A DNA stretch of 64,000 nt from an uncultured Roseburia sp. Its GTDB lineage: Bacteria > Bacillota > Clostridia > Lachnospirales > Lachnospiraceae. Positions within the stretch are counted from its first letter, which is position 1, and each line of letters starts with the position of its first letter. A model generated the notes under the pieces. That model was not told where the DNA came from and ran no database searches. It saw nothing but the letters and a program-made list of their open reading frames with translations. The stretch is from NCBI GenBank assembly GCA_947647505.1, contig CANSKO010000016.1, positions 1 to 64,000 of the forward strand, given 5' to 3'. This document shows, piece by piece, positions 1-64,000 of this stretch. Both the position numbers and the translations under genes were made by a program.

Positions 1-101
1 GGCATAGAGGTATCCCGTGCGATTTCCTCTTTCCTGCCATACGGCATAGAGGTATCCCGTGCGATTTCTTCTTTATTGCCGTATGGCATAGAGGTATCCC
101 G
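1..101 (-). repeat. 42-bp tandem repeat inside a reading frame
   Basis: Two full 42-base units (1-42 and 43-84) are followed by a partial third (85-101). On the minus strand each encodes 14 residues in the same frame as the upstream start codon. Between the two full units the codon changes are CCA/CCG, TAC/TAT and GAA/GAG (all synonymous) plus AAT/AGG (Asn to Arg). The array continues off the left edge, so copy number is unknown. Confidence 0.85.
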
Positions 102-164
102 CGGGATTTCCCCGCGCAGCATCAGGATCAGTTCTTCATCCAAACAGCCCGCATACTCTGCCAT
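1..164 (-). CDS. Probable RNA polymerase sporulation sigma factor SigH, N-terminal part with an in-frame repeat insert (runs off the window)
   Basis: Only the first 54 codons are inside the window. The ATG at 164-162 has a GGAGG seven bases upstream. The product begins MAEYAGCLDEELILMLRG; a DEELI..LR start is typical of SigH in Clostridia, where sigH commonly lies just after rlmB, as here (19-base gap). From residue 18 the expected sigma region is replaced or pushed away by tandem copies of a 14-residue unit, RDTSMPYG(N/R)KEEIA. No stop occurs before the window edge. The SigH name is inference from the first 17 residues and gene order. It could instead be another small protein that carries the repeat. 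Confidence 0.5.
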   Translation of the reverse strand, partial: MAEYAGCLDEELILMLRGEIPRDTSMPYGNKEEIARDTSMPYGRKEEIARDTSM

Positions 165-183
165 TTCCTTTCCCTCCGTCCGC

Positions 184-924
184 CTAAATGCCTCTCTGGC
201 GCAAAATCTCATATGCAAGCACGCCCGTCGCCACCGACGCATTCAACGAATCAATATCGCCTTTCATCGGAATCGACGCGGTAAAATCACAGGTTTCCTT
301 TACCAGCTTTGAAACGCCTTCGCCCTCGCTTCCAATGACAAGGCCGATAGGCCCTTTCAAATCCAGATCATACATCATCGTTCCGTCCATATCCGCGCAG
401 ACAAACCAGATCCCCTCTTTTTTTAACGCCTGTATCGTCTGCGTCAGATTCGTCACTTTCGCTACCGGCGTATAATTGATGGCTCCGGCAGAAGCTTTTG
501 CAACAACGCCCGTCAGCCCCACGGCCCGGCGCTTTGGCAGGATAACGCCGTGCGCGCCGACCAGATTGGCCGTACGAATGATCGCGCCCAGATTGTGCGG
601 ATCTTCGATATTGTCAGCCAGAATCAAAAACGGCGCCTCGCCCTTATCGCGCGCTTTTTGCAGCATATCCTCCACCGACGCATAGGCGTATGCCGCAGCC
701 ACTGCGATGACGCCCTGATGCTTTTTCGTCTCAGAAAGCTGATCGAGCCGTTCTTTGGAAACAAACTGCAAAATCGTATCGCATTTTTTTGCTTCCCGCA
801 AAATCGTCTGAACCGGGCCGTCCTTACATCCCTCCTGCACATACAGCCGGTCGATCGTCTTTCCGGAGCGAAACGCTTCCAGTACCGGGTTTCTGCCTTC
901 TATTTTTAATGTTTCGTATTCCAT
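184..924 (-). CDS. rlmB: 23S rRNA (guanosine-2'-O-)-methyltransferase RlmB
   Basis: A 246-residue TrmH/SpoU-family SPOUT methyltransferase, expected to methylate the 2'-O of a conserved guanosine (G2251 in E. coli) in the peptidyl-transferase loop using SAM. Residues 1-78 form the substrate-binding N-terminal domain. The SPOUT core carries motif 1 NIEDPHNLGAIIR (105-117), motif 2 GSEGEG (198-203) and motif 3 IPMKGDIDSLNAS (218-230), which build the knot that binds SAM. Length is normal. It starts three bases after mrnC ends and is the fourth gene of the T-box-controlled cysE operon, a common order in Clostridia. It could also be annotated TrmH family. Confidence 0.93.
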   Translation of the reverse strand: MEYETLKIEGRNPVLEAFRSGKTIDRLYVQEGCKDGPVQTILREAKKCDTILQFVSKERLDQLSETKKHQGVIAVAAAYAYASVEDMLQKARDKGEAPFLILADNIEDPHNLGAIIRTANLVGAHGVILPKRRAVGLTGVVAKASAGAINYTPVAKVTNLTQTIQALKKEGIWFVCADMDGTMMYDLDLKGPIGLVIGSEGEGVSKLVKETCDFTASIPMKGDIDSLNASVATGVLAYEILRQRGI

Positions 925-927
925 CTC

Positions 928-1362
928 CTATATCCTTTCCCCAAGCTCTTCCAGTCCTTTCTGAACCAGAAATAAAATACGGTCAAACCGATCCGTCAGA
1001 TACAAAAAACCAAACAGCGCTTCCAGTCCCGTCGCTTTCCGGTAATCCTGCACGGATGCATGTCTGGCTACCGTCTGAGAATGCGCGTTTCTGCCCCTGC
1101 GGTATGCCGCAAGCTCTTCCTCCGTCAGAAACGGAAGCAGTTTTTCTGCAAGCTTTGCCTGCGTCTGCGCCTTCGCAAAATGGCTTGTCCGCCGATCCAG
1201 CTCCCCGGGACGCCGGTTGCCGCGCCCTACGACGATGGAACGGATTACCAGTTCAAAAATGCCGTCTCCGATATACGCCAGCGCCAGAGGCGAATACGTG
1301 CGGATATCCACCTCTTCCAGCGCAAACCATTCTCGAATCGACGCATTTATACCCTTTTCCAT
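928..1362 (-). CDS. mrnC: Mini-ribonuclease 3 (MrnC)
   Basis: A 144-residue RNase III-like endonuclease without the double-stranded-RNA-binding domain; the family matures 23S rRNA ends in Firmicutes. The signature [15 protein letters not shown] (residues 23-37) holds the catalytic Asp, and [13 protein letters not shown] near residue 112 supplies the second acidic patch. The start codon lies inside the end of cysS (16-base overlap) and the stop is three bases before rlmB, so cysS-mrnC-rlmB looks translationally coupled. The cysS-mrnC-rlmB order is seen across Bacillota, which supports the name. Confidence 0.93.
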
Positions 1363-2753
1363 TGTACGCCTTCTCTCGTGTCTTTCAGCTGAATTCCTTT
1401 TTGCAAAAGCAGATCCCGAATTTCATCCGCTCTGGCAAAATCTTTTTCCTTTCGGGCCGTCTGCCGCCGCTCGATCAGCGCTTCGATCTCTTCTTCCAGC
1501 ATATTGTCTTCCTGTTCTAAGAGAATGCCAAGAATGTCGCACAGCGTACGCATCTGATCGTAAAGCTTTTCCAGATATTCTTTTGTGTTCTCGGAGGACG
1601 CGTGCGTATTGCAATACTTCACCAGCTCAAACACGGCGGAAATCGCGTCTGCCGTATTAAAATCATCCTCCATAGCGGCCTGAAACTTCTCCGTATAAAC
1701 ATGCGCATCCTTAAGAAGCGCCTCTTCTTTCTCCGTCGTCTGACAGGCGGGCGCGCTCTTTTGCAGAAACGTAAGCGTCTCTGCCGCCGTTATGATGCGA
1801 TCCAGACCGTTTTTTGCCGCTTCCATCAATTCTGCGCTGAAGTTCAGCGGACTTCTGTAATGCGCGCTCAGCATAAAGAACCGCAATACCTGCAAATCAT
1901 ATTTTTCGGAAACTTCGCGAACCGTAAAAAAGTTCCCAAGCGACTTGGACATTTTTCTGTTGTCAATATTTAAAAACGCATTGTGCATCCAGTAGCGGGA
2001 AAATGGTTTTCCATTTGCCGCTTCACTCTGGGCGATCTCATTTTCATGATGCGGAAAAATCAGATCCTCCCCGCCCGCATGAATGTCGATTTCCTCTCCC
2101 AGATATTTCTTCGCCATCACGGAACACTCGATGTGCCAGCCGGGACGCCCGTCGCTCCAGGGCGATTTCCAGTATGGCTCTCCCTCTTTTTTGGGCTTCC
2201 AGAGCACAAAATCCAGAGGATCTTCCTTCAGCTCTCCGGCAACCTTGATGTCTCTGTGCCCCGCCTGCAAATCGTCGATATTCTTGTGGGACAGCTTGCC
2301 ATAGCCGTCGAATTTGCGCGTTCTGAAATACACGGTTCCATCCGCGGCGGCATATGCATAGCCTTTTTCCACCAGCGCAGAAATCATCTCGATCATGCCG
2401 TCAATCTCCTGCGTCGCCAGCGGATGCGTCGTTGCGGGAAGCACCTGCATGCCGGCCATATCTTTTTTGCATTCCGCAATAAAACGCTGCGCCACCTCTT
2501 CCGCAAGGCTGCCCTCTTCCATTGCCTTTTTGATGATTTTGTCATCGACGTCCGTAAAATTGGATACAAAATTGACGTCATATCCCATGTGCTCCATATA
2601 GCGCCGCACCGTATCAAACACGATCATCGGCCTTGCGTTTCCGATATGTATATAATTGTATACGGTCGGTCCGCAGACATACATCTTCACTTTCCCTTCC
2701 TCCAGCGGAATGAATTCTTCTTTTTTTCCCGTCAGTGTATTATACAGTTTCAT
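1347..2753 (-). CDS. cysS: Cysteinyl-tRNA synthetase
   Basis: A 468-residue class I aminoacyl-tRNA synthetase that charges tRNA-Cys in the cytoplasm. It shows the first zinc ligand Cys27 in [10 protein letters not shown], the HIGH-type motif HIGN at 36-39, the second zinc ligand in GWHIECS, the [13 protein letters not shown] segment with the remaining zinc ligands, and KMSKS in [11 protein letters not shown] near residue 270. The C-terminal anticodon-binding helical region is complete and length is normal. It begins three bases after cysE stops and is probably controlled with it by the upstream Cys T-box. Confidence 0.97.
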
Positions 2754-2756
2754 ATT

Positions 2757-3455
2757 TTATGCTTTCCTCTCTTTACCAACTGCCGCATGCAGTTCTGTTT
2801 TCAATTCCCGAATCTGTTTTTCCAGATCTATGATCTTGTTGCAAAGCGCGGAATTTTCGCATTGCAGCGAAAGAATGTCTTCCTTGACCGGATCTGGCAG
2901 ATGAATCTGATCCAGATCGCTCTGGGGCACTTTCTGATTGTCTCTTTTTACAATCCTGCCGGGCACGCCCACAACGGTGCAGTTTGCCGGCACTTCCTCC
3001 AAAACGACGCTTCCGGCGCCGATTTTGGAATTTTCCCCGATGGTAAAGGAACCGAGAATCTTTGCGCCCGCGCTCACCATTACGTTATCGCACAACGTCG
3101 GATGCCGTTTGCCGCATTCTTTTCCGGTCCCGCCAAGCGTCACGCCCTGATACAGCGTAACGTTGTCTCCGATAATCGTCGTCTCTCCAATGATAACGCC
3201 GCTTCCATGATCGATAAACAGGCCCTTTCCGATTTCCGCTCCCGGATGAATCTCAATCCCCGTCTTTCTCGCCGCCCTCTGCGAAATGCGCCTCGCCCGG
3301 AAAAAATGCCCTCTCTCATACAGCCTGTGCGCCCTCCGATAGCTTAACATCACCCGAAACGTCGGGTAGAGAATCACTTCAAGCGGCGATTTGATCGCCG
3401 GGTCCCTCTCCTGTATGACGGCAATCTCTTCTTTTAAAAATCTGAAAAATTCCAT
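2757..3455 (-). CDS. cysE: Serine O-acetyltransferase
   Basis: A 232-residue hexapeptide-repeat acetyltransferase making O-acetylserine from serine and acetyl-CoA, the first step of cysteine synthesis. An N-terminal helical domain (about 1-60) precedes left-handed beta-helix repeats with the catalytic-type motifs DHGSGVIIGE and QGVTLGGTG. The loop GKECGKRHPTLCDNV and the closing VVGVPGRIV are standard. After about residue 185 there is a charged, probably coiled-coil tail absent from the shortest EpsC-type proteins. The start has AAAGGGAG upstream. It is the first gene after the T-box leader. Confidence 0.95.
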   Translation of the reverse strand: MEFFRFLKEEIAVIQERDPAIKSPLEVILYPTFRVMLSYRRAHRLYERGHFFRARRISQRAARKTGIEIHPGAEIGKGLFIDHGSGVIIGETTIIGDNVTLYQGVTLGGTGKECGKRHPTLCDNVMVSAGAKILGSFTIGENSKIGAGSVVLEEVPANCTVVGVPGRIVKRDNQKVPQSDLDQIHLPDPVKEDILSLQCENSALCNKIIDLEKQIRELKTELHAAVGKERKA

Positions 3456-3584
3456 TGCTCCCTTTCTTCTCTCTTTTCTTTCCCGCCTATGGCGCGGCGC
3501 CTCTTCTTTCTCTGCAAAAACGCCCTTTTCAGAATATGCGGCCGCCTCCGAAAAAAATACCGTTTCAAAAGCAGCGGCTTCGAA

Positions 3585-3620
3585 AGAAAAAACTTCGTCT
3601 CAGATCAAGAGACGAAGTTA
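3585..3620 (-). terminator. T-box-controlled intrinsic terminator
   Basis: Arms of 11 bases at 3609-3619 and 3591-3601 (minus strand AACTTCGTCTC and its complement) are separated by seven bases and followed by a T run. The 5' arm lies directly after the T-box core, so the T-box can form the competing antiterminator. Confidence 0.88.
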
Positions 3621-3862
3621 TCCGCGGTTCCACTCTTATGAAAAGCATATGCTTTCACTCCAATATGCGTAACGTGCACAACCCGTATCCGGCTACTGCT
3701 TTCACCGAATCCGCTCCCGGACGCACTTTAGAAACCATGTCTCAAGCTGCTTACAGCCTATGGCAGCTTCTCTCTGTCAGACAGCGGATCTCCTACTCTT
3801 TCCGTTCCCGGCCTTTTCCATATCCGTCATTTCACAGGCTTATTCGGCCTTTTACAATGTCT
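3587..3862 (-). promoter_or_regulatory. T-box leader, probably tRNA-Cys responsive, of cysE-cysS
   Basis: The minus strand holds the T-box core AGAGTGGAACCGCG at 3636-3623, immediately followed by an intrinsic terminator. Upstream, a GATCCGCT arm can pair with GAGCGGATTC to close a long Stem I. On the 3' side of that stem the sequence AAGTGCG places a TGC triplet at 3725-3723 where a specifier codon is expected. TGC is a cysteine codon, matching the downstream genes. In this family uncharged tRNA pairs with specifier and T-box and prevents termination. The specifier position is my by-eye folding. Confidence 0.9.
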
Positions 3863-3891
3863 AGTTTATGCACAGAACTGCATTTTGTCAA
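3863..3891 (-). promoter_or_regulatory. Promoter of the cysE-cysS-mrnC-rlmB operon
   Basis: A TTGACA -35 (3891-3886) and TAAACT -10 (3868-3863) are separated by 17 bases, just upstream of the T-box leader. Confidence 0.8.
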
Positions 3892-3921
3892 CTGTTTCTT
3901 TTGGATTGTCCGGTTTTCCAT

Positions 3922-3967
3922 AAAAAAACAACATCCCGCCGGACAGCTTCTCCCGTCTGGCTGGATG
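3922..3967 (-). terminator. Terminator after the tRNA pair
   Basis: On the minus strand, arms CATCC-GCC-GAC and GTC-GGC-GGATG pair with single mismatches between blocks (3967-3932), followed by TTGTTTTTTT. It lies between tRNA-Met and the cysE promoter. Confidence 0.75.
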
Positions 3968-3980
3968 CCTTTTCATCAAA

Positions 3981-4054
3981 TAGCGGAAGGGAGATTTGAA
4001 CTCTCGACACCACGGGTATGAACCGTGTGCTCTAGCCAACTGAGCTATTCCGCC
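3981..4054 (-). tRNA. tRNA-Met (anticodon CAT), elongator type
   Basis: A 74-nt cloverleaf: acceptor GGCGGAA/TTCCGCT with discriminator A, D-stem GCTC/GAGC, anticodon stem CACGG/CCGTG around loop TTCATAC (anticodon CAT), and T loop TTCAAAT. CCA is not encoded. The T stem shows one A-C mismatch. It lacks the three G-C pairs expected in an initiator anticodon stem, so elongator Met is favoured. Co-transcribed after tRNA-Val, nine bases away. Confidence 0.92.
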
Positions 4055-4063
4055 ATAAATATA

Positions 4064-4136
4064 TGGGACCTATAGGGCTCGAACCTATGACCCTCTGCTT
4101 GTAAGGCAGATGCTCTCCCAGCTGAGCTAAGATCCC
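4064..4136 (-). tRNA. tRNA-Val (anticodon TAC)
   Basis: A 73-nt cloverleaf: acceptor GGGATCT/AGGTCCC with discriminator A, D-stem GCTC/GAGC, anticodon stem TCTGC/GCAGA around loop CTTACAA (anticodon TAC), and T loop TTCGAGC. CCA is not encoded. First gene of the two-tRNA transcript. Confidence 0.94.
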
Positions 4137-4168
4137 ATATGGACAGGCCATGTCTGACCTGCCTTTGT

Positions 4169-4198
4169 ATTATATAACCACTTTCTGGTATATGTCAA
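4169..4198 (-). promoter_or_regulatory. Promoter of the tRNA-Val/tRNA-Met operon
   Basis: TTGACA (4198-4193) and TATAAT (4174-4169), both perfect consensus, are 18 bases apart and about 33 bases upstream of tRNA-Val. Confidence 0.85.
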
Positions 4199-4221
4199 GC
4201 TTTTTTTTCATTTTTTTCATT

Positions 4222-5211
4222 TTATGCCAGAGCAGCCGTAATAATCGCCATCGAATATACTTCGGCCGCGTTGCATCCGCGTGACAGATCGTTTACCGGC
4301 GCATTCAATCCCAGAAGAATCGGTCCGTACGCTTCAAATCCGCCCAGACGCTGCGCAATTTTATATCCGATATTTCCCGCGCTGATATCCGGGAAGATGA
4401 ACGTATTGATATGCCCCGCAAATTCCGCTTCCGGACATTTCGTGCGCGCCACGCGCGGCGACACTGCCGCGTCAAACTGCAATTCACCTTCGACGGCAAG
4501 ATCCGGCGCTTTCTTCCTTGTCTTTTCGGCCGCATTGCGCATGCGGTCCACGTCTTCTCCGGCTCCCGAACCAAACGTAGAATAGCTTAAAAAGCCTACT
4601 TTGGGATCTACGCCAAAAATCTTCGCGCACTCTGACGCCTCGATCGCGATCTCAACCAGCTCGTCCTCCGTCGGACGAATATTGATGGCGCAGTCCGCCA
4701 TCGCCAGCACTTCGTTGTCACCCGTCGCCCTTGAGCGCACCAGAATAAACACAGAGCTTACAATGCTGCTGCCCGGCTTCGTCTTGATCAGCTGCAGCGC
4801 CGGACGAACCGTATCCGCCGTAGAATACGTCGCGCCGCCCAGAAGCGAATCCGCCATGCCCATCTTAATCAGCATCGTGCCAAAATAATTGGTCTGCAAC
4901 AAAACTTCTCTGGCTTTCTCTATCGTATAGCCTTTTCCCTTACGCAGCTCACAGAACATCTCCGCCATCTCGTCCATCCGGTCAAACTTCTTTGGATCAA
5001 TGATTTCAGCGCCGCGAATGTTGTATCCGCACTCCTCCGACGCCGCAAAAATCTCGTCTTCATCGCCCACCAGAATCGGGCTTAAAAAGTTGCTTGCCAG
5101 CAGACGGGAAGCCGCTTCCAGTATACGCGCATCCGTCCCTTCCGTAAATACAATCTTCTTCGGGTTCTTCTTGAGCATCCCGATCAATTCCCCAAATCCA
5201 AGTATTGCCAT
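4222..5211 (-). CDS. pta: Phosphate acetyltransferase
   Basis: A 329-residue short-form Pta interconverting acetyl-CoA and acetyl phosphate, the first half of the acetate/ATP branch. It begins MAILGFGELIGMLKKNPKKI and has IVFTEGTDARILEAA, TNYFGTMLIKMGMADSLLGG and the late segment KCPEAEFAGHINTFIFPDIS characteristic of the PTA/PTB fold. No N-terminal regulatory domains are present, as usual in Firmicutes. ackA, often next to pta in clostridia, is not adjacent: tRNAs follow and the methionine operon precedes. No clear terminator hairpin lies between the stop and the tRNA promoter. Confidence 0.95.
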   Translation of the reverse strand: MAILGFGELIGMLKKNPKKIVFTEGTDARILEAASRLLASNFLSPILVGDEDEIFAASEECGYNIRGAEIIDPKKFDRMDEMAEMFCELRKGKGYTIEKAREVLLQTNYFGTMLIKMGMADSLLGGATYSTADTVRPALQLIKTKPGSSIVSSVFILVRSRATGDNEVLAMADCAINIRPTEDELVEIAIEASECAKIFGVDPKVGFLSYSTFGSGAGEDVDRMRNAAEKTRKKAPDLAVEGELQFDAAVSPRVARTKCPEAEFAGHINTFIFPDISAGNIGYKIAQRLGGFEAYGPILLGLNAPVNDLSRGCNAAEVYSMAIITAALA

Positions 5212-5339
5212 ATCCTCTCTTCTCCTTCTCTCTTCAAATTATATCTGCGCCATTCTGCGCTTCACAGGATAATGCCCATCCATACTCCGTAATGCTACAC
5301 CCTCCGGCCACTTTGTACTAATATGAACCGTCAATTTCC

Positions 5340-5368
5340 ATTGTATACACTTTTTTCCAAAAAAGCAA
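5340..5368 (-). promoter_or_regulatory. Candidate promoter of pta
   Basis: TTGCTT (5368-5363) and TACAAT (5345-5340) with a 17-base spacer lie in the 215-base gap between metH and pta. This predicts an mRNA leader of about 120 bases. I see no recognised riboswitch in that leader. Confidence 0.5.
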
Positions 5369-5426
5369 GCGCACCCGGTATCTTTCTTCAAAAATCCATA
5401 TGGAACGATCCGCTCCGCTCAACCGG

Positions 5427-7847
5427 TCAGACCGATTCCGTCAGCCGTTCCACCAGACGCACGCAGGCCGCCGCATCCGACGAATATCCATCCGCGCCAA
5501 TCTCCTTCGCAAAGCTCTCCGTCGTCGCCGCGCCGCCTATAATAATCCTGCTTTTGCAATTTCTCTCCCGCGCAAGCTCCACTACGTCCTTCATGCGCAG
5601 CATCGTCGTCGTCATAAGCGCGGAAAGCCCGATGATCTGCGCCTGCTCTTCCATTGCGGTCGCTACAATCCGCTCCGCAGACACATCCTTTCCCAGATCA
5701 ATCACGCGATAACCGTAGTTTTTTAACATCAGCACGACAAGGTTTTTGCCGATGTCATGAATATCGCCTTCTACGGTAGCCATAAGAACCGTCGCCCGCT
5801 CTGTTTCGCTCCCTTCGCGTTTTAACATCGGCTCTAAATATTCCATTGCCGTCTGCATTGCGCCGGCTGAGGCAATCAGCTGCGGCAGAAAATAAATCTG
5901 CTGTTCAAATAAATCTCCAACCTTGCCAATCGCAGGAATCAAACAGTCGTTCACCAGCGTATCCGGCGTCTCTTCTGCCGAAAGCGCCCGATCCACTTCT
6001 TTTAAAATCGCGCCTTTGTTGCCTTCGACGACGCAGCGAAAGACGCGCGTCTTTGGCGCATCCTCCGCCTCCTGCGGCTCCTGCGCGGCTTCCTGCGGCT
6101 TTTGCGCCGCCTTTTTGCGGTTTGCCCGCTCGATATAGCGTATGTCCGCGCCTTCCTTCTGCATCAGAAGATCTGCGGCATACGCCGCATCGACCAACGC
6201 CTCCTGCCCCGGATTGGCAATGGCCATCGTAAGCCCTCCTGCAATCGCCGCCGTCAGAAACGCGGCGTTGATACAGCCGCGCTCCGGCAGTCCAAACGAG
6301 ATATTGGACAGACCGCAGATCGTGGCAAGGCTGAGCTCCTTACAGTATGCAATCGTTTCCAGACATTCTCTGGCGGCGGCAGGATTCGCCCCCACGGTTG
6401 CCACCAGTCCGTCTACCACGATGTCCTCTTTTTCCATCCCATGCGCTTTGGCCGCGTTTACAATCGTTTCTATAATCTGATGCTTTTCTTCTATCGTTTC
6501 CGGCAGTCCCTGATCCGAAAGCGGCAGCAAAATAAACATAGCCCCATACTTTGCCGCAAGCGGAAGCAGCGCTTCAAATTTTTCCTTTTCCAGAGAGATC
6601 GAATTGATTAAAGCGCGTCCCGGATAAATCCGAAGCGCCGCTTCGATTACGTCCACGTGGCTTGAATCGATGCAAAGCGGAAGGTCCGTCACCGAAGAAA
6701 CTTCATAAATCGTGCGCAGCATCATCTCCTTTTCATCGATGCCGTTCATGCCAAGATTTAAGTCCAGAACCGCCGCGCCATCCGCCTCCTGTCTGGCCGC
6801 CATTTCCAGAACAAGATCCAGACTGCCTTCTTTTAAGCTTTCCTGCAGCTTTTTCTTACCGGTCGGATTGATGCGCTCGCCCACAATGGCAAACGGTCCG
6901 TCCGGCAAAATCTCCATATGGCTGCGCTCCGACGCAAGAAAACGCCGGCGTTTTTTCTGAACCGGAAGCAGCGTTGCCTCCCGCAGCCGCCTCGTCATCT
7001 CCCGGATATGCTCCGGCGTCGTGCCGCAGCAGCCGCCAAAAATACGCGCGCCGCAGGCGGCAAGCGTCTCTGCCGCCTCTCCAAACGTCTGCGGCTGCAT
7101 ATCGTAAACCGTGCGCCCGGCCGAAAGCCGGGGCATTCCTGCATTTGGCTTCACTAAAACAGGAACATTGGCCACGTCATACATCGCCCGAATCTGCTCC
7201 GCCATCTTATCCGGCCCAACGGAGCAATTCATCCCAACTGCGTCCGCGCCAAGACTTTGCAGCACAATAACGGCCGTCTTCGGGTCCGTGCCATAGAGCG
7301 TACGGCCCGTCTCTTCAAATGTAAGGCTGACCATAACCGGCTTATTGCTGCACGATCGAATGGCAAACAAAGCCGCGCGGCACTCCTGCAGGCTCATCAT
7401 CGTTTCGACTGCATACAAATCCACGCCGGCCGCCTCTAACGCACAGACCTGTTCCCGATAAATTTCCACCAGCTCCTCAAACGGCATGTCTCCAATCGGA
7501 TACAGCTGCCGCCCCGTCATAGAAATGTCCGCCGCCACATACGCGCGTCCGGCCGCAGCCTCTTTCGAAAGCTCTGCCAGTCTGCGGTTCATTTCTGAAA
7601 GCCGCTCTTTTAACCCATATTCCGCGAGCTTTATGCGGTTTGCAGTAAACGTAGGCGCATACAGGATCTGCGTCCCGGCTTCCACGTACGCGCGCTGCAA
7701 ATCTAAAATGGCATCCGGATGGTCCAGTATCCACTGCTCCGGGCATACGCCCATCTTCATGCCCGCCGCCTGCAAATTGCTGCCGGTCGCGCCGTCCAGT
7801 ATTACGGCTCCCTGCTCTGTAAGCCGCTTAAATTCTTCCCTCGTCAT
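5427..7847 (-). CDS. metH: Cobalamin-dependent methionine synthase lacking the reactivation domain
   Basis: An 806-residue protein. An N-terminal homocysteine methyltransferase barrel (about 1-290) carries the zinc-ligand segments GMNCSVGP and GGCCGTTPEHI. A pterin-binding domain (about 310-570) has IVGERINPTGKKK and LDLNLGMNGIDE. A B12-binding cap and Rossmann domain (about 610-806) contain GDIHDIGKNLV, the His ligand motif, plus GLSALMTTTM. It methylates homocysteine from methyltetrahydrofolate via methylcobalamin. The roughly 330-residue C-terminal SAM/flavodoxin-dependent activation domain of E. coli MetH is missing, so reactivation must come from elsewhere. The linker near residue 580-600 is a repetitive KPQEAAQEPQEAE. 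It overlaps the preceding gene by four bases (ATGA). Confidence 0.95.
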   Translation of the reverse strand: MTREEFKRLTEQGAVILDGATGSNLQAAGMKMGVCPEQWILDHPDAILDLQRAYVEAGTQILYAPTFTANRIKLAEYGLKERLSEMNRRLAELSKEAAAGRAYVAADISMTGRQLYPIGDMPFEELVEIYREQVCALEAAGVDLYAVETMMSLQECRAALFAIRSCSNKPVMVSLTFEETGRTLYGTDPKTAVIVLQSLGADAVGMNCSVGPDKMAEQIRAMYDVANVPVLVKPNAGMPRLSAGRTVYDMQPQTFGEAAETLAACGARIFGGCCGTTPEHIREMTRRLREATLLPVQKKRRRFLASERSHMEILPDGPFAIVGERINPTGKKKLQESLKEGSLDLVLEMAARQEADGAAVLDLNLGMNGIDEKEMMLRTIYEVSSVTDLPLCIDSSHVDVIEAALRIYPGRALINSISLEKEKFEALLPLAAKYGAMFILLPLSDQGLPETIEEKHQIIETIVNAAKAHGMEKEDIVVDGLVATVGANPAAARECLETIAYCKELSLATICGLSNISFGLPERGCINAAFLTAAIAGGLTMAIANPGQEALVDAAYAADLLMQKEGADIRYIERANRKKAAQKPQEAAQEPQEAEDAPKTRVFRCVVEGNKGAILKEVDRALSAEETPDTLVNDCLIPAIGKVGDLFEQQIYFLPQLIASAGAMQTAMEYLEPMLKREGSETERATVLMATVEGDIHDIGKNLVVLMLKNYGYRVIDLGKDVSAERIVATAMEEQAQIIGLSALMTTTMLRMKDVVELARERNCKSRIIIGGAATTESFAKEIGADGYSSDAAACVRLVERLTESV

Positions 7848-9634
7848 ACCGCTTCCTCCTGCCTTTTCACATATTGTATAATGCGGGCAATCATGCCTGC
7901 CCGGTTAAACGGCGTCATAAAATAATAGCCATCCGCAATTTCCTTCGCCTCTTCTGCCAGAGAAATCCCAAGCAAAACCCCGGCTTCTTCCGCCTCTTTT
8001 CGCGTCATCGTCTCCTTATAGCGGGCAATGACTTCTTTTGGCGCCCGTATGCCCGGCATCTCATTTGCCATAAATACGGCGTTTTTATAGCTGACGGGCG
8101 GCAGAATGCCGCACAGAATCATCGCGCCCGTCTTTGCCTTCAGTTCCGCAATCCGCGCAACGTCTTCTTTCGCATATACAGGCTGCGTCAGAAACATGCG
8201 GCAGCCCTTTTCCATTTTCCGGCGCATCCGGTCTGCAATCGCCTCCGGATTGGCGCCGTGATAATTCAGCGCGCCGCAGACGCAGACCGGATCGTCTGCA
8301 AACAAATCCGCGTTCAGCTCGGACAGATACTCCATAAACCGAATGGAGTTAAAATCAAACACGGGCGTAACAGCCCCCTTATCCTCCGCGCCCACCGGAT
8401 CGCCCGTCACCGCCAGCACATACCGCAGCCCGTTCATATAATCGCCCAGAATGCCGGCGCGCATGGCAATCACGTTTTTATCCCTGCAGCAAATGTGCGG
8501 CATCACGGAAATGCCGACTTCGCTTTGCACCTTCGCCGCCAGCTTCCCGGCGTCCATCCTGCATTTTGCCATTGGAGAATCCGCCAGCGTCAGCAGATTT
8601 GCTCCGGCTTCTTTTAACAGAACGGCCCCCTGCATCACTTTGGAAATATCAATGCCAAACGGCGGGTCCAGTTCTGCAATGCAGAGTTTCTCCCTCCGCC
8701 CGGTCAGACGCGCAAACGCATCCGCGGCCGCAGGCTTTGCGTAACGCGCCTTTACCCCCGTTTTCTTACGGCACAAAGGCTTTGCGTCCAGCGCTTCTTT
8801 GACTGCCCGGATATAGGCCGGCGTCGTGCCGCAGCAGCCGCCCAGCATATCAATGCCAAGCGCAGCCGTCCGCTCTGCCATTTCGACAAAATACTTCCGG
8901 TTGTCCCCATACGTCGTCCTGCCGCGCAGCGTGACCGGATACCCCGCATTTGGCAGAGCCGTTACATATTTCTCATTTGGAAACGTAATCTGACCAAGCA
9001 GACGGTTTAAGTGCGCCGCTCCTACGCCGCAGTTGAAGCCGTACGCATCTATACTGTCCGCATGCGCGGCTTTCTGCACAATGCGCTCCATGCCAAGCCC
9101 CGCCCGCGTATAGCCGCTTTTGTCTACGGAAAACTGCGCAATCACAAACACGTCCCCCTGCGCTTTCAGATACTGCGCCACCCGGCTGACGCAGGAAAAT
9201 TCCGACTGCGTCTCCAAAACGAACAGCTTCGCGCCGCAGGAAAGAAACGCATCGCAGATCGCCGTAAGCTCCCTGACGACCTCTTCCTCTCCCAAAAACT
9301 GCGGATCGTGCACCGGCCCGATATCCGCCGCAATGAAAACGTCTTCTCCCGCTTCCTCCACGGCCGCGCATGCCGCCCTCCATGCCGCGTCAATCACCCG
9401 TTTTACCGTATCCATCGTATCAAAATAAAACGTATTCGCAGCAAACGTATTGGTGCGAATCAGCTTCGCGCCGCTTTTGATATATTCCAGATGAATCGCT
9501 TTTATTTTCTCCCAGGCCGTCAGGTTTGCCGCTTCTGCAAGCCCTCCCTCTTCGGGATATCGCTGCGCAAAATACGTCCCCATCGCGCCGTCCATAATCA
9601 GTCTGTTTGTCTTTAAGTAATCTGCAATCCGCAT
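7844..9634 (-). CDS. Bifunctional homocysteine S-methyltransferase / methylenetetrahydrofolate reductase
   Basis: A 596-residue fusion like B. subtilis YitJ. The N-terminal half (about 1-290) is a homocysteine methyltransferase barrel with MDGAMGTYFAQRYPEEGG, the Cys motif FNCGVGAAHLNRL and GGCCGTTPAYI. The C-terminal half (about 310-590) is MTHFR, with LCIAELDPPFG, VLAVTGDPVGAEDKG and FLTQPVYAKEDV. It should reduce methylene-THF to methyl-THF and present methyl groups or homocysteine to the adjacent MetH, to which it is coupled by a four-base overlap. Which cofactor the N-terminal domain uses is not visible; it lacks a B12 domain of its own. Confidence 0.92.
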   Translation of the reverse strand: MRIADYLKTNRLIMDGAMGTYFAQRYPEEGGLAEAANLTAWEKIKAIHLEYIKSGAKLIRTNTFAANTFYFDTMDTVKRVIDAAWRAACAAVEEAGEDVFIAADIGPVHDPQFLGEEEVVRELTAICDAFLSCGAKLFVLETQSEFSCVSRVAQYLKAQGDVFVIAQFSVDKSGYTRAGLGMERIVQKAAHADSIDAYGFNCGVGAAHLNRLLGQITFPNEKYVTALPNAGYPVTLRGRTTYGDNRKYFVEMAERTAALGIDMLGGCCGTTPAYIRAVKEALDAKPLCRKKTGVKARYAKPAAADAFARLTGRREKLCIAELDPPFGIDISKVMQGAVLLKEAGANLLTLADSPMAKCRMDAGKLAAKVQSEVGISVMPHICCRDKNVIAMRAGILGDYMNGLRYVLAVTGDPVGAEDKGAVTPVFDFNSIRFMEYLSELNADLFADDPVCVCGALNYHGANPEAIADRMRRKMEKGCRMFLTQPVYAKEDVARIAELKAKTGAMILCGILPPVSYKNAVFMANEMPGIRAPKEVIARYKETMTRKEAEEAGVLLGISLAEEAKEIADGYYFMTPFNRAGMIARIIQYVKRQEEAV

Positions 9635-9636
9635 TG

Positions 9637-10050
9637 TTATGTCCCTTTCTCCCTCAAATTGTAAAACGCAAATTCTCCCGTATTCAAAAGCAGTCCGTCA
9701 GCGTCTCTGATTTCGGCCCGCACGACGGAAATCCGTTTGCCCGGCTTAATCACATCCGCCTCGCAGATCACATATTCCGTATCACGGGCCGCCTTCAGAT
9801 ACTGCATGCTTCCATTGATCGTCGTGACATAATAGCCGTACGTTCCGGCTGCCAGCCCCGCCATATTGTCCGCAATCGTATACAGGCATCCGCCATGCAT
9901 GTCTCCATATATATTTTCCAGCTCCCGTTTCTTCTTCACCTTTACGCGGACATATCCCTTTCGGATATCCAGAATTTCCATTCCAAGCGGAATCGCAAAC
10001 GGATTTTTTGAAATAACGCGCTGATATTCGTGCAATAACGTTTCATCCAT
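9637..10050 (-). CDS. PaaI-family hotdog thioesterase
   Basis: A 137-residue single hotdog domain. The segment ENIYGDMHGGCLYTIADNMAG is the family's active-site helix with the HGG turn, and INGSMQYLKAA is the following strand. Family members hydrolyse acyl- or aryl-CoA thioesters in the cytoplasm. Substrate cannot be read from sequence. It begins the methionine-cycle transcript and stops two bases before the MTHFR fusion gene, so it is probably co-expressed, although no functional link to methionine synthesis is obvious. Confidence 0.85.
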   Translation of the reverse strand: MDETLLHEYQRVISKNPFAIPLGMEILDIRKGYVRVKVKKKRELENIYGDMHGGCLYTIADNMAGLAAGTYGYYVTTINGSMQYLKAARDTEYVICEADVIKPGKRISVVRAEIRDADGLLLNTGEFAFYNLREKGT

Positions 10051-10137
10051 ATATTTTCTACCGCCTCTCTGTTTTCCACTTTATCATATTTCACCGCTCC
10101 TGCACAGCATCATTTTACAGATCTGCCGGAAAAGGCG

Positions 10138-10821
10138 TTAAAATCCCTGCAACACACATGCCTCCTCCACGACAAAGCCCGCGTCTTCCAAAAGTCCGCG
10201 GGCCGTTTCCGTATTCTTGCATCCATCTATTGCCAAAAAGCCGCCGGCTGTATGCACGCAGCCGCCAAACGCCTCTTCCATCTGCCGTTTCTCCATACAG
10301 ACGCCTGATCCGGGCCGCTCCAGTATGCCGCAGATTTTCGCCTTTCTCTCTCGCCCGTTTTCATCTGCGACCGTCACATCCAGCGCCTGATATGCGTTCA
10401 TCCACTTTTCCACCTGACTTTTTAACGGCGCATACCCATTCGAATCGACCAGCGAAAAAAATGCGTCTTTTCCAAAAAACAGAAGCGGCACATTGCCCGC
10501 GCCGCGCTCTGCCTCCTCCGAAAACCTCTCCCATTTTACCGGATACGTTTCAAAATCAATCCCCATCATATCCGTCTCCATCGCATACGTCCCAATCCGT
10601 ATTGTAACCGCGGCCGTATCCGTCGGCGTAAAACGACGGATGCCGGAAAGCTTTCGAAATTCCTCCAAAATGTCTGCCGTCAGCTCTTCTTTTGCCTGTA
10701 TCAAAAATCCATATGTCGTTCGTTCTTTTGCATAATCGCCGCCCCGGCGAACGACCGCCGCCACAAGCAGGCAGAAGGCGAGCGTCCATACGATGCCTTT
10801 ATAAAAATTACGTTCTCTCAT
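10138..10821 (-). CDS. Membrane-anchored extracytoplasmic protein, MacB-periplasmic-core-like
   Basis: A 227-residue protein with one N-terminal membrane segment (about 8-24) and then a roughly 200-residue extracytoplasmic region. The pattern (strand-rich, ETDMMGIDFETYPVKW, a VDSNGYAPL segment, ending in an amphipathic domain) recalls the periplasmic core of MacB/FtsX-type permeases but without the three further TM segments. It is the last gene of the two-component/ABC operon and overlaps the 478-residue gene by 14 bases. Role unknown; I infer an extracellular accessory subunit of the transporter. Confidence 0.5.
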   Translation of the reverse strand: MRERNFYKGIVWTLAFCLLVAAVVRRGGDYAKERTTYGFLIQAKEELTADILEEFRKLSGIRRFTPTDTAAVTIRIGTYAMETDMMGIDFETYPVKWERFSEEAERGAGNVPLLFFGKDAFFSLVDSNGYAPLKSQVEKWMNAYQALDVTVADENGRERKAKICGILERPGSGVCMEKRQMEEAFGGCVHTAGGFLAIDGCKNTETARGLLEDAGFVVEEACVLQGF

Positions 10822-12244
10822 AAATTCTCTGTCCCATCCTCTGATAATGCTTCATCTTAAGATACAATACGGCGATCGTCAGCAACAGCAGCAGCAGAAA
10901 CAGCAGCGCAATCGTAATCCACCACTGATTTGTCTCCTCCTTCTCCTCTTCTATATGCAGACTGACCGTCTGCGGCTCCTGAATGATCGTAGAAAATATC
11001 TGTTCCTGTTCGACGACTTCACCCTGCGCCGTTTCATAGGAAAACACGATACGTCCTACGGACTCCCCGTACTTTTGCGCCGTTTCGTCTGTGACTTCGC
11101 CCTGCGCATCCATCGCAAGCGTTCCGGCAAAAATCTGCATTTCTCCATCCTGCGCCATCCCGGCTTCTATATTTCCAAGAAACGCTTCTTTTGCAAACAG
11201 TCCGGCCCCCTCCAGCCGCACCCTTGCATTGTAAATGACGGCAAGGCCGGTATTCTGCACCTGAAACGGCACAGCGACGGTATCGGCCGCATAAAGGCGC
11301 TCCGGCATTTCAAAACCGGCAAGGCCCGCCCGCTGCGTCTGACAGACGGATAACAGCGCCGTCTCCGTACACGTATACGCCGTCCCCTTCTTATCTTCAT
11401 ATTCAAACTGAAACTGCACGGGCACAATGGCCTCCGGCGCAGCTCTTCCCACTGTGATATTCTGCGACAGATCCATCGTCCCATTCGCTTCAATCCGTTC
11501 AAAATACCAGGCGTTTTTTTCAAAAACAAGTTCCTTCTCTTCGGAAAGCAGTGTAACCTTCACATTTTCCATCGCCTGATCTGCGCTGCAATTCCTTGCC
11601 GCAAGCGTCCATGCCTCACTGCCTGCCGCCGAAACAGCCTTTCCCTGCAGGCTGTTTCGTTCCATCAGAATCCGCGGCTGCCGGATGATTTCTTCTTCCT
11701 CCTCCGTCTCTGTATTCTCCGCCCGCTCCGTCAGGCTCCCTTCCGCCTCCGGCTGTTCTTCCTGTGGAAAAAAAGCCGCCTGGCCATCCGAAATTTCCAC
11801 ATAAATCGTAAATTCTTCCCTGACCGTCCCTTCCTCCGTCTGCGCCAGCGCATACAGATGCAGCGGATACTGCCCGTTGACGCGGTCCCTGCGCAGTCTG
11901 ATCTTGCACCGGTAAAGATAGACGCCGTTCTTTAACGGCGCAACCTGCTTTTGATAATTCTGAAAATAAAACGGACTGTTTTCCTCCCGTTCAAACGACA
12001 CGCCAATGGAAATTGCATTTCCCAAAACCGCTTCCCTCGTCCGAAACGGAATCACAAGCTGCATCGCATGCTTTTTGATCGACGGCGCATATCCTTTTGC
12101 AAACGACGCATTCATGCCCCTGTATGCCCGGCTGTCGTCAATCCGAACCAGTCCTTCCGCCCGAACCGCCCCGGCCGAAAGGAAAAAAACAGCCATGCCA
12201 AAGCAGACAACGGCCCATCGTCTCCGCCACGCTCCCCTCTTCAT
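10808..12244 (-). CDS. Exported membrane-anchored protein with CARDB-like domains
   Basis: A 478-residue protein with a signal peptide (about 1-29, ending AVRAEG), an extracellular body and a C-terminal TM helix (about 440-463, ITIALLFLLLLLLTIAVLYL) followed by a short basic tail. Residues 190-420 contain repeated beta-sandwich-like stretches with terms such as VPFQFEYEDKKGT and AVPFQVQNTGLAVIYNARV, typical of CARDB/COG1361 adhesion-like domains. An acidic linker (about 165-190, rich in E) separates the halves. Its start overlaps the ATPase stop by four bases, so it is co-translated with the transporter. It may act as the extracellular partner of the ABC complex; specific function unknown. 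Confidence 0.6.
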   Translation of the reverse strand: MKRGAWRRRWAVVCFGMAVFFLSAGAVRAEGLVRIDDSRAYRGMNASFAKGYAPSIKKHAMQLVIPFRTREAVLGNAISIGVSFEREENSPFYFQNYQKQVAPLKNGVYLYRCKIRLRRDRVNGQYPLHLYALAQTEEGTVREEFTIYVEISDGQAAFFPQEEQPEAEGSLTERAENTETEEEEEIIRQPRILMERNSLQGKAVSAAGSEAWTLAARNCSADQAMENVKVTLLSEEKELVFEKNAWYFERIEANGTMDLSQNITVGRAAPEAIVPVQFQFEYEDKKGTAYTCTETALLSVCQTQRAGLAGFEMPERLYAADTVAVPFQVQNTGLAVIYNARVRLEGAGLFAKEAFLGNIEAGMAQDGEMQIFAGTLAMDAQGEVTDETAQKYGESVGRIVFSYETAQGEVVEQEQIFSTIIQEPQTVSLHIEEEKEETNQWWITIALLFLLLLLLTIAVLYLKMKHYQRMGQRIYERT

Positions 12245-12936
12245 CTCTGAAACAGCCTCCCTCCGTCCATTTCAAACACCTGATCGCACAGAATCCGGAT
12301 ATCCTCGCTGTTATGGCTCGCCAGAAGAATCGTCTTCCCCTGCTCCTTCAGCTCTAAAATCAAAGACCGGATATCTGCCACGCCATGCTTATCCAGTCCG
12401 TTAAACGGCTCATCCAGAATCAAAAGCTCCGGGTCTTCCATAATCGCCTGCGCAATGCCAAGCCTCTGCCGCATCCCCAGAGAATACTTTAAAACCGCCT
12501 TCTTAAGATCCGGATCAAGCCCCACCTTCCGCATCGCCGCCCGAATCTCTTCTTTCGAAATCAGGCCCTTAAGCCCTGCCAGAATCTGAAGATTGCGCAT
12601 TCCCGTCCGGTGCGGCAGAAAGCCCGGCGTCTCAATCATCACGCCAATGCTCTCCGGAAAATCCACTTCCGTTCCAATCGCCTTCCCGTCAACCAGAATT
12701 TCCCCTTCCGTCACCGGCAAAAACCCACAGACGCACTTCATCAAAACCGTCTTTCCAGAGCCGTTATTGCCCGAAATCCCATACGCCTTTCCCTTCTCCA
12801 TTGTAAGCGTAACGTCAGACAGCGCCGTCTCCCCTTTAAATTTTTTCGTCACATGACGTATCACAATATAAGCGGACGACATATGATCACGCGCCGCATT
12901 TGTTTTCCTGCCATTCACGTTTGAAAAGCCTCCCAT
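12241..12936 (-). CDS. ABC transporter ATP-binding protein
   Basis: A 231-residue ATPase of the BcrA/CcmA type. Walker A GNNGSGKT, signature YSLGMRQRLG, Walker B LLILDEPFNGLD and an H-loop in LLASHNSED are all present. It pairs with the two permease genes immediately upstream. The start is uncertain. The listed ATG has no ribosome site, but a GGAGG sits ten bases before an in-frame GTG at 12918, and the conserved family start resembles the internal Met at 12882 (MSSAYIVIRHVTKKF). Cytoplasmic, energising the two membrane subunits. Confidence 0.88.
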   Translation of the reverse strand: MGGFSNVNGRKTNAARDHMSSAYIVIRHVTKKFKGETALSDVTLTMEKGKAYGISGNNGSGKTVLMKCVCGFLPVTEGEILVDGKAIGTEVDFPESIGVMIETPGFLPHRTGMRNLQILAGLKGLISKEEIRAAMRKVGLDPDLKKAVLKYSLGMRQRLGIAQAIMEDPELLILDEPFNGLDKHGVADIRSLILELKEQGKTILLASHNSEDIRILCDQVFEMDGGRLFQR

Positions 12937-12995
12937 CCGATTTTTACTCTGTCAACCGAACCGTCCGCGCCTGCCGGACGAAAGATGCGCCCTAC

Positions 12996-13712
12996 CTATA
13001 TCTCCCGCAGCCGCATCCACAAAGCCAGCCCCTGCATCAGACAAGCCGCCGCAGAAAATGCCAGAAAAAACACCCAGATCCCCGATCCGTCCGCGCCCCA
13101 ATACGCCTCTGCAAGCACCCACTCCCCCGGATACATCGCATACAGTTCCGGCAGATACCGCTCCTTTAAAATAATCAGCAGACAGTAACACACAAACGGC
13201 AATCCGTACGCCATATCATAGCTGTAGAAGACCGCCGCAAACGTTCCCGAAACTTCCGCTAAAATCCCGCCCATAAAACAGATGCGAAGCTGCATCCCAA
13301 CGGCGTCCCACACCGCCGATAGCGCAATCTCCCCTTTTGCCTCAAGCGGAAACAAAAACAGAAATCCCGCCAGAAGCGCAAGGCCCCCCGCTATCAAAAA
13401 AGGCAGGAACCCGCCCACGTAAATCAAAAGCGTTTTCCGCTTTATATAATCTGCGCGGCTGATGCGAACCGCATACAGCTTTAAAAAACCGTTTGACGAT
13501 TCCCGCACATACGAAGCCCCTGCCGGCAGCGCCGCAATGACCGGAAGCAAAAACAGCATCCCCCGGGAAGAAAGCGCCCCTTTGTAATATGCGATAAAGC
13601 TGCCCGCCGCAAGCGGAGGCTCCATGCCTGAAAAAGGATATGCGGCGGCTATTGTGAAAAAACAAAACGCCGTCACAAGCCAGAACGTCTTTTCCTTTCC
13701 GATTTCTCCCAT
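12996..13712 (-). CDS. ABC-2-like permease subunit
   Basis: A 238-residue polytopic protein with about six hydrophobic segments (about 10-28, 48-66, 95-120, 135-155, 165-185, 208-228) and no enzymatic motif. Position between another membrane protein and an ATPase gene makes it a permease of the same transporter. Its large, hydrophobic, low-charge profile fits the ABC-2 permeases of peptide-resistance or lantibiotic-immunity systems. Three bases separate it from the upstream permease. Substrate not readable. Confidence 0.7.
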   Translation of the reverse strand: MGEIGKEKTFWLVTAFCFFTIAAAYPFSGMEPPLAAGSFIAYYKGALSSRGMLFLLPVIAALPAGASYVRESSNGFLKLYAVRISRADYIKRKTLLIYVGGFLPFLIAGGLALLAGFLFLFPLEAKGEIALSAVWDAVGMQLRICFMGGILAEVSGTFAAVFYSYDMAYGLPFVCYCLLIILKERYLPELYAMYPGEWVLAEAYWGADGSGIWVFFLAFSAAACLMQGLALWMRLREI

Positions 13713-13715
13713 AGC

Positions 13716-14600
13716 CTATTCCCCCGTAAACGAGCTGAAATTATATTGTTTCAACGTCCGAAGGGAAAGCAGCGACAACACGAGCAGGATCAGAAGAAAG
13801 AGAACGCAGGACTGCCCGATGGAAGGCAGCGCGTCATAGCCAAAATCATGCATGCCGTATGTCGCATGATTTAAGGGGCTGATCCATCCCGCCAGCCGCC
13901 GCATCTGATACATCTGATACGCTTCCTTATGCAGCAGCGCCGCCAGCACGTCCGGATCCAGCAAAAAACCGATCAGACTGTAGGATAGCCCTGCGGCAAG
14001 CGCCGCTTTTTTCCCATATTTCATCTGAAACAGCAGCATCAGAAAGCCAAGCGTCAGCGCATAGCCGATCAAAAGCAAAAGAATCTGCGCGCTGCACTCC
14101 AGCGGCGACGCGCTTTCCATGACTTTTACCGTAGACGGCACCGAAAGCGCTTTCCCCATATTAGAATAGGCAAGCAGCGCGGCCGTCTTGCTCCACAGAT
14201 TGCCGGCATACGTTTTTTTCATACACAAAATGCCGGTTACGGCAAACACATATCCCATATACAGCGCCGTGACGCAGATAATATACAAAAACTGCGCAAA
14301 CAGCCAGTTCCACTTTTTCATGCGAAGCAGCATATACGGCGTAAACGGGCTTAGCTTCGGCAGGTCAAGAAAGAACAGCATCCATAGCAAGGAGCATAAC
14401 AGGATCGACGTCGCATCTCCAAACGTCCAGATAAACGGCTCAAACGCCTGAAGCGGAGAATCGTAATGTTCTGCCACAAGCATTGCCTGATCGCTTAAAA
14501 AAAAGCACAAAATAAAAGAAAATAAAAACGTCAGAATCATCCTCGGGTTTTGAAAAAAGCCCAGAAAGCTCCATCGCAGCGCAACAGCTACCTGCTTCAT
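13716..14600 (-). CDS. Second ABC-2-like permease subunit
   Basis: A 294-residue membrane protein with six or seven predicted TM segments, including ILTFLFSFILCFFLSD near 23-38 and SCVLFLLILLVLSLLSL near the C-terminus. A short hydrophilic loop follows residue 210. It begins three bases after the lipoprotein gene stops and sits directly before the other permease. The two permeases are not obviously similar to each other, consistent with a heterodimeric channel. Confidence 0.65.
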   Translation of the reverse strand: MKQVAVALRWSFLGFFQNPRMILTFLFSFILCFFLSDQAMLVAEHYDSPLQAFEPFIWTFGDATSILLCSLLWMLFFLDLPKLSPFTPYMLLRMKKWNWLFAQFLYIICVTALYMGYVFAVTGILCMKKTYAGNLWSKTAALLAYSNMGKALSVPSTVKVMESASPLECSAQILLLLIGYALTLGFLMLLFQMKYGKKAALAAGLSYSLIGFLLDPDVLAALLHKEAYQMYQMRRLAGWISPLNHATYGMHDFGYDALPSIGQSCVLFLLILLVLSLLSLRTLKQYNFSSFTGE

Positions 14601-14602
14601 CC

Positions 14603-16105
14603 CTAATACCCATACTGCCGGTCAATAATTGATCCGTCTATGGCATTAATCGTCAGAAAGCTTCGCGTAGACCGCTCGCCCGTTCCACTGCTTGAAACGG
14701 TTCCATCCAGATCTACGACATCAAAATTTCCAAAAAAATCCCAGACCGGAACGAGAAGACCCGCGTCATTGTCTGCGGCAGGATCGTATATCCTCATATA
14801 GCCAAACCTGATATCGCGAATATGATACGTGCGTTTTGTTTCATAATTTAAGACGTCCGCATTCGACACTTCCATCATCTGTTCGTATATGTGCAGAATG
14901 CTTTCAAAATCCATCAAGGTTACATTTTCCGTCTGAATTTCGCCAATATCATAGGGATTTAACAGCGTCACCTCCTGAATGCCGTCGTCTCCGACAAGAA
15001 TGGAACAGCGTTCGTAGCTCCAGGGCACAAGCGTGCTGTCCATATCCTCCAACGCGCCGCCCCAGTTTAATTCATAGGTAATCGGCACGCCTTCCAGCTT
15101 TCTCGAAAACTGAAACAGATAGCCGGCGTCTAACATGCGCTCTTCGCCCGTTCCAGGCTCTCCCTGTCGGAATACGCTGTAATCCCACGCTGCAAGCGAA
15201 AGGCCAAGTCCAAGCTTTTCCACCTTCTCCTCCGCAATTTTTTTCGCGTCCTCATACGAAATATGTAACATGTTCTGAATCTCTTCTTCCGAAAGATAGG
15301 AAGGGCTTTCCCGATCCGCCATCACAAATTCCCCTTCCGTCCAGCCCGAAAATTCCATCGAATCCTGCACTTCGTCTTTTCTTTTTGAAATATGAAATCT
15401 TACATCCGGCTTTAACGCATAATCAATCGTATAATAATAGGCTCCGCTCTCTGTCTCCGCTACGCCGCTAAAGTGATCCGTATCCACTTCTTTTTTGCCA
15501 TCTTCTCCTTTCCCGCTCCAATATTCCAGATTTAACGCGGGTTTCACCTCCACTTTCTCCCGTTCCTCTGGCGCAGTCTGCAACTGCTCTTCGTAGCTTT
15601 CAATCACCGCGTTGATATCATACTGCAAATTGCCGTTTTCATCCGTTCCATATTTGTAGGGATCCAGATTGCCTTCGGATTTATACTTCTTCAGCCTTGT
15701 AATCATCTGCTGCAAATCCTCTTTTGTCCATTGGTGATACGCATAGCCATGATATATCGTATCGCCTTCAAAAAATACATCCGTTACCCGGTCGATCAGT
15801 TCCTGATTCATCTCTTTTGCAGATACGGCATACGTATGAACCGCATCAGCGTCCGGCACAAATACGTCTGCATCCGTTTCAATTACAAGCCTTCCGTCTT
15901 CGTAAACGCTTTCGTTCTTATACTGTTCCGGAACTTTTAAACGCTCTTTAAGCGCGCCTTTTGCCTGTTCTCCGCTTTCATACTGCCGCATGCTGTCTGC
16001 GCCTTTTTCTCTGACTATCGCTTCCTTTGGCGTTTTCTCACAGCCGGCAAGCGCCATGCTTCCCATGCAAATGCCTAAAAAAACCGTTCTTATTTTTTTC
16101 TTCAT
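14603..16105 (-). CDS. Exported lipoprotein (DUF6034-like) of the ABC operon
   Basis: A 500-residue product from the ATG at 16105, chosen because GGGAGG lies five bases upstream. A longer in-frame start at 16132 has no ribosome site. The signal peptide ends in the lipobox LAGC, predicting a diacylglyceryl-modified Cys after about 20 residues. The mature part is a large acidic extracellular domain with repeated YYYTIDY-type strands and a C-terminal ITYELNWGG segment. The overall look matches DUF6034-type clostridial lipoproteins, but this is recalled rather than searched. It follows the histidine kinase gene and precedes the permeases. A PhoP-like box lies upstream. Confidence 0.6.
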   Translation of the reverse strand: MKKKIRTVFLGICMGSMALAGCEKTPKEAIVREKGADSMRQYESGEQAKGALKERLKVPEQYKNESVYEDGRLVIETDADVFVPDADAVHTYAVSAKEMNQELIDRVTDVFFEGDTIYHGYAYHQWTKEDLQQMITRLKKYKSEGNLDPYKYGTDENGNLQYDINAVIESYEEQLQTAPEEREKVEVKPALNLEYWSGKGEDGKKEVDTDHFSGVAETESGAYYYTIDYALKPDVRFHISKRKDEVQDSMEFSGWTEGEFVMADRESPSYLSEEEIQNMLHISYEDAKKIAEEKVEKLGLGLSLAAWDYSVFRQGEPGTGEERMLDAGYLFQFSRKLEGVPITYELNWGGALEDMDSTLVPWSYERCSILVGDDGIQEVTLLNPYDIGEIQTENVTLMDFESILHIYEQMMEVSNADVLNYETKRTYHIRDIRFGYMRIYDPAADNDAGLLVPVWDFFGNFDVVDLDGTVSSSGTGERSTRSFLTINAIDGSIIDRQYGY

Positions 16106-16194
16106 ATGAGCCTCCCAAATACTGTAAAACATCGTGTATGCGCTTCTTTATAAGCCCATATTACCAGCTTTCTTTTGGCAAATATTCATTTCTC

Positions 16195-16211
16195 TGTTAA
16201 GGATTTGTAAA
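16195..16211 (-). promoter_or_regulatory. Direct-repeat box TTTACA-N5-TTAACA, candidate response-regulator site
   Basis: Two near-identical hexamers spaced one helical turn apart lie in the 113-base gap between the kinase gene and the lipoprotein gene. The layout matches the TT(A/T)ACA-N5-TTAACA boxes bound by OmpR/PhoB-type regulators such as B. subtilis PhoP. The regulator two genes upstream belongs to that family. A TAATAT preceded by TGG, a possible extended -10, lies about 40 bases downstream. Confidence 0.45.
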
Positions 16212-16218
16212 GACGCAT

Positions 16219-17448
16219 TCAGAAAAAGATCGAAACCTTTGTCCCGACCCCCTCCCTGCTTTCTATTTTCATCTTTCCCTGATGCACAGACGCAATCTGC
16301 TCGCAGAGCGCAAGCCCAAGCCCCATATTCCCGCTTTTTCTGGAGCGTGACGAATCCACGCGGTAAAACGCTTTTCTTACTTTTTCCAGCTCTTCCGGCG
16401 GAATGCCGCAGCCTTCATCCCGCACCCAGAGCGAATCTTTATCCGCTCCCATAAAAATACGGCCGCCTTCTTCCGACGCCATTGCGCTGTTGTTCACCAG
16501 ATTAATCAAAAAGCCCGTCATCAGATCCACGTCCATACGCTTTGTCAGCCCCCGGTATTCCCCCTCCGTCAAAAGCGTCAGATTTTTTTCGCAAAGCCCA
16601 TGCTTTACGCTTTCCTCTACCGCTTCAAACAAAGCTTCCACTGAGCTTTCCACGCACGCAATGCTGCATTCCGGCTCATAAAGCCTCGTCAGCTCCATCA
16701 TTTTTTCTGAAAGGCGTGAAAGCCTCCCGCTCTCCCGATTGATATACAAAAGCGCCCGCTCTTTCTGCTCCTGGGAAAGCCTCACCCCAAGCAGCGTCTC
16801 CGAATAGCCTTTGATGGCCGTCAGCGGCGTTTTTAATTCATGGGACATGCTGCCGATTAACTGCCGCTGCGCTTCATTCACAGCCTGAAGCGGCCTTGTG
16901 ATTTTTTTTATCAGATACGTCAGCAATACCGCCATCCCAAACGACGCAAGCACAGAGATCAGCATTTCCTGCGCGACCAGTAAAAAGCTTTCGTCATAAA
17001 CAGACGTAATGTCCAGCGCATGATACACATAATACATCTGTTTGTTTTTATATTCTGTATAAAAAATAATCAGATGGCGTCCATTTGCCTCCTCCATCGT
17101 GGAAGCAGTCGGATATTCTTCCTTCTCCCAATCCGTTTTTGCCACGTGAAATGTATAGGGACTGCTGTTAAACAGCTCTTCTTCCCCTTTATACAAGGCC
17201 GAATTCTCCTTCATGTTCTGGCGGAAGCAATGCGTCACCAGATAGTCCTTTCCGGAAGCGTCTTCGTCAATCTCCCTCACTTGTCTGGAAAACTTCCGTA
17301 CGGTCTCTTCAAAAGACTTTCCTTCTTTTTCCCGGATCAGTTCGATTTTCTCCTTATGACTGGCGGTAATCACGTAAAAAGAAAAAAGCTGCGCCAATAC
17401 AAACAACAGCATTGACGCAGTAAACGCAATTTTTTTAATCATGTGCAT
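16219..17448 (-). CDS. Membrane sensor histidine kinase
   Basis: A 409-residue kinase with TM1 (about 4-28), an extracytoplasmic sensing region (about 30-155), TM2 (about 160-185), a HisKA domain with the phosphoacceptor SHELKTPLTAIKGY, and HATPase motifs LINLVNNSAM (N box), VRDEGCGIPPEEL (G1) and NMGLGLALCEQI (G2). It overlaps the response regulator gene by ten bases and its start has GGAGG seven bases upstream. The sensing domain is short and unlike Cache domains. It probably reports envelope state or the transporter's substrate to the partner regulator. Confidence 0.88.
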   Translation of the reverse strand: MHMIKKIAFTASMLLFVLAQLFSFYVITASHKEKIELIREKEGKSFEETVRKFSRQVREIDEDASGKDYLVTHCFRQNMKENSALYKGEEELFNSSPYTFHVAKTDWEKEEYPTASTMEEANGRHLIIFYTEYKNKQMYYVYHALDITSVYDESFLLVAQEMLISVLASFGMAVLLTYLIKKITRPLQAVNEAQRQLIGSMSHELKTPLTAIKGYSETLLGVRLSQEQKERALLYINRESGRLSRLSEKMMELTRLYEPECSIACVESSVEALFEAVEESVKHGLCEKNLTLLTEGEYRGLTKRMDVDLMTGFLINLVNNSAMASEEGGRIFMGADKDSLWVRDEGCGIPPEELEKVRKAFYRVDSSRSRKSGNMGLGLALCEQIASVHQGKMKIESREGVGTKVSIFF

Positions 17449-18113
17449 TCCGATGCCTCCATACGGTATCCAACCCGTGGAACTGTGATAATGACGTCAA
17501 AAAAGTCCAGCTTCTTTCGGATATTGGCCACATGCACGTCGATTGTGCGGCTCTCTCCCTCAAAATCCACGCCCCAGAGCATATTTAAAAGCTGATCCCT
17601 CGTCATCACCCTGTTGCGGTATTTCCAGAATGCCATCAGGCAGTCGTATTCCATCGGCTGCATGGAAATATCAACGCCGTCTTTTTGCACAGTCCGTTTT
17701 CTCTCGTTGATCACAACGTCTTTGATATGAATCTCTTCCGGCTCTTCTTTGCAAAAACGCTTTAAAACGTTATCCATGCGCACTAAAAGCTCCAGCATTT
17801 CAAAGGGCTTTACGATATAATCTTCCGCACCGCTTTTGAGCCCTTTGACCTTGCTTGGCAAATCGCCTTTCGCCGTCAGACAGATGACGGGAATCCGATG
17901 CTTTTGCATTTCCTCTAACAGCGCAAAGCCATCCTTGCCCGGCAGCATCATGTCAAGCAGCGCAAGGTCATACGCATCGTCTTCCTGCAAATGACGGCTG
18001 ACCTCCGCTCCGTCCAGAAACGGCGTTGGCGCATACCCCGCAATCTCCAGATTCATGCAGATTAAATCGTTGATCGCAATTTCATCCTCGATCACAAGTA
18101 TTTTTTTCATGGC
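17439..18113 (-). CDS. OmpR-family response regulator
   Basis: The ATG at 18113 is chosen for its GGAGG five bases upstream; an upstream in-frame ATG at 18137 lacks one. The 224-residue product has a receiver domain with acidic pocket IEDE, phosphoacceptor LALLDMMLPGKDG, conserved CLTAKG and KPFEMLEL. A winged-helix effector with DQLLNMLWGVDFEGESRTIDVHVANIRKKL and PRVGYRME follows. It is cotranscribed with the kinase and the ABC genes, so probably regulates them. It begins 24 bases after the hybrid kinase gene ends. Confidence 0.9.
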   Translation of the reverse strand, partial: AMKKILVIEDEIAINDLICMNLEIAGYAPTPFLDGAEVSRHLQEDDAYDLALLDMMLPGKDGFALLEEMQKHRIPVICLTAKGDLPSKVKGLKSGAEDYIVKPFEMLELLVRMDNVLKRFCKEEPEEIHIKDVVINERKRTVQKDGVDISMQPMEYDCLMAFWKYRNRVMTRDQLLNMLWGVDFEGESRTIDVHVANIRKKLDFFDVIITVPRVGYRMEASECT

Positions 18114-18137
18114 AGCCTCCGTATGCCTTCCTCTCAT

Positions 18138-21100
18138 TTAATCCTTTAACATGTAAGTCAGAACCTCCATCAGCTCCGGAACGTCAACCGGCTTGGCGAC
18201 ATGTCCGTCCATCCCGCACTCAAGCGCCTCCTGTTTGTCCTCATCAAAGGCATTGGCCGTCATTGCGATAATCGGAATGTCCGCAAGCGGGCAGTCCTTT
18301 AGGCTTCGAATCTGCTTTGTCGCATCGTATCCATTCAGAATCGGCATCTGAATATCCATCAGAACCAGATCATACTGCCCCGGCTCAGCCGTCCGGATCT
18401 TTTCCACCGCATCCGCTCCGTCGCCCGCCACATCAACGGAAAGGCCCACTTCCTCCAGAATGGCTATCACAATTTCCTGATTCAGTTCATTATCTTCCAC
18501 AAGCAGTATGTTCTTCCCCTCGAAGGAAACTTCTTCGTCTCCCTCCTTCGCCTGTTCCTCTGTATAAGGCGACTCTAAAATTTCCCTCAGCTCAGATAAA
18601 AAGATCGGTTTGGAACAAAACGCTGTCACGCCCGCTTCCCTTGCCTCTTCTTCAATATCCGACCAGTCGTATGCCGTTAATATGATAATGGGCGTTCCTT
18701 CCCCAATGATGCTGCGAATGCGTCTTACGACTTCTATGCCGTTCATATCCGGCATCAGCCAGTCTATAATATAGGCTGCAAACGCATCGTTTTGTTCCTG
18801 CGCAAGCTGAACGCGAAGCACCGCTTCTTTGCCGGAAGTCGTCCAGTCCGGCCGCATGCCAATCGTAAAGAGCATTTTCGTAACGCTGGAGCAGGTGTTA
18901 AAATCATCGTCCACCACAAGCGCGCGCAATCCCTTCAGCTGTGGAATCTCTTCCTGCCGGACCGGACCGGAACAGGTTTTCAGATGCAGCGATATCGTAA
19001 ACGTCGATCCTTTTCCCTCTTCGCTGACAACGGAAATCGTACCGCCCATCATATCCACGATATTTTTGGTGATCGCCATTCCAAGCCCTGTGCCCTGAAT
19101 GCCACTGACCGTGCTGGAGCGTTCGCGTTCAAACGGTTCAAAGACGTGCTTGACAAACTCGCTGCTCATTCCGATTCCGGTGTCTTTCACCTGAAATTCA
19201 TAGGACGCATATCCCTCCGGCACATTTCCCTTCTGCTGAATGCGAACGCTCACAATTCCGCCCGGCTTTGTAAACTTCATGGCGTTGCTTAACAGGTTCA
19301 GCAAAACCTGATTCAGCCTGAGCTTATCGCACATGACGTTTTCATCCACCACATCGGCCGTATCAATGAAAAATTCCAGCTGCCGCGACGTAATGTCCGC
19401 CTGCACAATCGTCTTCAAATCGTGCATCACTTCCGGCAGAGACGTTTCTTTTTCTTCAATCCGCACTTTTCCGCTTTCAATGCGGCTCATATCCAAAACG
19501 TCATTAATCAGGCTGAGCAGATGGTTGCTCGACGTCGTAATCTTGGAAAGGTAGTCCTGCACCTGCTCTTTGTTGTCAATATGCGCAGCCGCCAGCGATG
19601 TGAATCCAATAATGGCATTCATCGGCGTCCGGATATCGTGCGACATGTTATTCAAAAACGTCGTCTTCGACCGGTTGGCATGCTGCGCTTCCGCAAGCGC
19701 ATCCTGCAAATAGCTCTTCTGACGCACAAGCTGCTCTTCCATCTTCTTCTCATCGTCAATGTCTACAAACAATCCGAAAAATGTGATCGGCGTGCCGTCC
19801 TCACGTCTGGAAAGCCGGCCGGCCGCATGAAACCATCTCCATCCGGCATGCCTGGTCAAAAGACGATATTCCACATCATACGATTTCTGTCCCGTATAAT
19901 CCCGCACCGTATCCCAAAATTCCCCCAGCGCCCGCTCTTCGTCTTCCTTATGCAGAAGATCAGACCAGGATTCCATCTTATCCGGAAAATCTTCTTCGCT
20001 CTCATAACCAAGCATGGATCGGAACACATCGCTCCAGGAGCACGATACGACAGATGCGTTCTTATCAAAATCCACGCTCCAGCGACCGGATCCCATCGCC
20101 GCATGAATCGTATCCATCGCCGTCTTTTCCCGTTCAATCTGCTCATAGGCAATCCGCATCCGCTTCCCGTCCTCTTTTTCCTTCTCCAGAAGAATCCTGG
20201 CGTTTTTTCTGGACTGATAAATCAGAGCTACGAACACGAGAAACATGACGATTACCGTAACAGCAATCTGAATAATGCTGCGGCGCATCATGCCGGAGCT
20301 GATCGAGCTGATCTGTCCTCTGAGCACATTGTCCCTGACAAGAATGGCCATCATCCATTCCGTCCCCTCGATCGGAATATAACAGACGTCCTCCCGCGTC
20401 CCCTGATACGTAAACGATATCTGTCCCGACTGGCCGTTTTCAAAATCCCGCTTCATCATTTCACAGTCCTGTCTGTCTTCGGGACTCGAATCCACAATCG
20501 CGGACAAAAGGTTGCTTCCCGCTTTGAAATTGCCAAAATCATTATTCGTCAGACACTCGCCGCTGCGATAATACAGATTACAGTACGTCTCGTTGTAACT
20601 GGTCTGCAGCGTCAGGGAACTTAACATTTCCTCAATATTAATCTGAATAAAGCAGGTCTTAATCCGCAGATTCTGAAAAAACACATCTTCCACAGGCGCC
20701 GCCAGAATAACTCTCTTTTTCGCTCCATATAGATTCGACGTATAAATCAGAGGCTTTTTCAGATCTTCAGAAAGAAACTCATATCTTCTGTGACCTGAGA
20801 CCGTAGTATGATCCGTATATACCATGCCGTTTTCATCCGCCAGCGCAAATTTATCTACCCCATACAGCTTCCTGGCCTTTCCAAGAAAGCTGCGCAGCGT
20901 CTCCTGCGACTGCAAATCCCCATCTTCCAGCACGCCGACCGCATTCTCCATATATGTAAAATAATTCTTTAATTCTTCCGAAACGACCTGCGCTCTTCGT
21001 CCGGCCAGCTCTTCCATATAAAATTCGCTGACCCGGCTTACCGCCTGTTCCGTTCCGACTCTTGCGCTGCTTAGCACCCAGATCGTCGTAATCAGCAAAA

Positions 21101-21176
21101 TTGCAGCTATCAGAATTCCGCCCCATGTTACAAAGGCAATTGTCTGTTTTTTATTCGTTTCATTCTTTTGAACCAT
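18138..21176 (-). CDS. Hybrid sensor histidine kinase with two receiver domains
   Basis: About 1012 residues from the ATG at 21176, chosen for GGAG at seven bases; an upstream ATG at 21203 has no ribosome site. Order: TM1 (about 14-36), a large extracellular Cache-like domain (about 40-290), TM2 (about 300-320), a PAS domain with LTRHAGWRWFHAAGRLSRR, HisKA with NNMSHDIRTPMNAIIGF, HATPase with LNLLSNAMKF and GTGLGMAIT, REC1 with phosphoacceptor IIDWLMPDMNG, and REC2 with LVLMDIQMPILNG. There is no HPt and no output domain, so phosphate must pass to another protein. It directly precedes the second two-component pair. The first receiver starts VVDDDFN, the second VEDNELN. Confidence 0.88.
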   Translation of the reverse strand: MVQKNETNKKQTIAFVTWGGILIAAILLITTIWVLSSARVGTEQAVSRVSEFYMEELAGRRAQVVSEELKNYFTYMENAVGVLEDGDLQSQETLRSFLGKARKLYGVDKFALADENGMVYTDHTTVSGHRRYEFLSEDLKKPLIYTSNLYGAKKRVILAAPVEDVFFQNLRIKTCFIQINIEEMLSSLTLQTSYNETYCNLYYRSGECLTNNDFGNFKAGSNLLSAIVDSSPEDRQDCEMMKRDFENGQSGQISFTYQGTREDVCYIPIEGTEWMMAILVRDNVLRGQISSISSGMMRRSIIQIAVTVIVMFLVFVALIYQSRKNARILLEKEKEDGKRMRIAYEQIEREKTAMDTIHAAMGSGRWSVDFDKNASVVSCSWSDVFRSMLGYESEEDFPDKMESWSDLLHKEDEERALGEFWDTVRDYTGQKSYDVEYRLLTRHAGWRWFHAAGRLSRREDGTPITFFGLFVDIDDEKKMEEQLVRQKSYLQDALAEAQHANRSKTTFLNNMSHDIRTPMNAIIGFTSLAAAHIDNKEQVQDYLSKITTSSNHLLSLINDVLDMSRIESGKVRIEEKETSLPEVMHDLKTIVQADITSRQLEFFIDTADVVDENVMCDKLRLNQVLLNLLSNAMKFTKPGGIVSVRIQQKGNVPEGYASYEFQVKDTGIGMSSEFVKHVFEPFERERSSTVSGIQGTGLGMAITKNIVDMMGGTISVVSEEGKGSTFTISLHLKTCSGPVRQEEIPQLKGLRALVVDDDFNTCSSVTKMLFTIGMRPDWTTSGKEAVLRVQLAQEQNDAFAAYIIDWLMPDMNGIEVVRRIRSIIGEGTPIIILTAYDWSDIEEEAREAGVTAFCSKPIFLSELREILESPYTEEQAKEGDEEVSFEGKNILLVEDNELNQEIVIAILEEVGLSVDVAGDGADAVEKIRTAEPGQYDLVLMDIQMPILNGYDATKQIRSLKDCPLADIPIIAMTANAFDEDKQEALECGMDGHVAKPVDVPELMEVLTYMLKD

Positions 21177-21211
21177 ATTCCTTCTCCGCTGTCTTTTATC
21201 CATTCAATCAC

Positions 21212-21238
21212 ATGTTATAATCTATTCTATTATAACAT
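21212..21238. promoter_or_regulatory. 27-bp inverted repeat overlapping TATAAT boxes, upstream of the hybrid kinase
   Basis: ATGTTATAAT and ATTATAACAT are perfect 10-base arms around a 7-base centre. Each arm contains a TATAAT-like hexamer, one per strand. It lies 36 bases upstream of the chosen kinase start, between divergent genes. The minus-strand TATAAT at 21234-21229 could serve the kinase gene; its -35 would be a weak TAGAGT. A repressor site over a promoter is plausible. Confidence 0.5.
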
Positions 21239-21282
21239 ATGTCATGAAAAAACTCTACGGCTAACAGAAGAAATTATCTTTC

Positions 21283-21311
21283 TTGTGTTTTCCTGTTTTG
21301 CATGTTACTAT
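21283..21311 (+). promoter_or_regulatory. Promoter of the CoA-transferase gene
   Basis: TTGTGT (21283-21288) and TACTAT (21306-21311), with a 17-base spacer and a TG one base before the -10, lie about 38 bases upstream of the start codon. Confidence 0.6.
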
Positions 21312-21349
21312 TAAGAAAATGCATTACAATATTTCGCAGGAGGTAAGGT

Positions 21350-22690
21350 ATGGATTATTCAAAAGAATATGCACAAAAACTCGTCTCAGCAGATGAAGCG
21401 GTCAAAGTCATTCAATCTGGCGACTGGGTGGATTACGGCTGGTGCAACGCCACCGTCGATGCACTGGATAAAGCCCTTGCAAAACGAACCGACGAACTGA
21501 CAAATGTCAATCTGCGGGGCGGCATTCTCTTAAAAATGCCCGCCGTTTTTGAGCGGGAGGACGCGGGTGAACACTTCACATGGAATTCCTGGCATATGTC
21601 CGGCATTGAACGCAAATTAATTGCCCGCGGCTGCGCTTACTATGCGCCCATCCGCTACTCGGAGCTGCCGCGCTATTACCGCGAATCCACCACGCCCGAT
21701 CAGGTCGCCATGTTCCAGGTGACGCCGATGGACAAACACGGCTATTTCAATTTCGGACCGAACGCGTCCCATATGATGGCGGTCTGCGAAACTGCCGGAA
21801 AAATCATCGTAGAAGTCAACAAAAATATGCCCCGCTGTCTTGGCGGCTTTGAAAACGGCGTCCATATCAGTCAGGTGGACGCTATTGTAGAAGGCGAGCA
21901 TCCGCCGATTGCGGAAATGGGCGCAGGCGGCGCGCCTACCGACGTAGATATCGCCGTTGCCAAACTGATTGTAGAAGAAATCCCGGACGGCGCCTGCTTA
22001 CAGCTTGGCATCGGCGGGATGCCCAATACCGTAGGCTCCATGATCGCTGAATCTGATTTAAAAGATCTTGGCGTACATACGGAAATGTACGTAGACGCTT
22101 TTGTAGACATTGCAAAAGCCGGAAAGATCAACGGTTCCAGAAAAAATATTGACCGTTTCCGTCAGACATTCGCATTTGGCTGCGGCACAAAGAAAATGTA
22201 TGATTACATCGACGACAACCCGGAGCTTTTAAGCGCCCCCGTCAGCTATACAAACGACATTCGCTCCATTTCCGCGCTGGATCATTTTATTTCCATCAAC
22301 AACGCCGTCGATCTGGACCTGTTTGGACAGATCAACGCAGAATCCGCCGGAACAAAGCATATCAGTGGCGCGGGCGGACAGCTCGATTTCGTGCTTGGCG
22401 CCTACCTGTCCAACGGCGGCAAGAGCTTCATTTGCTGCTCTTCCTCCTTTCAGACGAAAGACGGACAGCTGAAATCCCGCATTGTGCCCACCTTATCCAC
22501 CGGCTCCATCGTAACGGATACGCGCGCCAATACGCATTTTGTCGTAACGGAATATGGCAAGGTCAACTTAAAGGGCCTCTCCGCATGGCAGCGCGCCGAA
22601 GCGCTGATCTCCATTGCGCATCCCGATTTTCGGGACGAACTGATCCGGGACGCGGAGAAACTGAACATCTGGCGCAGAAGCAACAAATAA
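21350..22690 (+). CDS. Butyryl-CoA:acetate CoA-transferase-type enzyme
   Basis: A 446-residue class I CoA-transferase of the 4-hydroxybutyrate/butyryl-CoA group. It starts [19 protein letters not shown], and conserved runs such as [38 protein letters not shown] and [16 protein letters not shown] match the But enzymes of gut butyrate producers closely. The HTEM glutamate (about residue 245) sits where the 4-hydroxybutyrate CoA-transferase catalytic Glu lies, by eye. It would swap CoA between butyryl-CoA and acetate in the last step of butyrate formation; propionyl- or 4-hydroxybutyryl-CoA substrates cannot be excluded. Start has AGGAGG upstream. Monocistronic, with its own terminator. Confidence 0.85.
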
Positions 22691-22708
22691 TCCGCTGATC
22701 CCCTGTCA

Positions 22709-22737
22709 CGGCAGAGCAAAAACGCTCTGCCGTTTTT
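22709..22737 (+). terminator. Terminator of the CoA-transferase gene
   Basis: CGGCAGAGC / GCTCTGCCG, a perfect nine-base stem with a six-base loop, followed by TTTTT, 18 bases after the stop. Confidence 0.92.
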
Positions 22738-22761
22738 CTTTCAAAAAAATCTGCTTTTGCC

Positions 22762-22788
22762 TGAAACTTTTTTAAGCTCCCTCCTGTC
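22762..22788 (+). promoter_or_regulatory. ECF-type promoter, probably autoregulatory, of sigV-rsiV
   Basis: TGAAAC (22762-22767) is 17 bases upstream of TGTC (22785-22788). This has the AAC...CGTC pattern of ECF sigma promoters in Firmicutes with one mismatch in the -10. It lies about 38 bases before the sigma gene's TTG start. Confidence 0.6.
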
Positions 22789-22826
22789 TAATAAACAGAA
22801 CCGCAAAAATAAGGAGGCGAAACAAC

Positions 22827-23360
22827 TTGGGACGAATACCATGGAGAAAAACAAAAGAAAAAACAGTGGAGCGCCTGCTGCTGGCGAATTACAATCAGTA
22901 TTTCCGACTTGCCAGAAGCTACGTACATAACGACGACGATGCAGGCGACATTGTGCAGAACGCAGCGTATAAGGCCATCAAAAACAGCGGCAGCTTAAAG
23001 CAGGAAGCCTACGCCGCCACCTGGCTTTACCGCATTGTGATCAATGAGATTTTTACATTCCTCAGACAGAGGAAAACGGAGCCTTTTGATCTGGCCGAAC
23101 AGGCGCAGACCGAAGACGCCTATGAAGACGTCGATTTAAAACGCGCGCTTGCATCTCTGCCCGATGAAGACCGCATGATTGTGGAGCTGAAATATTTTGA
23201 AGATCTGAAGCTGGAAGAAATTGCGGCCATTCTCGAATTAAACGTCAGCACCGTCAAGAGCCGCCTCTACCGCTGTCTGAAAAAGCTCCGCCTTATGCTG
23301 GAAGAGGACTGGATGTATGCGGAGGAAGCCATGCAAAACGCCGCCGGGCAAATATCATAA
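22827..23360 (+). CDS. sigV: ECF RNA polymerase sigma factor, SigV type
   Basis: A 177-residue sigma-70 family ECF factor. The start is a TTG at 22827 with AAGGAGG nine bases upstream; the nearby ATG at 22841 is in another frame. Region 2 (about 17-85) includes YVHNDDDAGDIVQNAAYKA and WLYRIVINEIFTFLR; region 4 (about 115-165) includes LKYFEDLKLEEIAAIL and STVKSRLYRCLKKLR. The gene ends 13 bases before a downstream RsiV-like anti-sigma gene, which gives the SigV assignment. SigV in relatives responds to lysozyme and turns on peptidoglycan modification. The adjacent promoter has an ECF-like sequence. Confidence 0.85.
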   Translation: MGRIPWRKTKEKTVERLLLANYNQYFRLARSYVHNDDDAGDIVQNAAYKAIKNSGSLKQEAYAATWLYRIVINEIFTFLRQRKTEPFDLAEQAQTEDAYEDVDLKRALASLPDEDRMIVELKYFEDLKLEEIAAILELNVSTVKSRLYRCLKKLRLMLEEDWMYAEEAMQNAAGQIS

Positions 23361-23373
23361 CAGGAGGGAACCC

Positions 23374-24294
23374 ATGAGCAGCAGAGAAGAAAAATGGAAC
23401 GAAATCAGGCAGGAATATCATGCGCACAGCATGTCGAAAGAGCAGGTGAATCATATGAAGAAAAAAATCCGTCAGGCAAAAAAGGAAAACCGGCACATCG
23501 TTCGAACGATTGCATCCGTCGCGGCAGCCGCGGCAGTCGCCCTTGCCATACTGCCAAATGCATCCGGCAGCATCGCATATGCCATGAGCCGCATTCCCAT
23601 CCTTTCCAAGTGGGTGGAAGTCGTGACATTACGGGATTATCAGTATGAAAGCGATCGCAACAACGCCAACATTAAAGTTCCGGAAATTGTTCCTCAGATT
23701 CCGGAAGAAGAGGCAGACAGTACAGAAGCGCGCGCCAACGCACAGCAGAAGATCCAAAAATCCGCAGAAGAAATCAATGCGGAAATCAAAACGATCACCG
23801 ATCAGCTGATTGCAGAATTTCAGGAATATGCAAGCGATCAGGAGGGTTATCAAAACGTGCAGACGTCATCGGAAGTCCTTGCAACCACGGATCAGTACTT
23901 TACACTGAAATTAAACTGCTATCAGGCTTCCGGAAGCGGCGCGGAATGGAATTATTATTACACGATCGACCTTGCGACCGGCGAGCGTCTGCAATTAAAA
24001 GACCTTTTTACAAAGGGAAGCGATTACATAACGCCCATCAGCGAAAATATCAAGCAACAGATGAAAACGCAGATGGAAGAAGATGAAAACGTATTCTACT
24101 GGGTGGACTACGAAGACGTCCCGGAATGGAACTTTGAAGCCATCACCGACGAAACGCAGTTTTACTTAAATGACAGGGGAGAAGTCGTTATCTGCTTTAA
24201 TGAAGGAGACGTCGCGCCAATGTATATGGGATGCGTCACGTTTACCATTCCAAATGAAGCGCTTGCATCCAGACGCAAACAGGATACGCCATAA
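23374..24294 (+). CDS. rsiV: RsiV-like anti-sigma factor
   Basis: 306 residues from the ATG at 23374, which has AGGAGG seven bases upstream. A cytoplasmic N-terminus (1-40) should bind the sigma factor, then one TM segment (about 43-60, IVRTIASVAAAAAVALAI), then an extracellular domain of DUF4163/DUF3298 type, ending with YLNDRGEVVICFNEGDVAP and the strand GCVTFTIP. In B. subtilis RsiV this domain binds lysozyme and is then cleaved, releasing SigV. A coiled-coil stretch (about 115-155, rich in Q, E and K) separates the TM from the folded domain. The family call is from domain recall. Confidence 0.85.
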   Translation: MSSREEKWNEIRQEYHAHSMSKEQVNHMKKKIRQAKKENRHIVRTIASVAAAAAVALAILPNASGSIAYAMSRIPILSKWVEVVTLRDYQYESDRNNANIKVPEIVPQIPEEEADSTEARANAQQKIQKSAEEINAEIKTITDQLIAEFQEYASDQEGYQNVQTSSEVLATTDQYFTLKLNCYQASGSGAEWNYYYTIDLATGERLQLKDLFTKGSDYITPISENIKQQMKTQMEEDENVFYWVDYEDVPEWNFEAITDETQFYLNDRGEVVICFNEGDVAPMYMGCVTFTIPNEALASRRKQDTP

Positions 24295-24307
24295 GCTCAC
24301 GCTGCAA

Positions 24308-24332
24308 ACGGCCTTCTTCCGGAAAAGGCCGT
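24308..24332. terminator. Hairpin between convergent rsiV and the SseB-like gene
   Basis: ACGGCCTT and AAGGCCGT form a perfect eight-base stem around a loop that itself contains TTCCGGAA. There is no T run on either side, so it may be a weak or factor-assisted bidirectional terminator. Confidence 0.45.
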
Positions 24333-24383
24333 CGCATACAGGATGAAAACATCACAGATGCGGCGGCCCCTTTTATAAAAAAC

Positions 24384-25334
24384 TCAATTCATTTCTTTTT
24401 TTTCGTTTTCCAATATGTCCATAATTCTCTGGATTTCTGCGCCTTCCACCGGCGCTTCTCCATATTCCCTGTGCTTTCCATCTTCGCCTACGCCGCAGAG
24501 ATTCTGTTCGTCTTTGCCTTTGCCGCGTTCAATGGTAAAGTAATGCACCGCATTGTCCTTTGGATTCTGCGTAATGTAAACCCGATAGCACAATTGCGCC
24601 GCTTCTTTGATCGGCGGCAGATCCAGACGCACCAAAAGCAGCTCTTCGGATATATTCAACGGCATAACGGAAAAGCTTTCTTTCTCAAACGGATACAGCT
24701 CGCTCTTCTCATAAGCTCCTCTGTATATCTCATCCACAATGTCTTCCTTCTCGTCGCACAGCCGCTGTACAAACGCTCCCTTCTCCTGAAACAGCCGCTG
24801 TGGAAGATCATGAAATTCCGCTTTCTGCCGCATCATAATCTGATACTGCTGCGGCGTCACTTTCCTCTGCTGCGGCGCTTTGGGCGCGCTTTCTTCTTTT
24901 TGAATCTCTTCTAAAAGAGCCCTGCGAAAGATCAGATTGTCCGTAAACGGATTTAACGACAATCCAAGCGTCTCCAGACGCTCGTCCAGCGCAAACTTTA
25001 CACAGGCCGGAAATGGGAGGTTCATCAAAAGATCAAACCGCGGCTCTTTCGGAATCTGCTCCTGTGACGAATACACCGGAAAGAACTTTTCTCCTTTCTG
25101 GTTGTTTAAAATCGCCGGCATCGGAGCCGCTCCCTTTGGCAGATTGATCTGCTGTCCCGGATTCTCCTTTACCTTCTGTTTAATTTCATTGATCTCCGGC
25201 GTATCCGGCAGCATGGCCGGTATCAAAAACACCGTTTTTTTCATCTGATGGATCAGGGCTTTTAAATTTTCCTGCGCAGTATCTTCCTTATAAATCTGAA
25301 TCAGCTGCTCTGTTTTTTTTGATTCGTTATTCAT
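24384..25334 (-). CDS. SseB-domain protein
   Basis: A 316-residue cytoplasmic protein. Residues about 10-145 match the SseB N-terminal domain: LKALIHQMKKTVFLIPA, ILNNQKGEKFFPVYSS and LSLNPFTDNLIFRR are typical strands. The segment from about 150 is a charged linker (EESAPKAPQQRKVTPQQY) leading to a second alpha/beta domain with LYPFEKESFSVMPLNISEELLLVRLDL. SseB modulates serine sensitivity in E. coli but its chemistry is unknown. It stands alone, convergent with rsiV, with its own promoter and GGAG five bases before the ATG. Confidence 0.75.
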   Translation of the reverse strand: MNNESKKTEQLIQIYKEDTAQENLKALIHQMKKTVFLIPAMLPDTPEINEIKQKVKENPGQQINLPKGAAPMPAILNNQKGEKFFPVYSSQEQIPKEPRFDLLMNLPFPACVKFALDERLETLGLSLNPFTDNLIFRRALLEEIQKEESAPKAPQQRKVTPQQYQIMMRQKAEFHDLPQRLFQEKGAFVQRLCDEKEDIVDEIYRGAYEKSELYPFEKESFSVMPLNISEELLLVRLDLPPIKEAAQLCYRVYITQNPKDNAVHYFTIERGKGKDEQNLCGVGEDGKHREYGEAPVEGAEIQRIMDILENEKKEMN

Positions 25335-25404
25335 AGCTTCTCCATTATCTTTCTGTTTTTATTGCGAAATGCCGCATCGCTTCCTCTGACATCTCACGCA
25401 GTCT

Positions 25405-25433
25405 ATTATAACATGCGCATCCCTTTTCGTCAC
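25405..25433 (-). promoter_or_regulatory. Promoter of the SseB-like gene
   Basis: GTGACG (25433-25428) and TATAAT (25410-25405), 17 bases apart, about 70 bases upstream of the start. Confidence 0.6.
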
Positions 25434-25508
25434 TCATTATTTTTACTTTTCAAACGCGCCTTTCTCATTGCGCGCGCTGCAAAGGAACCGGCCCGGCGAA
25501 ATTTTATT

Positions 25509-25536
25509 TTGTTTTTTCAACATAATATGCTACAAT
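25509..25536 (+). promoter_or_regulatory. Promoter of the cyclophilin gene
   Basis: TTGTTT (25509-25514) and TACAAT (25531-25536), 16 bases apart, 29 bases before the start codon. Confidence 0.6.
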
Positions 25537-25565
25537 GTAGTGCAGAAAAAATAAGGAGGTCTATT

Positions 25566-26087
25566 ATGACAAAATACCCAATCGTAACGATCGAAATGGA
25601 AAGCGGCGCAATCATAAAAGCAGAGCTCTATCCGGATATTGCGCCAAACACCGTCCGCAATTTCATCAGCCTGGTTACAGACGGCTTCTATGACGGACTG
25701 ATTTTCCATCGCGTCATACATGGTTTTATGATTCAGGGCGGCGACCCGGAGGGAAGCGGCATGGGCGGTCCCGGATATGCGATAAAAGGAGAATTTTCAC
25801 AGAACGGCTTTGCAAACGATTTGAAGCACACGGCCGGCGTATTGTCAATGGCCCGCTCTATGATGCCGGATTCCGCGGGCAGCCAGTTCTTCATTATGCA
25901 TAAGGACAGCCCGCATCTGGACGGCGCATACGCGGCTTTTGGAAAAGTAATCGAAGGCATGGACGTCGTCAATCAGATTGCGGAAACGGACGTAGATGGC
26001 AATGACCGTCCGATCAGCGAACAGAAAATGAAACGCGTCACCGCAGAGACATTTGGAGAAAGCTATCCGAAACCGGAGCTATGCTGA
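25566..26087 (+). CDS. Peptidyl-prolyl cis-trans isomerase, cyclophilin type
   Basis: 173 residues from the ATG at 25566, which has AAGGAGG six bases upstream. There is no signal peptide, so it should catalyse prolyl isomerisation in the cytoplasm. Cyclophilin motifs are clear: NFISLVTDGFYDGLIFHRVI with catalytic Arg, FMIQGGDPEGSGMGGPGY, MARSMMPDSAGSQFFI and LDGAYAAFGKVIEGMDVV. The C-terminal segment ends TAETFGESYPKPELC. A uracil permease gene starts 32 bases on and may share the transcript. Confidence 0.93.
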   Translation: MTKYPIVTIEMESGAIIKAELYPDIAPNTVRNFISLVTDGFYDGLIFHRVIHGFMIQGGDPEGSGMGGPGYAIKGEFSQNGFANDLKHTAGVLSMARSMMPDSAGSQFFIMHKDSPHLDGAYAAFGKVIEGMDVVNQIAETDVDGNDRPISEQKMKRVTAETFGESYPKPELC

Positions 26088-26119
26088 TTTTGTCCGTCTG
26101 ACAGAAGGGAGTTGATTCC

Positions 26120-27508
26120 ATGAACCATGAAACAGAACCCATTCGCAATGCCGCATCGCTTGGCATTCCCAAAATGCTGCTTCTGGGCCTGCAGCATATG
26201 TTCGCCATGTTTGGCGCAACTATTTTAGTCCCGATTCTCGTCAATAACTATTTTGAAGGCGAAGGCCTGTCGATTCAGGTCACGTTAATCTGCGCAGGGA
26301 TTGGCACGTTGTTTTTCCATGTCTGCTCCAAATTAAAAGTGCCTGCATTTCTGGGCTCTTCTTTTGCATTTCTGGGCGGATTTTCCACGGTCGCCAATCT
26401 GGATTCCGGCATCTTTTCCGATATGACGATGGGTGAAAAACTGCCCTATGCCTGCGGCGGCATCGTAGTGGCCGGACTGCTGTATCTGCTTTTAGCCCTC
26501 ATCATCAAATTTGCCGGCATAAAAAAGGTCATGCGTTTTCTGCCTCCGGTCGTAACCGGTCCCATTATTATCTGCATCGGCCTCTCTCTTGCGCCGTCCG
26601 CTATTGCAAACGCCTCTGCCAACTGGATTCTGGCTCTGACTGCCTTAGCTGTCATTATCGTATTTAACATCTGGGGCAAAGGCATGTTTCGCATTATACC
26701 GATTCTGCTTGGCGTCGTCATTTCCTACAGCGTGGCGCTGATTATGAATGCCTGCGGGCTGACAAATCCGGACGGCAGCGTCATTTTGGATTTTACAAAT
26801 GTCGCAGCCGCTTCTTTTGTCGGCATTCCGCCGTTTGAACTGTGTAAATTCGATCTGACGGCAATCCTTGTCATGGCGCCGATTGCGCTGGCCACCATGA
26901 TGGAGCATATTGGCGACATGTCGGCCATCTCCGCTACGGTTGGCGAAAACTTTATTGAAAACCCGGGACTGCACCGCACGCTGGCGGGAGACGGCCTTGC
27001 CACTTCTTTTTCCGCGCTCGTCGGAGGCCCGGCAAATACGACTTACGGAGAAAATACCGGCGTACTGGAACTGAGCAAAGTTTACGATCCAAATGTCATC
27101 CGCATCGCGGCGGTTTATGCAATCATCTTAAGCTTTCTGCCAAAATTTTCGGAAATCATCAGTTCCCTGCCGGCGGCAATTATCGGCGGCGTCAGCTTTA
27201 TGCTGTACGGCATGATTTCGGCCATTGGCATCCGCAACGTCGTGGAAAACCATGTAGATTTTACCAAATCCAGAAATCTGATTATTGCGGCCGTTATTCT
27301 CGTCTGCGGACTTGGCTTTTCAAACGGCCTGACCTTTACAATCGGAACAACTGCCATTACGCTGACCGGCCTTGCCATTGCAGCGATCGCCGGCATCCTT
27401 TTAAACGCTATTCTTCCCGGAAAGGACTATACATTTGGAGAAGATCCGGGCGCGGATGCCAGCCGCGGCGTTGATATGAATCCCATCAAAAAAGAAAAAG
27501 CCAGATAA
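26120..27508 (+). CDS. uraA: Uracil/xanthine permease, NCS2 family
   Basis: A 462-residue inner-membrane nucleobase:cation symporter with about 14 TM segments. NCS2 hallmarks are LLLGLQHMFAMFGATILVPIL near the start, SSFAFLGGF, the functional segment PIALATMMEHIGDMSAISATVGENF with its conserved Glu and His, and the QH-type NTTYGENTGVLELSKVYDP in the substrate site. It matches bacterial UraA in length and motifs better than xanthine carriers, though xanthine specificity cannot be fully excluded. Start has AAGGGAG upstream. No PyrR binding loop is visible ahead of it. Confidence 0.9.
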   Translation: MNHETEPIRNAASLGIPKMLLLGLQHMFAMFGATILVPILVNNYFEGEGLSIQVTLICAGIGTLFFHVCSKLKVPAFLGSSFAFLGGFSTVANLDSGIFSDMTMGEKLPYACGGIVVAGLLYLLLALIIKFAGIKKVMRFLPPVVTGPIIICIGLSLAPSAIANASANWILALTALAVIIVFNIWGKGMFRIIPILLGVVISYSVALIMNACGLTNPDGSVILDFTNVAAASFVGIPPFELCKFDLTAILVMAPIALATMMEHIGDMSAISATVGENFIENPGLHRTLAGDGLATSFSALVGGPANTTYGENTGVLELSKVYDPNVIRIAAVYAIILSFLPKFSEIISSLPAAIIGGVSFMLYGMISAIGIRNVVENHVDFTKSRNLIIAAVILVCGLGFSNGLTFTIGTTAITLTGLAIAAIAGILLNAILPGKDYTFGEDPGADASRGVDMNPIKKEKAR

Positions 27509-27534
27509 TCACCTGACTTTTCCCATGTATCAAA

Positions 27535-27577
27535 AAAACGCTTTGCAAAAGCCATATGGCAATTGCAAAGCGTTTTT
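27535..27577 (+). terminator. Bidirectional terminator after the uracil permease
   Basis: AAAACGCTTTGCAA (27535-27548) and TTGCAAAGCGTTTT (27563-27576) form a perfect 14-base stem with A/T runs on both sides. It can end transcription from both the plus-strand permease and the minus-strand small gene. Confidence 0.9.
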
Positions 27578-27614
27578 GATTGGAATCAATAAGGAAATTT
27601 ACACTGCAAACGTT

Positions 27615-27752
27615 CTATTCTTCTTCCTCAAAATTCTTCTGCGCCACTGCCGCCACCGCGCTGGTCACTGCCGATACGACGGTAACAACTGCAACTGTCA
27701 CAACAAAAAGAACAATGATTCCCAGAAATATTAATAATCCGCTTTCTGTCAT
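27615..27752 (-). CDS. 45-residue single-TM protein
   Basis: The ATG at 27752 follows AAAAGGAAG; the product is MTESGLLIFLGIIVLFVVTV then a Val/Ala-rich helix and ends QKNFEEEE. Residues 5-37 are almost wholly hydrophobic (V, A, L, I, T), with an acidic tail. No homolog recognised. It has a promoter upstream and a terminator downstream, so it looks like a stand-alone mini-gene. It may be a membrane microprotein or a toxin-like peptide; I see no antisense RNA partner. Confidence 0.6.
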   Translation of the reverse strand: MTESGLLIFLGIIVLFVVTVAVVTVVSAVTSAVAAVAQKNFEEEE

Positions 27753-27858
27753 ATTCCCAACTTCCTTTTCTATACGATTCTATACGATCTGCCGACGAAC
27801 CCGCCGCCATTCCTGCCGCATCGCAGAAGCTTTGGTGAATACGCCGCTGTATGGTGTC

Positions 27859-27887
27859 TATTATAACACACGCCGCCCTGTTTTGGA
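27859..27887 (-). promoter_or_regulatory. Promoter of the 45-residue gene
   Basis: TTCCAA (27887-27882) and TATAAT (27864-27859), 17 bases apart, about 105 bases before the start. Downstream, TATACGAT occurs twice in tandem (about 27771-27789). Confidence 0.55.
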
Positions 27888-27925
27888 ATAGCCTGAATAT
27901 AGAAAATTCTTCCTGACAGCGCCGT

Positions 27926-28105
27926 TTATTTGTACTTCTTATTGTACAGGCCGATCAATACCAGAATGCCCGCCAGTCCAACAAGCTGCATCATCAGTCC
28001 GGCAGCTTCAATTCTGCGCTGGCCTACGATTACAAGCGCAATACAGATAATCAGACATACCGCCGCTAAAATCCCGACAATCCATTTTCTGCTCTGTTCA
28101 TTCAT
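27926..28105 (-). CDS. 59-residue two-TM protein of the sugar ABC operon (DUF6903-like)
   Basis: Starts at 28105 with AAGGAGG eight bases upstream. Two hydrophobic segments (about 8-27 and 36-54) flank a short QRRIEA loop; it ends YNKKYK. Lachnospiraceae sugar ABC operons often carry such a short protein after the permease genes, and the pattern VVGQRRIEAAGLMMQLVGLAG resembles the DUF6903 family (from memory). Function unknown; perhaps a permease stabiliser. It begins 15 bases after the last permease stop. Confidence 0.75.
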   Translation of the reverse strand: MNEQSRKWIVGILAAVCLIICIALVIVGQRRIEAAGLMMQLVGLAGILVLIGLYNKKYK

Positions 28106-28120
28106 AGCATTCCCTCCTTA

Positions 28121-29005
28121 TTAACCTTTCAATCCGCCAAGACTCATGCCCTGCGTCAGCTTCTTCTGAACCATTATGTACAAAATCAGCGTCGGAAGCA
28201 TTACGATTACAAGACCCGCATACAGCTGCCCATAGTTTGCAGCCGCCCTCTGTGCCTGCGTCAGCTGCATCAGACCAACCGGAAGCGTTTTCGACGGCCC
28301 CGTCATAAGCGTCATGGCAATGATATACTCATTCCAGAAGGCAAGGAAATTAAATAAAATTACGGTAATAATACTTGGCAAAGCCATTGGCATCATAATC
28401 TGGATCATCGTCCGGAAGTAGCCCGCTCCATCCACATGCGCCGCTTCCTCATAGTCTTTGGGAATTGTAATAAAGAAACCGGACAGCAGATAAATCGTAA
28501 AGGGCAAAGCCGTCGCCGCGTATACAAGCGCAAGTACAAATAAATTATCCAGGAAAAATCCATCCTTCATGCCAATCTTTCTTAAAAATGAATCTGCATC
28601 GACAAGCATTAAGAAAATAGGCACTACGATATAGTTTACGTTGATAAAAATTCCCGCCATAAACATGACGTTAAACAGCTTGCTGAAACGGAAGCGATAC
28701 CTTGCAAGCACATACGATGCAGGCAGAGCCACGATCAGCAGGATAATAATTCCCAGCGCCGTTACCAGTACGGAATTCAGCATGTACTGACCCATGTTTG
28801 CTTTTTCAAACGCATCGATAAAGTTCTGGAAATAAAAGCCCTTTGGAACAGTCCAGGGATTGCCGTAAAATTCGGAATTTTCTTTAATGGATGCCATAAA
28901 TACCCATGCTACAGGTATGATAATACTGATTGCCAATGCCAGAAGCACAACATAGACAAAAAGCCTGTATAATGATTTTACACCCATTCCTTTTTCTTTT
29001 TTCAT
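28121..29005 (-). CDS. Carbohydrate ABC transporter permease, MalG type
   Basis: A 294-residue permease with six TM segments (about 12-32, 76-98, 110-130, 145-165, 190-212, 258-280). The EAA loop that docks the ATPase reads DYEEAAHVDGAGYFRTM, at about residues 196-212. It begins 12 bases after the MalF-type partner ends and is followed by a small membrane protein. No ATPase gene is present in this operon, so a shared MsmK-like ATPase elsewhere is expected, as is common in such clusters. Confidence 0.92.
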   Translation of the reverse strand: MKKEKGMGVKSLYRLFVYVVLLALAISIIIPVAWVFMASIKENSEFYGNPWTVPKGFYFQNFIDAFEKANMGQYMLNSVLVTALGIIILLIVALPASYVLARYRFRFSKLFNVMFMAGIFINVNYIVVPIFLMLVDADSFLRKIGMKDGFFLDNLFVLALVYAATALPFTIYLLSGFFITIPKDYEEAAHVDGAGYFRTMIQIMMPMALPSIITVILFNFLAFWNEYIIAMTLMTGPSKTLPVGLMQLTQAQRAAANYGQLYAGLVIVMLPTLILYIMVQKKLTQGMSLGGLKG

Positions 29006-29017
29006 GCGTGCCCCTCC

Positions 29018-29914
29018 TTAAAATTCTAACGGTTCCCGTTTTGTAACCAGATTTACAATCGCTGATAATCCAAACGAGAATAAAAATACGATAACGCCGA
29101 TTGCCATTCCATATCCATACGAGGAATTGGTATAAGCCTGCTTATACATATAGCTTAAGAACACTTCCGTCGCTCCGTCCGGCCCGCCGTTCGTCAGCGC
29201 TTTTACAAACTGGAAGCTTAAGTTAATAGAACTGATTATAAAAAAGGACAGCGTCGTCCTGATATTCGTCCAGATCAAAGGCAACGTAATGGAGAAGAAC
29301 TGCTGTACATGATTTGCGCCTTCCAGATCGGCGGATTCATACAGGCTTTCCGGTACGCTTGCCATACTTGCCATATACATGACCATGTAATAACCAATTG
29401 CCTGCCAGATCATGGCGATTACAAGACTGAATATTACGATTTTCTGATCTCCAAGCCAGAGAATCGGATCGGTATCCCCTCTGAAAATCCCGAGAATACT
29501 GTTTAACATTCCATTTGTCGGATCGTATATCGCGGAAAAAATTGCAGAAATAACGACTACCGATAAAATATTTGGAATATAGAAAATAACTCTGAAAAAA
29601 TTCTCTCCCTTGATTTTTTCTCTGGAAATAATTGCCGCAAAAATCAGGGAAAGGGCCATCGTCACTACCGTAACGCAGACTACCAGAAGTATTGTATTCT
29701 GAAATGAACGCAAAAAGTTGGTGTCCTGCATCAGCTTGCTGAAATTTTCCAGGCCGACAAACTCTTTGTTGTTGGAATATCCCCCCCATTTATAAAGAGA
29801 CATCCGAAATACGTTTATCGTCGGAATAACCATAAAAATAAAGAACAGAATGACCGCCGGCGCCACGCATACCCCGATAAAAACGCTCCTTGCTTTACCC
29901 TTTTTCACATCCAT
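29018..29914 (-). CDS. Sugar ABC transporter permease, MalF type
   Basis: About 298 residues from the ATG at 29914. GGAGG lies only one base before it, so an in-frame GTG at 29908, seven bases from that GGAGG, is equally likely; a longer ATG at 29959 lacks a site. Six TM segments begin with VFIGVCVAPAVILFFIFMVIP. The EAA loop reads SLYESADLEGANHVQQF. It follows a strong intergenic terminator after the binding-protein gene, so it is presumably made in smaller amounts. Confidence 0.9.
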   Translation of the reverse strand: MDVKKGKARSVFIGVCVAPAVILFFIFMVIPTINVFRMSLYKWGGYSNNKEFVGLENFSKLMQDTNFLRSFQNTILLVVCVTVVTMALSLIFAAIISREKIKGENFFRVIFYIPNILSVVVISAIFSAIYDPTNGMLNSILGIFRGDTDPILWLGDQKIVIFSLVIAMIWQAIGYYMVMYMASMASVPESLYESADLEGANHVQQFFSITLPLIWTNIRTTLSFFIISSINLSFQFVKALTNGGPDGATEVFLSYMYKQAYTNSSYGYGMAIGVIVFLFSFGLSAIVNLVTKREPLEF

Positions 29915-29962
29915 ACCTCCATTTCCTTCTTCCACCGGACAAAAAAACTTCCGGCTCACCTG

Positions 29963-29998
29963 AAAAAAGCGTTCCGAAGGCGGGAACCTTCGGAACGC
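29963..29998 (-). terminator. Internal terminator between the binding protein and permease genes
   Basis: GCGTTCCGAAGG and its complement form a perfect 12-base stem (29998-29987 with 29980-29969) followed by TTTTTT. Partial termination here would leave excess binding protein over permease. Confidence 0.9.
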
Positions 29999-30010
29999 CC
30001 CTCGTTATGT

Positions 30011-31417
30011 TTATTCCATTGCGCCTCTTAACTGGTCGCTTACTTCTTCTACGGACTTCTGCCAATCCGCTACTGTCTTGTCACCGCTTACAATACTGTT
30101 TACAGTGCCAAATAACGTATCAGCCATAGAAACGCCTTCTACAGGAGTTGTAGCAGCGAATCCGCCCATAACAGCCGTTGCGCCATTGTCATAGATGCTG
30201 TAGAACATTTTGTTCTCGCCTTCCAGCGTATCGCTCATGCCGGCGATCGGCTGAATTGCTCCGGATTCTGCAAAGATTGCTGCCGCTTCATCTGAATACA
30301 TATAAGCTACGAATTCTTTCGCCATATCCTGATTTTCTGCTGCTGCAGGAATCCACATCTGCTCAAAGAATGTGAAGGAAGATCCATTTTCACCAGCGTT
30401 TACTGCCGGAAGAGCCGTCATGCCCCACTCGAAGCCGTCAGCTCTCGGAGCTTCTGCCATTTCTCCCGGAAGCCATGTTCCATTCGGGCAGAAGATCGCT
30501 TTGTTGTCCAGAATTAACTGCTGGTTCTTTGTGAAGTTGTCATCGTTTGCATTTGCAACCGTCGTGCCCTCTGTGTACTCTGCCAGTTTGCCGATGATCT
30601 CAAATACTTTCGTTGCGTTCTCGCTCTCCCAGATGCCGTCTTCATATGTCATGCAGCTGTTGTAGAAATCAGCGCCGCCTGCAGAAGCCAGCAGAGCGTA
30701 TGTAAATGCATCAAAGTATCCCGTCGTCGGATAAGTAAACAATGCGATGTTTTCCGCTTTGGCTTTGTCGCCCAGCTCCCACATCTCATCCCATGTCTTC
30801 GGAACTTCCCAGCCTTTTTCATTTAACAGTCCTGCATTGTAGAACAGACCGCAGGGGCTGTAGAACATCGGAGCATAGTAGGTAACGCCATCGCCGTACG
30901 GATTCGTTCCAAGTGTATCAAAGAATCCCGGAATCACTTTATCCTTAACGGTTACGCTTTCGCCCGGAACCGTCATATCCATAACGTCCGTCAAAGCCAG
31001 AAGCGCTTTCTCTTTCGTCAGCGTCTCTGTCATAGCCGCTTCACGACCAGTCGCACAGTGGATAACATCCGGATAATCGCCAGCCTTCATGCTCGGGCTG
31101 ATTACGTCCTCGATCTTTTTGTCAACCGTAAGCTCTACGGTAACTCCAGGATGAGAAGCCTCGAATGCTTCCGCTACCTTCGTCCACATCTCAGCGCCGT
31201 ATCCGCCTTCGAATGCCGCCACTTTTAATGTCTGCTCTTCTACAGCTTCGCTTTCTTCCGGAGCAGTCGTATCTGCCGGCGGCGTTTCAACGTCGTCTAC
31301 AGGTTCTTCCGCCTGCTGATTCTCATCAGGAGTATCTTCCGTTTTGTCGCCACAGCCTGCAAACATCGTCGCAACCATTGAACCAGCCAATAAAAGTGAT
31401 ATTAATTTTCTTTTCAT
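30011..31417 (-). CDS. Sugar-binding lipoprotein of an NgcE-like ABC transporter
   Basis: 468 residues from the ATG at 31417, which has GGGAGG upstream. The signal peptide MKRKLISLLLAGSMVATMFA leads to lipobox Cys, then an acidic Thr/Pro/Glu linker (about 25-60) and a class I-type extracellular solute-binding domain with KAGDYPDVIHCATGREAAMT, FTYPTTGYFDAFTYALLASA and NDDNFTKNQQLILDNKAIF. These stretches recall the NgcE family (N-acetylglucosamine/chitobiose binding) seen in Actinobacteria and clostridia. The specificity is inference; a binding assay would settle it. First gene of the operon. Confidence 0.8.
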   Translation of the reverse strand: MKRKLISLLLAGSMVATMFAGCGDKTEDTPDENQQAEEPVDDVETPPADTTAPEESEAVEEQTLKVAAFEGGYGAEMWTKVAEAFEASHPGVTVELTVDKKIEDVISPSMKAGDYPDVIHCATGREAAMTETLTKEKALLALTDVMDMTVPGESVTVKDKVIPGFFDTLGTNPYGDGVTYYAPMFYSPCGLFYNAGLLNEKGWEVPKTWDEMWELGDKAKAENIALFTYPTTGYFDAFTYALLASAGGADFYNSCMTYEDGIWESENATKVFEIIGKLAEYTEGTTVANANDDNFTKNQQLILDNKAIFCPNGTWLPGEMAEAPRADGFEWGMTALPAVNAGENGSSFTFFEQMWIPAAAENQDMAKEFVAYMYSDEAAAIFAESGAIQPIAGMSDTLEGENKMFYSIYDNGATAVMGGFAATTPVEGVSMADTLFGTVNSIVSGDKTVADWQKSVEEVSDQLRGAME

Positions 31418-31473
31418 TCTTGTTCCTCCCAAAACTTTAACATTGTTAAGTCATAAACTGGAAATTCGAAATC

Positions 31474-31509
31474 CATCTGGCCAGATGACTTTGTGCGTAA
31501 TTGCACAAA
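31474..31509. promoter_or_regulatory. Paired palindromes in the sugar operon leader, candidate operator
   Basis: CATCTGGCCAGATG (31474-31487) is a perfect 14-base palindrome. Two bases further on, TTTGTGC and GCACAAA (31490-31496 and 31503-31509) form a seven-base inverted repeat with a 6-base centre. Both lie roughly 20-60 bases downstream of the promoter's start point. LacI/GntR-type regulators bind such sites. Confidence 0.5.
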
Positions 31510-31538
31510 TACTCTATTTCCATTTCGTTTATATGTGC

Positions 31539-31567
31539 ATCATAACATAATATCCCTATATATTCAA
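31539..31567 (-). promoter_or_regulatory. Promoter of the sugar ABC operon
   Basis: TTGAAT (31567-31562) and TATGAT (31544-31539), 17 bases apart, about 120 bases before the binding-protein start. Confidence 0.65.
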
Positions 31568-31570
31568 GCC

Positions 31571-31612
31571 AAAAAAAAGCAAATCCAACTAATTTTAAAA
31601 TTGAATTTGCTT
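31571..31612 (-). terminator. Terminator after the glucosaminidase gene
   Basis: AGCAAATTCAA and TTGGATTTGCT pair imperfectly across an A/T-rich loop, followed by a run of eight or more T on the minus strand, 25 bases after the stop at 31637. Confidence 0.7.
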
Positions 31613-31636
31613 TTTATACAAAAAACTGCATTTTAA

Positions 31637-33346
31637 TTAATAACTTTTCATTGCCTTAATCAACGTCATCAGCTTAACGGCATACGCCGGATCGGTCGCC
31701 CAGTTTCCATTTCCAAGATCCTGTACATATCTGGCGCAGCCGCGTTTGGAAGCCAGATAGGAAAACCTTGGATCGACACACGGCTGATTCAGACTTTCTT
31801 TGGATGCATACCCTTTCAGATGCTGCACCTGCGCCCGGATTCCGGTCGCCACATCCGGAAACGTTGCGCCGGCCGCGCCGTCATCCGTCGCTCCGATGCC
31901 GGAAAAATTACACTGTTCGGCGCTTACCTGTCCGCCAAACTGCAAATATCCCGTCTCCAGACAAACCTGCGCAAAAATCACTTCTGCCCGAACGCCTTCC
32001 AGTTCGCTTTCTTCTATGACAACTTCGCAAAATTCTTCAATATTTTTGGCGCCCCTGTCTTTATAAATTTCTGAAGGAAACCGTTTTCCGGAAACCTGAT
32101 AGACTGCCGCCATCTGATCTGCCGTCACTGTCGTCTCTCCCATGATGGCATACGCAGTCGAAGCGCCCTTCGCCTCGGAAAGCGTTCCGCTTCCGGCGGT
32201 AATCACGCCCTTGCCGTCGGAATATGCCTGCACCTTATAATAATAGGTTTTTCCGGAAACCACCTTCCGGTCCGTATAGTTCACCGTTGAGGACCCTGTT
32301 ACCGTCGCGATTCTGCGATATCCGCTGTACTGTGACTCGGAACGGAAGATCTTGTATTTTGTTGCGCCCGTCACTTTTTTCCATTTGAGCTTCAGCCCGT
32401 CGTCCGCCGTTGCCTGAATAGAAGAAATCTTTACCTGCTGCAGCGCGCGGTACGACACCGGATCGGAGTAGCCGCCCGTAATTCTCTCGCCGTCAAAGCT
32501 GCCCGCCGCGACAATTTTGTAGAAATATTTTTTCCCGCTTCGTACCGACTGATCCAGATATTTCCTGCTGTTGCTTCTGACCGTTGCAATCCGCCTGTAT
32601 CCGCTTCCCTTCCGGGCGCTGCGGTACACTTCATACGTCTGCGCTCCGCTTACCTTTTTCCAGGTAACCTGCATCCGGTCGGAAGCCAGCGACGCAATCG
32701 AAGTAATCTTTGTCTGTCCCAGCGTTCTCGCCTTATATGGAGCAGAATCGCTGCCGCATCCCGTATGTCCCTGATTTGTCGGACGCACCCTGTAAAAATA
32801 CGTTCGCCCCGGAATGACGTTTGTATCCGTATAACGCAGCGATGTTTTTCCATTTACCCGTCCGATTTCCTTATATCCGCCCGTTTCCCGTTCGGAACGG
32901 AAGATCTGATATCCGCTAGCGCCCTCCGATACGCTCCAGGATATCTGAAGCGCATTCTGCGACTTTACGCGGATCCGTTCGATGGTTACGTCGGACGGAG
33001 CCTTTGTCTTTACTGTGCTCTGCGCAGATTTCATTTCTTTTCCATTTGCGCGGCTGATCGGAACGATTTTGTAATAATAACTGATTCCCGCGGAAATGCC
33101 GGTATCGCGATAGGAAAGCGCTGCCGTCTGCGCAATTTTTATAAAATCAGCGTCCGAAGACGTTCGGCGGTATATCGCGTATTCCGCAGCCTGATCCAAC
33201 GCGTTCCACTTTACTTCAATTACCGTTCCTGACACTGCCGCTGCCTGCGCCTGCACTCCGGCAGCCGCATACGCGGTCTTTGGCGCGCATGCAGCCACAA
33301 ACAATATGCAAAGCAGCAGACACAATCCCTTCCATGTTCTTTTCAT
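31637..33346 (-). CDS. Exported glucosaminidase-domain hydrolase with four Fn3 repeats
   Basis: A 569-residue secreted protein. The signal peptide (about 1-28) has an internal Cys in AACAPKTAYAAAG but no downstream lipobox spacing. Four Fn3 repeats follow (about 30-110, 118-205, 212-295, 300-385), each ending in a YYYKV-like strand. A C-terminal catalytic domain (about 400-569) of the GH73 glucosaminidase type has EVIFAQVCLETGYLQFGG with the likely catalytic Glu and NFSGIGATDDG. It should cleave peptidoglycan glycan strands outside the cell. Second gene of an operon with the Fn3 amidase, 35 bases apart. Confidence 0.88.
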   Translation of the reverse strand: MKRTWKGLCLLLCILFVAACAPKTAYAAAGVQAQAAAVSGTVIEVKWNALDQAAEYAIYRRTSSDADFIKIAQTAALSYRDTGISAGISYYYKIVPISRANGKEMKSAQSTVKTKAPSDVTIERIRVKSQNALQISWSVSEGASGYQIFRSERETGGYKEIGRVNGKTSLRYTDTNVIPGRTYFYRVRPTNQGHTGCGSDSAPYKARTLGQTKITSIASLASDRMQVTWKKVSGAQTYEVYRSARKGSGYRRIATVRSNSRKYLDQSVRSGKKYFYKIVAAGSFDGERITGGYSDPVSYRALQQVKISSIQATADDGLKLKWKKVTGATKYKIFRSESQYSGYRRIATVTGSSTVNYTDRKVVSGKTYYYKVQAYSDGKGVITAGSGTLSEAKGASTAYAIMGETTVTADQMAAVYQVSGKRFPSEIYKDRGAKNIEEFCEVVIEESELEGVRAEVIFAQVCLETGYLQFGGQVSAEQCNFSGIGATDDGAAGATFPDVATGIRAQVQHLKGYASKESLNQPCVDPRFSYLASKRGCARYVQDLGNGNWATDPAYAVKLMTLIKAMKSY

Positions 33347-33381
33347 CGTATCTCATTCTCCTGTTATTTCAGATTTTTCTT

Positions 33382-36372
33382 TTACGGCAAAGCCGTTTCG
33401 CTCCTGCTCTCTTCCGACAGACTGATTGTTCCGGACGCCGGCACGGACTGCGGCCCATAAACCATTTCATTGCCATACCGACCGATCAGCGCAACTTTGT
33501 AATACCAGGTTACGCCCGGCGTTGCCGAAACGTCTGTATATTTCGCCGTCAGCGGATCTGAAATCGTCTGAATCAGACTGTACGCGCCGTCTTTCTGCGC
33601 GCTCCGGTAAATCTGATAACCGGCGATTCCCTTTACCGCCTCCCATGTCAGCTCCATCTGCCCATTCCTGTTCGGCGCAACCATGGTAATATGCGTAACA
33701 TTTATGGGAGCGCCTCCCATCGCATTGCTCACAACGGCAACGGACGACGCTTTATAGCTTTTGATATGCGCCTCTATTTTGTAATAGTACGTACCCGTCA
33801 TATTCAGACCGCTGTCTGTATAGCTGACCTGCGTGTCTGTCACAGTCCCGATTTTCTGATACGTTCCGTTTTCCGCCTCCGCACGGTAAATATCGTAGCC
33901 TTCCGTTCCTCCCACCGGATTCCAGAATACCTCGATCTCATCCCCGGCGCTGCCCGCAACAGCCGTAATTTCCGGCTCTTTTGGCGTCCATGCATGACGC
34001 GCCGTCGAATACGATCCAAATCCGAATCTGCCGTTTACCTTTTTCCTGGTTCTGACTTTATAATAATACCGCGTGCCCGGCGTCAGCCCCTCCACCTGGT
34101 AAGACGTCTTCTTGTTGGAACCTATCTTTTTGATCTTTTTGTATTTGCCGTTTTTTGACGTGCTCTGATAAATGATATAGCCGTCCACGTCGTTTACTTT
34201 TTTCCAGCTGATGGTCTGGCTGGTGGCGGATACATGCGCAACCTTTGTAATCGCCGTCTTTTTGATGGTTTTGCCATAAGCAAAGCTTCCAAATCCGCTT
34301 ACGCCTTTTACGCCATTGTTGTGATTATACGCCTGCACTTTATAATAGTACGTTTTCTTCGCGTTTACCGTAGCGTCGTCATAATAAGAGGTCTTGCCGC
34401 CTTCGGCCGTACCGACTTTTTTATATTTTCCTCCTGGAGATTCCGCGCGCTTTATGATATAACCGGAGGCATTTGCATCTGCCGTCCAGAGCACGCGCAG
34501 CGTATTGGAGCCCTCCGACCGTACAAACACGTTTGTCGGAATCACTGCCGTCCGACCGGAAACCGCTTCGCTGAACGCGCTGTATTCCGACGCGTCATTC
34601 GTCTGACCAATCGAACGTATTTTGTAATAATATAATTTTCCGGGCTTCACCTTATCTGTATAGCTGAACTGATTGATGCTCGCAATTGTAGCGATCTTTT
34701 TAAAATTGCCCATGGGCTTTGCCGCGCGGTAAATTTCATAGTTGGCCGCATTGCTGACCGCGGGCCAGCTGATAACAAGCTCCTTACTGTTTTTGGACCT
34801 GATGGAAGAAATCGTCGGATTTGACATCGTCGTGCCCGACGCGACCGTGCTGAATTTTCCATATTTGGTCTCCCCGCCTGTTTTCGTATAGGTGCGGATC
34901 TTGTAGTAATACGTCGTGCCGGGCGTAAGCCCTTTATCCTGCCATGTCGTCGTAGACGCGCCCTCAATTCTGGCAACCTCCGTAAAACCGTCTCCACTCG
35001 TTAAGCTCCGATAGATGCAGTATCCCGATACGTCAGCGGCGGCGGACCAGCTTAAATCCATCGTCGTGCCATTGGAAGCCTCCACCTGATTGAAGCCAAG
35101 CCCTTTCACCAGCCCGTAATATTCTGCAATTGCCGTTGCATCCGCAACGCCAAGCCGCTTTAGCTGCTCCTCCGTGCTCAGATAGTTTTGGGCGTCATCT
35201 GCGTTGGAAATAAACGCATGCTCCACAATCAGCCCCGGTATGCCGTTCTCCTTGCATCGCTTGATTACGCCGTAATAATCCGCAAGGCTGCCATCGGGAT
35301 ATTTCGTTCCATTTTCCGAATTGCGGATATGAATGCCGCCGCTCGCAAGGCCAAGCGCCGTAAGCTTTGATAAAATCACAGACGCCAGAGAACGGCCTGC
35401 CGTCCCGCAGTTGGCATTGTAATTGGAATTCGGATAATAGACGTTGGCTCCATTTGGCGCCGCGCTGACATTGGAGTTGTTGTGAAGGCTGATAAACACA
35501 TCCGCCTTTTTGTCAATCGCCACCTGCGCGCGTTGCGCAAGCGTCAGATAGACATCGCTGTCCCTCGTCATATAAATGGTTACTCCCGCATATTCCGAAA
35601 GCTCTTTCCTGCAATACTGCGCAATTTTTAAATTTACGATTTTCTCGACTACGCCATTTGCCTGCGCGCCGGGATCGCTGCCGCCATGTCCCGCATCCAA
35701 AACGACTTTCAGGCTCCGCATGCCTTTTATCTCTTCCTCCCGGATCGCTCCCTTTCTGACCGAAGAGGATGGAGCTTCTTCGATTTCGCATCCGGCCCGC
35801 TCCAGCGCTTCCTCCATTGTACCGCCCAGTACCGGCTTTCCTTCTTCATCCAGCGATACAACGTCCATCTCCGTCTCCGCCGCAAGCGCTTCCAGCTGTT
35901 CATCCGTCAAAAGCACGTCGTCCGGCTCGCTCCAGACAGCCTCATTGACGCCATATGCCGCGTCAATCCCCATTTCTTCAAACGCCGCCGAAGCGTTGAC
36001 GCCTCCCGCCGTATAGGAAACGCGCTCCAGACGATAGCTTCCTGCCAGACTGTCCGATGCATATTCCATTTGAAACAGAACAAAGTCGTCCAGGATTTCC
36101 TTCGCCTTTACCTCGTACGCTTCGCCTGTTTCCTGATTTTTATACGTCAGCGACGCCGCTTCCAGCGCCGCGCTTCCGTCGCCGATGCCAAGCATGACCG
36201 TCTGCGTACCGGGAGCCGTCAGCATTGGCTCCTGTACGATCACATAATTGACAAGCGCCTCTGCGCCCTCCTTCTCATGTTCCACCGACGCTGCAAACGC
36301 ATCGCCGCAGCTTGCCATAAGCGCCATCAGACAGGCAAGCGCCATCGCTATCATTCTCTTTGCTGTCTTCAT
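33382..36372 (-). CDS. Exported N-acetylmuramoyl-L-alanine amidase with six Fn3 repeats
   Basis: A 996-residue secreted cell-wall hydrolase. After a signal peptide (about 1-28) and a 190-residue N-terminal region of unknown type comes an Amidase_3 domain (about 220-425) with zinc-ligand motifs VVLDAGHGGSDPGA, FISLHNNSN and LIVEHAFISN. The catalytic Glu sits in VEHAF. Six Fn3 repeats (about 430-985) follow, each with a YYYKI/V strand. It cuts the bond between muramic acid and the peptide stem. The gene ends 35 bases before the Fn3 glucosaminidase gene; a matched pair of hydrolases sharing a repeat scaffold. Confidence 0.92.
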   Translation of the reverse strand: MKTAKRMIAMALACLMALMASCGDAFAASVEHEKEGAEALVNYVIVQEPMLTAPGTQTVMLGIGDGSAALEAASLTYKNQETGEAYEVKAKEILDDFVLFQMEYASDSLAGSYRLERVSYTAGGVNASAAFEEMGIDAAYGVNEAVWSEPDDVLLTDEQLEALAAETEMDVVSLDEEGKPVLGGTMEEALERAGCEIEEAPSSSVRKGAIREEEIKGMRSLKVVLDAGHGGSDPGAQANGVVEKIVNLKIAQYCRKELSEYAGVTIYMTRDSDVYLTLAQRAQVAIDKKADVFISLHNNSNVSAAPNGANVYYPNSNYNANCGTAGRSLASVILSKLTALGLASGGIHIRNSENGTKYPDGSLADYYGVIKRCKENGIPGLIVEHAFISNADDAQNYLSTEEQLKRLGVADATAIAEYYGLVKGLGFNQVEASNGTTMDLSWSAAADVSGYCIYRSLTSGDGFTEVARIEGASTTTWQDKGLTPGTTYYYKIRTYTKTGGETKYGKFSTVASGTTMSNPTISSIRSKNSKELVISWPAVSNAANYEIYRAAKPMGNFKKIATIASINQFSYTDKVKPGKLYYYKIRSIGQTNDASEYSAFSEAVSGRTAVIPTNVFVRSEGSNTLRVLWTADANASGYIIKRAESPGGKYKKVGTAEGGKTSYYDDATVNAKKTYYYKVQAYNHNNGVKGVSGFGSFAYGKTIKKTAITKVAHVSATSQTISWKKVNDVDGYIIYQSTSKNGKYKKIKKIGSNKKTSYQVEGLTPGTRYYYKVRTRKKVNGRFGFGSYSTARHAWTPKEPEITAVAGSAGDEIEVFWNPVGGTEGYDIYRAEAENGTYQKIGTVTDTQVSYTDSGLNMTGTYYYKIEAHIKSYKASSVAVVSNAMGGAPINVTHITMVAPNRNGQMELTWEAVKGIAGYQIYRSAQKDGAYSLIQTISDPLTAKYTDVSATPGVTWYYKVALIGRYGNEMVYGPQSVPASGTISLSEESRSETALP

Positions 36373-36508
36373 TCCATATCCCTTCTATCCTGCTATCCAA
36401 CTCGTTTATGTATCACGATTCCCGTCTTGCCGTCCATTGTTTCCTTCGTCTGATCCGACCTCCGGTAACCGGCGCCGTCTTTCTGGCGGAATCATCTTTT
36501 CTTTTCCA

Positions 36509-36537
36509 ATTTTAGCACAATCATTTCCGTTCTACAA
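36509..36537 (-). promoter_or_regulatory. Promoter of the amidase-glucosaminidase operon
   Basis: TTGTAG (36537-36532) and TAAAAT (36514-36509), 17 bases apart. The leader of about 135 bases contains a GATTCC...GGAATC closing pair around a GC-rich segment with CCGGTTACCGG. I do not recognise it as a known riboswitch. Confidence 0.6.
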
Positions 36538-36564
36538 TCCGTTCTTTCCATCCTCAGAAAAAAA

Positions 36565-38490
36565 TCATTTTCTGAGGCTCTTTTGCCCGGAATCACCGCG
36601 CCGTCCCAGAAACGCAAGCAAAAGTCCCGCGCCAAACGCCAGTCCCCAGAACGCCAGTCTGCCTCCGGACGCGTCGTATGTATCTGCGCTTTTGGTTGGA
36701 GAAGCCTGCGACATCCCGTTTGGCTGCGCCGGCGTAACGCCGGCCGGAGACGCAGACGTAACGGATGGCTGCCCGCCGTCCGCTTTCTTTTCCTCCGATA
36801 CGTATTCCCCGATTTTCTTCTGTACGGCCGCCTTTCCGGCATCCAGCGCACCCGACAGCTCCGCGTCAGCCGCGCCTGTTCTGCCTGTGCTCTGCACAGG
36901 CGCCTCCTCCGGCGGCGCTCCACGCGTTCCATCCGTAAATGCCTTAATCCGCGCCGTAATCCCATTTGCCGCCATATCTTCCCATCCGCCATCTGTGAAC
37001 CGAAAGCTCTGCCCGGCTTCTACCGCATTGACAAACGAAATCCATCCACCATTCTGATATGTCTTATCAACAAAAAAATCGACCTGTTCCCCGCTCTCTT
37101 TTTCCAGCGTAATCACGACGGAAAACGTCTCCCCGTCTTTTAACGCGACGGAAGACGACAGAGGAATCGTATAGTAGCCGGCGTAACTGGTGCTTCCTGT
37201 CGCAGGCGCGGCAAGCTGCGGCTCGCCCGACGCAGGATTCCCGGGGTCCACCGGATTTTTATAAATCTGTATGCTGTAGGAAACAGCCGTATCAAATAAC
37301 GCAAACGAAACGGCTTTTAACGCTTCCGCCGAACAACCCTCTTTTTTATGTACGGCAAAGACATTGGCGATGGATGCGCCGCTGTCAATTTTGGTCAGCG
37401 CGCTGTCTGGATTCGTCGCGTTATACGCGCCGGCAGAGCCGTCATACTGATAGTTGAAATCATAATTATCCGCCGGTTCAAAATCAAAGATATAGGCTCT
37501 TGCACGATTGGAGCTTGTATTTCCGGAATTTACTGCGCTGTCTTCATAGGAAAGATAAAAGTATCCGCCGTCGCCAAACGATTCGCCATAGCTGTTTTTT
37601 ACAATCCACGCGCCGTCTCCCGACGGCCGATGCGCTTCTCCAAACTTCTCTCTTGGAAACGTATCGTCCCACCCGACGATCGTCACCGAATGATTGTTGG
37701 CCTGACTGCTGTCAAGCGGAAAATAATAGGCGTGTGAATCTTCCTGATAATACCTGTAATTCCAGTAAAGATTGATTGCGGCCGCGCCGTATTTCTGTAT
37801 CATCTGCTTTGTGACGTGAACGGCGTCCACGTCCCTGAAATTGATCCAGTACGCATTCTGCAAATGCGCGACGTCCTCATACGCCATCGTATCCGGATAA
37901 ACCGTCCGTTCTGAAAAGCTCTCATACGGAGCCGCCGCTTCATCGGCCGCGCCGACCCATCCCGCAAGAGAAAATGTGGAAAAAATCGTATTGGAGCCAA
38001 CCTCCAGATCATTCCATGCAGAAATATTATAATTGCCGTCACCCGCCGTATTTCCCAAAGGGTCTGTAACAGGATGATAAAAAAAGTATGTAAAATGCGC
38101 TTCCGAAAAATCCAGCGTTTCCGGAGACGCAAGGCCTTTGCTTATCAGAGACTGCTCGCCGGCGGCAAACGAAGAAAACGCCCAGCAGGTATTGGCGCTC
38201 TGGCTACGCACAGGCGTAACCCTTCCAAACGTTCTCGGATCATACACAGCGTCCAGCGACGCCTCTCCATAATCCGAAAGAGCCGCGTCCTTTTTCAGCA
38301 GACGGTAAAACAAATCCTTCTCTCTCCGCTCCCCCATCTGGCGCGTCCCGGTCAGGGCTTCCATTTCTTCGGATATGTTCGGAACGTCAAATTCCTCCCG
38401 CGCTTCCTGAAACAAAAGCTTTGCAGCCTGCGCCTCATCCGGAAGCAGCAGCAACGCGCAAAGCGCAAGCATTCCCAGATGCCGCTTCAT
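36565..38490 (-). CDS. Exported papain-like cysteine protease with C-terminal membrane anchor
   Basis: 641 residues from the ATG at 38490, preferred over 38508 because AGAGG lies seven bases upstream. The signal peptide (about 1-22) ends ALLLLPDEAQAA. The C1A domain (about 50-330) has catalytic Cys in SQSANTCWAFSSFAAGE, His in NNHSVTIVGWDD and Asn in WIVKNSYGESFGDGGY. A second beta-rich domain of lectin-like type (about 350-525) and a linker rich in S, P, A and T precede a C-terminal TM segment (about 608-630, RLAFWGLAFGAGLLLAFLG). Gln-to-Cys spacing is one shorter than in papain. Acts at the cell surface; substrate unknown. Confidence 0.85.
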   Translation of the reverse strand: MKRHLGMLALCALLLLPDEAQAAKLLFQEAREEFDVPNISEEMEALTGTRQMGERREKDLFYRLLKKDAALSDYGEASLDAVYDPRTFGRVTPVRSQSANTCWAFSSFAAGEQSLISKGLASPETLDFSEAHFTYFFYHPVTDPLGNTAGDGNYNISAWNDLEVGSNTIFSTFSLAGWVGAADEAAAPYESFSERTVYPDTMAYEDVAHLQNAYWINFRDVDAVHVTKQMIQKYGAAAINLYWNYRYYQEDSHAYYFPLDSSQANNHSVTIVGWDDTFPREKFGEAHRPSGDGAWIVKNSYGESFGDGGYFYLSYEDSAVNSGNTSSNRARAYIFDFEPADNYDFNYQYDGSAGAYNATNPDSALTKIDSGASIANVFAVHKKEGCSAEALKAVSFALFDTAVSYSIQIYKNPVDPGNPASGEPQLAAPATGSTSYAGYYTIPLSSSVALKDGETFSVVITLEKESGEQVDFFVDKTYQNGGWISFVNAVEAGQSFRFTDGGWEDMAANGITARIKAFTDGTRGAPPEEAPVQSTGRTGAADAELSGALDAGKAAVQKKIGEYVSEEKKADGGQPSVTSASPAGVTPAQPNGMSQASPTKSADTYDASGGRLAFWGLAFGAGLLLAFLGRRGDSGQKSLRK

Positions 38491-38530
38491 CCTCCCACCT
38501 CTTTCCATGTTTGTTCTTCTTTATTTCCTC

Positions 38531-38536
38531 ATTATA
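38531..38536 (-). promoter_or_regulatory. Candidate -10 of the papain-like protease gene
   Basis: A perfect TATAAT lies 41 bases before the chosen start. The -35 region at 17 bases spacing is weak (TTTTCT). Confidence 0.35.
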
Positions 38537-38626
38537 ATACAACGCCGCCCAAAAGAAAAGCAGCGGAAACAAAGAACCTCATGCCAGCATTGCCAGAAAG
38601 TCCCTTGTCTCCGCAAATCATACGAT

Positions 38627-40084
38627 TTAATTTTTACTCCCCAGCGTCACTTCCAGAACGTGCTCTTCATATTCTCCGTTCCGCGCACGGGAAATCTCCA
38701 CTTCCACAACGCTTCCTGCCGGAAGGTACTGCATCAGCTCCATCATTTCATCCATTGATTTGACGTTTCTTCCGTCAAACCGTGTAATGATATCGCCCTG
38801 CAAGATGCCGGCTTCCTCCGCGCTGCTGCCCTCCACGACGCGTGTGACGTATACGCCCTGCGACATGTTGTAGGTGTCCGACACATTCTGCGTCACGTCT
38901 ACGCCGGAAATCCCAAGATACGAGCTGTCGCTTCCACGCACGACTTCTCTCGTAATCAGCTGGCGGATAATTGGAATCGCCGTATCGGATGGAATTGCAT
39001 AGCCCATTCCCTCCACTTCCGTCTCCGAATACTTGACGGAGGTGATTCCAATGACTTCTCCTTTTGCGTTTAAAAGCGCGCCGCCGCTGTTTCCCGGATT
39101 GATTGCCGCTGACGTCTGTACCAGATCGTTTGTAATCGTGCTTCCATCCGACTCATTTGTCACCGTAACCTCCCGGTCCAGCGCGCTGATCACGCCTGTC
39201 GTGACAGACTGTCCATAACCAAGCGCGTTGCCGATGGCGATTGCCGTCTGACCGATCTTAAGCTGATCCGAATCGCCAAACGTCGCAACGCGGATTTCTT
39301 CCTTCGTCTCGTCTTCAATATCGTTTAACGCAACGCTGACGACGGCAAGGTCGCTGCTGGCGTCGGTTCCCCGCACCTGCGCGTCTACAGCCGTTTCATC
39401 GGAGAAAAGAACCGTCAGCGTCTGCGCGCCCGCAATGACATGATTGTTCGTCGCAATGTAAAGATTCTCCTCATCCTGGCTAATAATGATGCCGGAGCCG
39501 CATCCTTCGCTTTCATATTCCTGCCCCCGGCCGAAAAAGAACCCTGGCGCCTGCATTCTGGCAATCGTCGTAATCGACACGATGGAAGGCATCGACTGTC
39601 GGACAATGCCCGATACATCGGCAACGGCTCCCGTCTTCTGCGGCGCAGAATCGCCTGTTTTCTGGCCGGCGGAAAGCTGCCCCACCGCTTCCGGCTCCGC
39701 CGCAATGCTAAGATCGGCTCCGGACGGCGCCGCCTCTTCCTCCGGCGCGGCGTCTCTTCCCGTAACTTTTCCAAAGAAATGCGTCGTTCCCACAAAGGAG
39801 GAACCGGCAAGCAGTCCAAATACGACTGCCAGCGCAGCGCATTTTAACAGTTTTACGCCAAAGCCGCCGCCCTCTTTCTTCTGCTTTGGCGGCTTTTGAT
39901 ACGCGCGGTACCAGCCGTCGTCGGCATTGCCGCCTTCATACATATTCTGCTGCCCCGCATCCGGCTCTTCCACTTCTCCGTATGCATAGTCTGCGGGCGC
40001 TGCGCCCTCCGGATCCGCTCCTCCCTCCGGCACGGCGATATTCTCTTCCCACGGGTAACGTTCCTGCTGTTCAAATCCTTCCAT
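38627..40084 (-). CDS. HtrA/DegP-like membrane-anchored serine protease with PDZ domain
   Basis: A 485-residue protein. An acidic cytoplasmic N-terminus (1-70), one TM helix (about 78-98), a linker, a trypsin-like domain (about 155-365) with triad His in ATNNHVI, Asp in SSDLAVV and Ser in AINPGNSGGAL, then one PDZ domain (about 385-478) with YLGISGVDV and GDIITRFDGRNVKSM. It degrades or monitors misfolded exported proteins. Gene stands on its own promoter with AAGGAG eight bases upstream, between the protease and LCP genes. Confidence 0.93.
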   Translation of the reverse strand: MEGFEQQERYPWEENIAVPEGGADPEGAAPADYAYGEVEEPDAGQQNMYEGGNADDGWYRAYQKPPKQKKEGGGFGVKLLKCAALAVVFGLLAGSSFVGTTHFFGKVTGRDAAPEEEAAPSGADLSIAAEPEAVGQLSAGQKTGDSAPQKTGAVADVSGIVRQSMPSIVSITTIARMQAPGFFFGRGQEYESEGCGSGIIISQDEENLYIATNNHVIAGAQTLTVLFSDETAVDAQVRGTDASSDLAVVSVALNDIEDETKEEIRVATFGDSDQLKIGQTAIAIGNALGYGQSVTTGVISALDREVTVTNESDGSTITNDLVQTSAAINPGNSGGALLNAKGEVIGITSVKYSETEVEGMGYAIPSDTAIPIIRQLITREVVRGSDSSYLGISGVDVTQNVSDTYNMSQGVYVTRVVEGSSAEEAGILQGDIITRFDGRNVKSMDEMMELMQYLPAGSVVEVEISRARNGEYEEHVLEVTLGSKN

Positions 40085-40114
40085 ATCCCAAACTCCTTTT
40101 TTGACATATGCCTG

Positions 40115-40143
40115 ATCTTATATGTTTGTCTTTTCTGTTGCAA
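40115..40143 (-). promoter_or_regulatory. Promoter of the htrA-like gene
   Basis: TTGCAA (40143-40138) and TAAGAT (40120-40115), 17 bases apart, about 30 bases before the start. Confidence 0.65.
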
Positions 40144-40184
40144 GTGTAGCGTGAATTTGTGTTGCTTTTGTGAAAATAGCGTGC

Positions 40185-40226
40185 AAAAAAGGTGAAAGAT
40201 GCTGTTTTTCATCTTTCACCTTTTTG
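40185..40226 (-). terminator. Terminator after the LCP gene
   Basis: AAAAAGGTGAAAGATG and its complement form a long hairpin around a short loop, with T and A runs on both flanks, six bases past the stop at 40232. It can also work on the opposite strand. Confidence 0.88.
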
Positions 40227-40231
40227 CCTCT

Positions 40232-41371
40232 CTATTCCGGATCGTTCTCCTCCGGCAGCATCGTCGTCGTATCCGTAGCGCTCGTATTGCTGTCGCCCGT
40301 CAGCGGATTGTCAAATCTGCTCGTAGCGCTCGTCGTACAGCCGGTATAATCCACAATGTATTCACTGATCCCCCGCACCGTATTGGCTACATTATTCTTC
40401 TCGTCAAACAGATATTCATGCAGCTCCTTTACATTCGTCTCCAGATCGGTCGGCACAACAAGGGCTCCCTGTGAGCCATACGTTCCGGTACACAGCTCAA
40501 ACGGCCATCCGTGCGTATCCTCCAGCTCGTAATCCATCACGTCGCTTGCAAGCTTCAGCATCTCCGAGCTCGTAAAGCTCGTCGAAATCTGATCAATCAT
40601 GCTGTTAATCATGCTTCCAATCGTCGCAATGCCGGAGCCTCTTGCCTTTTCAATCATTTTGGCAAGCACGTCCCTCTGCCGCTCGGTCCGCTTAAAATCA
40701 TCTCCGCCTCCATGACGGATGCGGCAGTACGCCAGAGCCTGGACGCCGTCTACCGTGTACGTGCCTCCGCCGCTTAGCTTGCTCGTATTATGATTCGTAA
40801 CGCGGTTAATCTCGTCAATATAATTGTCATTCATAATCTGCACTTCCTGATCCGTCACCGTCAGCTCAATTCCGTCCAGAAGATCCACGGCCTCAACCAG
40901 CGCGCCAAAATCCACCGCAACATAGTTGACAATATCCAGATTCAGATTCTTATTGAGCGCGGCAATCGCCCCTTTCGGGCCGCCGTATGCATAGGCAGCG
41001 TTAATTTTTCGGTACGTATCCTCTTTGACATTCAAAAACGTATCGCGGTATACGGATACGATCTTTACTTTCTTCGTATCGTTATTGATGCTTACGATCA
41101 TAATGCAGTCGCTGTTTCCAGCGTCGTATTTTCCGGTATCCCGGTTATCCAGTCCAAACAGCGCGATATTCGTATATCCCTTCAGCACCTCCGCCGTCTC
41201 AGAATCCAGCTCGATGTTGACTTCCTTTTCTTTGATCTCTCCTGTGCTCTCAACCTTATTCAGCTTAGAATAAACAAACAGGCCTGCCAGCAGCGCGATC
41301 AGAACGATGATTTCCACTGCAAATAAAATAATTTTATTTTTCCTTTTTTTCTTTTTTCTTGTTGTACCCAT
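40232..41371 (-). CDS. LytR-CpsA-Psr (LCP) family glycopolymer transferase
   Basis: A 379-residue membrane protein with a basic N-terminus, one TM segment (about 13-34), then the extracellular LCP domain (about 65-290). Family motifs are NIALFGLDNRD, SDCIMIVSINNDTKKVKIVSVYRDTFLN, KINAAYAYGGP and YCRIRHGGGDDFKRTERQRDVL, with the Arg residues that bind the lipid pyrophosphate. LCP enzymes move glycopolymers from undecaprenyl carrier to peptidoglycan. It directly follows the polysaccharide operon (134 bases on), so it is the likely attachment enzyme for that polymer. The tail after 300 is acidic and Thr/Ser-rich. Confidence 0.92.
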   Translation of the reverse strand: MGTTRKKKKRKNKIILFAVEIIVLIALLAGLFVYSKLNKVESTGEIKEKEVNIELDSETAEVLKGYTNIALFGLDNRDTGKYDAGNSDCIMIVSINNDTKKVKIVSVYRDTFLNVKEDTYRKINAAYAYGGPKGAIAALNKNLNLDIVNYVAVDFGALVEAVDLLDGIELTVTDQEVQIMNDNYIDEINRVTNHNTSKLSGGGTYTVDGVQALAYCRIRHGGGDDFKRTERQRDVLAKMIEKARGSGIATIGSMINSMIDQISTSFTSSEMLKLASDVMDYELEDTHGWPFELCTGTYGSQGALVVPTDLETNVKELHEYLFDEKNNVANTVRGISEYIVDYTGCTTSATSRFDNPLTGDSNTSATDTTTMLPEENDPE

Positions 41372-41435
41372 TTCAACTCCATTCTTTCAGACACGCGCTG
41401 CGCCTGAAGCTATAGTATTTGACAAACACTTATAA

Positions 41436-41464
41436 AATATATAACTTTTTTCAATTTCTGTCAA
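41436..41464 (-). promoter_or_regulatory. Promoter of the LCP gene
   Basis: TTGACA (41464-41459) and TATATT (41441-41436), 17 bases apart, about 65 bases before the start codon. No hairpin terminator separates it from the upstream glycosyltransferase, so read-through is possible. Confidence 0.75.
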
Positions 41465-41505
41465 TGTTTCCGAATCAGAAAGGAATTGTACAATTTTCAC
41501 AAAAT

Positions 41506-42237
41506 TTACCATTTGTTCCACGCCATTCGACGTTTTGCAAGCGCGCAAAACAGCACAAACCGCTTTTTTATCATCTCCAAAAGCGTCCCGTGTGAAAAAT
41601 CCGAGACATTTCCGCCATGTCTGCGGTAAAGCAAAAGCGGCTCTTTTATAAACATACTGTGCCCATATTTCAGGTCATTTATCATACCGATCCATTGATC
41701 ATGCATTTCAATTTCTTCCGGAATTGGAAGCGCATACGCAAGCAGACGCCGGTCAAACGCCATGCAGCATCCCATATAACGGTTTTTGATCAGATTATGC
41801 CAGAATCCCGGCTTAGAACCGCGGTACGCAAAAAAAGACGGCATCTTCTCTGCAGTAAGCGAGGCGTCCATCACCCGCGCATCGTGGCAGACAAGCGTGC
41901 AGCCGTTCTTCCCCAGAAATTCCATGACCTTTTCCACTTTATTTTTCGTCCATACGTCGTCCTGATCCGCCAGAAAAATATAATCTCCCCGGCAATGCGA
42001 CAGGGCGGCGCCTACATTCTGCTTCACGCCTTTTTTCGGCCCCTGCACAAGATAAACGGGAATTTTAGAAGTTTCATATGCCTTTACCAGCGCAGGCGTC
42101 GCGTCCGATGATCCGTCGTCGGATACGACGACTTCATCGCACGTCGAAAGATTCTGCAAAACAGAATCGATCTGCTCTTTGATATAACGTTCCCCATTAT
42201 ACGCAGCCACGGCTACGGATATCCTGACCTTACTCAT
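41506..42237 (-). CDS. GT2 glycosyltransferase, rhamnosyltransferase-like
   Basis: 243 residues from the ATG at 42237, which has GGAG eight bases upstream. A GT-A fold with ISVAVAAYNGERYIKEQIDS, VVVSDDGSSDATP, metal-binding FLADQDDVW and a late HDQWIGMIND segment. Family 2 enzymes of this type often add rhamnose or a related deoxysugar. Cytoplasmic face of the membrane. Last gene of the polysaccharide operon; its start overlaps the stop of the DUF1972 transferase. Acceptor unknown. Confidence 0.88.
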   Translation of the reverse strand: MSKVRISVAVAAYNGERYIKEQIDSVLQNLSTCDEVVVSDDGSSDATPALVKAYETSKIPVYLVQGPKKGVKQNVGAALSHCRGDYIFLADQDDVWTKNKVEKVMEFLGKNGCTLVCHDARVMDASLTAEKMPSFFAYRGSKPGFWHNLIKNRYMGCCMAFDRRLLAYALPIPEEIEMHDQWIGMINDLKYGHSMFIKEPLLLYRRHGGNVSDFSHGTLLEMIKKRFVLFCALAKRRMAWNKW

Positions 42238-42242
42238 GCGCA

Positions 42243-43397
42243 TTACTCCAGAAATGTTTTTTCATATGCTTTTACAATCCCATCCCAGCTATAGTCTGTA
42301 AGAATGCGCCGCTTCGCCCTGCTGCCAAACGCATCCCGCTCCTTCTGCCCCATTCTGTCCGTCCGCGCAATCAGCTCCGACAGGCTGCCCGGCTCCTTCG
42401 TCCAGTAAAGCGCCGCGTCTTCGCCAACCTCCCGGTTAAATCCCACGTCAAACAGAAGATTGACCTGCGTGCCGGACAGCGCCTCTAACAGCGACGGATT
42501 CGTACCGCCTACCGCGTGTCCATGCAGATAGGCGCATGCATTTTCACGAATTTTTTTCAGCAGCGCTTCCTCATAGACGGTCTGACAGAACACAATCCGC
42601 TTATCCCGATCAAACCCCGTAGACTGTTTTAAGCGAAAGAAAAACGGATTTTCTTCCACATTGCTGATAATCGCCAGCTTTTTGTCCGTCCCGGAACGCA
42701 TAAACTCACAAAGCATCGTCTCATAATTATTCTCCGGCACAAATCTTCCCACAATCAGATAATAGGAAAACGGCGCAAGATCCCATTTCCGATACCATTC
42801 GGTCAGCTGCGCGTCCCCATCTGGCAGACCGCTTGCGGAAACGTCCGCGCCATATGCAATATATTTTGTCTGCGGCGCATACGCTTCATACGTCGTCCGG
42901 ATATACCGTTCGATATTTTTGGAATCGCAGATCAGAAGATCTGCATGCTTTACCATGCGTTTTTCCGAATATTTCCAGTATGCGCGGATGGCGCGGTTCC
43001 ATTTTGCCCGCATCCATTCGTGCCCGTCCGGATTGACATAAAGACGGCCTCCCATCTTATGCAGCCTGCGCTTCAAAAAGCCGATAAACGGACCGATCCG
43101 ACAGGCCAGCACATAAACGACCGGCCGCTTTGCCTTATGCGCCCTGCAATAGCGCAGACAACGGCAAAACGCCGCCAGATCGTACCAGACCGCCTTCGCG
43201 GGGCCGATGCGGGGCGTCCTGATCGGAAAGCATCGGCAGCCCTGGTATTCAAATTCTCCGGAGCGCTCTGCCATGCATGCCACATGATAGCGGAGCTCCC
43301 CGCTTTTTTTCCTTCTGGTAAGCTGTTCGACAAACGTCTCGAATCCGCCGTATTTCGCCGGAATCCCTTTGCTGCCAATAATAAACACATCCCGCAT
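42243..43397 (-). CDS. DUF1972/GT4 glycosyltransferase, beta-1,4-rhamnosyltransferase-like
   Basis: A 384-residue GT-B transferase. Its N-terminal DUF1972 domain starts MRDVFIIGSKGIPAKYGGFE, the Cps2T-type signature. The C-terminal half has FSYYLIVGRFVPENNYETML and HAVGGTNPSLLEALSG, the nucleotide-sugar site of GT4 enzymes. Cps2T adds rhamnose in pneumococcal capsule; donor and linkage here are inferred from that. Adjacent on both sides to GT2 genes. Confidence 0.88.
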   Translation of the reverse strand: MRDVFIIGSKGIPAKYGGFETFVEQLTRRKKSGELRYHVACMAERSGEFEYQGCRCFPIRTPRIGPAKAVWYDLAAFCRCLRYCRAHKAKRPVVYVLACRIGPFIGFLKRRLHKMGGRLYVNPDGHEWMRAKWNRAIRAYWKYSEKRMVKHADLLICDSKNIERYIRTTYEAYAPQTKYIAYGADVSASGLPDGDAQLTEWYRKWDLAPFSYYLIVGRFVPENNYETMLCEFMRSGTDKKLAIISNVEENPFFFRLKQSTGFDRDKRIVFCQTVYEEALLKKIRENACAYLHGHAVGGTNPSLLEALSGTQVNLLFDVGFNREVGEDAALYWTKEPGSLSELIARTDRMGQKERDAFGSRAKRRILTDYSWDGIVKAYEKTFLE

Positions 43398-43437
43398 TTA
43401 CATTCTCCCATACAGACAGACGGCCAGCTGCCGCCCG

Positions 43438-45126
43438 TTATTTCATCGCATATGTGTGGTTCGGTTTCAGACTCAGATTGCAGTTGTAGCAGGGGTCCGG
43501 CTTTGCCAGCTTCTGCTCCCATCTGTCCAGAAACAGCTTCTTCTGCCGCTCGCGCGAAAAGTCCTCCGCCCTTTCCTCCCGCTTCCTTCCGCGCACAACC
43601 GCCGTCGCTTCAGGCGTCACGACGGCTGCATAGCCCTGCTCTGCAAGGCGAAAACAAAAATCCGCATCCCGGTACCATCCATCCAGCGCCTCTTCCATGC
43701 CGCCTGCGTCTGCAAACGCGCTTCGTTTGAACATGGCGCAGTCCAGCGAAAGCGCACTGACGTTCTGCGGTATCGCCGCATGCAGAAAATAGCCTTTGTA
43801 TTCCGCCGGCAGCCCTCCGCTGGCGCCAATCAGACTGCCGTCCCCGTCATAAAGGACGCCGCAGGATGCAACGCGCCCCGCTTCGTTTAAAAGCTTTGCG
43901 CCCACTACGCCGACCGCCGCATGCTGGCACGTTCCAAGCAGCGTCTCAATCAGTCCCTTTGGCCTGACCTTAACCTGCTTTCGAATATACAGGATATACT
44001 CTCCGACGCATGCCTTCTCAATCGCATTTTGAAACGAGTCAATCCGCATATAGTGGATATTCAGGCGATATGCGCCGTCTCCTGCGCCTTCCTTCTGATA
44101 ATGGCGGCGAATGCGCCGAAGCTGCTCCTTCTCTTCTGCAACGACGGTAATCGCATAGTCCCCCCGCAGGGCATACCGCACCCGGTAAACGCCAAGATTA
44201 GGCGTAACAGACGCAGCTCCCGGCTCGTTTCGCCGTTTCAAATGCGCTTCAATCGCGCGGCAGCCATTGTCAAACGCATATGCCTTGTCCGCGCTGTTTC
44301 CGGCCGTTGAGCCTTCGTGCATCCTCCAATGGTACAGGATTTTTGGCACGTGCCGGACAATGGCTCCCGCGTCCACACAGCGAAGCGCGAAATCATAATC
44401 CTGCGCGCCGTCGTACTCCTTTTGCAGTCCGCCCGTCTTTTGCAGCAAAGCGGCGGAGAACATCAGAAAATGACAGAAATAATTATTGTGGCGCAGAAAT
44501 TCCAGATTAAAATCCGGTTTGAAATGCGGTCTGCTGTGCTGCGCGCCGTCTTTGTCTATTTTATCTTCATCCGAATACACCATCGCATATGCCCGCTCTT
44601 CTTCTGTATAAGAACGGTTTAAGCATGCCGCCATCTCATACAGCGCGTTTCCGGCGAGCACGTCGTCGTGATCCATCAGCGCAATGTATGCGCCGTTTGC
44701 CATTGCAAATCCGCTGTTTGTATTTTCTGAAATCCCGCCGTTTTCCGCCAGCGCAAGATAGCGGATGCGCGCATCCTTCTTTGCATAGGCGCGCACGCAC
44801 GACGCCACCGCCTCCGTTTTGCTTCCGTCTGCGATGCACAGCTCCCAGTTTGCATAGCTTTGCGCCAGCACAGATTCCAAAAGCGCGCGCAGATACGCCT
44901 CTTTCGTTTCATAAGCGGGAACGACAATGCTGATCAGCGGACTGTACGAAAGAGGCTCTTCCATCTGTCGGCGAAGCTCCTCTTCCGTCGGCAGATAGCG
45001 CCTGTAATGCTTTGCATACGAAAGCATGGGCGAGCTTCTCCGCTCCCGTATTTTCCTGTAAAGCCCCCGTATCCCATATCGTTTCAGAAGGCTGACCGCA
45101 TACCCGTATTGATATTTCAGATTCAT
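43438..45126 (-). CDS. Two-domain GT2 glycosyltransferase (first domain intact)
   Basis: A 562-residue protein. Domain 1 (about 55-285) is a full GT-A fold: ISIVVPAYETKEAYLRALLE, CIADGSKTEAV, metal motif ALMDHDDVLA and YDGAQDYDFALRC. Domain 2 (about 315-540) keeps a GT-A outline, including LDCAMFKRSAFADAGGMEEA and WYRDADFCFRLAEQGY, but its nucleotide site is replaced by YILYIRKQVKVRPKG and has no DXD. It ends in KPDPCYNCNLSL, a motif shared with the other two long transferases of the cluster. It starts four bases after the sugar transferase gene. Confidence 0.85.
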   Translation of the reverse strand: MNLKYQYGYAVSLLKRYGIRGLYRKIRERRSSPMLSYAKHYRRYLPTEEELRRQMEEPLSYSPLISIVVPAYETKEAYLRALLESVLAQSYANWELCIADGSKTEAVASCVRAYAKKDARIRYLALAENGGISENTNSGFAMANGAYIALMDHDDVLAGNALYEMAACLNRSYTEEERAYAMVYSDEDKIDKDGAQHSRPHFKPDFNLEFLRHNNYFCHFLMFSAALLQKTGGLQKEYDGAQDYDFALRCVDAGAIVRHVPKILYHWRMHEGSTAGNSADKAYAFDNGCRAIEAHLKRRNEPGAASVTPNLGVYRVRYALRGDYAITVVAEEKEQLRRIRRHYQKEGAGDGAYRLNIHYMRIDSFQNAIEKACVGEYILYIRKQVKVRPKGLIETLLGTCQHAAVGVVGAKLLNEAGRVASCGVLYDGDGSLIGASGGLPAEYKGYFLHAAIPQNVSALSLDCAMFKRSAFADAGGMEEALDGWYRDADFCFRLAEQGYAAVVTPEATAVVRGRKREERAEDFSRERQKKLFLDRWEQKLAKPDPCYNCNLSLKPNHTYAMK

Positions 45127-45130
45127 GCCG

Positions 45131-46540
45131 TTATTCCGAACCCTTTCCCGTAATCACCACCTGCAGCGTCTTCGCCAGTATTTTGAAATCCAGTCCAATG
45201 CTCCACTGCGAAATATAATGCGTGTCCAAAAGGACCACCTCTTCAAAATCCCGGATGTCACTGCGGCCGCTGACCTGCCACATGCCCGTGATCCCCGGCT
45301 TAATGCCAAGCCTTGCTCTGTGATGAATCTGATACTGGTCAAATTCCTCAAGCGTCGGCGGCCTTGTGCCGACCAGGCTCATATCGCCCCGCAGCACATT
45401 AAAAAACTGCGGCAGCTCATCGATCGAATATTTGCGCATGACCTTTCCCACCGGAAAGACCCTCGGATCATCCGCCATTTTAAACATCAGTCCCGACATT
45501 TCATTTTGCCCCATCAGAGACGCTTTCTGCTCCTCCGCATTCACATTCATCGAACGAAATTTGTAGAGCTTGAATTTTCTTCCGTTCTTCCCCACGCGCA
45601 CCTGTGAAAAAAACACAGGACCGGGCGACTGGATTTTAATCATCGGCGCAAAAATAAAAAAAGCGATTCCACATGCAAAAAGGCCGATCACGCTTCCGAC
45701 GATGTCCATCAGGCGCTTGGCAAACAGCTGTCTGGGCGAAGCGATTTTCATGCTGGAGGTTAAGACCATGTAATTGCCGTATTTCTCCACTACCTTATTC
45801 GGCGCGAGCGCATTCATATGCACCAGATTAAAATGCACGATCAGCCCCATCTCCAAAAGCTCATTGGCAAGCGCCTGCGAGCTTTCCCTCGTATTGCCGT
45901 TGATAAACACTTCATCCACTACGTTCTTGCGGAGATATTCATAAAAATCATCCGCATTGGCGACGACCGGCACGCCGCAGATCTTCGCGCCCCGCAGCTT
46001 TCTGTCCACGACGACGACGCCGGATACGACGAAATCTTTATACGGCAGGTGCGCAAATTCCATCAGCGCCTCTCTCGCATATTCTTCCGTTGTCACCAGT
46101 ATCATAACCGAAAGGTTCTTTTCCTTTTTCATCCGGCTGCGAATCAGGTATTTCAGCAGAATTCTTCCGCCATACACAAACGCCATAGAAATGATCCAAT
46201 AGGAAAATATGACTTTTCGGGAATAAATCTCCGTCTGCTTCGTCGCAACCTCATAAGCCAAAACGCCGGCAAATATAATCGTGCAGAACGTAATGCACGA
46301 ATTGAGTTCCTGAAAATGCCCTCTGCGCAAAATCCCGGCATACGGTTCAAAAAAGAATACGACGCAGATATCAATCAATGCCATAGCGACCGCAAGCCTC
46401 TCATACGGCTCGTTAAAATACGGCAGATGCCATCCAAGCCGCATGACATAGGCAACCACAAGCGCAAGCTGCATGCAAAAAATATCGAGAATTGTAAAAT
46501 CCAAATGTTTTAACCAGCTTTTTCGTTCCCTTTTATACAA
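45131..46540 (-). CDS. Polyprenyl-phosphate sugar phosphotransferase initiating glycan synthesis
   Basis: A 469-residue protein of the WcaJ/CpsE family. Four or five N-terminal TM segments (about 10-130), a cytoplasmic nucleotide-binding-like domain (about 145-255), then the catalytic monotopic domain (about 275-469) with KRLMDIVGSVIGLFACG, LYKFRSMNVNAEE, SIDELPQFFNVLRGDMSLVG and TRPPTLEEF. It transfers a sugar-1-phosphate to undecaprenyl phosphate, the committed step. The first sugar is not readable. The zinc-ribbon gene lies 42 bases upstream. Confidence 0.93.
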   Translation of the reverse strand: MYKRERKSWLKHLDFTILDIFCMQLALVVAYVMRLGWHLPYFNEPYERLAVAMALIDICVVFFFEPYAGILRRGHFQELNSCITFCTIIFAGVLAYEVATKQTEIYSRKVIFSYWIISMAFVYGGRILLKYLIRSRMKKEKNLSVMILVTTEEYAREALMEFAHLPYKDFVVSGVVVVDRKLRGAKICGVPVVANADDFYEYLRKNVVDEVFINGNTRESSQALANELLEMGLIVHFNLVHMNALAPNKVVEKYGNYMVLTSSMKIASPRQLFAKRLMDIVGSVIGLFACGIAFFIFAPMIKIQSPGPVFFSQVRVGKNGRKFKLYKFRSMNVNAEEQKASLMGQNEMSGLMFKMADDPRVFPVGKVMRKYSIDELPQFFNVLRGDMSLVGTRPPTLEEFDQYQIHHRARLGIKPGITGMWQVSGRSDIRDFEEVVLLDTHYISQWSIGLDFKILAKTLQVVITGKGSE

Positions 46541-46582
46541 AACGTTCCACCTCCTGATTGCCGGATGGCAGGAAAGTATTTC

Positions 46583-46780
46583 TTATTCTTCTCTTGCGCC
46601 ATGCAGATACAGCCACGTCCTCGCGTAATTCTTCCGTTCTTCTTCCGACATAGCCCCTATCTTTTCATGGGAAAGCTTCGTGACGGCCATCTCCTGCTCG
46701 CCGCATTTGAAGCACTCGACGTTCTTTCTTCTTGATACGACCCGAATCCAGCCGCAGCTCGGGCAAATATATACTTTCAT
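46583..46780 (-). CDS. 65-residue zinc-ribbon protein in the polysaccharide operon
   Basis: Two CxxC knuckles, CPSC (residues 6-9) and CFKC (about 23-26), in MKVYICPSCGWIRVVSRRKN form a rubredoxin-like or zinc-ribbon fold; the rest is helical. It begins directly where the GT2 gene stops, one base apart, so it is translationally coupled. No known polysaccharide enzyme has this form. It may be a structural or regulatory partner of its neighbours. Confidence 0.7.
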   Translation of the reverse strand: MKVYICPSCGWIRVVSRRKNVECFKCGEQEMAVTKLSHEKIGAMSEEERKNYARTWLYLHGAREE

Positions 46781-47725
46781 TTACGCTTCCCCTGACCGTT
46801 CCTCTTTTTGTATTTTCAGATGATGCAGTTCCATTTCAAAATCCTGCCGGTTCTTCTGCCCCATGGTTTTTAAAATAAGCCCGGAGAAAAACGACTGCAT
46901 GGCCGCCAGCATTGCAAAGCCGCATACAATCAGCGTCGGAAAATGCGGCACCAGTCCGGTCTTCGTATATTCGACCATGATCGGTATCAGAAACAGAATC
47001 GAAAGCACGGCAAGCGCCATAGAAAGCAGTCCGAAAAAGTGCATCGGCTTGTACGTCTGGTACATTCTTGCGATCGTACAGAGCACCCGAAACCCGTCGG
47101 AGAACGTATTCAGCTTGGAAACGCTTCCCTCCGGCCGGTCGCGGTACTCAATAATCACATTTTCCAGCTGCATATTTTTATCCGCCGCGTGAATGCTCAT
47201 TTCCGTTTCAATTTCAAAGCCCTTTGACAGCACGGGAAACGATTTTACAAACAGATAGCTGAACGCCCGGTAACCCGTCAGTATATCTTTAATATCCGCA
47301 TCAAACAGCCGATTGATGCTTCTTCGCACGAGAGAATTTCCGAAATTGTGAAACGCCCGCTTATTTTCCGTAAAATAGGTGGAGGAAAGCCTGTCTCCCA
47401 CAACCATATCGGCATTTTTCTCGAACACCGGGCGAATCAGCTCCGGCGCGGCCTCCACCGGATACGTATCGTCCCCGTCGATGATAATATAACATTCCGC
47501 TTCCACATCGCGGAACATTCTGCGGATGACGTTCCCTTTTCCCTGTTTGTATTCATACCGCACAATGGCCCCGGCCCTGCGGGCGATCGCATCCGTGCCG
47601 TCCGTCGAATTGTTGTCATACACATACACGACCGCCTCCGGCAACACCCGTTTAAAATCTTCCACTACCTTCTGAATCGTCCTGCTTTCGTTATAGCAGG
47701 GAATCAGTACCGCTATTTTATCCAT
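46781..47725 (-). CDS. Membrane GT2 glycosyltransferase, polyprenyl-phosphate type
   Basis: A 314-residue protein with a cytoplasmic GT-A domain (about 1-225): IAVLIPCYNESRTIQKVV, YVYDNNSTDGTD, metal site IDGDDTYP, and LTGYRAFSYLFVKSFP. Two C-terminal TM segments (about 230-252 and 265-287) follow. The architecture is that of dolichol-phosphate mannosyltransferase-like enzymes. It may make a lipid-linked sugar or extend the repeat unit. One base separates it from the flippase gene. Confidence 0.85.
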   Translation of the reverse strand: MDKIAVLIPCYNESRTIQKVVEDFKRVLPEAVVYVYDNNSTDGTDAIARRAGAIVRYEYKQGKGNVIRRMFRDVEAECYIIIDGDDTYPVEAAPELIRPVFEKNADMVVGDRLSSTYFTENKRAFHNFGNSLVRRSINRLFDADIKDILTGYRAFSYLFVKSFPVLSKGFEIETEMSIHAADKNMQLENVIIEYRDRPEGSVSKLNTFSDGFRVLCTIARMYQTYKPMHFFGLLSMALAVLSILFLIPIMVEYTKTGLVPHFPTLIVCGFAMLAAMQSFFSGLILKTMGQKNRQDFEMELHHLKIQKEERSGEA

Positions 47726-47726
47726 T

Positions 47727-48956
47727 TCAGGCTCCCTTCCATTTTCGCATCTTACGGTATATGCAGTATACCTCTATTATAATCTGAATCGCAAGCGTTA
47801 TCAACAGTGCGATCACAACGCCGTCCATAACGTAATAACGCACGAGCAGCATGGAAGCGATCCATGACGAAAGCAATCCGCCGATTCCGACTGCCGTCTG
47901 TCCCCTGATTTCCCGCAGCACGGTACAGACTGGAAACAGACACGCATTGACGGCAATCAAAAGCGTCGAAAAAATAATCGGCACAAACAGGTACGTATAC
48001 GCGCGTATTTCTTCCGGAAACACCAGAAGCAAAAACCACTCTCCAAGCAGCGCCGACGCCACGACGGCCAGAATCGAAAGCAGGAAAAAGACAATCGCCA
48101 CTTTTTTCAAAATATCGACAAAGCCCTTTTTGTCGTTTTCCTTCAGACGGTCGGCAAGCGGCAAAATCAGCGGTATGAAAACCGTACTGGCGCCCACCTG
48201 CACGATCATGCTTGGCGTTGCAACCGAATTATAATATCCCAGCGCCGTATCCCCATAGTAACGCTCCAGAAAATATTTCGGCAGCGAAATGGAAAGATTG
48301 TTTGTCACGGCTACCACCACAAGCGGCGCCATTGCAAGCATCAGCTTTTTAACGGCCGCCCCATCCGTTGCGGCATCCGGGACAAGAAAACGCCTTGCCA
48401 CGCGCATGTCGTACAGATACGCCGTCAGAAACGTCGTAAGCGTCATACAGCCGATCGCCAGAACGAGATTCTTTGTCAGATACAGCACGCCGCAAAAGGA
48501 GGCCAGCATCAGAATGCCGCGCGCAACGTAGGAATAGCAGATATAATCCATGCGCCCGTTCTTCTGGTCAATGCCATGATACACATCGATCCACGCTTCC
48601 CCGCATTTATAAATCATATAAATCAGAATCGATCCCCACTGATACGGCGTATAATCGTTAAACAGCAGTCCCGCCGCGCAGATCAGAAACGAAAGGGCCA
48701 TCGCATACAGACGGGACCGGATATACGTATGGTCCGAATATTCCCCGTACACGTCCGAAACCTGGTACTGCCTCGTATTAAACAGGGCCATAATGCCAAA
48801 CGCCGCTGTAAACGTCATGGCAATGCCGTATACGCCGGCGTCGGAAAAGCCGGAAAGATGCACGACCAGAATCGTCGTCAGCCACTGGCAGCCATAGTAA
48901 AACATTGTGCCAAAGCTGTTATAAAAAATGTTTGCAAGCGTTGATTTCTTCTCCAT
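47727..48956 (-). CDS. Wzx-type polysaccharide flippase
   Basis: A 409-residue membrane protein with about 12 TM segments and no soluble domain, of the MOP/Polysacc_synt family. Long amphipathic helices and segments such as STLANIFYNSFGTMFYYGCQ near the start match Wzx proteins. It moves the lipid-linked repeat unit outward. Its presence implies the Wzx/Wzy route, so one of the large membrane proteins nearby should be the polymerase. Confidence 0.85.
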   Translation of the reverse strand: MEKKSTLANIFYNSFGTMFYYGCQWLTTILVVHLSGFSDAGVYGIAMTFTAAFGIMALFNTRQYQVSDVYGEYSDHTYIRSRLYAMALSFLICAAGLLFNDYTPYQWGSILIYMIYKCGEAWIDVYHGIDQKNGRMDYICYSYVARGILMLASFCGVLYLTKNLVLAIGCMTLTTFLTAYLYDMRVARRFLVPDAATDGAAVKKLMLAMAPLVVVAVTNNLSISLPKYFLERYYGDTALGYYNSVATPSMIVQVGASTVFIPLILPLADRLKENDKKGFVDILKKVAIVFFLLSILAVVASALLGEWFLLLVFPEEIRAYTYLFVPIIFSTLLIAVNACLFPVCTVLREIRGQTAVGIGGLLSSWIASMLLVRYYVMDGVVIALLITLAIQIIIEVYCIYRKMRKWKGA

Positions 48957-48975
48957 TGCATCTGCCTTTCCACCA

Positions 48976-50700
48976 TTACAGATCCATCGTATAATCCGCG
49001 CGGTGCAGCGTCAGATTCGGATTATAGTAAGGATCGCCTTCCGTAATTTCCCGCTCCCACTTCGACTGGAAGCGGTCGATCTCCGTCTGAAACCGCGCCT
49101 GTTTTTCTACCGTGTCCTCATAACCTCTGGATTTGGACTCGTAATGATACAGTCTTGCATACGGATTGAACAAAATCTTATATCCGGCGGCGCGAATCTT
49201 CATGGCAAGGTCCACATCGTTTAACGCCACGACAAAATCCTCCTCCATGCCGCCCACTTCTTCGTATACGGCCCGCCGTACCATAAAGCACGCGCCTGTC
49301 ACGCCGCTGACCTCCCGTTCACACAGAGCAAACGGATAGCCCTGCGCGTCCCGGTCTCTAAGGCTCCAGAGCGCGTGCGCCGCAAAGCCGCCCATGCCAA
49401 TGATAACGCCCGCATGCTGAATCGTGCGGTCTCCATAGTAAAGCATTGCGCCGCAAGCCCCAACGCCCGGCTTTAATGCAGAAGCAACCAGCTCGCGCAG
49501 CGCAAAGGCGTCCATGCATTCCGTATCGTTATTTAAAAACAAAAGCAGTTCCCCCTTTGCGCGCTGTACGGCAAAATTATTAATCGCAGAATAATTAAAG
49601 CTTCCGTTCCACGTCACAATGCGCACACGCTTATCCTGTCGCTCCAGCGCTTCGTAAAATGCAAACGTCTCTTCCCGCTCACTGTTATTTTCTGCAATAA
49701 TTATTTCAAAATTCGTATAATCGCTCCGTTTCAGCGCATTCAGGCACAGCGTCAAATCCTCCAGATGATCTTTGTTCGGAATAATGATGCTGACAAGAGG
49801 CTCCTGCTCCAGCGTCTGCCGAATATGAAAAAAGCCTGGCACATCAGACGCTTCCACCGTCCCCCGTATCCCCTCTTCGGTCATCCAGCGCCGCAGACAG
49901 CCGGCGTTTTCCGGCTTTACGCTGTGTGTAAAGCTGCCGCGCGCCTCTTCTGTTACAACGTTAGAAAACAGGACTTTTGGAAGATGCAGGATATGCTCTG
50001 CATGCCGAAACGCCTGCAGGGACAGATCGTACCAGTCATTTCCTGCAAATTGAACCGAAGCGCCTTTCCGCTCCATTGCCTCCAGAAGGCTTCTTCGGAC
50101 TGCAAAACAGCGTCCCAGATAGGGGAAATTTAATAAAAGCTGTTCGCTTGCATCCGGTTTGAAAAACGGACGGCTGCGTTTTTTGCCTGTACAGTTGTCC
50201 TCATCCGTATAGAGCAGATCCGCCGGATGATCATTTCCTTTGCGAATCCGGCTGATATGCCGCTCATACCTTCCGGATGCCGCCAGCGAAATTTCATAGA
50301 GATATTCCGGGCGAACCCGAACCGCTTCCCCGCAAAACACGAAAATATCCCCGTCCGCCCGTGCAAGCAGATCAGAAATCGTGCTGCTTCCCGTCACTCT
50401 GGCAAACGAAATCCGTTTGCAGGTCTGCTCCTGCCATCCGGCGCTTTTTACATCGACGCCTTCCTCCGCTACGATGACAAAGGCATACTCTTTCGCGCGC
50501 GCACTTTTCTTCTGCGCCGACAGCTCCTTTTTCGACGCGTTATGATGTCTGCACCATGTCATATACGCAGACTCCTCGTTGACGGGCACGCCCAGCTTGC
50601 GCAGCGCTTTTTTCACGGTAAACGCCGCTCCGTAATAGCGCAGATAATACGCCGCCTTCTGCGCCCTGTTTTTTCCTTCCAGATCAAAACTGCTCAGCAT
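48976..50700 (-). CDS. Two-domain GT2 glycosyltransferase (second domain intact)
   Basis: A 574-residue protein. The first half (about 60-280) is GT-like but decayed: it keeps ADLLYTDEDNCTGKKRSRPF without a proper nucleotide motif. The second half (about 300-545) is a full GT-A domain with VSIIIPNKDHLEDLTLCLNA, IIIAENNS, metal motif LFLNNDTE, VTGACFMVRRAVYEEVGG and ALNDVDLAMKIRAAGYK. It ends GDPYYNPNLTLHRADYTMDL. It overlaps the 628-residue gene by 17 bases. Mirror image of the 562- and 628-residue proteins in which half is intact. Confidence 0.85.
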   Translation of the reverse strand: MLSSFDLEGKNRAQKAAYYLRYYGAAFTVKKALRKLGVPVNEESAYMTWCRHHNASKKELSAQKKSARAKEYAFVIVAEEGVDVKSAGWQEQTCKRISFARVTGSSTISDLLARADGDIFVFCGEAVRVRPEYLYEISLAASGRYERHISRIRKGNDHPADLLYTDEDNCTGKKRSRPFFKPDASEQLLLNFPYLGRCFAVRRSLLEAMERKGASVQFAGNDWYDLSLQAFRHAEHILHLPKVLFSNVVTEEARGSFTHSVKPENAGCLRRWMTEEGIRGTVEASDVPGFFHIRQTLEQEPLVSIIIPNKDHLEDLTLCLNALKRSDYTNFEIIIAENNSEREETFAFYEALERQDKRVRIVTWNGSFNYSAINNFAVQRAKGELLLFLNNDTECMDAFALRELVASALKPGVGACGAMLYYGDRTIQHAGVIIGMGGFAAHALWSLRDRDAQGYPFALCEREVSGVTGACFMVRRAVYEEVGGMEEDFVVALNDVDLAMKIRAAGYKILFNPYARLYHYESKSRGYEDTVEKQARFQTEIDRFQSKWEREITEGDPYYNPNLTLHRADYTMDL

Positions 50701-52570
50701 ATGGCACCCTCTTCATCTTCCACGGTTCTTCCAGCGAAAAATTTTCATTATAAAATGGATCGCCCTGTTTCACCTGCCCTCTGTACGTCGCCAGCAGAAC
50801 CTGCCGGTCCGCCTCTGTCAGATTCCATTTCCAGTCTGCTTTTCTCATCCTGCACAATGCATACGGATTTAATACAATCTGCCGGTTCACTTCCCGCAGC
50901 CGAAAGCAGACGTCTAACATTCTGCCGGCTGTCGCAGACGCGTCCGCTTCCGCAAAATAGGGAAAGATCTCTTCTTTTTTCCCCATACAGGCACAGCCGG
51001 ATACGGCGGAAACATTGTGGGCGTAGTAATTTCTGCCCATATACCCCGGCGCATCGTAACGCCCGCCGCGATTGACCTCGATCGCCAGCGTATCCTCCGA
51101 ATCGCCAATCACAAGATCCGAGCTTAAAATCAGATTTTTTTCATCCAGAACCTGCATGCCGACCAGTCCAACGTCATCCCGCTGCGCAAACATCAGAAGC
51201 TCTTCCAGAAACGACGGCGTTACCGGCGTAATGCCAGCCGCAAGAATCAGCACGTACGTCCCGCCCGCGCGCCGAAACGCCTCCAGAAATTCCTCCTGCG
51301 ACGCGACGCATTCCACCGTATAGTTCTGATACGTGGCAATTTTTTCAACGGCGGCCAGCGTATGCGCCATTTTATCTATCCCGCTTTTGCTTCCGTCAAT
51401 CAGTATAGAAATATCCGGCGAACCGATTTCGTATTCCATGCGATAATGCGTCTTGCAGATCTGCGCGCTGTGCACCCTGGCCGGATATCCCCTGCGCCGC
51501 TCCGCTTCGCTTACCGCCTTCTTTCCGGCCGCGATCGCGTACGATTTGGAATCCAGATTCATCGACGTCGACTCTTTATGGCAGCGCCAGAAATACAGCG
51601 TTTTGGGAATATGGCAAATCGTTTCCGCCGCATCCGTCAGGCGAAGAATCATATCGTGATCCTGACTTCCGTCATATTCGGGCCGAAACATCCCCACCTT
51701 ATCCAGCAGTTCTTTTTTGAAAACGCACAGATGACAGATATAATTGACGCCCCGCAGATTGTCTACGGAAAAATCCGGCTTGAAATGATATGTGACAATG
51801 CTGCCCGGATCCATCCCTTCAAACGTCACTTCATCCGTATAGATAAAATCCGCGCCTTCTTTTTCGATTGCCTTTGCGCATTCAAACAATGCAGAAGGAT
51901 GCAGAAAGTCGTCATGATCTAACAGCGCAATGTAGCTGCCTGTCGCCATGCGGATAGCGGCATTTGTATTGCCCGCAATCCCCTCATTTTTGGGAAGCTT
52001 CTGGTATTTGACCCGTATGTCGTATTCTGTGAACTCTTTTATCATTTCCTCATAATGCCCGTCATCCGAATCCGAAGCGTCCGCAAGGCAAAGCTCCCAG
52101 TTCTGATACGTCTGCCACAAAGTCGCCTCCAGAAGATCTCTAAGATACAGCTCCGGCGTATTATACATCGGAACTACCACGCTGAACTTATGGTCTTCTT
52201 TAAATTTTGTCTCCGCCTCCTGCTGCTTCTGCGTCACGGAGGGCATAATGCGGATCAAAAACTGGCGCGCCTCCTCGCGTCTTGCATAACGGTTGTTTTT
52301 CAGCGCGTGCTCTATGTTTCGATATGTGCCGACCACCCCGTTCTGACGCAGATACCGCGCCGCGTGGTAAGCCTTTCTCGCCGGATATAACAGCGTCCAG
52401 ACCGGCGTGCCCTTCAGCTTGCGAATGCCGCGCCTTTCCGGTTCCTGCTCCACATCGTCGGGTCCGTCGTCATGCGTATACGCCAGGTATTTCGCCAGAT
52501 CGCCCAGATCTGTAGAAATCCTTTTCTTTTCCTCATCCGCCAGCTTCCGCAACATCTTCTCTTCTTTCAC
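50684..52570 (-). CDS. Two-domain GT2 glycosyltransferase (first domain intact, helical N-terminus)
   Basis: A 628-residue protein. A helical, charged N-terminus (1-125) precedes GT-A domain 1 (about 130-360): FSVVVPMYNTPELYLRDLLE, CLADASDSDDG, metal motif ALLDHDDFLHP and PEYDGSQDHDMILRL. Domain 2 (about 390-600) is decayed: the nucleotide site is lost in DISILIDGSKSG, but FPYFAEADASATAGRMLDVC remains. It ends VKQGDPFYNENFSLEEPWKM. Related to the 562-residue protein in domain order. Confidence 0.85.
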   Translation of the reverse strand: MKEEKMLRKLADEEKKRISTDLGDLAKYLAYTHDDGPDDVEQEPERRGIRKLKGTPVWTLLYPARKAYHAARYLRQNGVVGTYRNIEHALKNNRYARREEARQFLIRIMPSVTQKQQEAETKFKEDHKFSVVVPMYNTPELYLRDLLEATLWQTYQNWELCLADASDSDDGHYEEMIKEFTEYDIRVKYQKLPKNEGIAGNTNAAIRMATGSYIALLDHDDFLHPSALFECAKAIEKEGADFIYTDEVTFEGMDPGSIVTYHFKPDFSVDNLRGVNYICHLCVFKKELLDKVGMFRPEYDGSQDHDMILRLTDAAETICHIPKTLYFWRCHKESTSMNLDSKSYAIAAGKKAVSEAERRRGYPARVHSAQICKTHYRMEYEIGSPDISILIDGSKSGIDKMAHTLAAVEKIATYQNYTVECVASQEEFLEAFRRAGGTYVLILAAGITPVTPSFLEELLMFAQRDDVGLVGMQVLDEKNLILSSDLVIGDSEDTLAIEVNRGGRYDAPGYMGRNYYAHNVSAVSGCACMGKKEEIFPYFAEADASATAGRMLDVCFRLREVNRQIVLNPYALCRMRKADWKWNLTEADRQVLLATYRGQVKQGDPFYNENFSLEEPWKMKRVPYAEQF

Positions 52571-52585
52571 TGCAACTCTCCTTTT

Positions 52586-54379
52586 TTACAACTCTATTGA
52601 AAGAACATAACCCGCTTCATTTTCAAACTCGACCGTTACATTCGGATCGGAAAGCACACGCTTCCCATGCTCTTTTTCAAACTGCGTGCCCCGCATCATG
52701 ACGGTATGTTTTACGTCCCAGTCATAATACGCCTGGCGAAGCTCCTCTGTCGTATGCCTCCATTCATAAAAATCAGGAAAATCAAACGCGCTTGAGCCTT
52801 CGTACAGATACGTCTGCCCATAATCGTTTGTTTCCGTCATAAGCGGAACCATGTTTTCTTCCGCATGATGATCCTGCACATACTGAAACAGATCAAACAC
52901 AGCATTGTCAAGCCCTTTGTGCTCGCTCGTCAGAAACGCCCAGTCGATCTGATACAGCGTAAAAAACGCCGTACTGTGCATGGCTCCCGTGATCTTCTCG
53001 GTTGACGTTACAATTTTGTACTCGATCCGCCCAAAGCAAAGAGCCGCAAACGCGACCGCCAGCGCGCAGTACGCCGCCAGCGTCTCTTTGGCCTCCTGCA
53101 GCATTACACATACCGCCTTCATCGTCAGAACCCAGCAAAACGTCCAGAGCGGATAATACGTCTTGTAATAATAATAGGTGGAGACATGGTGCGTCAGCGT
53201 CAAAAGCAGCATAACGCCGGTAAAGCCCAGATACGCGCCAAAGAACAGAAGATCCGGCGAAATTTTCTTTTTTTTCAACGAATGAATCAGGAAAAACAGC
53301 GTAGGAAACAGCGTCCAGAAGAAATCCATATACAGCTCGGTATAGATGCCTCCCTGATTGGAAAGCGCGCCGGCAATGCTTGTACCGGAGGAAATAAAAA
53401 ATCCGTACAGACAGTAGTAAAGCCCCATTGCCGTCGGCAGTAAAAAGACGCGCAGCGCAAGCAGCGCATTTCTGCGCGACAGCAGCTTTCCTTCCCGCCT
53501 GGCTATGATCGCAAGATAAGCAAAGACTGCGACAAACGCCACCGGCGCAAACATCATATAGCTTGTCACCACGCCAAAACAGCCCAGCATCAGCAAAAAG
53601 ACCGTAAGCTTACGTTCCACCTGCGCCTCTTCATACAGACGCAGCACAATGGCCAGATAGCCGACCAGCATACTCCCCATCGCCCAGTAGCCGAACGAAT
53701 AATAAAAGCTCAAAAACGGATAGCCCATAAACCAGGCCGCCGTAATCAAAAATGCAAATGCCTTTGACGCCCTCGTTTTTGCAAACCGCCGGATCATCGC
53801 CACAAAAAACAGCGTTTCCATCCACAGGAAAAAGCAGTCGGCCAGGATATAGCCCTTGTACCAGTCTGCAATTCGGACAAAGGGCTGTATCATTTCAATG
53901 ATCATCGCATTCTGCAAGTGCAGAAGATACATCTTGGATACAGACTGCGCGCGCACAATATCCGTCGCTTCCTTCAGATGCAGCCCCGCATCGCTGTTGT
54001 AATAGCAATATTGCAGCTGCGGCGTAAAAATTGTAAGGCTGATCGCAGCAACCGCAACCGTCACAAATGCAAGCATGACAAAGTCAAACGTTTCCCACCG
54101 GTACTTCTGCGTCATGCCCTCTTTGCGCGTCCAGTAAAACAAAAGCAGCGCAATCGCCAGATAGATGACGCCCATCGAATACAGATTTACCGGAATGCGC
54201 ACAATGCTGACGATTCCGGCTGCAATGCCTCCCATACAGATCGTCGCCAGAAACGACAGCGTCACCCAGATCAATCCGTTCATCGGATTGCAGGATTTAC
54301 GGAATCGGTATACCATCGCGACACAGGCGCAAAACGCCAGCAGATAAAATGCCGTTCCAAAAACTGTTCCCTGCAGCAT
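52586..54379 (-). CDS. Large polytopic membrane protein, possible polymerase or GT-C enzyme
   Basis: A 597-residue protein with about 12 TM segments (from residue 5 to about 475) and a soluble C-terminal domain (about 480-597, ending VEFENEAGYVLSIEL). An extracellular loop after TM 4 holds YYNSDAGLHLKEATDIVRAQ, resembling the catalytic acidic loop of GT-C transferases. No family recognised with certainty. In this operon it is a candidate Wzy polymerase or a side-sugar transferase. 15 bases separate it from the next gene. Confidence 0.6.
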   Translation of the reverse strand: MLQGTVFGTAFYLLAFCACVAMVYRFRKSCNPMNGLIWVTLSFLATICMGGIAAGIVSIVRIPVNLYSMGVIYLAIALLLFYWTRKEGMTQKYRWETFDFVMLAFVTVAVAAISLTIFTPQLQYCYYNSDAGLHLKEATDIVRAQSVSKMYLLHLQNAMIIEMIQPFVRIADWYKGYILADCFFLWMETLFFVAMIRRFAKTRASKAFAFLITAAWFMGYPFLSFYYSFGYWAMGSMLVGYLAIVLRLYEEAQVERKLTVFLLMLGCFGVVTSYMMFAPVAFVAVFAYLAIIARREGKLLSRRNALLALRVFLLPTAMGLYYCLYGFFISSGTSIAGALSNQGGIYTELYMDFFWTLFPTLFFLIHSLKKKKISPDLLFFGAYLGFTGVMLLLTLTHHVSTYYYYKTYYPLWTFCWVLTMKAVCVMLQEAKETLAAYCALAVAFAALCFGRIEYKIVTSTEKITGAMHSTAFFTLYQIDWAFLTSEHKGLDNAVFDLFQYVQDHHAEENMVPLMTETNDYGQTYLYEGSSAFDFPDFYEWRHTTEELRQAYYDWDVKHTVMMRGTQFEKEHGKRVLSDPNVTVEFENEAGYVLSIEL

Positions 54380-54398
54380 AGCGTTCTCCTCTCTTTTT

Positions 54399-55991
54399 CT
54401 AATTCAAAATAATCCGGTTCGGCGTCGTGGAAAAGCTGTAGATCTTTGCACCGCACTCCGCCATCAGATACGTGTTCTTCATTGTCGTATAGCGTCCGCT
54501 CGTATCCTGCATCAACCAGTCGGGCGCGTCAAAAAACGCTGCCTTTGCCCCGATCGACCGATAAAAGCTCTCCTTCAGCCCGCCGTTTCCATGATGCCCC
54601 ATCTGGATATAATCGGATTGTAACGCATCGCCATATTTTTCCAGAAGATAATCGCTCATCCGTTTGCCGACGTCTGCGCAGAACAGCATCGACTCGTTGA
54701 CCGCCGTCACGCGAAACAGCATGGAGCCGTCATTGAGCAGGTCATTCGAAAGCGCGTCCACATACGCATCGTATGCATTAAAAATTTCAAACGAAAGCCC
54801 CTTTACTTCAAATGTATCGCCGGCATGCACATACTGAAGGTTCGCGATGTCAAGCGTCTGCCATGTCTCGTATACCTCCGTTTCATCCCAGGGGGATTTT
54901 TCCAGACAAACTTCCGGCGGCGCCATATCAACCGCATATACTTTTTTTATTTTCAGTTTGCCCGGCTTTTTATAAATTTCGGTAAACGCCCCCGCATGAT
55001 CTCTGTGCGGATGCGTAAGAATCCACGCGTCCACCTTCCTGCCAAGCCCGCGGATCACCCGCCGCACATAATCGGCGTCCTCCTTCCAGCCTCCGTCGAC
55101 CACGATCAGGTGTCCTTCCTCATCCTGCATCGTATAAAACATCAGCGGATTTCCGTCTGCGCCGCCATACTGTGTAATCAGCCATTTCCCCGCATAATCC
55201 GCCTGCTCTGCGTCTCTTCGATAGACATGATACGCCGCATTTGCGCCGATTTCCTGATAGCCAAGTGAAAAGAGCGTCTCTGCCACGCCGTCCTCCGTCG
55301 GGATCGCCAGATAATTGCAGCCTTCCATCGCCGCATACCACGCCAGTGACGCCCAATCCTTTTCCGGCCGGCTCATAATCCGAAAAATCTCCTCCGCATT
55401 CCCCGTTTCTGCGCGTTTGCCCCGAATGGATTCGATGTTGTACGGCATCTGAATCGTCGCATCATACTGGCGGATATGCGTCACCAGATCGTTGACCGTA
55501 ATCAGTTTTTTGCGCTCGATGCCGTTTGCATCGGCGTCCTGCCGGATCAGATCACAGATATCGACTGCGTCCTGCGGCAGCTTGTACCAGTTTTGCTTTC
55601 GTTCAAAAACCGTGTCGTTATATACATTCGTACCGGTCAGCGCAATGACGGCAAGCAACAGCGCAAACAGCAGCAGCCGCTTCGCCTTTCCTTCCATTTG
55701 CATCAGAATCTGTACCGCCGTATACGCCGTTACAATCGCAGAGGGAAGAAGCCAGAACATCCTCCAGTACACTTCTTCTCCAATGCAGACGCGCATAATG
55801 ATTCTGGCCGTCACCGGAAAAAAGCAGACGATAAAAAACAACAGCGCATATCCAAGAAACAGAAACCGCTTCTCCTTCTCCTTTTTCTGTACAAACAGAT
55901 AAATCAGACAGGCAAAAAACAACGCCATCTGCATTCCCGTCCCGTTGTAGGAATCGTACATGGACAGGACAATTTCAAACGTTTCTTTCAA
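54399..55991 (-). CDS. Membrane-anchored metallo-beta-lactamase-fold protein in the polysaccharide operon
   Basis: A 530-residue fusion. Residues about 18-120 hold four TM segments (including MALFFACLIYLFVQKKEKEK and EVYWRMFWLLPSAIVTAYTA), 125-270 a soluble domain, and 275-530 an MBL-fold hydrolase with the metal motif THPHRDHAGAF, ADVGKRMSDYL and YIQMGHHGNGGL, like the C-terminal domain of ComEC. All main metal ligands are visible. What it hydrolyses is unknown; a nucleotide, phosphodiester or lipid-sugar intermediate is possible. Genes on both sides encode GT-C-like membrane proteins. Confidence 0.75.
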   Translation of the reverse strand: MKETFEIVLSMYDSYNGTGMQMALFFACLIYLFVQKKEKEKRFLFLGYALLFFIVCFFPVTARIIMRVCIGEEVYWRMFWLLPSAIVTAYTAVQILMQMEGKAKRLLLFALLLAVIALTGTNVYNDTVFERKQNWYKLPQDAVDICDLIRQDADANGIERKKLITVNDLVTHIRQYDATIQMPYNIESIRGKRAETGNAEEIFRIMSRPEKDWASLAWYAAMEGCNYLAIPTEDGVAETLFSLGYQEIGANAAYHVYRRDAEQADYAGKWLITQYGGADGNPLMFYTMQDEEGHLIVVDGGWKEDADYVRRVIRGLGRKVDAWILTHPHRDHAGAFTEIYKKPGKLKIKKVYAVDMAPPEVCLEKSPWDETEVYETWQTLDIANLQYVHAGDTFEVKGLSFEIFNAYDAYVDALSNDLLNDGSMLFRVTAVNESMLFCADVGKRMSDYLLEKYGDALQSDYIQMGHHGNGGLKESFYRSIGAKAAFFDAPDWLMQDTSGRYTTMKNTYLMAECGAKIYSFSTTPNRIILN

Positions 55992-56001
55992 ACCATACCT
56001 C

Positions 56002-57069
56002 CTACCTAATCAGCAGATAGATCCCCGCACAAATCAGATTCGGCAGACAGCAGAGCGCCATGCACACAAGCAGACGCACGCTTCGCCTCCTCCATGCAAA
56101 CAGGATGCCAAGCAGTCCAAGCATGACTGCCCCCAGCATAATGCCCATCGAAGATACCATGCAGCAGGCGGTCATCGCGGCCGCTAAGAGCAGCCAGTCC
56201 GCAGGGCGCGTCTTTTTCTCCCCATCCAAATCCTCCTTTTGGCCGCGCGGCAGATGCATCCGCAGCGTCAGATACAGCACAAGGGGCAGTAGCACGCCAG
56301 CCAGCAACGCCTTCCCCTGCCAGAGGCGGATCAGAAGAAACAGCCCCGCCGTCCGCTCACTGTAGGCGGAAAAGATATGCAACGCAGACAAAACCAACAG
56401 AAAATAACCTGTTTTTTCCATGTCATGTGAAAACAAAATCTGCCCCAGAAGCGCATATACCGCATATGCAAGCAAAAGAAACACAATCATAAAAATCGTA
56501 TGCGCAACAATAGCCGGATGCGTATCCGTCACTTTCCCGACAACCGCCGTAAAGATGTAAAACGGCGACAATGCATATCTGGATGGAAGCGCCGCATAGG
56601 CCGTCCCGGTATAGGGATGATATGCGAGCAGCGTGTCCGTTGCAAGCGACGTAGAAGACGCCGCCACAAAAAATGCATCATCCGCATTCTGATACTGATA
56701 ACGGGCATAAAACAGAACCTGTCCCAGAATCAGAAGAAGCTGCGCCCAGATGCAGAGCGTAAAATGCCGGACCTCCCGAAAAACGCTTCGAACGATTGAA
56801 GAAAGCCGTCTGAAATTCAGGATCAGGGAGACCGCAGCAGCGGCAGACAGCAGACCGACGTAAACAGACGTAAGCAAAGACAGCGACTGATGCGTAAAAA
56901 TCATCGGCAGAGCCAGAATTTCAAACAATCCAAACAGAATCACATAGCCAGCCGCCATATGAAACAGGGGATTGTCCTTTTCCTCTTCTGTAAAGCGCGA
57001 ATAAAAAAGTCCCAGCAGAAATGGAAGCGCGCCCAGAAATATTGCTGTCAACGCTATGCTTTTTATCAT
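56002..57069 (-). CDS. Polytopic membrane protein, DUF6077-like
   Basis: A 355-residue protein with about nine TM segments. The loop YQYQNADDAFFVAASSTSLA contains an acidic NADD element like the catalytic loops of GT-C glycosyltransferases. It ends abruptly after a TM helix (LICAGIYLLIR), while the next gene begins with TM segments, so the two may together equal one longer protein. Resembles DUF6077 (from memory). Function unknown. Confidence 0.6.
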   Translation of the reverse strand: MIKSIALTAIFLGALPFLLGLFYSRFTEEEKDNPLFHMAAGYVILFGLFEILALPMIFTHQSLSLLTSVYVGLLSAAAAVSLILNFRRLSSIVRSVFREVRHFTLCIWAQLLLILGQVLFYARYQYQNADDAFFVAASSTSLATDTLLAYHPYTGTAYAALPSRYALSPFYIFTAVVGKVTDTHPAIVAHTIFMIVFLLLAYAVYALLGQILFSHDMEKTGYFLLVLSALHIFSAYSERTAGLFLLIRLWQGKALLAGVLLPLVLYLTLRMHLPRGQKEDLDGEKKTRPADWLLLAAAMTACCMVSSMGIMLGAVMLGLLGILFAWRRRSVRLLVCMALCCLPNLICAGIYLLIR

Positions 57070-57093
57070 AATGCCTGCCTTTCCATTGCAAAC

Positions 57094-57618
57094 TCACTGT
57101 TTTTGAAACGCCCAGAATTTATTGATTGCAAAATTAATCGGAACGCTTAACAACAGGTTCAACACCGGCCCTAAAAATTCTGAAATATGAAGCGCCTGAA
57201 CCCAGAACACCATCAGAGCGCCATTTAAAAACAATCCGGTAAACGAATACGAAATATAGGTTTTGACAAGCGCCGGAAAAACAGCGCGCTTCTCTCCTTC
57301 TTCCACCGTAAATACATAGTTGTAATTCCAGAAAAAAGACCACAGCACGCTCAGCGCAAACGAGACGCCGGTCGCCGCCAGATAGTCATATCCGGCCAGA
57401 ATCCCTGCGGACCGCATCAGAACCAGACTGACTGCATACAGGATATAGCTGACCGCCGTATTGCTGACGCCAACCAGCCCAAACCGGACAAACTGCAAAT
57501 ATGCTTCTTTTGCCTCTTTTGTCGGTTCCTTACGCAGCATTTTATATAAAAGGGAGAACAGCCACAATGCCAGGCTCTCAATTCCGTTCCATATCCGTTT
57601 TCCCGCTTCCGCTATCAT
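57094..57618 (-). CDS. GtrA-family membrane protein
   Basis: 174 residues from the ATG at 57618 (MIAEAGKRIWNG); the frame stays open far upstream but only over the neighbouring gene. The GtrA domain (about 45-174) has four TM segments with LQFVRFGLVGVSNTAVSYIL and the terminal NLLLSVPINFAINKFWAFQK. GtrA proteins help flip polyprenyl-phosphate-sugar for GtrB-type enzymes. It overlaps the GtrB-like gene by 41 bases. Confidence 0.88.
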   Translation of the reverse strand: MIAEAGKRIWNGIESLALWLFSLLYKMLRKEPTKEAKEAYLQFVRFGLVGVSNTAVSYILYAVSLVLMRSAGILAGYDYLAATGVSFALSVLWSFFWNYNYVFTVEEGEKRAVFPALVKTYISYSFTGLFLNGALMVFWVQALHISEFLGPVLNLLLSVPINFAINKFWAFQKQ

Positions 57619-58573
57619 TTGGCTCTTTTTTCCTTTCCAGATTCGTCTCCTTACAAATATAAATGGGACGCTTCTTGACTTCAAGATACGTTTTCGCCAG
57701 ATAAGAGCCCAGGATTCCGATGCACAAAAGCTGTATGCCGCCCAGAAAAATCGTAATGCAGACCATCGAAGGCCATCCGAACGCGGATCCGCCGTACACA
57801 ATCTGGCGCACGATGACAAACACAATCGCAACGGCCGCAATCAGGCACATCATAACGCCTACAAAAGCCGCAAGCGACAGCGGCATCGTAGAAAATGCCA
57901 CAATTCCGTCAATAGAATATAAAAACAGCTTCCAGAACGACCATTTCGTCTCGCCGGCCACCCGTTCCACATTTTCAAACTCCAGCCATTTCGTCTCAAA
58001 TCCGACCCACCCAAACAGGCCTTTCGAAAAGCGGTTGTATTCGCCCATGGAAAGCAGCGCGTCCACAAATGCACGGCTCATCAGGCGGTAATCCCTTGCG
58101 CCGTCTACGATATCGGCTTTGGATATGCGGTTCATCAGACGATAAAACATACGGGCAAAAAACGACCGTATCGGCGGCTCACCCCGGCGGCTCACCCGCC
58201 TTGTCGCCACAGAATCATACCCTTCCTCCACAATGGCCCGATACATTTTGGGCAGCAGCTTTGGCGGGTCCTGCAAATCCGCATCCATAATCGCCGTCAG
58301 ATCGCCGTCAGAATGCGAAAGCCCCGCGTAAATCGCCGCCTCCTTGCCAAAATTTCTGGAAAAGGAGATATACTTTACCCGCTGATCCTTTTCCGCCAGC
58401 TTCTTTAATTCCAAAAGCGTTCCATCTCCGGAACCGTCATTGACAAACAGCAGCTCAAATTCCGCACAGGACATTTCCTGCATCACGTTTTGCATCTCAT
58501 CATAAAAATAATGCAGCGCGGCCTCTTCATTGTAACAGGGAATAATCACTGTCAGCTTTACTCTATCCTGCAT
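57578..58573 (-). CDS. GtrB/ArnC-like polyprenyl-phosphate glycosyltransferase
   Basis: 331 residues from the ATG at 58573, chosen because GGAGG is five bases upstream and the promoter's start point lies downstream of the first in-frame ATG (58624). GT2 domain: LTVIIPCYNEEAALHYFYDE, LLFVNDGSGDGT, metal site AIMDADLQDPP, and RRVSRRGEPPIRSFFARMFY. Two C-terminal TM segments (about 230-252, 265-288) match DPM1/GtrB proteins. It makes undecaprenyl-P-sugar for GtrA. First gene of the operon. Confidence 0.88.
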   Translation of the reverse strand: MQDRVKLTVIIPCYNEEAALHYFYDEMQNVMQEMSCAEFELLFVNDGSGDGTLLELKKLAEKDQRVKYISFSRNFGKEAAIYAGLSHSDGDLTAIMDADLQDPPKLLPKMYRAIVEEGYDSVATRRVSRRGEPPIRSFFARMFYRLMNRISKADIVDGARDYRLMSRAFVDALLSMGEYNRFSKGLFGWVGFETKWLEFENVERVAGETKWSFWKLFLYSIDGIVAFSTMPLSLAAFVGVMMCLIAAVAIVFVIVRQIVYGGSAFGWPSMVCITIFLGGIQLLCIGILGSYLAKTYLEVKKRPIYICKETNLERKKEPNDSGSGKTDMERN

Positions 58574-58627
58574 CCAGGCCTCCATCTCCCATCCTAAAAA
58601 CTCCACCCGTCCCCTGTAAATCATTTT

Positions 58628-58656
58628 ATTATACCGTCAAATGCACAGCATGTCAA
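58628..58656 (-). promoter_or_regulatory. Consensus promoter of the polysaccharide operon
   Basis: TTGACA (58656-58651) and TATAAT (58633-58628), both perfect, exactly 17 bases apart. Transcription should start near 58621, giving a leader of about 48 bases to the GtrB-like start. Confidence 0.85.
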
Positions 58657-58687
58657 ATACGCAGAAATCATTTTTCGAAAAACAGAC

Positions 58688-58725
58688 GCAAAGAAAGCGT
58701 TTCGGATCAGGCTTCCAAAACGCTT
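58688..58725 (-). terminator. Terminator between the response regulator region and the polysaccharide operon
   Basis: AAGCGTTTTGG and CCGAAACGCTT pair (58725-58715 with 58705-58695), followed on the minus strand by TTTCTTT. It blocks read-through from the regulator side into the glycan operon. Confidence 0.65.
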
Positions 58726-58855
58726 CTCTGTTAAAAATATGTCAAGTTTCCGCTCTTTTATGCAAGCGTTGCATCAAAATCAGGCTGCTTTTCCTTTCTT
58801 TTGCCATCCATCCGCTATAATGAATGCAACAACTCAGGAAAGGAGATGCGTTCCC

Positions 58856-58996
58856 GTGCATTTAAGCAGCGTATTGGATTATGTAATCGCGGCAACCGGC
58901 TGCCTGATCATTTTTGTAAGCTTCGCATGGAACATCTACGAGGTGTTTTTCCACAAATCCGATCAGCCGCAGTCCGAAGATTCCGCCATGCGGTAG
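58856..58996 (+). CDS. 46-residue single-TM protein
   Basis: GTG start at 58856 with AAAGGAG ten bases upstream; product MHLSSVLDYVIAATGCLIIF, a TM helix then a charged tail EVFFHKSDQPQSEDSAMR. A TATAAT (58817-58822) with a weak -35 lies upstream. Its end overlaps the minus-strand regulator gene by 34 bases (tail to tail). No family recognised. It is the only plus-strand gene of the right half. Confidence 0.6.
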   Translation: MHLSSVLDYVIAATGCLIIFVSFAWNIYEVFFHKSDQPQSEDSAMR

Positions 58997-59667
58997 CCAA
59001 CGCCGGCTTCCGTAAAAATATACCGGGGCTTTGTGGGATTGTCGCCAATCTTTCTGCGGATATTCGTCATATTGACGCGGAGGATCTTGTTATCCTCTGC
59101 CGCATACGGCCCCCAGATCTTTTCCAGAAGCATCGGATACGTAATCAGTTTCCCGGAATTTGACGCCAGGTATTCAATGATCCGGTATTCCACCGGGGTC
59201 AGATGCACCCGCGCGCCATCCGCCGTCACAAGCCGCTTCTCAAAATCAATCTTTAAATTTTGCAGCTGAAACGCATCCTGTCCGCAACGCCTTCTGCGAA
59301 CCCGCAGCACGCAGCGCACCCGCGCCATCAGCTCCTCCGTTCCAAACGGCTTCGTAATATAATCGTCCGCTCCCGCATCCAGCGCAAGCACCTTGTCCTT
59401 CTCTTTTCTCCGGGAAGAAATCACAATCAGCGGGCAGTCTGACAACGCGCGTATCTTTTGTATGACTTCCATTCCATCCATATCCGGCAGCGCCAGATCC
59501 AAAAGCACCAGATCCGGACATCCATATGCAAACTGCGCAAGTCCGTCTCTTCCATCCTGCGCGGCGTAAAACCGATAGCCCCGCTCCAAAAACTTCTTTT
59601 TCAGAAAATACTGCACTTCTTTTTCTTCATCAATCGATAATACTCTGTATTTCGTACCAATTTCCAA
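58963..59667 (-). CDS. Orphan OmpR/KdpE-like response regulator
   Basis: A 234-residue protein with a receiver domain (about 8-120: phosphoacceptor LVLLDLALPDMDGM, VISSRRKEKD, ITKPFGTEEL) and a winged-helix domain (about 130-230: RVHLTPVEYRIIEYLASNSG, RVNMTNIRRKIGD, FTEAGVGYRM) close to KdpE. The acidic pocket reads SIDEE. No histidine kinase gene lies beside it, and no kdp genes are in view. Confidence 0.85.
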   Translation of the reverse strand: MEIGTKYRVLSIDEEKEVQYFLKKKFLERGYRFYAAQDGRDGLAQFAYGCPDLVLLDLALPDMDGMEVIQKIRALSDCPLIVISSRRKEKDKVLALDAGADDYITKPFGTEELMARVRCVLRVRRRRCGQDAFQLQNLKIDFEKRLVTADGARVHLTPVEYRIIEYLASNSGKLITYPMLLEKIWGPYAAEDNKILRVNMTNIRRKIGDNPTKPRYIFTEAGVGYRMAESSDCG

Positions 59668-59688
59668 TGAAATCCCCTCCTGTTCTGA

Positions 59689-60126
59689 TTATGCCATTTG
59701 CGCAGAACAGGTTTTTTTCTTGCCATCCTTCCAGTGTATAAACAAAATCACATGAAACACAGGGATCTTTTTCTTTTGAAAGCAAACGTCGCGTATCGCC
59801 TCCGGCATGCAAAACAGCAGCAAAAGCGCGGCCAGCAGCAAAAACGCGACGCCGCGTGACAGCTCCGGAATCATCCTTACCATCCCGTCCCCATCAGCCC
59901 GGATATGAAAATCATCCATTTCCTGCGATGGATGCACGGAGAGAAGCGCATCCTGCGCTTCACCCGTTCTTTCTGCCGTCAGAGGCCACTGCCGCGCGAC
60001 GGCATGTATATGGCTGATATTCCCCATAATCCCAATCATAAACAGGACTGCCAGGCAAATACAGAAGATATTTCTTTTCACGTACTGTCTCACCCGCCTT
60101 TCCGACTGTCTGCTTTTTATATGCAT
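59689..60126 (-). CDS. Two-TM protein overlapping the DUF5722 gene
   Basis: 145 residues with a basic N-terminus, TM1 (about 19-37, NIFCICLAVLFMIGIMGNIS), an acidic extracellular loop and TM2 (about 92-108, GVAFLLLAALLLLFCMP), then a basic tail. The first 167 bases lie in another frame inside the 3' end of the DUF5722 gene. The start has only a weak site (TGGAATCG). Composition looks like a real membrane protein, yet the large overlap leaves doubt: either the overlap is genuine or one of the two ends is mis-set. Confidence 0.45.
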   Translation of the reverse strand: MHIKSRQSERRVRQYVKRNIFCICLAVLFMIGIMGNISHIHAVARQWPLTAERTGEAQDALLSVHPSQEMDDFHIRADGDGMVRMIPELSRGVAFLLLAALLLLFCMPEAIRDVCFQKKKIPVFHVILFIHWKDGKKKTCSAQMA

Positions 60127-62944
60127 TCGATTCCAGAACCGCAGACCGGAGAGGAGCGGGCGCCGCCTGCACCGGCTCAGACTCCGTACGTTGGCCCGCC
60201 GCCGTTTTCGGTTCGCCCGGCGATGGCTCCGTTGGCGATGGCTCCGTCGGTGACGGTTCTGTCGGTGATGGCTCCGTTGGCGACGGCTCCGTCGGCGATG
60301 GCTCCTCCGGCCCTGGCGACGGCTCCGTCGGCGATGGCTCTTCCGGTCCTGGCGACGGTTCCGTCGGCGATGGCTCTTCCGGCCCTGGCGACGGCTCTGT
60401 CGGCGATGGCTCTTCCGGTCCTGGCGACGGCTCTGTCGGTGACGGCTCTTCCGTTTCGTAGATCGGTTCTGTAATCACAAGCTCCACTTCATTCGAAAAC
60501 TTGCTGAGGGAATCATCCGCATAGACGGCCCGCACTTTGAGGCAATACGTTACGCCAACGACAAAGTCCACCATATTGCCCGCTGCGTCTTTATATTTTG
60601 TCATGCTGTAAGCATTCGTTCCAATGCCGCCTACCCTGACGTATTCCGCGTCAATATTGCGCTTGCAGAATACGCGATACCGAACTGCATTCGGCCACTG
60701 CATCCAGTTCAGCACGACTTTATTGTCTTTTATGCCCGCCGTAAGCTGAATCAGCGCCTGTTTTTCCGTAGGCTCGGAAAATTCACCATAATAATTTACG
60801 CCGTCTGCCGTAATATACGCCCGGACTTTGTAATAATAAACCGTTCCGGAAAGCTTACCGGCGTCGCTGTCCGTATAGGAACCCTTGCTTCCGGCGGCTG
60901 CCCCGACCAGCTCATACGCGCCGTCTTTCGCCGTCGAACGATAGATTTCATATCCATCCACATCCGTCATTTTTTTCCAGGCGATCTTGATTCGATTGCC
61001 GGAAACTTCACAGTTGCTCTCGTTGATCTCCACCTGTCCGGTCGTTACTCTTACCGATACCGGATCCGACATCGTTCCATAAATCTTCACCCGCTTATCC
61101 GGATTATCCGACTGCGGCGCTTCTTTGTACATGCGCATCTGATACTGATATACGCCGGCCCGCGTAAGGTTTTTATCTGTATAAGATACCGTCGTATCCG
61201 ATGTAACAGTCCCAATCAGCTGACCGCCACGATAAATTTCATATCCATCCGCCGTATTGATTCGATCCCAGCTTAGTTTAAGTGACGTCGTCGATTCTGA
61301 TTCTGTCTTTGTAATCACGGCTTTTTTCAGCTTTGACGCCATTTTTGTGCATTTTGATTTTTTAAAGTTTTTGATTTTATTCCATTTTTTAAGGTTGGTA
61401 TACCGCAACAGAGGATCGGTAAACGTGAACGACTCCTTTGAGTCAATATACTGGAATACGTGCCAGACCAGACGCTTTGCGCGGGCATTGTTGCACAGTC
61501 CCCAATAGTAGCCCAGATTCGTCTCGGAAGGATGATCGAATTCCCTGCCGTAAATAAAGGCTTCAATCATCGAATTGCCTTCGCTCATATAATAGGCATA
61601 GGCATAGGCGGCCGCCTGCACCGCTTCTCCCCTGCTGGAATTAAACGACTGCTCCGACAACATAATCTTGCAGTTCTTGCCGAATTTCTTTTTGACGTAT
61701 TTCGTCAGCACGTCCAGATTTTTGAAATTCACAATCTTTGCGTTGACGGAGTTCGTCGCCGTCGAATCATCCCAGAAAACAGGATCGGACATGCCCTGCG
61801 GATACGCATGATAGGCAATCTGAAAATCAATGTCCCCTTTCGCCTTCAGGCTGGCGTAAAACTGGTCCAGCGTGGCTTTGGACGTAAAATACCGCTTTCC
61901 GGAGCCATCCGCGTCATTGTTCCAGTTGTGATCCAGGCTGATGTACACTTTGGCGTTTTTATTGACGCTTTTTACTGCATTGTAGCAGATATGAAACGCT
62001 CTCGCGTAGTTATCCATATACGTGGCAAGCTTTTTATTGCCGCCGTAATTCCATATGTACGGGCTGTTGACCTCATTGCCCAGAATCCAGCCGGATACAA
62101 GCCGCTCCGCCGTGCCGTAGCGCTTTCCAAGAAAATCCATAATCGCCTCAAACGTCAGACGGCCCGCGTTGCTTGACGTCTTAATCGACGAATACAGCGT
62201 ATAGTTGTCTCCGCCGAACTGCATGGCGGACGTGCCTGTCGAAGCGCCGTCTTTGGGCAGTAAAAGGATGATCGTCACCCGCGCGCCGGCCGCATTGTAG
62301 GCCTGCACCTGCTCATCGTGCTTTTTCAGCTGATCCGCATCAATCTGATACGTTTTGTTTTTGTAGGTAAACGACGTTTGATTCGTCGCTTTCTGATTCA
62401 ACAGGGAGTTTAACGTCCAGTTGATTACGACATGCTGCGCGCCAAGCGAGAGCGAGTCGTCCAGATCCTCCACCTGAAGCCCCTTTTTCGACGTGACAGC
62501 CGGGCCGCTTCCCGTATATGTGGCGAGCGCCTCCGGATTCGTAAGATAGCTGGCGTCGCCAAGTATCTGATATTTGGAGCCTTTTTTATATGCGACCGCA
62601 AATTTCTGATACAGCATGGAGCTGTTAAAGCCCGCTTTCAGCGTCACCGTTCCTTTTTTGGCCTTTACGGACGCAATGGGCTTCGCGCTCAATTTTTTTG
62701 TTTCGGATTTATTGGCGTTTAAAGCCAGAAGATACAGTTTTGAGCCCATGGCCGCCGTCTTTTTTTTCACTTTGGCCTTCACTGTGACTTTGCTGCCGCC
62801 GCTGGTTAATTTACAGGTTTTGATTTTTACATTTGCATCCGCCGCCTGCGTCTGCACCGGATTTGTTACGGCAAGCAGCCCCGTCAGCAACAGAGCAGCC
62901 GCTATGACGTATAGGATTCGTGTTCTTTTCTTCTTCTGCATCAT
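59960..62944 (-). CDS. Exported DUF5722-type glycoside-hydrolase-like protein with Fn3 repeats and Pro-rich linker
   Basis: A 994-residue secreted protein: signal peptide (about 1-33), a beta-rich domain (about 35-125), a barrel-type catalytic domain (about 150-530), three Fn3 repeats (about 545-830), then the TEPSP linker and a 75-residue tail. In the barrel, GWILGNEVNSPYIWNYGG and KIMLSEQSFNSSRGEAVQAA place two Glu residues where clan GH-A hydrolases have acid/base (NE) and nucleophile (E), plus QIAYHAYPQGMSD. DUF5722 is not assigned an activity. The tail is polar and lacks an LPXTG or TM anchor in this frame. Confidence 0.85.
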   Translation of the reverse strand: MMQKKKRTRILYVIAAALLLTGLLAVTNPVQTQAADANVKIKTCKLTSGGSKVTVKAKVKKKTAAMGSKLYLLALNANKSETKKLSAKPIASVKAKKGTVTLKAGFNSSMLYQKFAVAYKKGSKYQILGDASYLTNPEALATYTGSGPAVTSKKGLQVEDLDDSLSLGAQHVVINWTLNSLLNQKATNQTSFTYKNKTYQIDADQLKKHDEQVQAYNAAGARVTIILLLPKDGASTGTSAMQFGGDNYTLYSSIKTSSNAGRLTFEAIMDFLGKRYGTAERLVSGWILGNEVNSPYIWNYGGNKKLATYMDNYARAFHICYNAVKSVNKNAKVYISLDHNWNNDADGSGKRYFTSKATLDQFYASLKAKGDIDFQIAYHAYPQGMSDPVFWDDSTATNSVNAKIVNFKNLDVLTKYVKKKFGKNCKIMLSEQSFNSSRGEAVQAAAYAYAYYMSEGNSMIEAFIYGREFDHPSETNLGYYWGLCNNARAKRLVWHVFQYIDSKESFTFTDPLLRYTNLKKWNKIKNFKKSKCTKMASKLKKAVITKTESESTTSLKLSWDRINTADGYEIYRGGQLIGTVTSDTTVSYTDKNLTRAGVYQYQMRMYKEAPQSDNPDKRVKIYGTMSDPVSVRVTTGQVEINESNCEVSGNRIKIAWKKMTDVDGYEIYRSTAKDGAYELVGAAAGSKGSYTDSDAGKLSGTVYYYKVRAYITADGVNYYGEFSEPTEKQALIQLTAGIKDNKVVLNWMQWPNAVRYRVFCKRNIDAEYVRVGGIGTNAYSMTKYKDAAGNMVDFVVGVTYCLKVRAVYADDSLSKFSNEVELVITEPIYETEEPSPTEPSPGPEEPSPTEPSPGPEEPSPTEPSPGPEEPSPTEPSPGPEEPSPTEPSPTEPSPTEPSPTEPSPTEPSPGEPKTAAGQRTESEPVQAAPAPLRSAVLESNAYKKQTVGKAGETVREKKYLLYLPGSPVYDWDYGEYQPYTCRRAAVASDGRKNG
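60210..60456 (-). repeat. Pro/Ser/Thr/Glu tandem repeats in the DUF5722 gene
   Basis: About four copies of a 36-base unit (EPSPTEPSPGPE) followed by about five 15-base units (TEPSP). The units vary mostly at third codon positions. They form a wall-spanning linker near the C-terminus. Slippage in such arrays often changes length between strains. Confidence 0.85.
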
Positions 62945-63873
62945 CAGTTCACCTCAAATAGTCTTTCCTTATACATTCCCTGTTCGATCAGTCCCCGAAT
63001 GGCCGTTGTCACGCTTTTCTTGTCTTCCTGATACGTCACGCCAAACCATTTGTCTTTCGTCTCCAATACCTTTACGCTCGCCTTCTTTTCGGAGAGCAAC
63101 CTGTCGATAATCCTGGGCAAAAGGTATTCTGACCTGACATCCTCCGGCGAAAGTTCCGACAAAAAAGTTTCAAATCCTGCCCGAAGCTCCTGAAAGAAGT
63201 CGGGCCGAAGTCCCCACATATTCATAGATACCTGCTGATTCGCGTCTACGGCTACAGGATTCCCTTTCTCATCCTGCGCGCATAATACGCCGTTCTTCCA
63301 TTGAATTTCATAAGTCTCCGTCACTTTTAAAAGGCTTCCATCCCCATCCACTTCACAGACGCCCCTTGTCACGCCGCCGTTTTCACTCAGCGTGTTTTTT
63401 AAAACAAATCCCGCCATGCACATTTCATATACATCCGACGGACCTTTCCTGTCATCCGACAAATACGCATGCAGCTTTTCAAACGCTTCCCTTCCGTAAT
63501 AATCATCCGCATTGATGACCGCAAACGGATGCTCTGCCAGTCCTGCAGCGGCAAGCACAGCCTGTCCGGTTCCCCACGGCTTCGTGCGGCCCTTTGGCGC
63601 CGCAAAGCCCGCCGGCAGATCGCAAAGCTCCTGATATGCATATTTGACCGGAATGACTTTTTCAATCCGTCTGCCGATGATTTCTTTGAAATCCGCTTCC
63701 AGATCATGGCGAATGATAAAGATCACTTCATCAAATCCGGCTTTTATCGCATCATAAATGGAATAATCCATAATGATCTCTCCACATGGCCCAACCGGGG
63801 CCAGCTGCTTGATTCCGCCTCCAAACCGGCTGCCAATGCCGGCTGCCATTATCATAAGTGTCGTTTTGACCAT
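62944..63873 (-). CDS. Sugar-1-phosphate nucleotidyltransferase
   Basis: A 309-residue cytoplasmic enzyme with the nucleotidyltransferase signature MIMAAGIGSRFGGGIKQLAP and the acidic metal site in FAVINADDYYGREAFEKL. The uridylyltransferase-like segment PWGTGQAVLAAAGL and SMNMWGLRPDFFQELRAGFE are also present. Family members activate a sugar phosphate with NTP; donor unknown. It overlaps the DUF5722 gene by one base, so the two are co-expressed. It could supply a building block for the polysaccharide operon. Confidence 0.85.
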   Translation of the reverse strand: MVKTTLMIMAAGIGSRFGGGIKQLAPVGPCGEIIMDYSIYDAIKAGFDEVIFIIRHDLEADFKEIIGRRIEKVIPVKYAYQELCDLPAGFAAPKGRTKPWGTGQAVLAAAGLAEHPFAVINADDYYGREAFEKLHAYLSDDRKGPSDVYEMCMAGFVLKNTLSENGGVTRGVCEVDGDGSLLKVTETYEIQWKNGVLCAQDEKGNPVAVDANQQVSMNMWGLRPDFFQELRAGFETFLSELSPEDVRSEYLLPRIIDRLLSEKKASVKVLETKDKWFGVTYQEDKKSVTTAIRGLIEQGMYKERLFEVN

Positions 63874-63915
63874 ATTTTCCGCTCCTGTATCTGCTGCTGA
63901 TTTTCGCTATCTTTT

Positions 63916-63944
63916 AGTATAGCATGTTTTTCCTTTTTTTGAAA
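63916..63944 (-). promoter_or_regulatory. Promoter of the nucleotidyltransferase-DUF5722 operon
   Basis: TTTCAA (63944-63939) and TATACT (63921-63916), 17 bases apart, with a TGC ahead of the -10 (extended -10). About 35 bases before the start. Confidence 0.65.
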
Positions 63945-64000
63945 GCTTCATTTGGATGGGATTTTTTGTCAGCAGCGCAAAACTGACAGGCTTTTGTTCA

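Follow-up and report, generated by a model that had tools for sequence, protein, structure and literature searches.

A selfish palindromic element resembling the RPE of rickettsial genes has probably inserted in frame into sigH of an uncultured Roseburia sp., where it would have been tolerated and later expanded in tandem. The array lies at the beginning of the window, the whole stretch of 64,000 nucleotides that was analysed. The element is dispersed among related genomes, it sits in frame near the N-terminus of SigH, the corresponding site is empty in most relatives, and the sigma domains that follow the array are intact.

A 42-bp direct repeat was detected by TRF at window positions 1-111 (2.6 copies, 88% matches). 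The minus-strand frame starting from the ATG at 164-162 reads MAEYAGCLDEELILMLRGEIP-RDTSMPYGNKEEIA-RDTSMPYGRKEEIA-RDTSM and stays open up to the window edge, so the unit corresponds to 14 residues and the array is in frame, which confirmed the in-frame 42-bp repeat claimed in the preliminary description. Copies were scored with model R1, which was built from 20 copies after antisense matches, a different repeat in L069 (about 4992-5109) and weak copies were excluded. The features of this region are as follows.

1..164, minus strand: 5' part of sigH, start codon at 164-162, truncated by the end of contig C16; the rest lies on contig C36 (L003 1-609).
111..164, minus strand: first 18 SigH codons preceding the insert (MAEYAGCLDEELILMLRG), from the alignment of relatives; GE is common to the first unit.
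69..110, minus strand: repeat unit U1 (EIPRDTSMPYGNKE), a full element match to model R1 at 63-114 with 60.6 bits.
27..68, minus strand: repeat unit U2 (EIARDTSMPYGRKE), in which the loop GTAT replaces ATAC; matched by model R1 at 21-61 with 43.9 bits.
1..26, minus strand: incomplete next unit; the contig ends at the base where units diverge (ATAC/GTAT).
184..924, minus strand: putative RlmB-type methyltransferase gene directly upstream of sigH.

Across the 64-kb window, model R1 matched the sigH array and one further stretch at 46118-46168; this match is weak (16.6 bits, E 0.011) and may be a decayed copy or chance.

The two full units were compared codon by codon. In the register starting at RDTSM, three of four codon differences were synonymous, as the preliminary description had stated. 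When whole 42-bp units were taken from GAAATC, U1 and U2 differed by three synonymous and two non-synonymous codons, U1 and U3 by one and two, and U2 and U3 by two and none, respectively. Four or five differing codons, the basis of the argument from synonymous changes, are too few to demonstrate selection on the peptide. The loop reads ATAC in two units of this genome and GTAT in one; since the two are reverse complements of each other and both are synonymous, a single inversion of the hairpin tip could account for two of the differences.

The first base of the window is also the first base of contig C16, in a 40-contig assembly of 2.59 Mb with 86.8% completeness. A search of the same genome found a single other place, C36:1-68, which is identical to window 1-68 reversed and yields a 68-bp overlap. 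Contig C36 (8887 bp, L003) keeps the frame for 202 codons, in the order of one and a half units, one more unit, IMDYILDKYKPLVRRRANALYLIGGDTDDLIQEGMIGLF and then the remaining sigma factor. Sigma70_r2 (PF04542) matched this frame with 46.5 bits against a Pfam cut-off of 24, and Sigma70_r4_2 (PF08281) with 35.8 bits against 25.7. Extension past the contig end, the check suggested earlier, thus led in frame to sigma regions 2 and 4; the frame did not stop within the array, and the downstream protein is a sigma factor. The idea of a translated repeat within SigH is thereby supported. The best NCBIfam families were SigH models, among which NF006148 scored 184.9 bits, under its curated cut-off of 208. 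The insert-free SigH orthologue of G010 likewise fell under this cut-off with 177.7 bits, so the insert is not the cause of the low score. An RlmB-type ORF was present in the SigH loci of all 13 relatives looked at; in the four with an informative upstream frame, it lies directly upstream of sigH. This order is consistent with C16 and C36 being adjacent.

Both the junction of the two contigs and the copy number rest on an overlap lying inside the repeat. Taken at face value, the 68-bp overlap gives three units. C16 breaks off just where the units go on with either ATAC or GTAT, and C36 sets in just after the point where they have either AAAGAA or AAAGAG; because both contigs end exactly at such branch points, a loop in the assembly graph is suggested. 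For such a loop the 68-mer must occur two or more times, which requires a minimum of two GTAT units and of four units in total. Judged from these contig ends, the clone, or some of the population, would have a sigH array of no fewer than three units and probably four or more. That both contigs end within the array of a 40-contig assembly could also be taken as the mark of an assembly artefact. We consider this very improbable, since three other genomes carry an insert at this position and the units differ at defined bases; the unit is not unique to one assembly, the outcome that the preliminary description had linked to a sequencing artefact.

A SigH-type match over most of the query was found in 14 of 15 genomes of the genus and was absent from the remaining one, G013 (85% complete). 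SigH lacks the insert in 10 of the 14 species and reads straight through the site, as in LRNNESGIMDYI and LRNNESGIMDYILDKYK. Besides the genome analysed here, extra residues occupy the site in three species (16 in G003, 14 in G014 and 7 in G011). The insert of G003 is near the consensus of model R1 (63.9 bits) and that of G014 is diverged (43.5 bits), its left half belonging to another subtype, while the remnant in G011 gave no match to the model. The insert presumably falls between predicted helices one and two of the sigma-2 domain. In a tree of RlmB and SigH combined, the four species with an insert form one side of a branch, corresponding to one change of state, with branch support of 56/75 and recovery in 64% of 200 bootstraps; this grouping is not recovered in the tree of SigH alone. 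The version of the element differs among the three relatives, so the sigH site may have seen repeated insertion or a conversion. A query of the insert-bearing SigH matched 1 of 299 genomes of the family, its own genome only, in a search with a short query and about one genome per genus.

The preliminary description had suggested that the repeat could act as a length switch. In a selected form of this idea, the copy number of the 14-residue unit would tune the activity or stability of SigH and be maintained by selection. In its favour, the array keeps the frame, its identical units would be prone to slippage, and a repeat loop is implied by the contig ends. The genome encodes Spo0A (347.6 bits) and SpoIVA (640.7 bits), so the pathway served by SigH probably exists and SigH probably has work to do. 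However, the insert is absent in 10 of 14 species, and the other three bear one near-consensus copy, one diverged copy and one remnant; the element also occurs in many unrelated genes and between genes, so that no SigH-specific reason is needed for its presence. Our analysis brought no supporting evidence for a switch, and we regard it as improbable.

The dispersal of the element was determined with sequence patterns and with model R1. A 20-base core pattern, allowing up to two mismatches, matched in 13 of the 15 genus genomes; the control, the same pattern read backwards, gave some single matches too. Copies spaced 42 or 43 bp apart were also found outside sigH, including one array of six copies. 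In a collection covering 84,980 species, an exact 22-base pattern occurred in six stretches, whose records are titled Lachnospiraceae in five cases and Eubacterium sp. in one. Of the 15 genus genomes, model R1 matched 14 at the E<=0.1 threshold and 12 at E<=0.001; with at most 150 candidates scored per genome, the matches at E<=0.1 numbered 51 in G011, 37 in G003 and 20 in G002. In the family, at least 19 of 299 genomes matched at E<=1e-4, a lower bound because few candidates were scored per genome, and in a sample of the class 2 of 291 matched, both from the same family (Lachnospiraceae). The genome analysed here contains, among the matches listed, the sigH array and a copy before apt (C29:30512-30568). 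The search of the genome and its relatives that had been suggested found both this copy and many in relatives, and the alternative idea of a mobile coding repeat that landed in sigH became the better supported of the two: in relatives the element is dispersed, in frame in genes as well as between genes. A local tandem duplication born in sigH, with no mobile element, is hardly credible; slippage does create tandem arrays, but outside sigH of relatives the unit stands alone or in arrays of period 42, 43 and 45.

Arrays of the element were frequently observed at contig ends in related assemblies (L147, L154, L159, L161, L135 and L037), which means that draft genomes probably understate the number of copies.

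Two candidates for the spread of the element were rejected. The exact pattern occurred in the viral contigs L074 and L075, both of which show the same ORF starting MPYGKKEELPDAVKALPEHGQE, probably a ChaB-type N-terminus; these matches are probably unrelated, and a SigH search of the viral contigs found no relative. A RAYT as mobiliser was rejected since the presence of PF01797 (Y1 transposase) does not track the copy number of the element. PF01797 was found in 7 of the 15 genus genomes, which are incomplete, and was absent from G000, G006 and G011, likewise incomplete, which hold 6, 18 and 51 element matches. No mobilising enzyme was found, PF01797 being absent from the genome analysed here and from G011, the genome with the most copies.

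Among the matches listed, 62 clusters of the element were obtained, of which 58 were newly taken and four were already in the set. In total, the matches listed comprised 92 copies at 70 sites in 68 loci, where the 70 sites include orthologues and both contig ends of the sigH array. Intragenic copies were located within or between Pfam domains. The element was found in CbiD (L069, Lapin-023 bin84; several units of period 45), in the DUF6070 lipoprotein-like proteins L107 and L117, in the MecA_N-like protein L108 and in the DUF2201 protein L141. In L134 and its orthologue L145, from two species, it occupies 1201-1252 and separates FEPFYRF from GNGLGLYIV in a histidine kinase, inside the HATPase_c domain. 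Two antisense copies were present in a BlaR1-like gene (L124 2-1585), one in the Peptidase_M56 and one in the Transpeptidase domain, and both are open. The contig with the CbiD copies also carries a different coding repeat, with CAGEQKEE units of 66 bp (L069 4992-5109), and in L150 1201-1279, an orthologue of L112, a longer stretch replaces the second hairpin of the element with the frame kept.

All 17 same-strand copies in 12 ORFs, which were picked by hand and not blind, are read in one frame, (M/V)PxGxKEE. Sites in another phase (L115, L116, L119, L131, L143, L152 and L157) seem to be located upstream of the actual start codon; for L115, L116 and L143 this was checked through the family or the start site. 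An ATG of an ORF of at least 80 codons was found at -2 to +8 of the 3' end of the element in 15 of 70 sites, compared with 3.98 expected at random (sd 1.93, maximum 11 in 1000 draws); the 15 include the sigH site itself and the orthologues L126 and L130. With looser starts (ATG, GTG or TTG within 22 bases), the enrichment was weaker, at 27 of 70 sites versus 15.9. The genes downstream of the element include dnaX, hisG, argJ, dapB and folD in relatives and apt in the genome analysed here. Going by these positions, intergenic copies often appear to supply a following ATG with a Shine-Dalgarno site through their tail. A TwoAYGGAY RNA (L036 3419-3538, 99.5 bits) was detected downstream of the intergenic array of six copies, at a distance of about 60 bases.

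The same arrangement could give sigH two starts. The last unit ends with AAAGAGGAAATC directly before an ATG within sigH (IMDYI), so the tail would act as a Shine-Dalgarno site and a second SigH would be made without the N-terminus and the repeats. The site is at L003 85-93 and following, with 172 codons to the stop, and the 15 of 70 element sites with an ATG at this distance speak for such a use. On the other hand, G003, G011 and G014 read CAG or CAA at the position of the ATG, which is therefore not conserved with the insert; the enrichment weakens under looser start rules; and in the predicted fold the tail pairs with the CCTC arm, which could hide it. A second start is unlikely on this balance, if somewhat less so than a length switch. 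A broader reading combines the two: in part of the Lachnospiraceae, a mobile element readable as protein would also supply a hairpin and a site for ribosome binding, seeding new translation starts and protein loops, and sigH of this species, prone to slippage and with a second internal start, would yield two SigH forms in a ratio set by the copy number. We consider this combination as doubtful as the switch by itself. The tolerated in-frame insertion remains the preferred explanation.

The element is about 45 bp long and imperfectly palindromic, with two hairpins followed by a purine-rich 3' tail such as AAAGAGGAAA; the consensus of 20 and of 16 copies is close to GGAAACACCCTCCGGGTATCCCTCTATGCCATACGGCANNAAAGAGGAAA. 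Hairpin 1 (CCC...GGG) had 29 two-sided cells, compared with 12.0 in shuffles (sd 2.7; 0 of 500 as high), with only 61.6% of cells pairing. For hairpin 2, the complement of the first four bases was found close by in 79 of 90 rows. In the 20 rows with an arm other than TGCC, 13 had their own complement and 5 kept GGCA, by direct count with no shuffled control; the changed arms were TGCG/CGCA, TGTG/CACA, TGTC/GACA and one doubtful TTCC. An RNA-structure reading of hairpin 2 from fitted alignments was rejected, as covariation there was no higher than in shuffles; the arm changes are missed in the fitted alignment partly because variants with longer loops fall in gap columns. Single units folded little better than shuffles (z -1.5 and -1.3), and among four arrays three folded far better than shuffles (z -5.1, -5.3 and -7.2) and one did not (-1.7). 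In six loci searched against Rfam at E<=1, no family covered the element.

Rickettsia and Wolbachia are the main bacteria known to carry protein-coding palindromic repeats, and the BOX elements of pneumococcus are modular hairpin repeats near genes, which differ from the Lachnospiraceae element in size and sequence. RPE are described as palindromic repeats of 105-146 bp fused in frame in rickettsial genes, and a guanylate kinase with an in-frame RPE stayed active (PMC2229807). Two papers describe RPE and the palindromic elements of Wolbachia as palindromic and dispersed, located between genes and in frame in unrelated conserved genes, with terminal parts that pair, as in the Lachnospiraceae element (PMC2229807, PMC10969869). 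Compared with RPE as described there, the Lachnospiraceae element is shorter (about 45 bp, in units of 42-45 bp), forms head-to-tail arrays and often provides a Shine-Dalgarno sequence before genes. It shares with RPE the dispersed copies per genome, a palindromic secondary structure (covariation in hairpin 1, arms of hairpin 2) and in-frame insertion with empty orthologues, the latter coming from sigH alone (4 with, 10 without). The element works like an RPE, but because its size falls outside 105-146 bp and the comparison covered described features of RPE, it was not filed as one.

REP families are also short palindromes in clusters, and the GTAG and CGTC REPs include intragenic units (PMC3733652); unlike REP, the element has no GTAG or CGTC tag at either end of its consensus and no link to a Y1 transposase. 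PARCEL are likewise tandem coding repeats with dyad symmetry that spread between genomes, but PARCEL units have 25 amphipathic residues in ORFs without assigned function, whereas the Lachnospiraceae element encodes 14-15 hydrophilic residues in conserved genes (PMC2996958). A literature search of open-licence papers, for the peptide words and for such repeats in Lachnospiraceae, found no description of the element.

From its distribution we infer that the element moves or has moved, and the following course of events may explain the sigH array. One copy would have entered sigH in an ancestor of the four genus species, between LRGE and IMDYI near the N-terminus, in the frame used by all examined same-strand intragenic copies (PSGxxSMPYGxKEE). 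With a length divisible by three and no stop in this frame, the insert would have left the gene open. In the species analysed here, head-to-tail amplification would have followed, for which replication slippage or unequal recombination is the simplest route, giving no fewer than three and probably four or more units; in the other species with an insert, the unit would have remained single or shrunk. The effect on SigH was most likely tolerated and close to neutral. Among the sequences compared, neither transposition nor excision of the element was seen.

As a site for such an insertion, the gene of a core sporulation regulator is unusually conserved. A family of this kind that occurs many times per genome in free-living gut Bacillota, with close species that have or lack each insertion, would open to testing the spread of such elements, the reason for their single reading frame and their effect on the proteins entered. 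The use of the element as a ribosome-binding site before genes bears on the spread of translation signals.

Other repeats and structures were noted on the two contigs. Another short-period tandem array, probably coding and not of this element family, lies at window 60209-60453 (TRF periods 15, 21, 36 and 45). Downstream of sigH on C36, L003 1912-3906 encodes a secreted-looking protein with many leucine-rich repeats of 23 residues (69 bp) of the LTSVTIPESVTSI type. On the minus strand of the same contig, a TPP riboswitch (L003 1407-1503; 63.5 bits, above the gathering threshold) was found upstream of the ORF of a small membrane protein at 823-1377.
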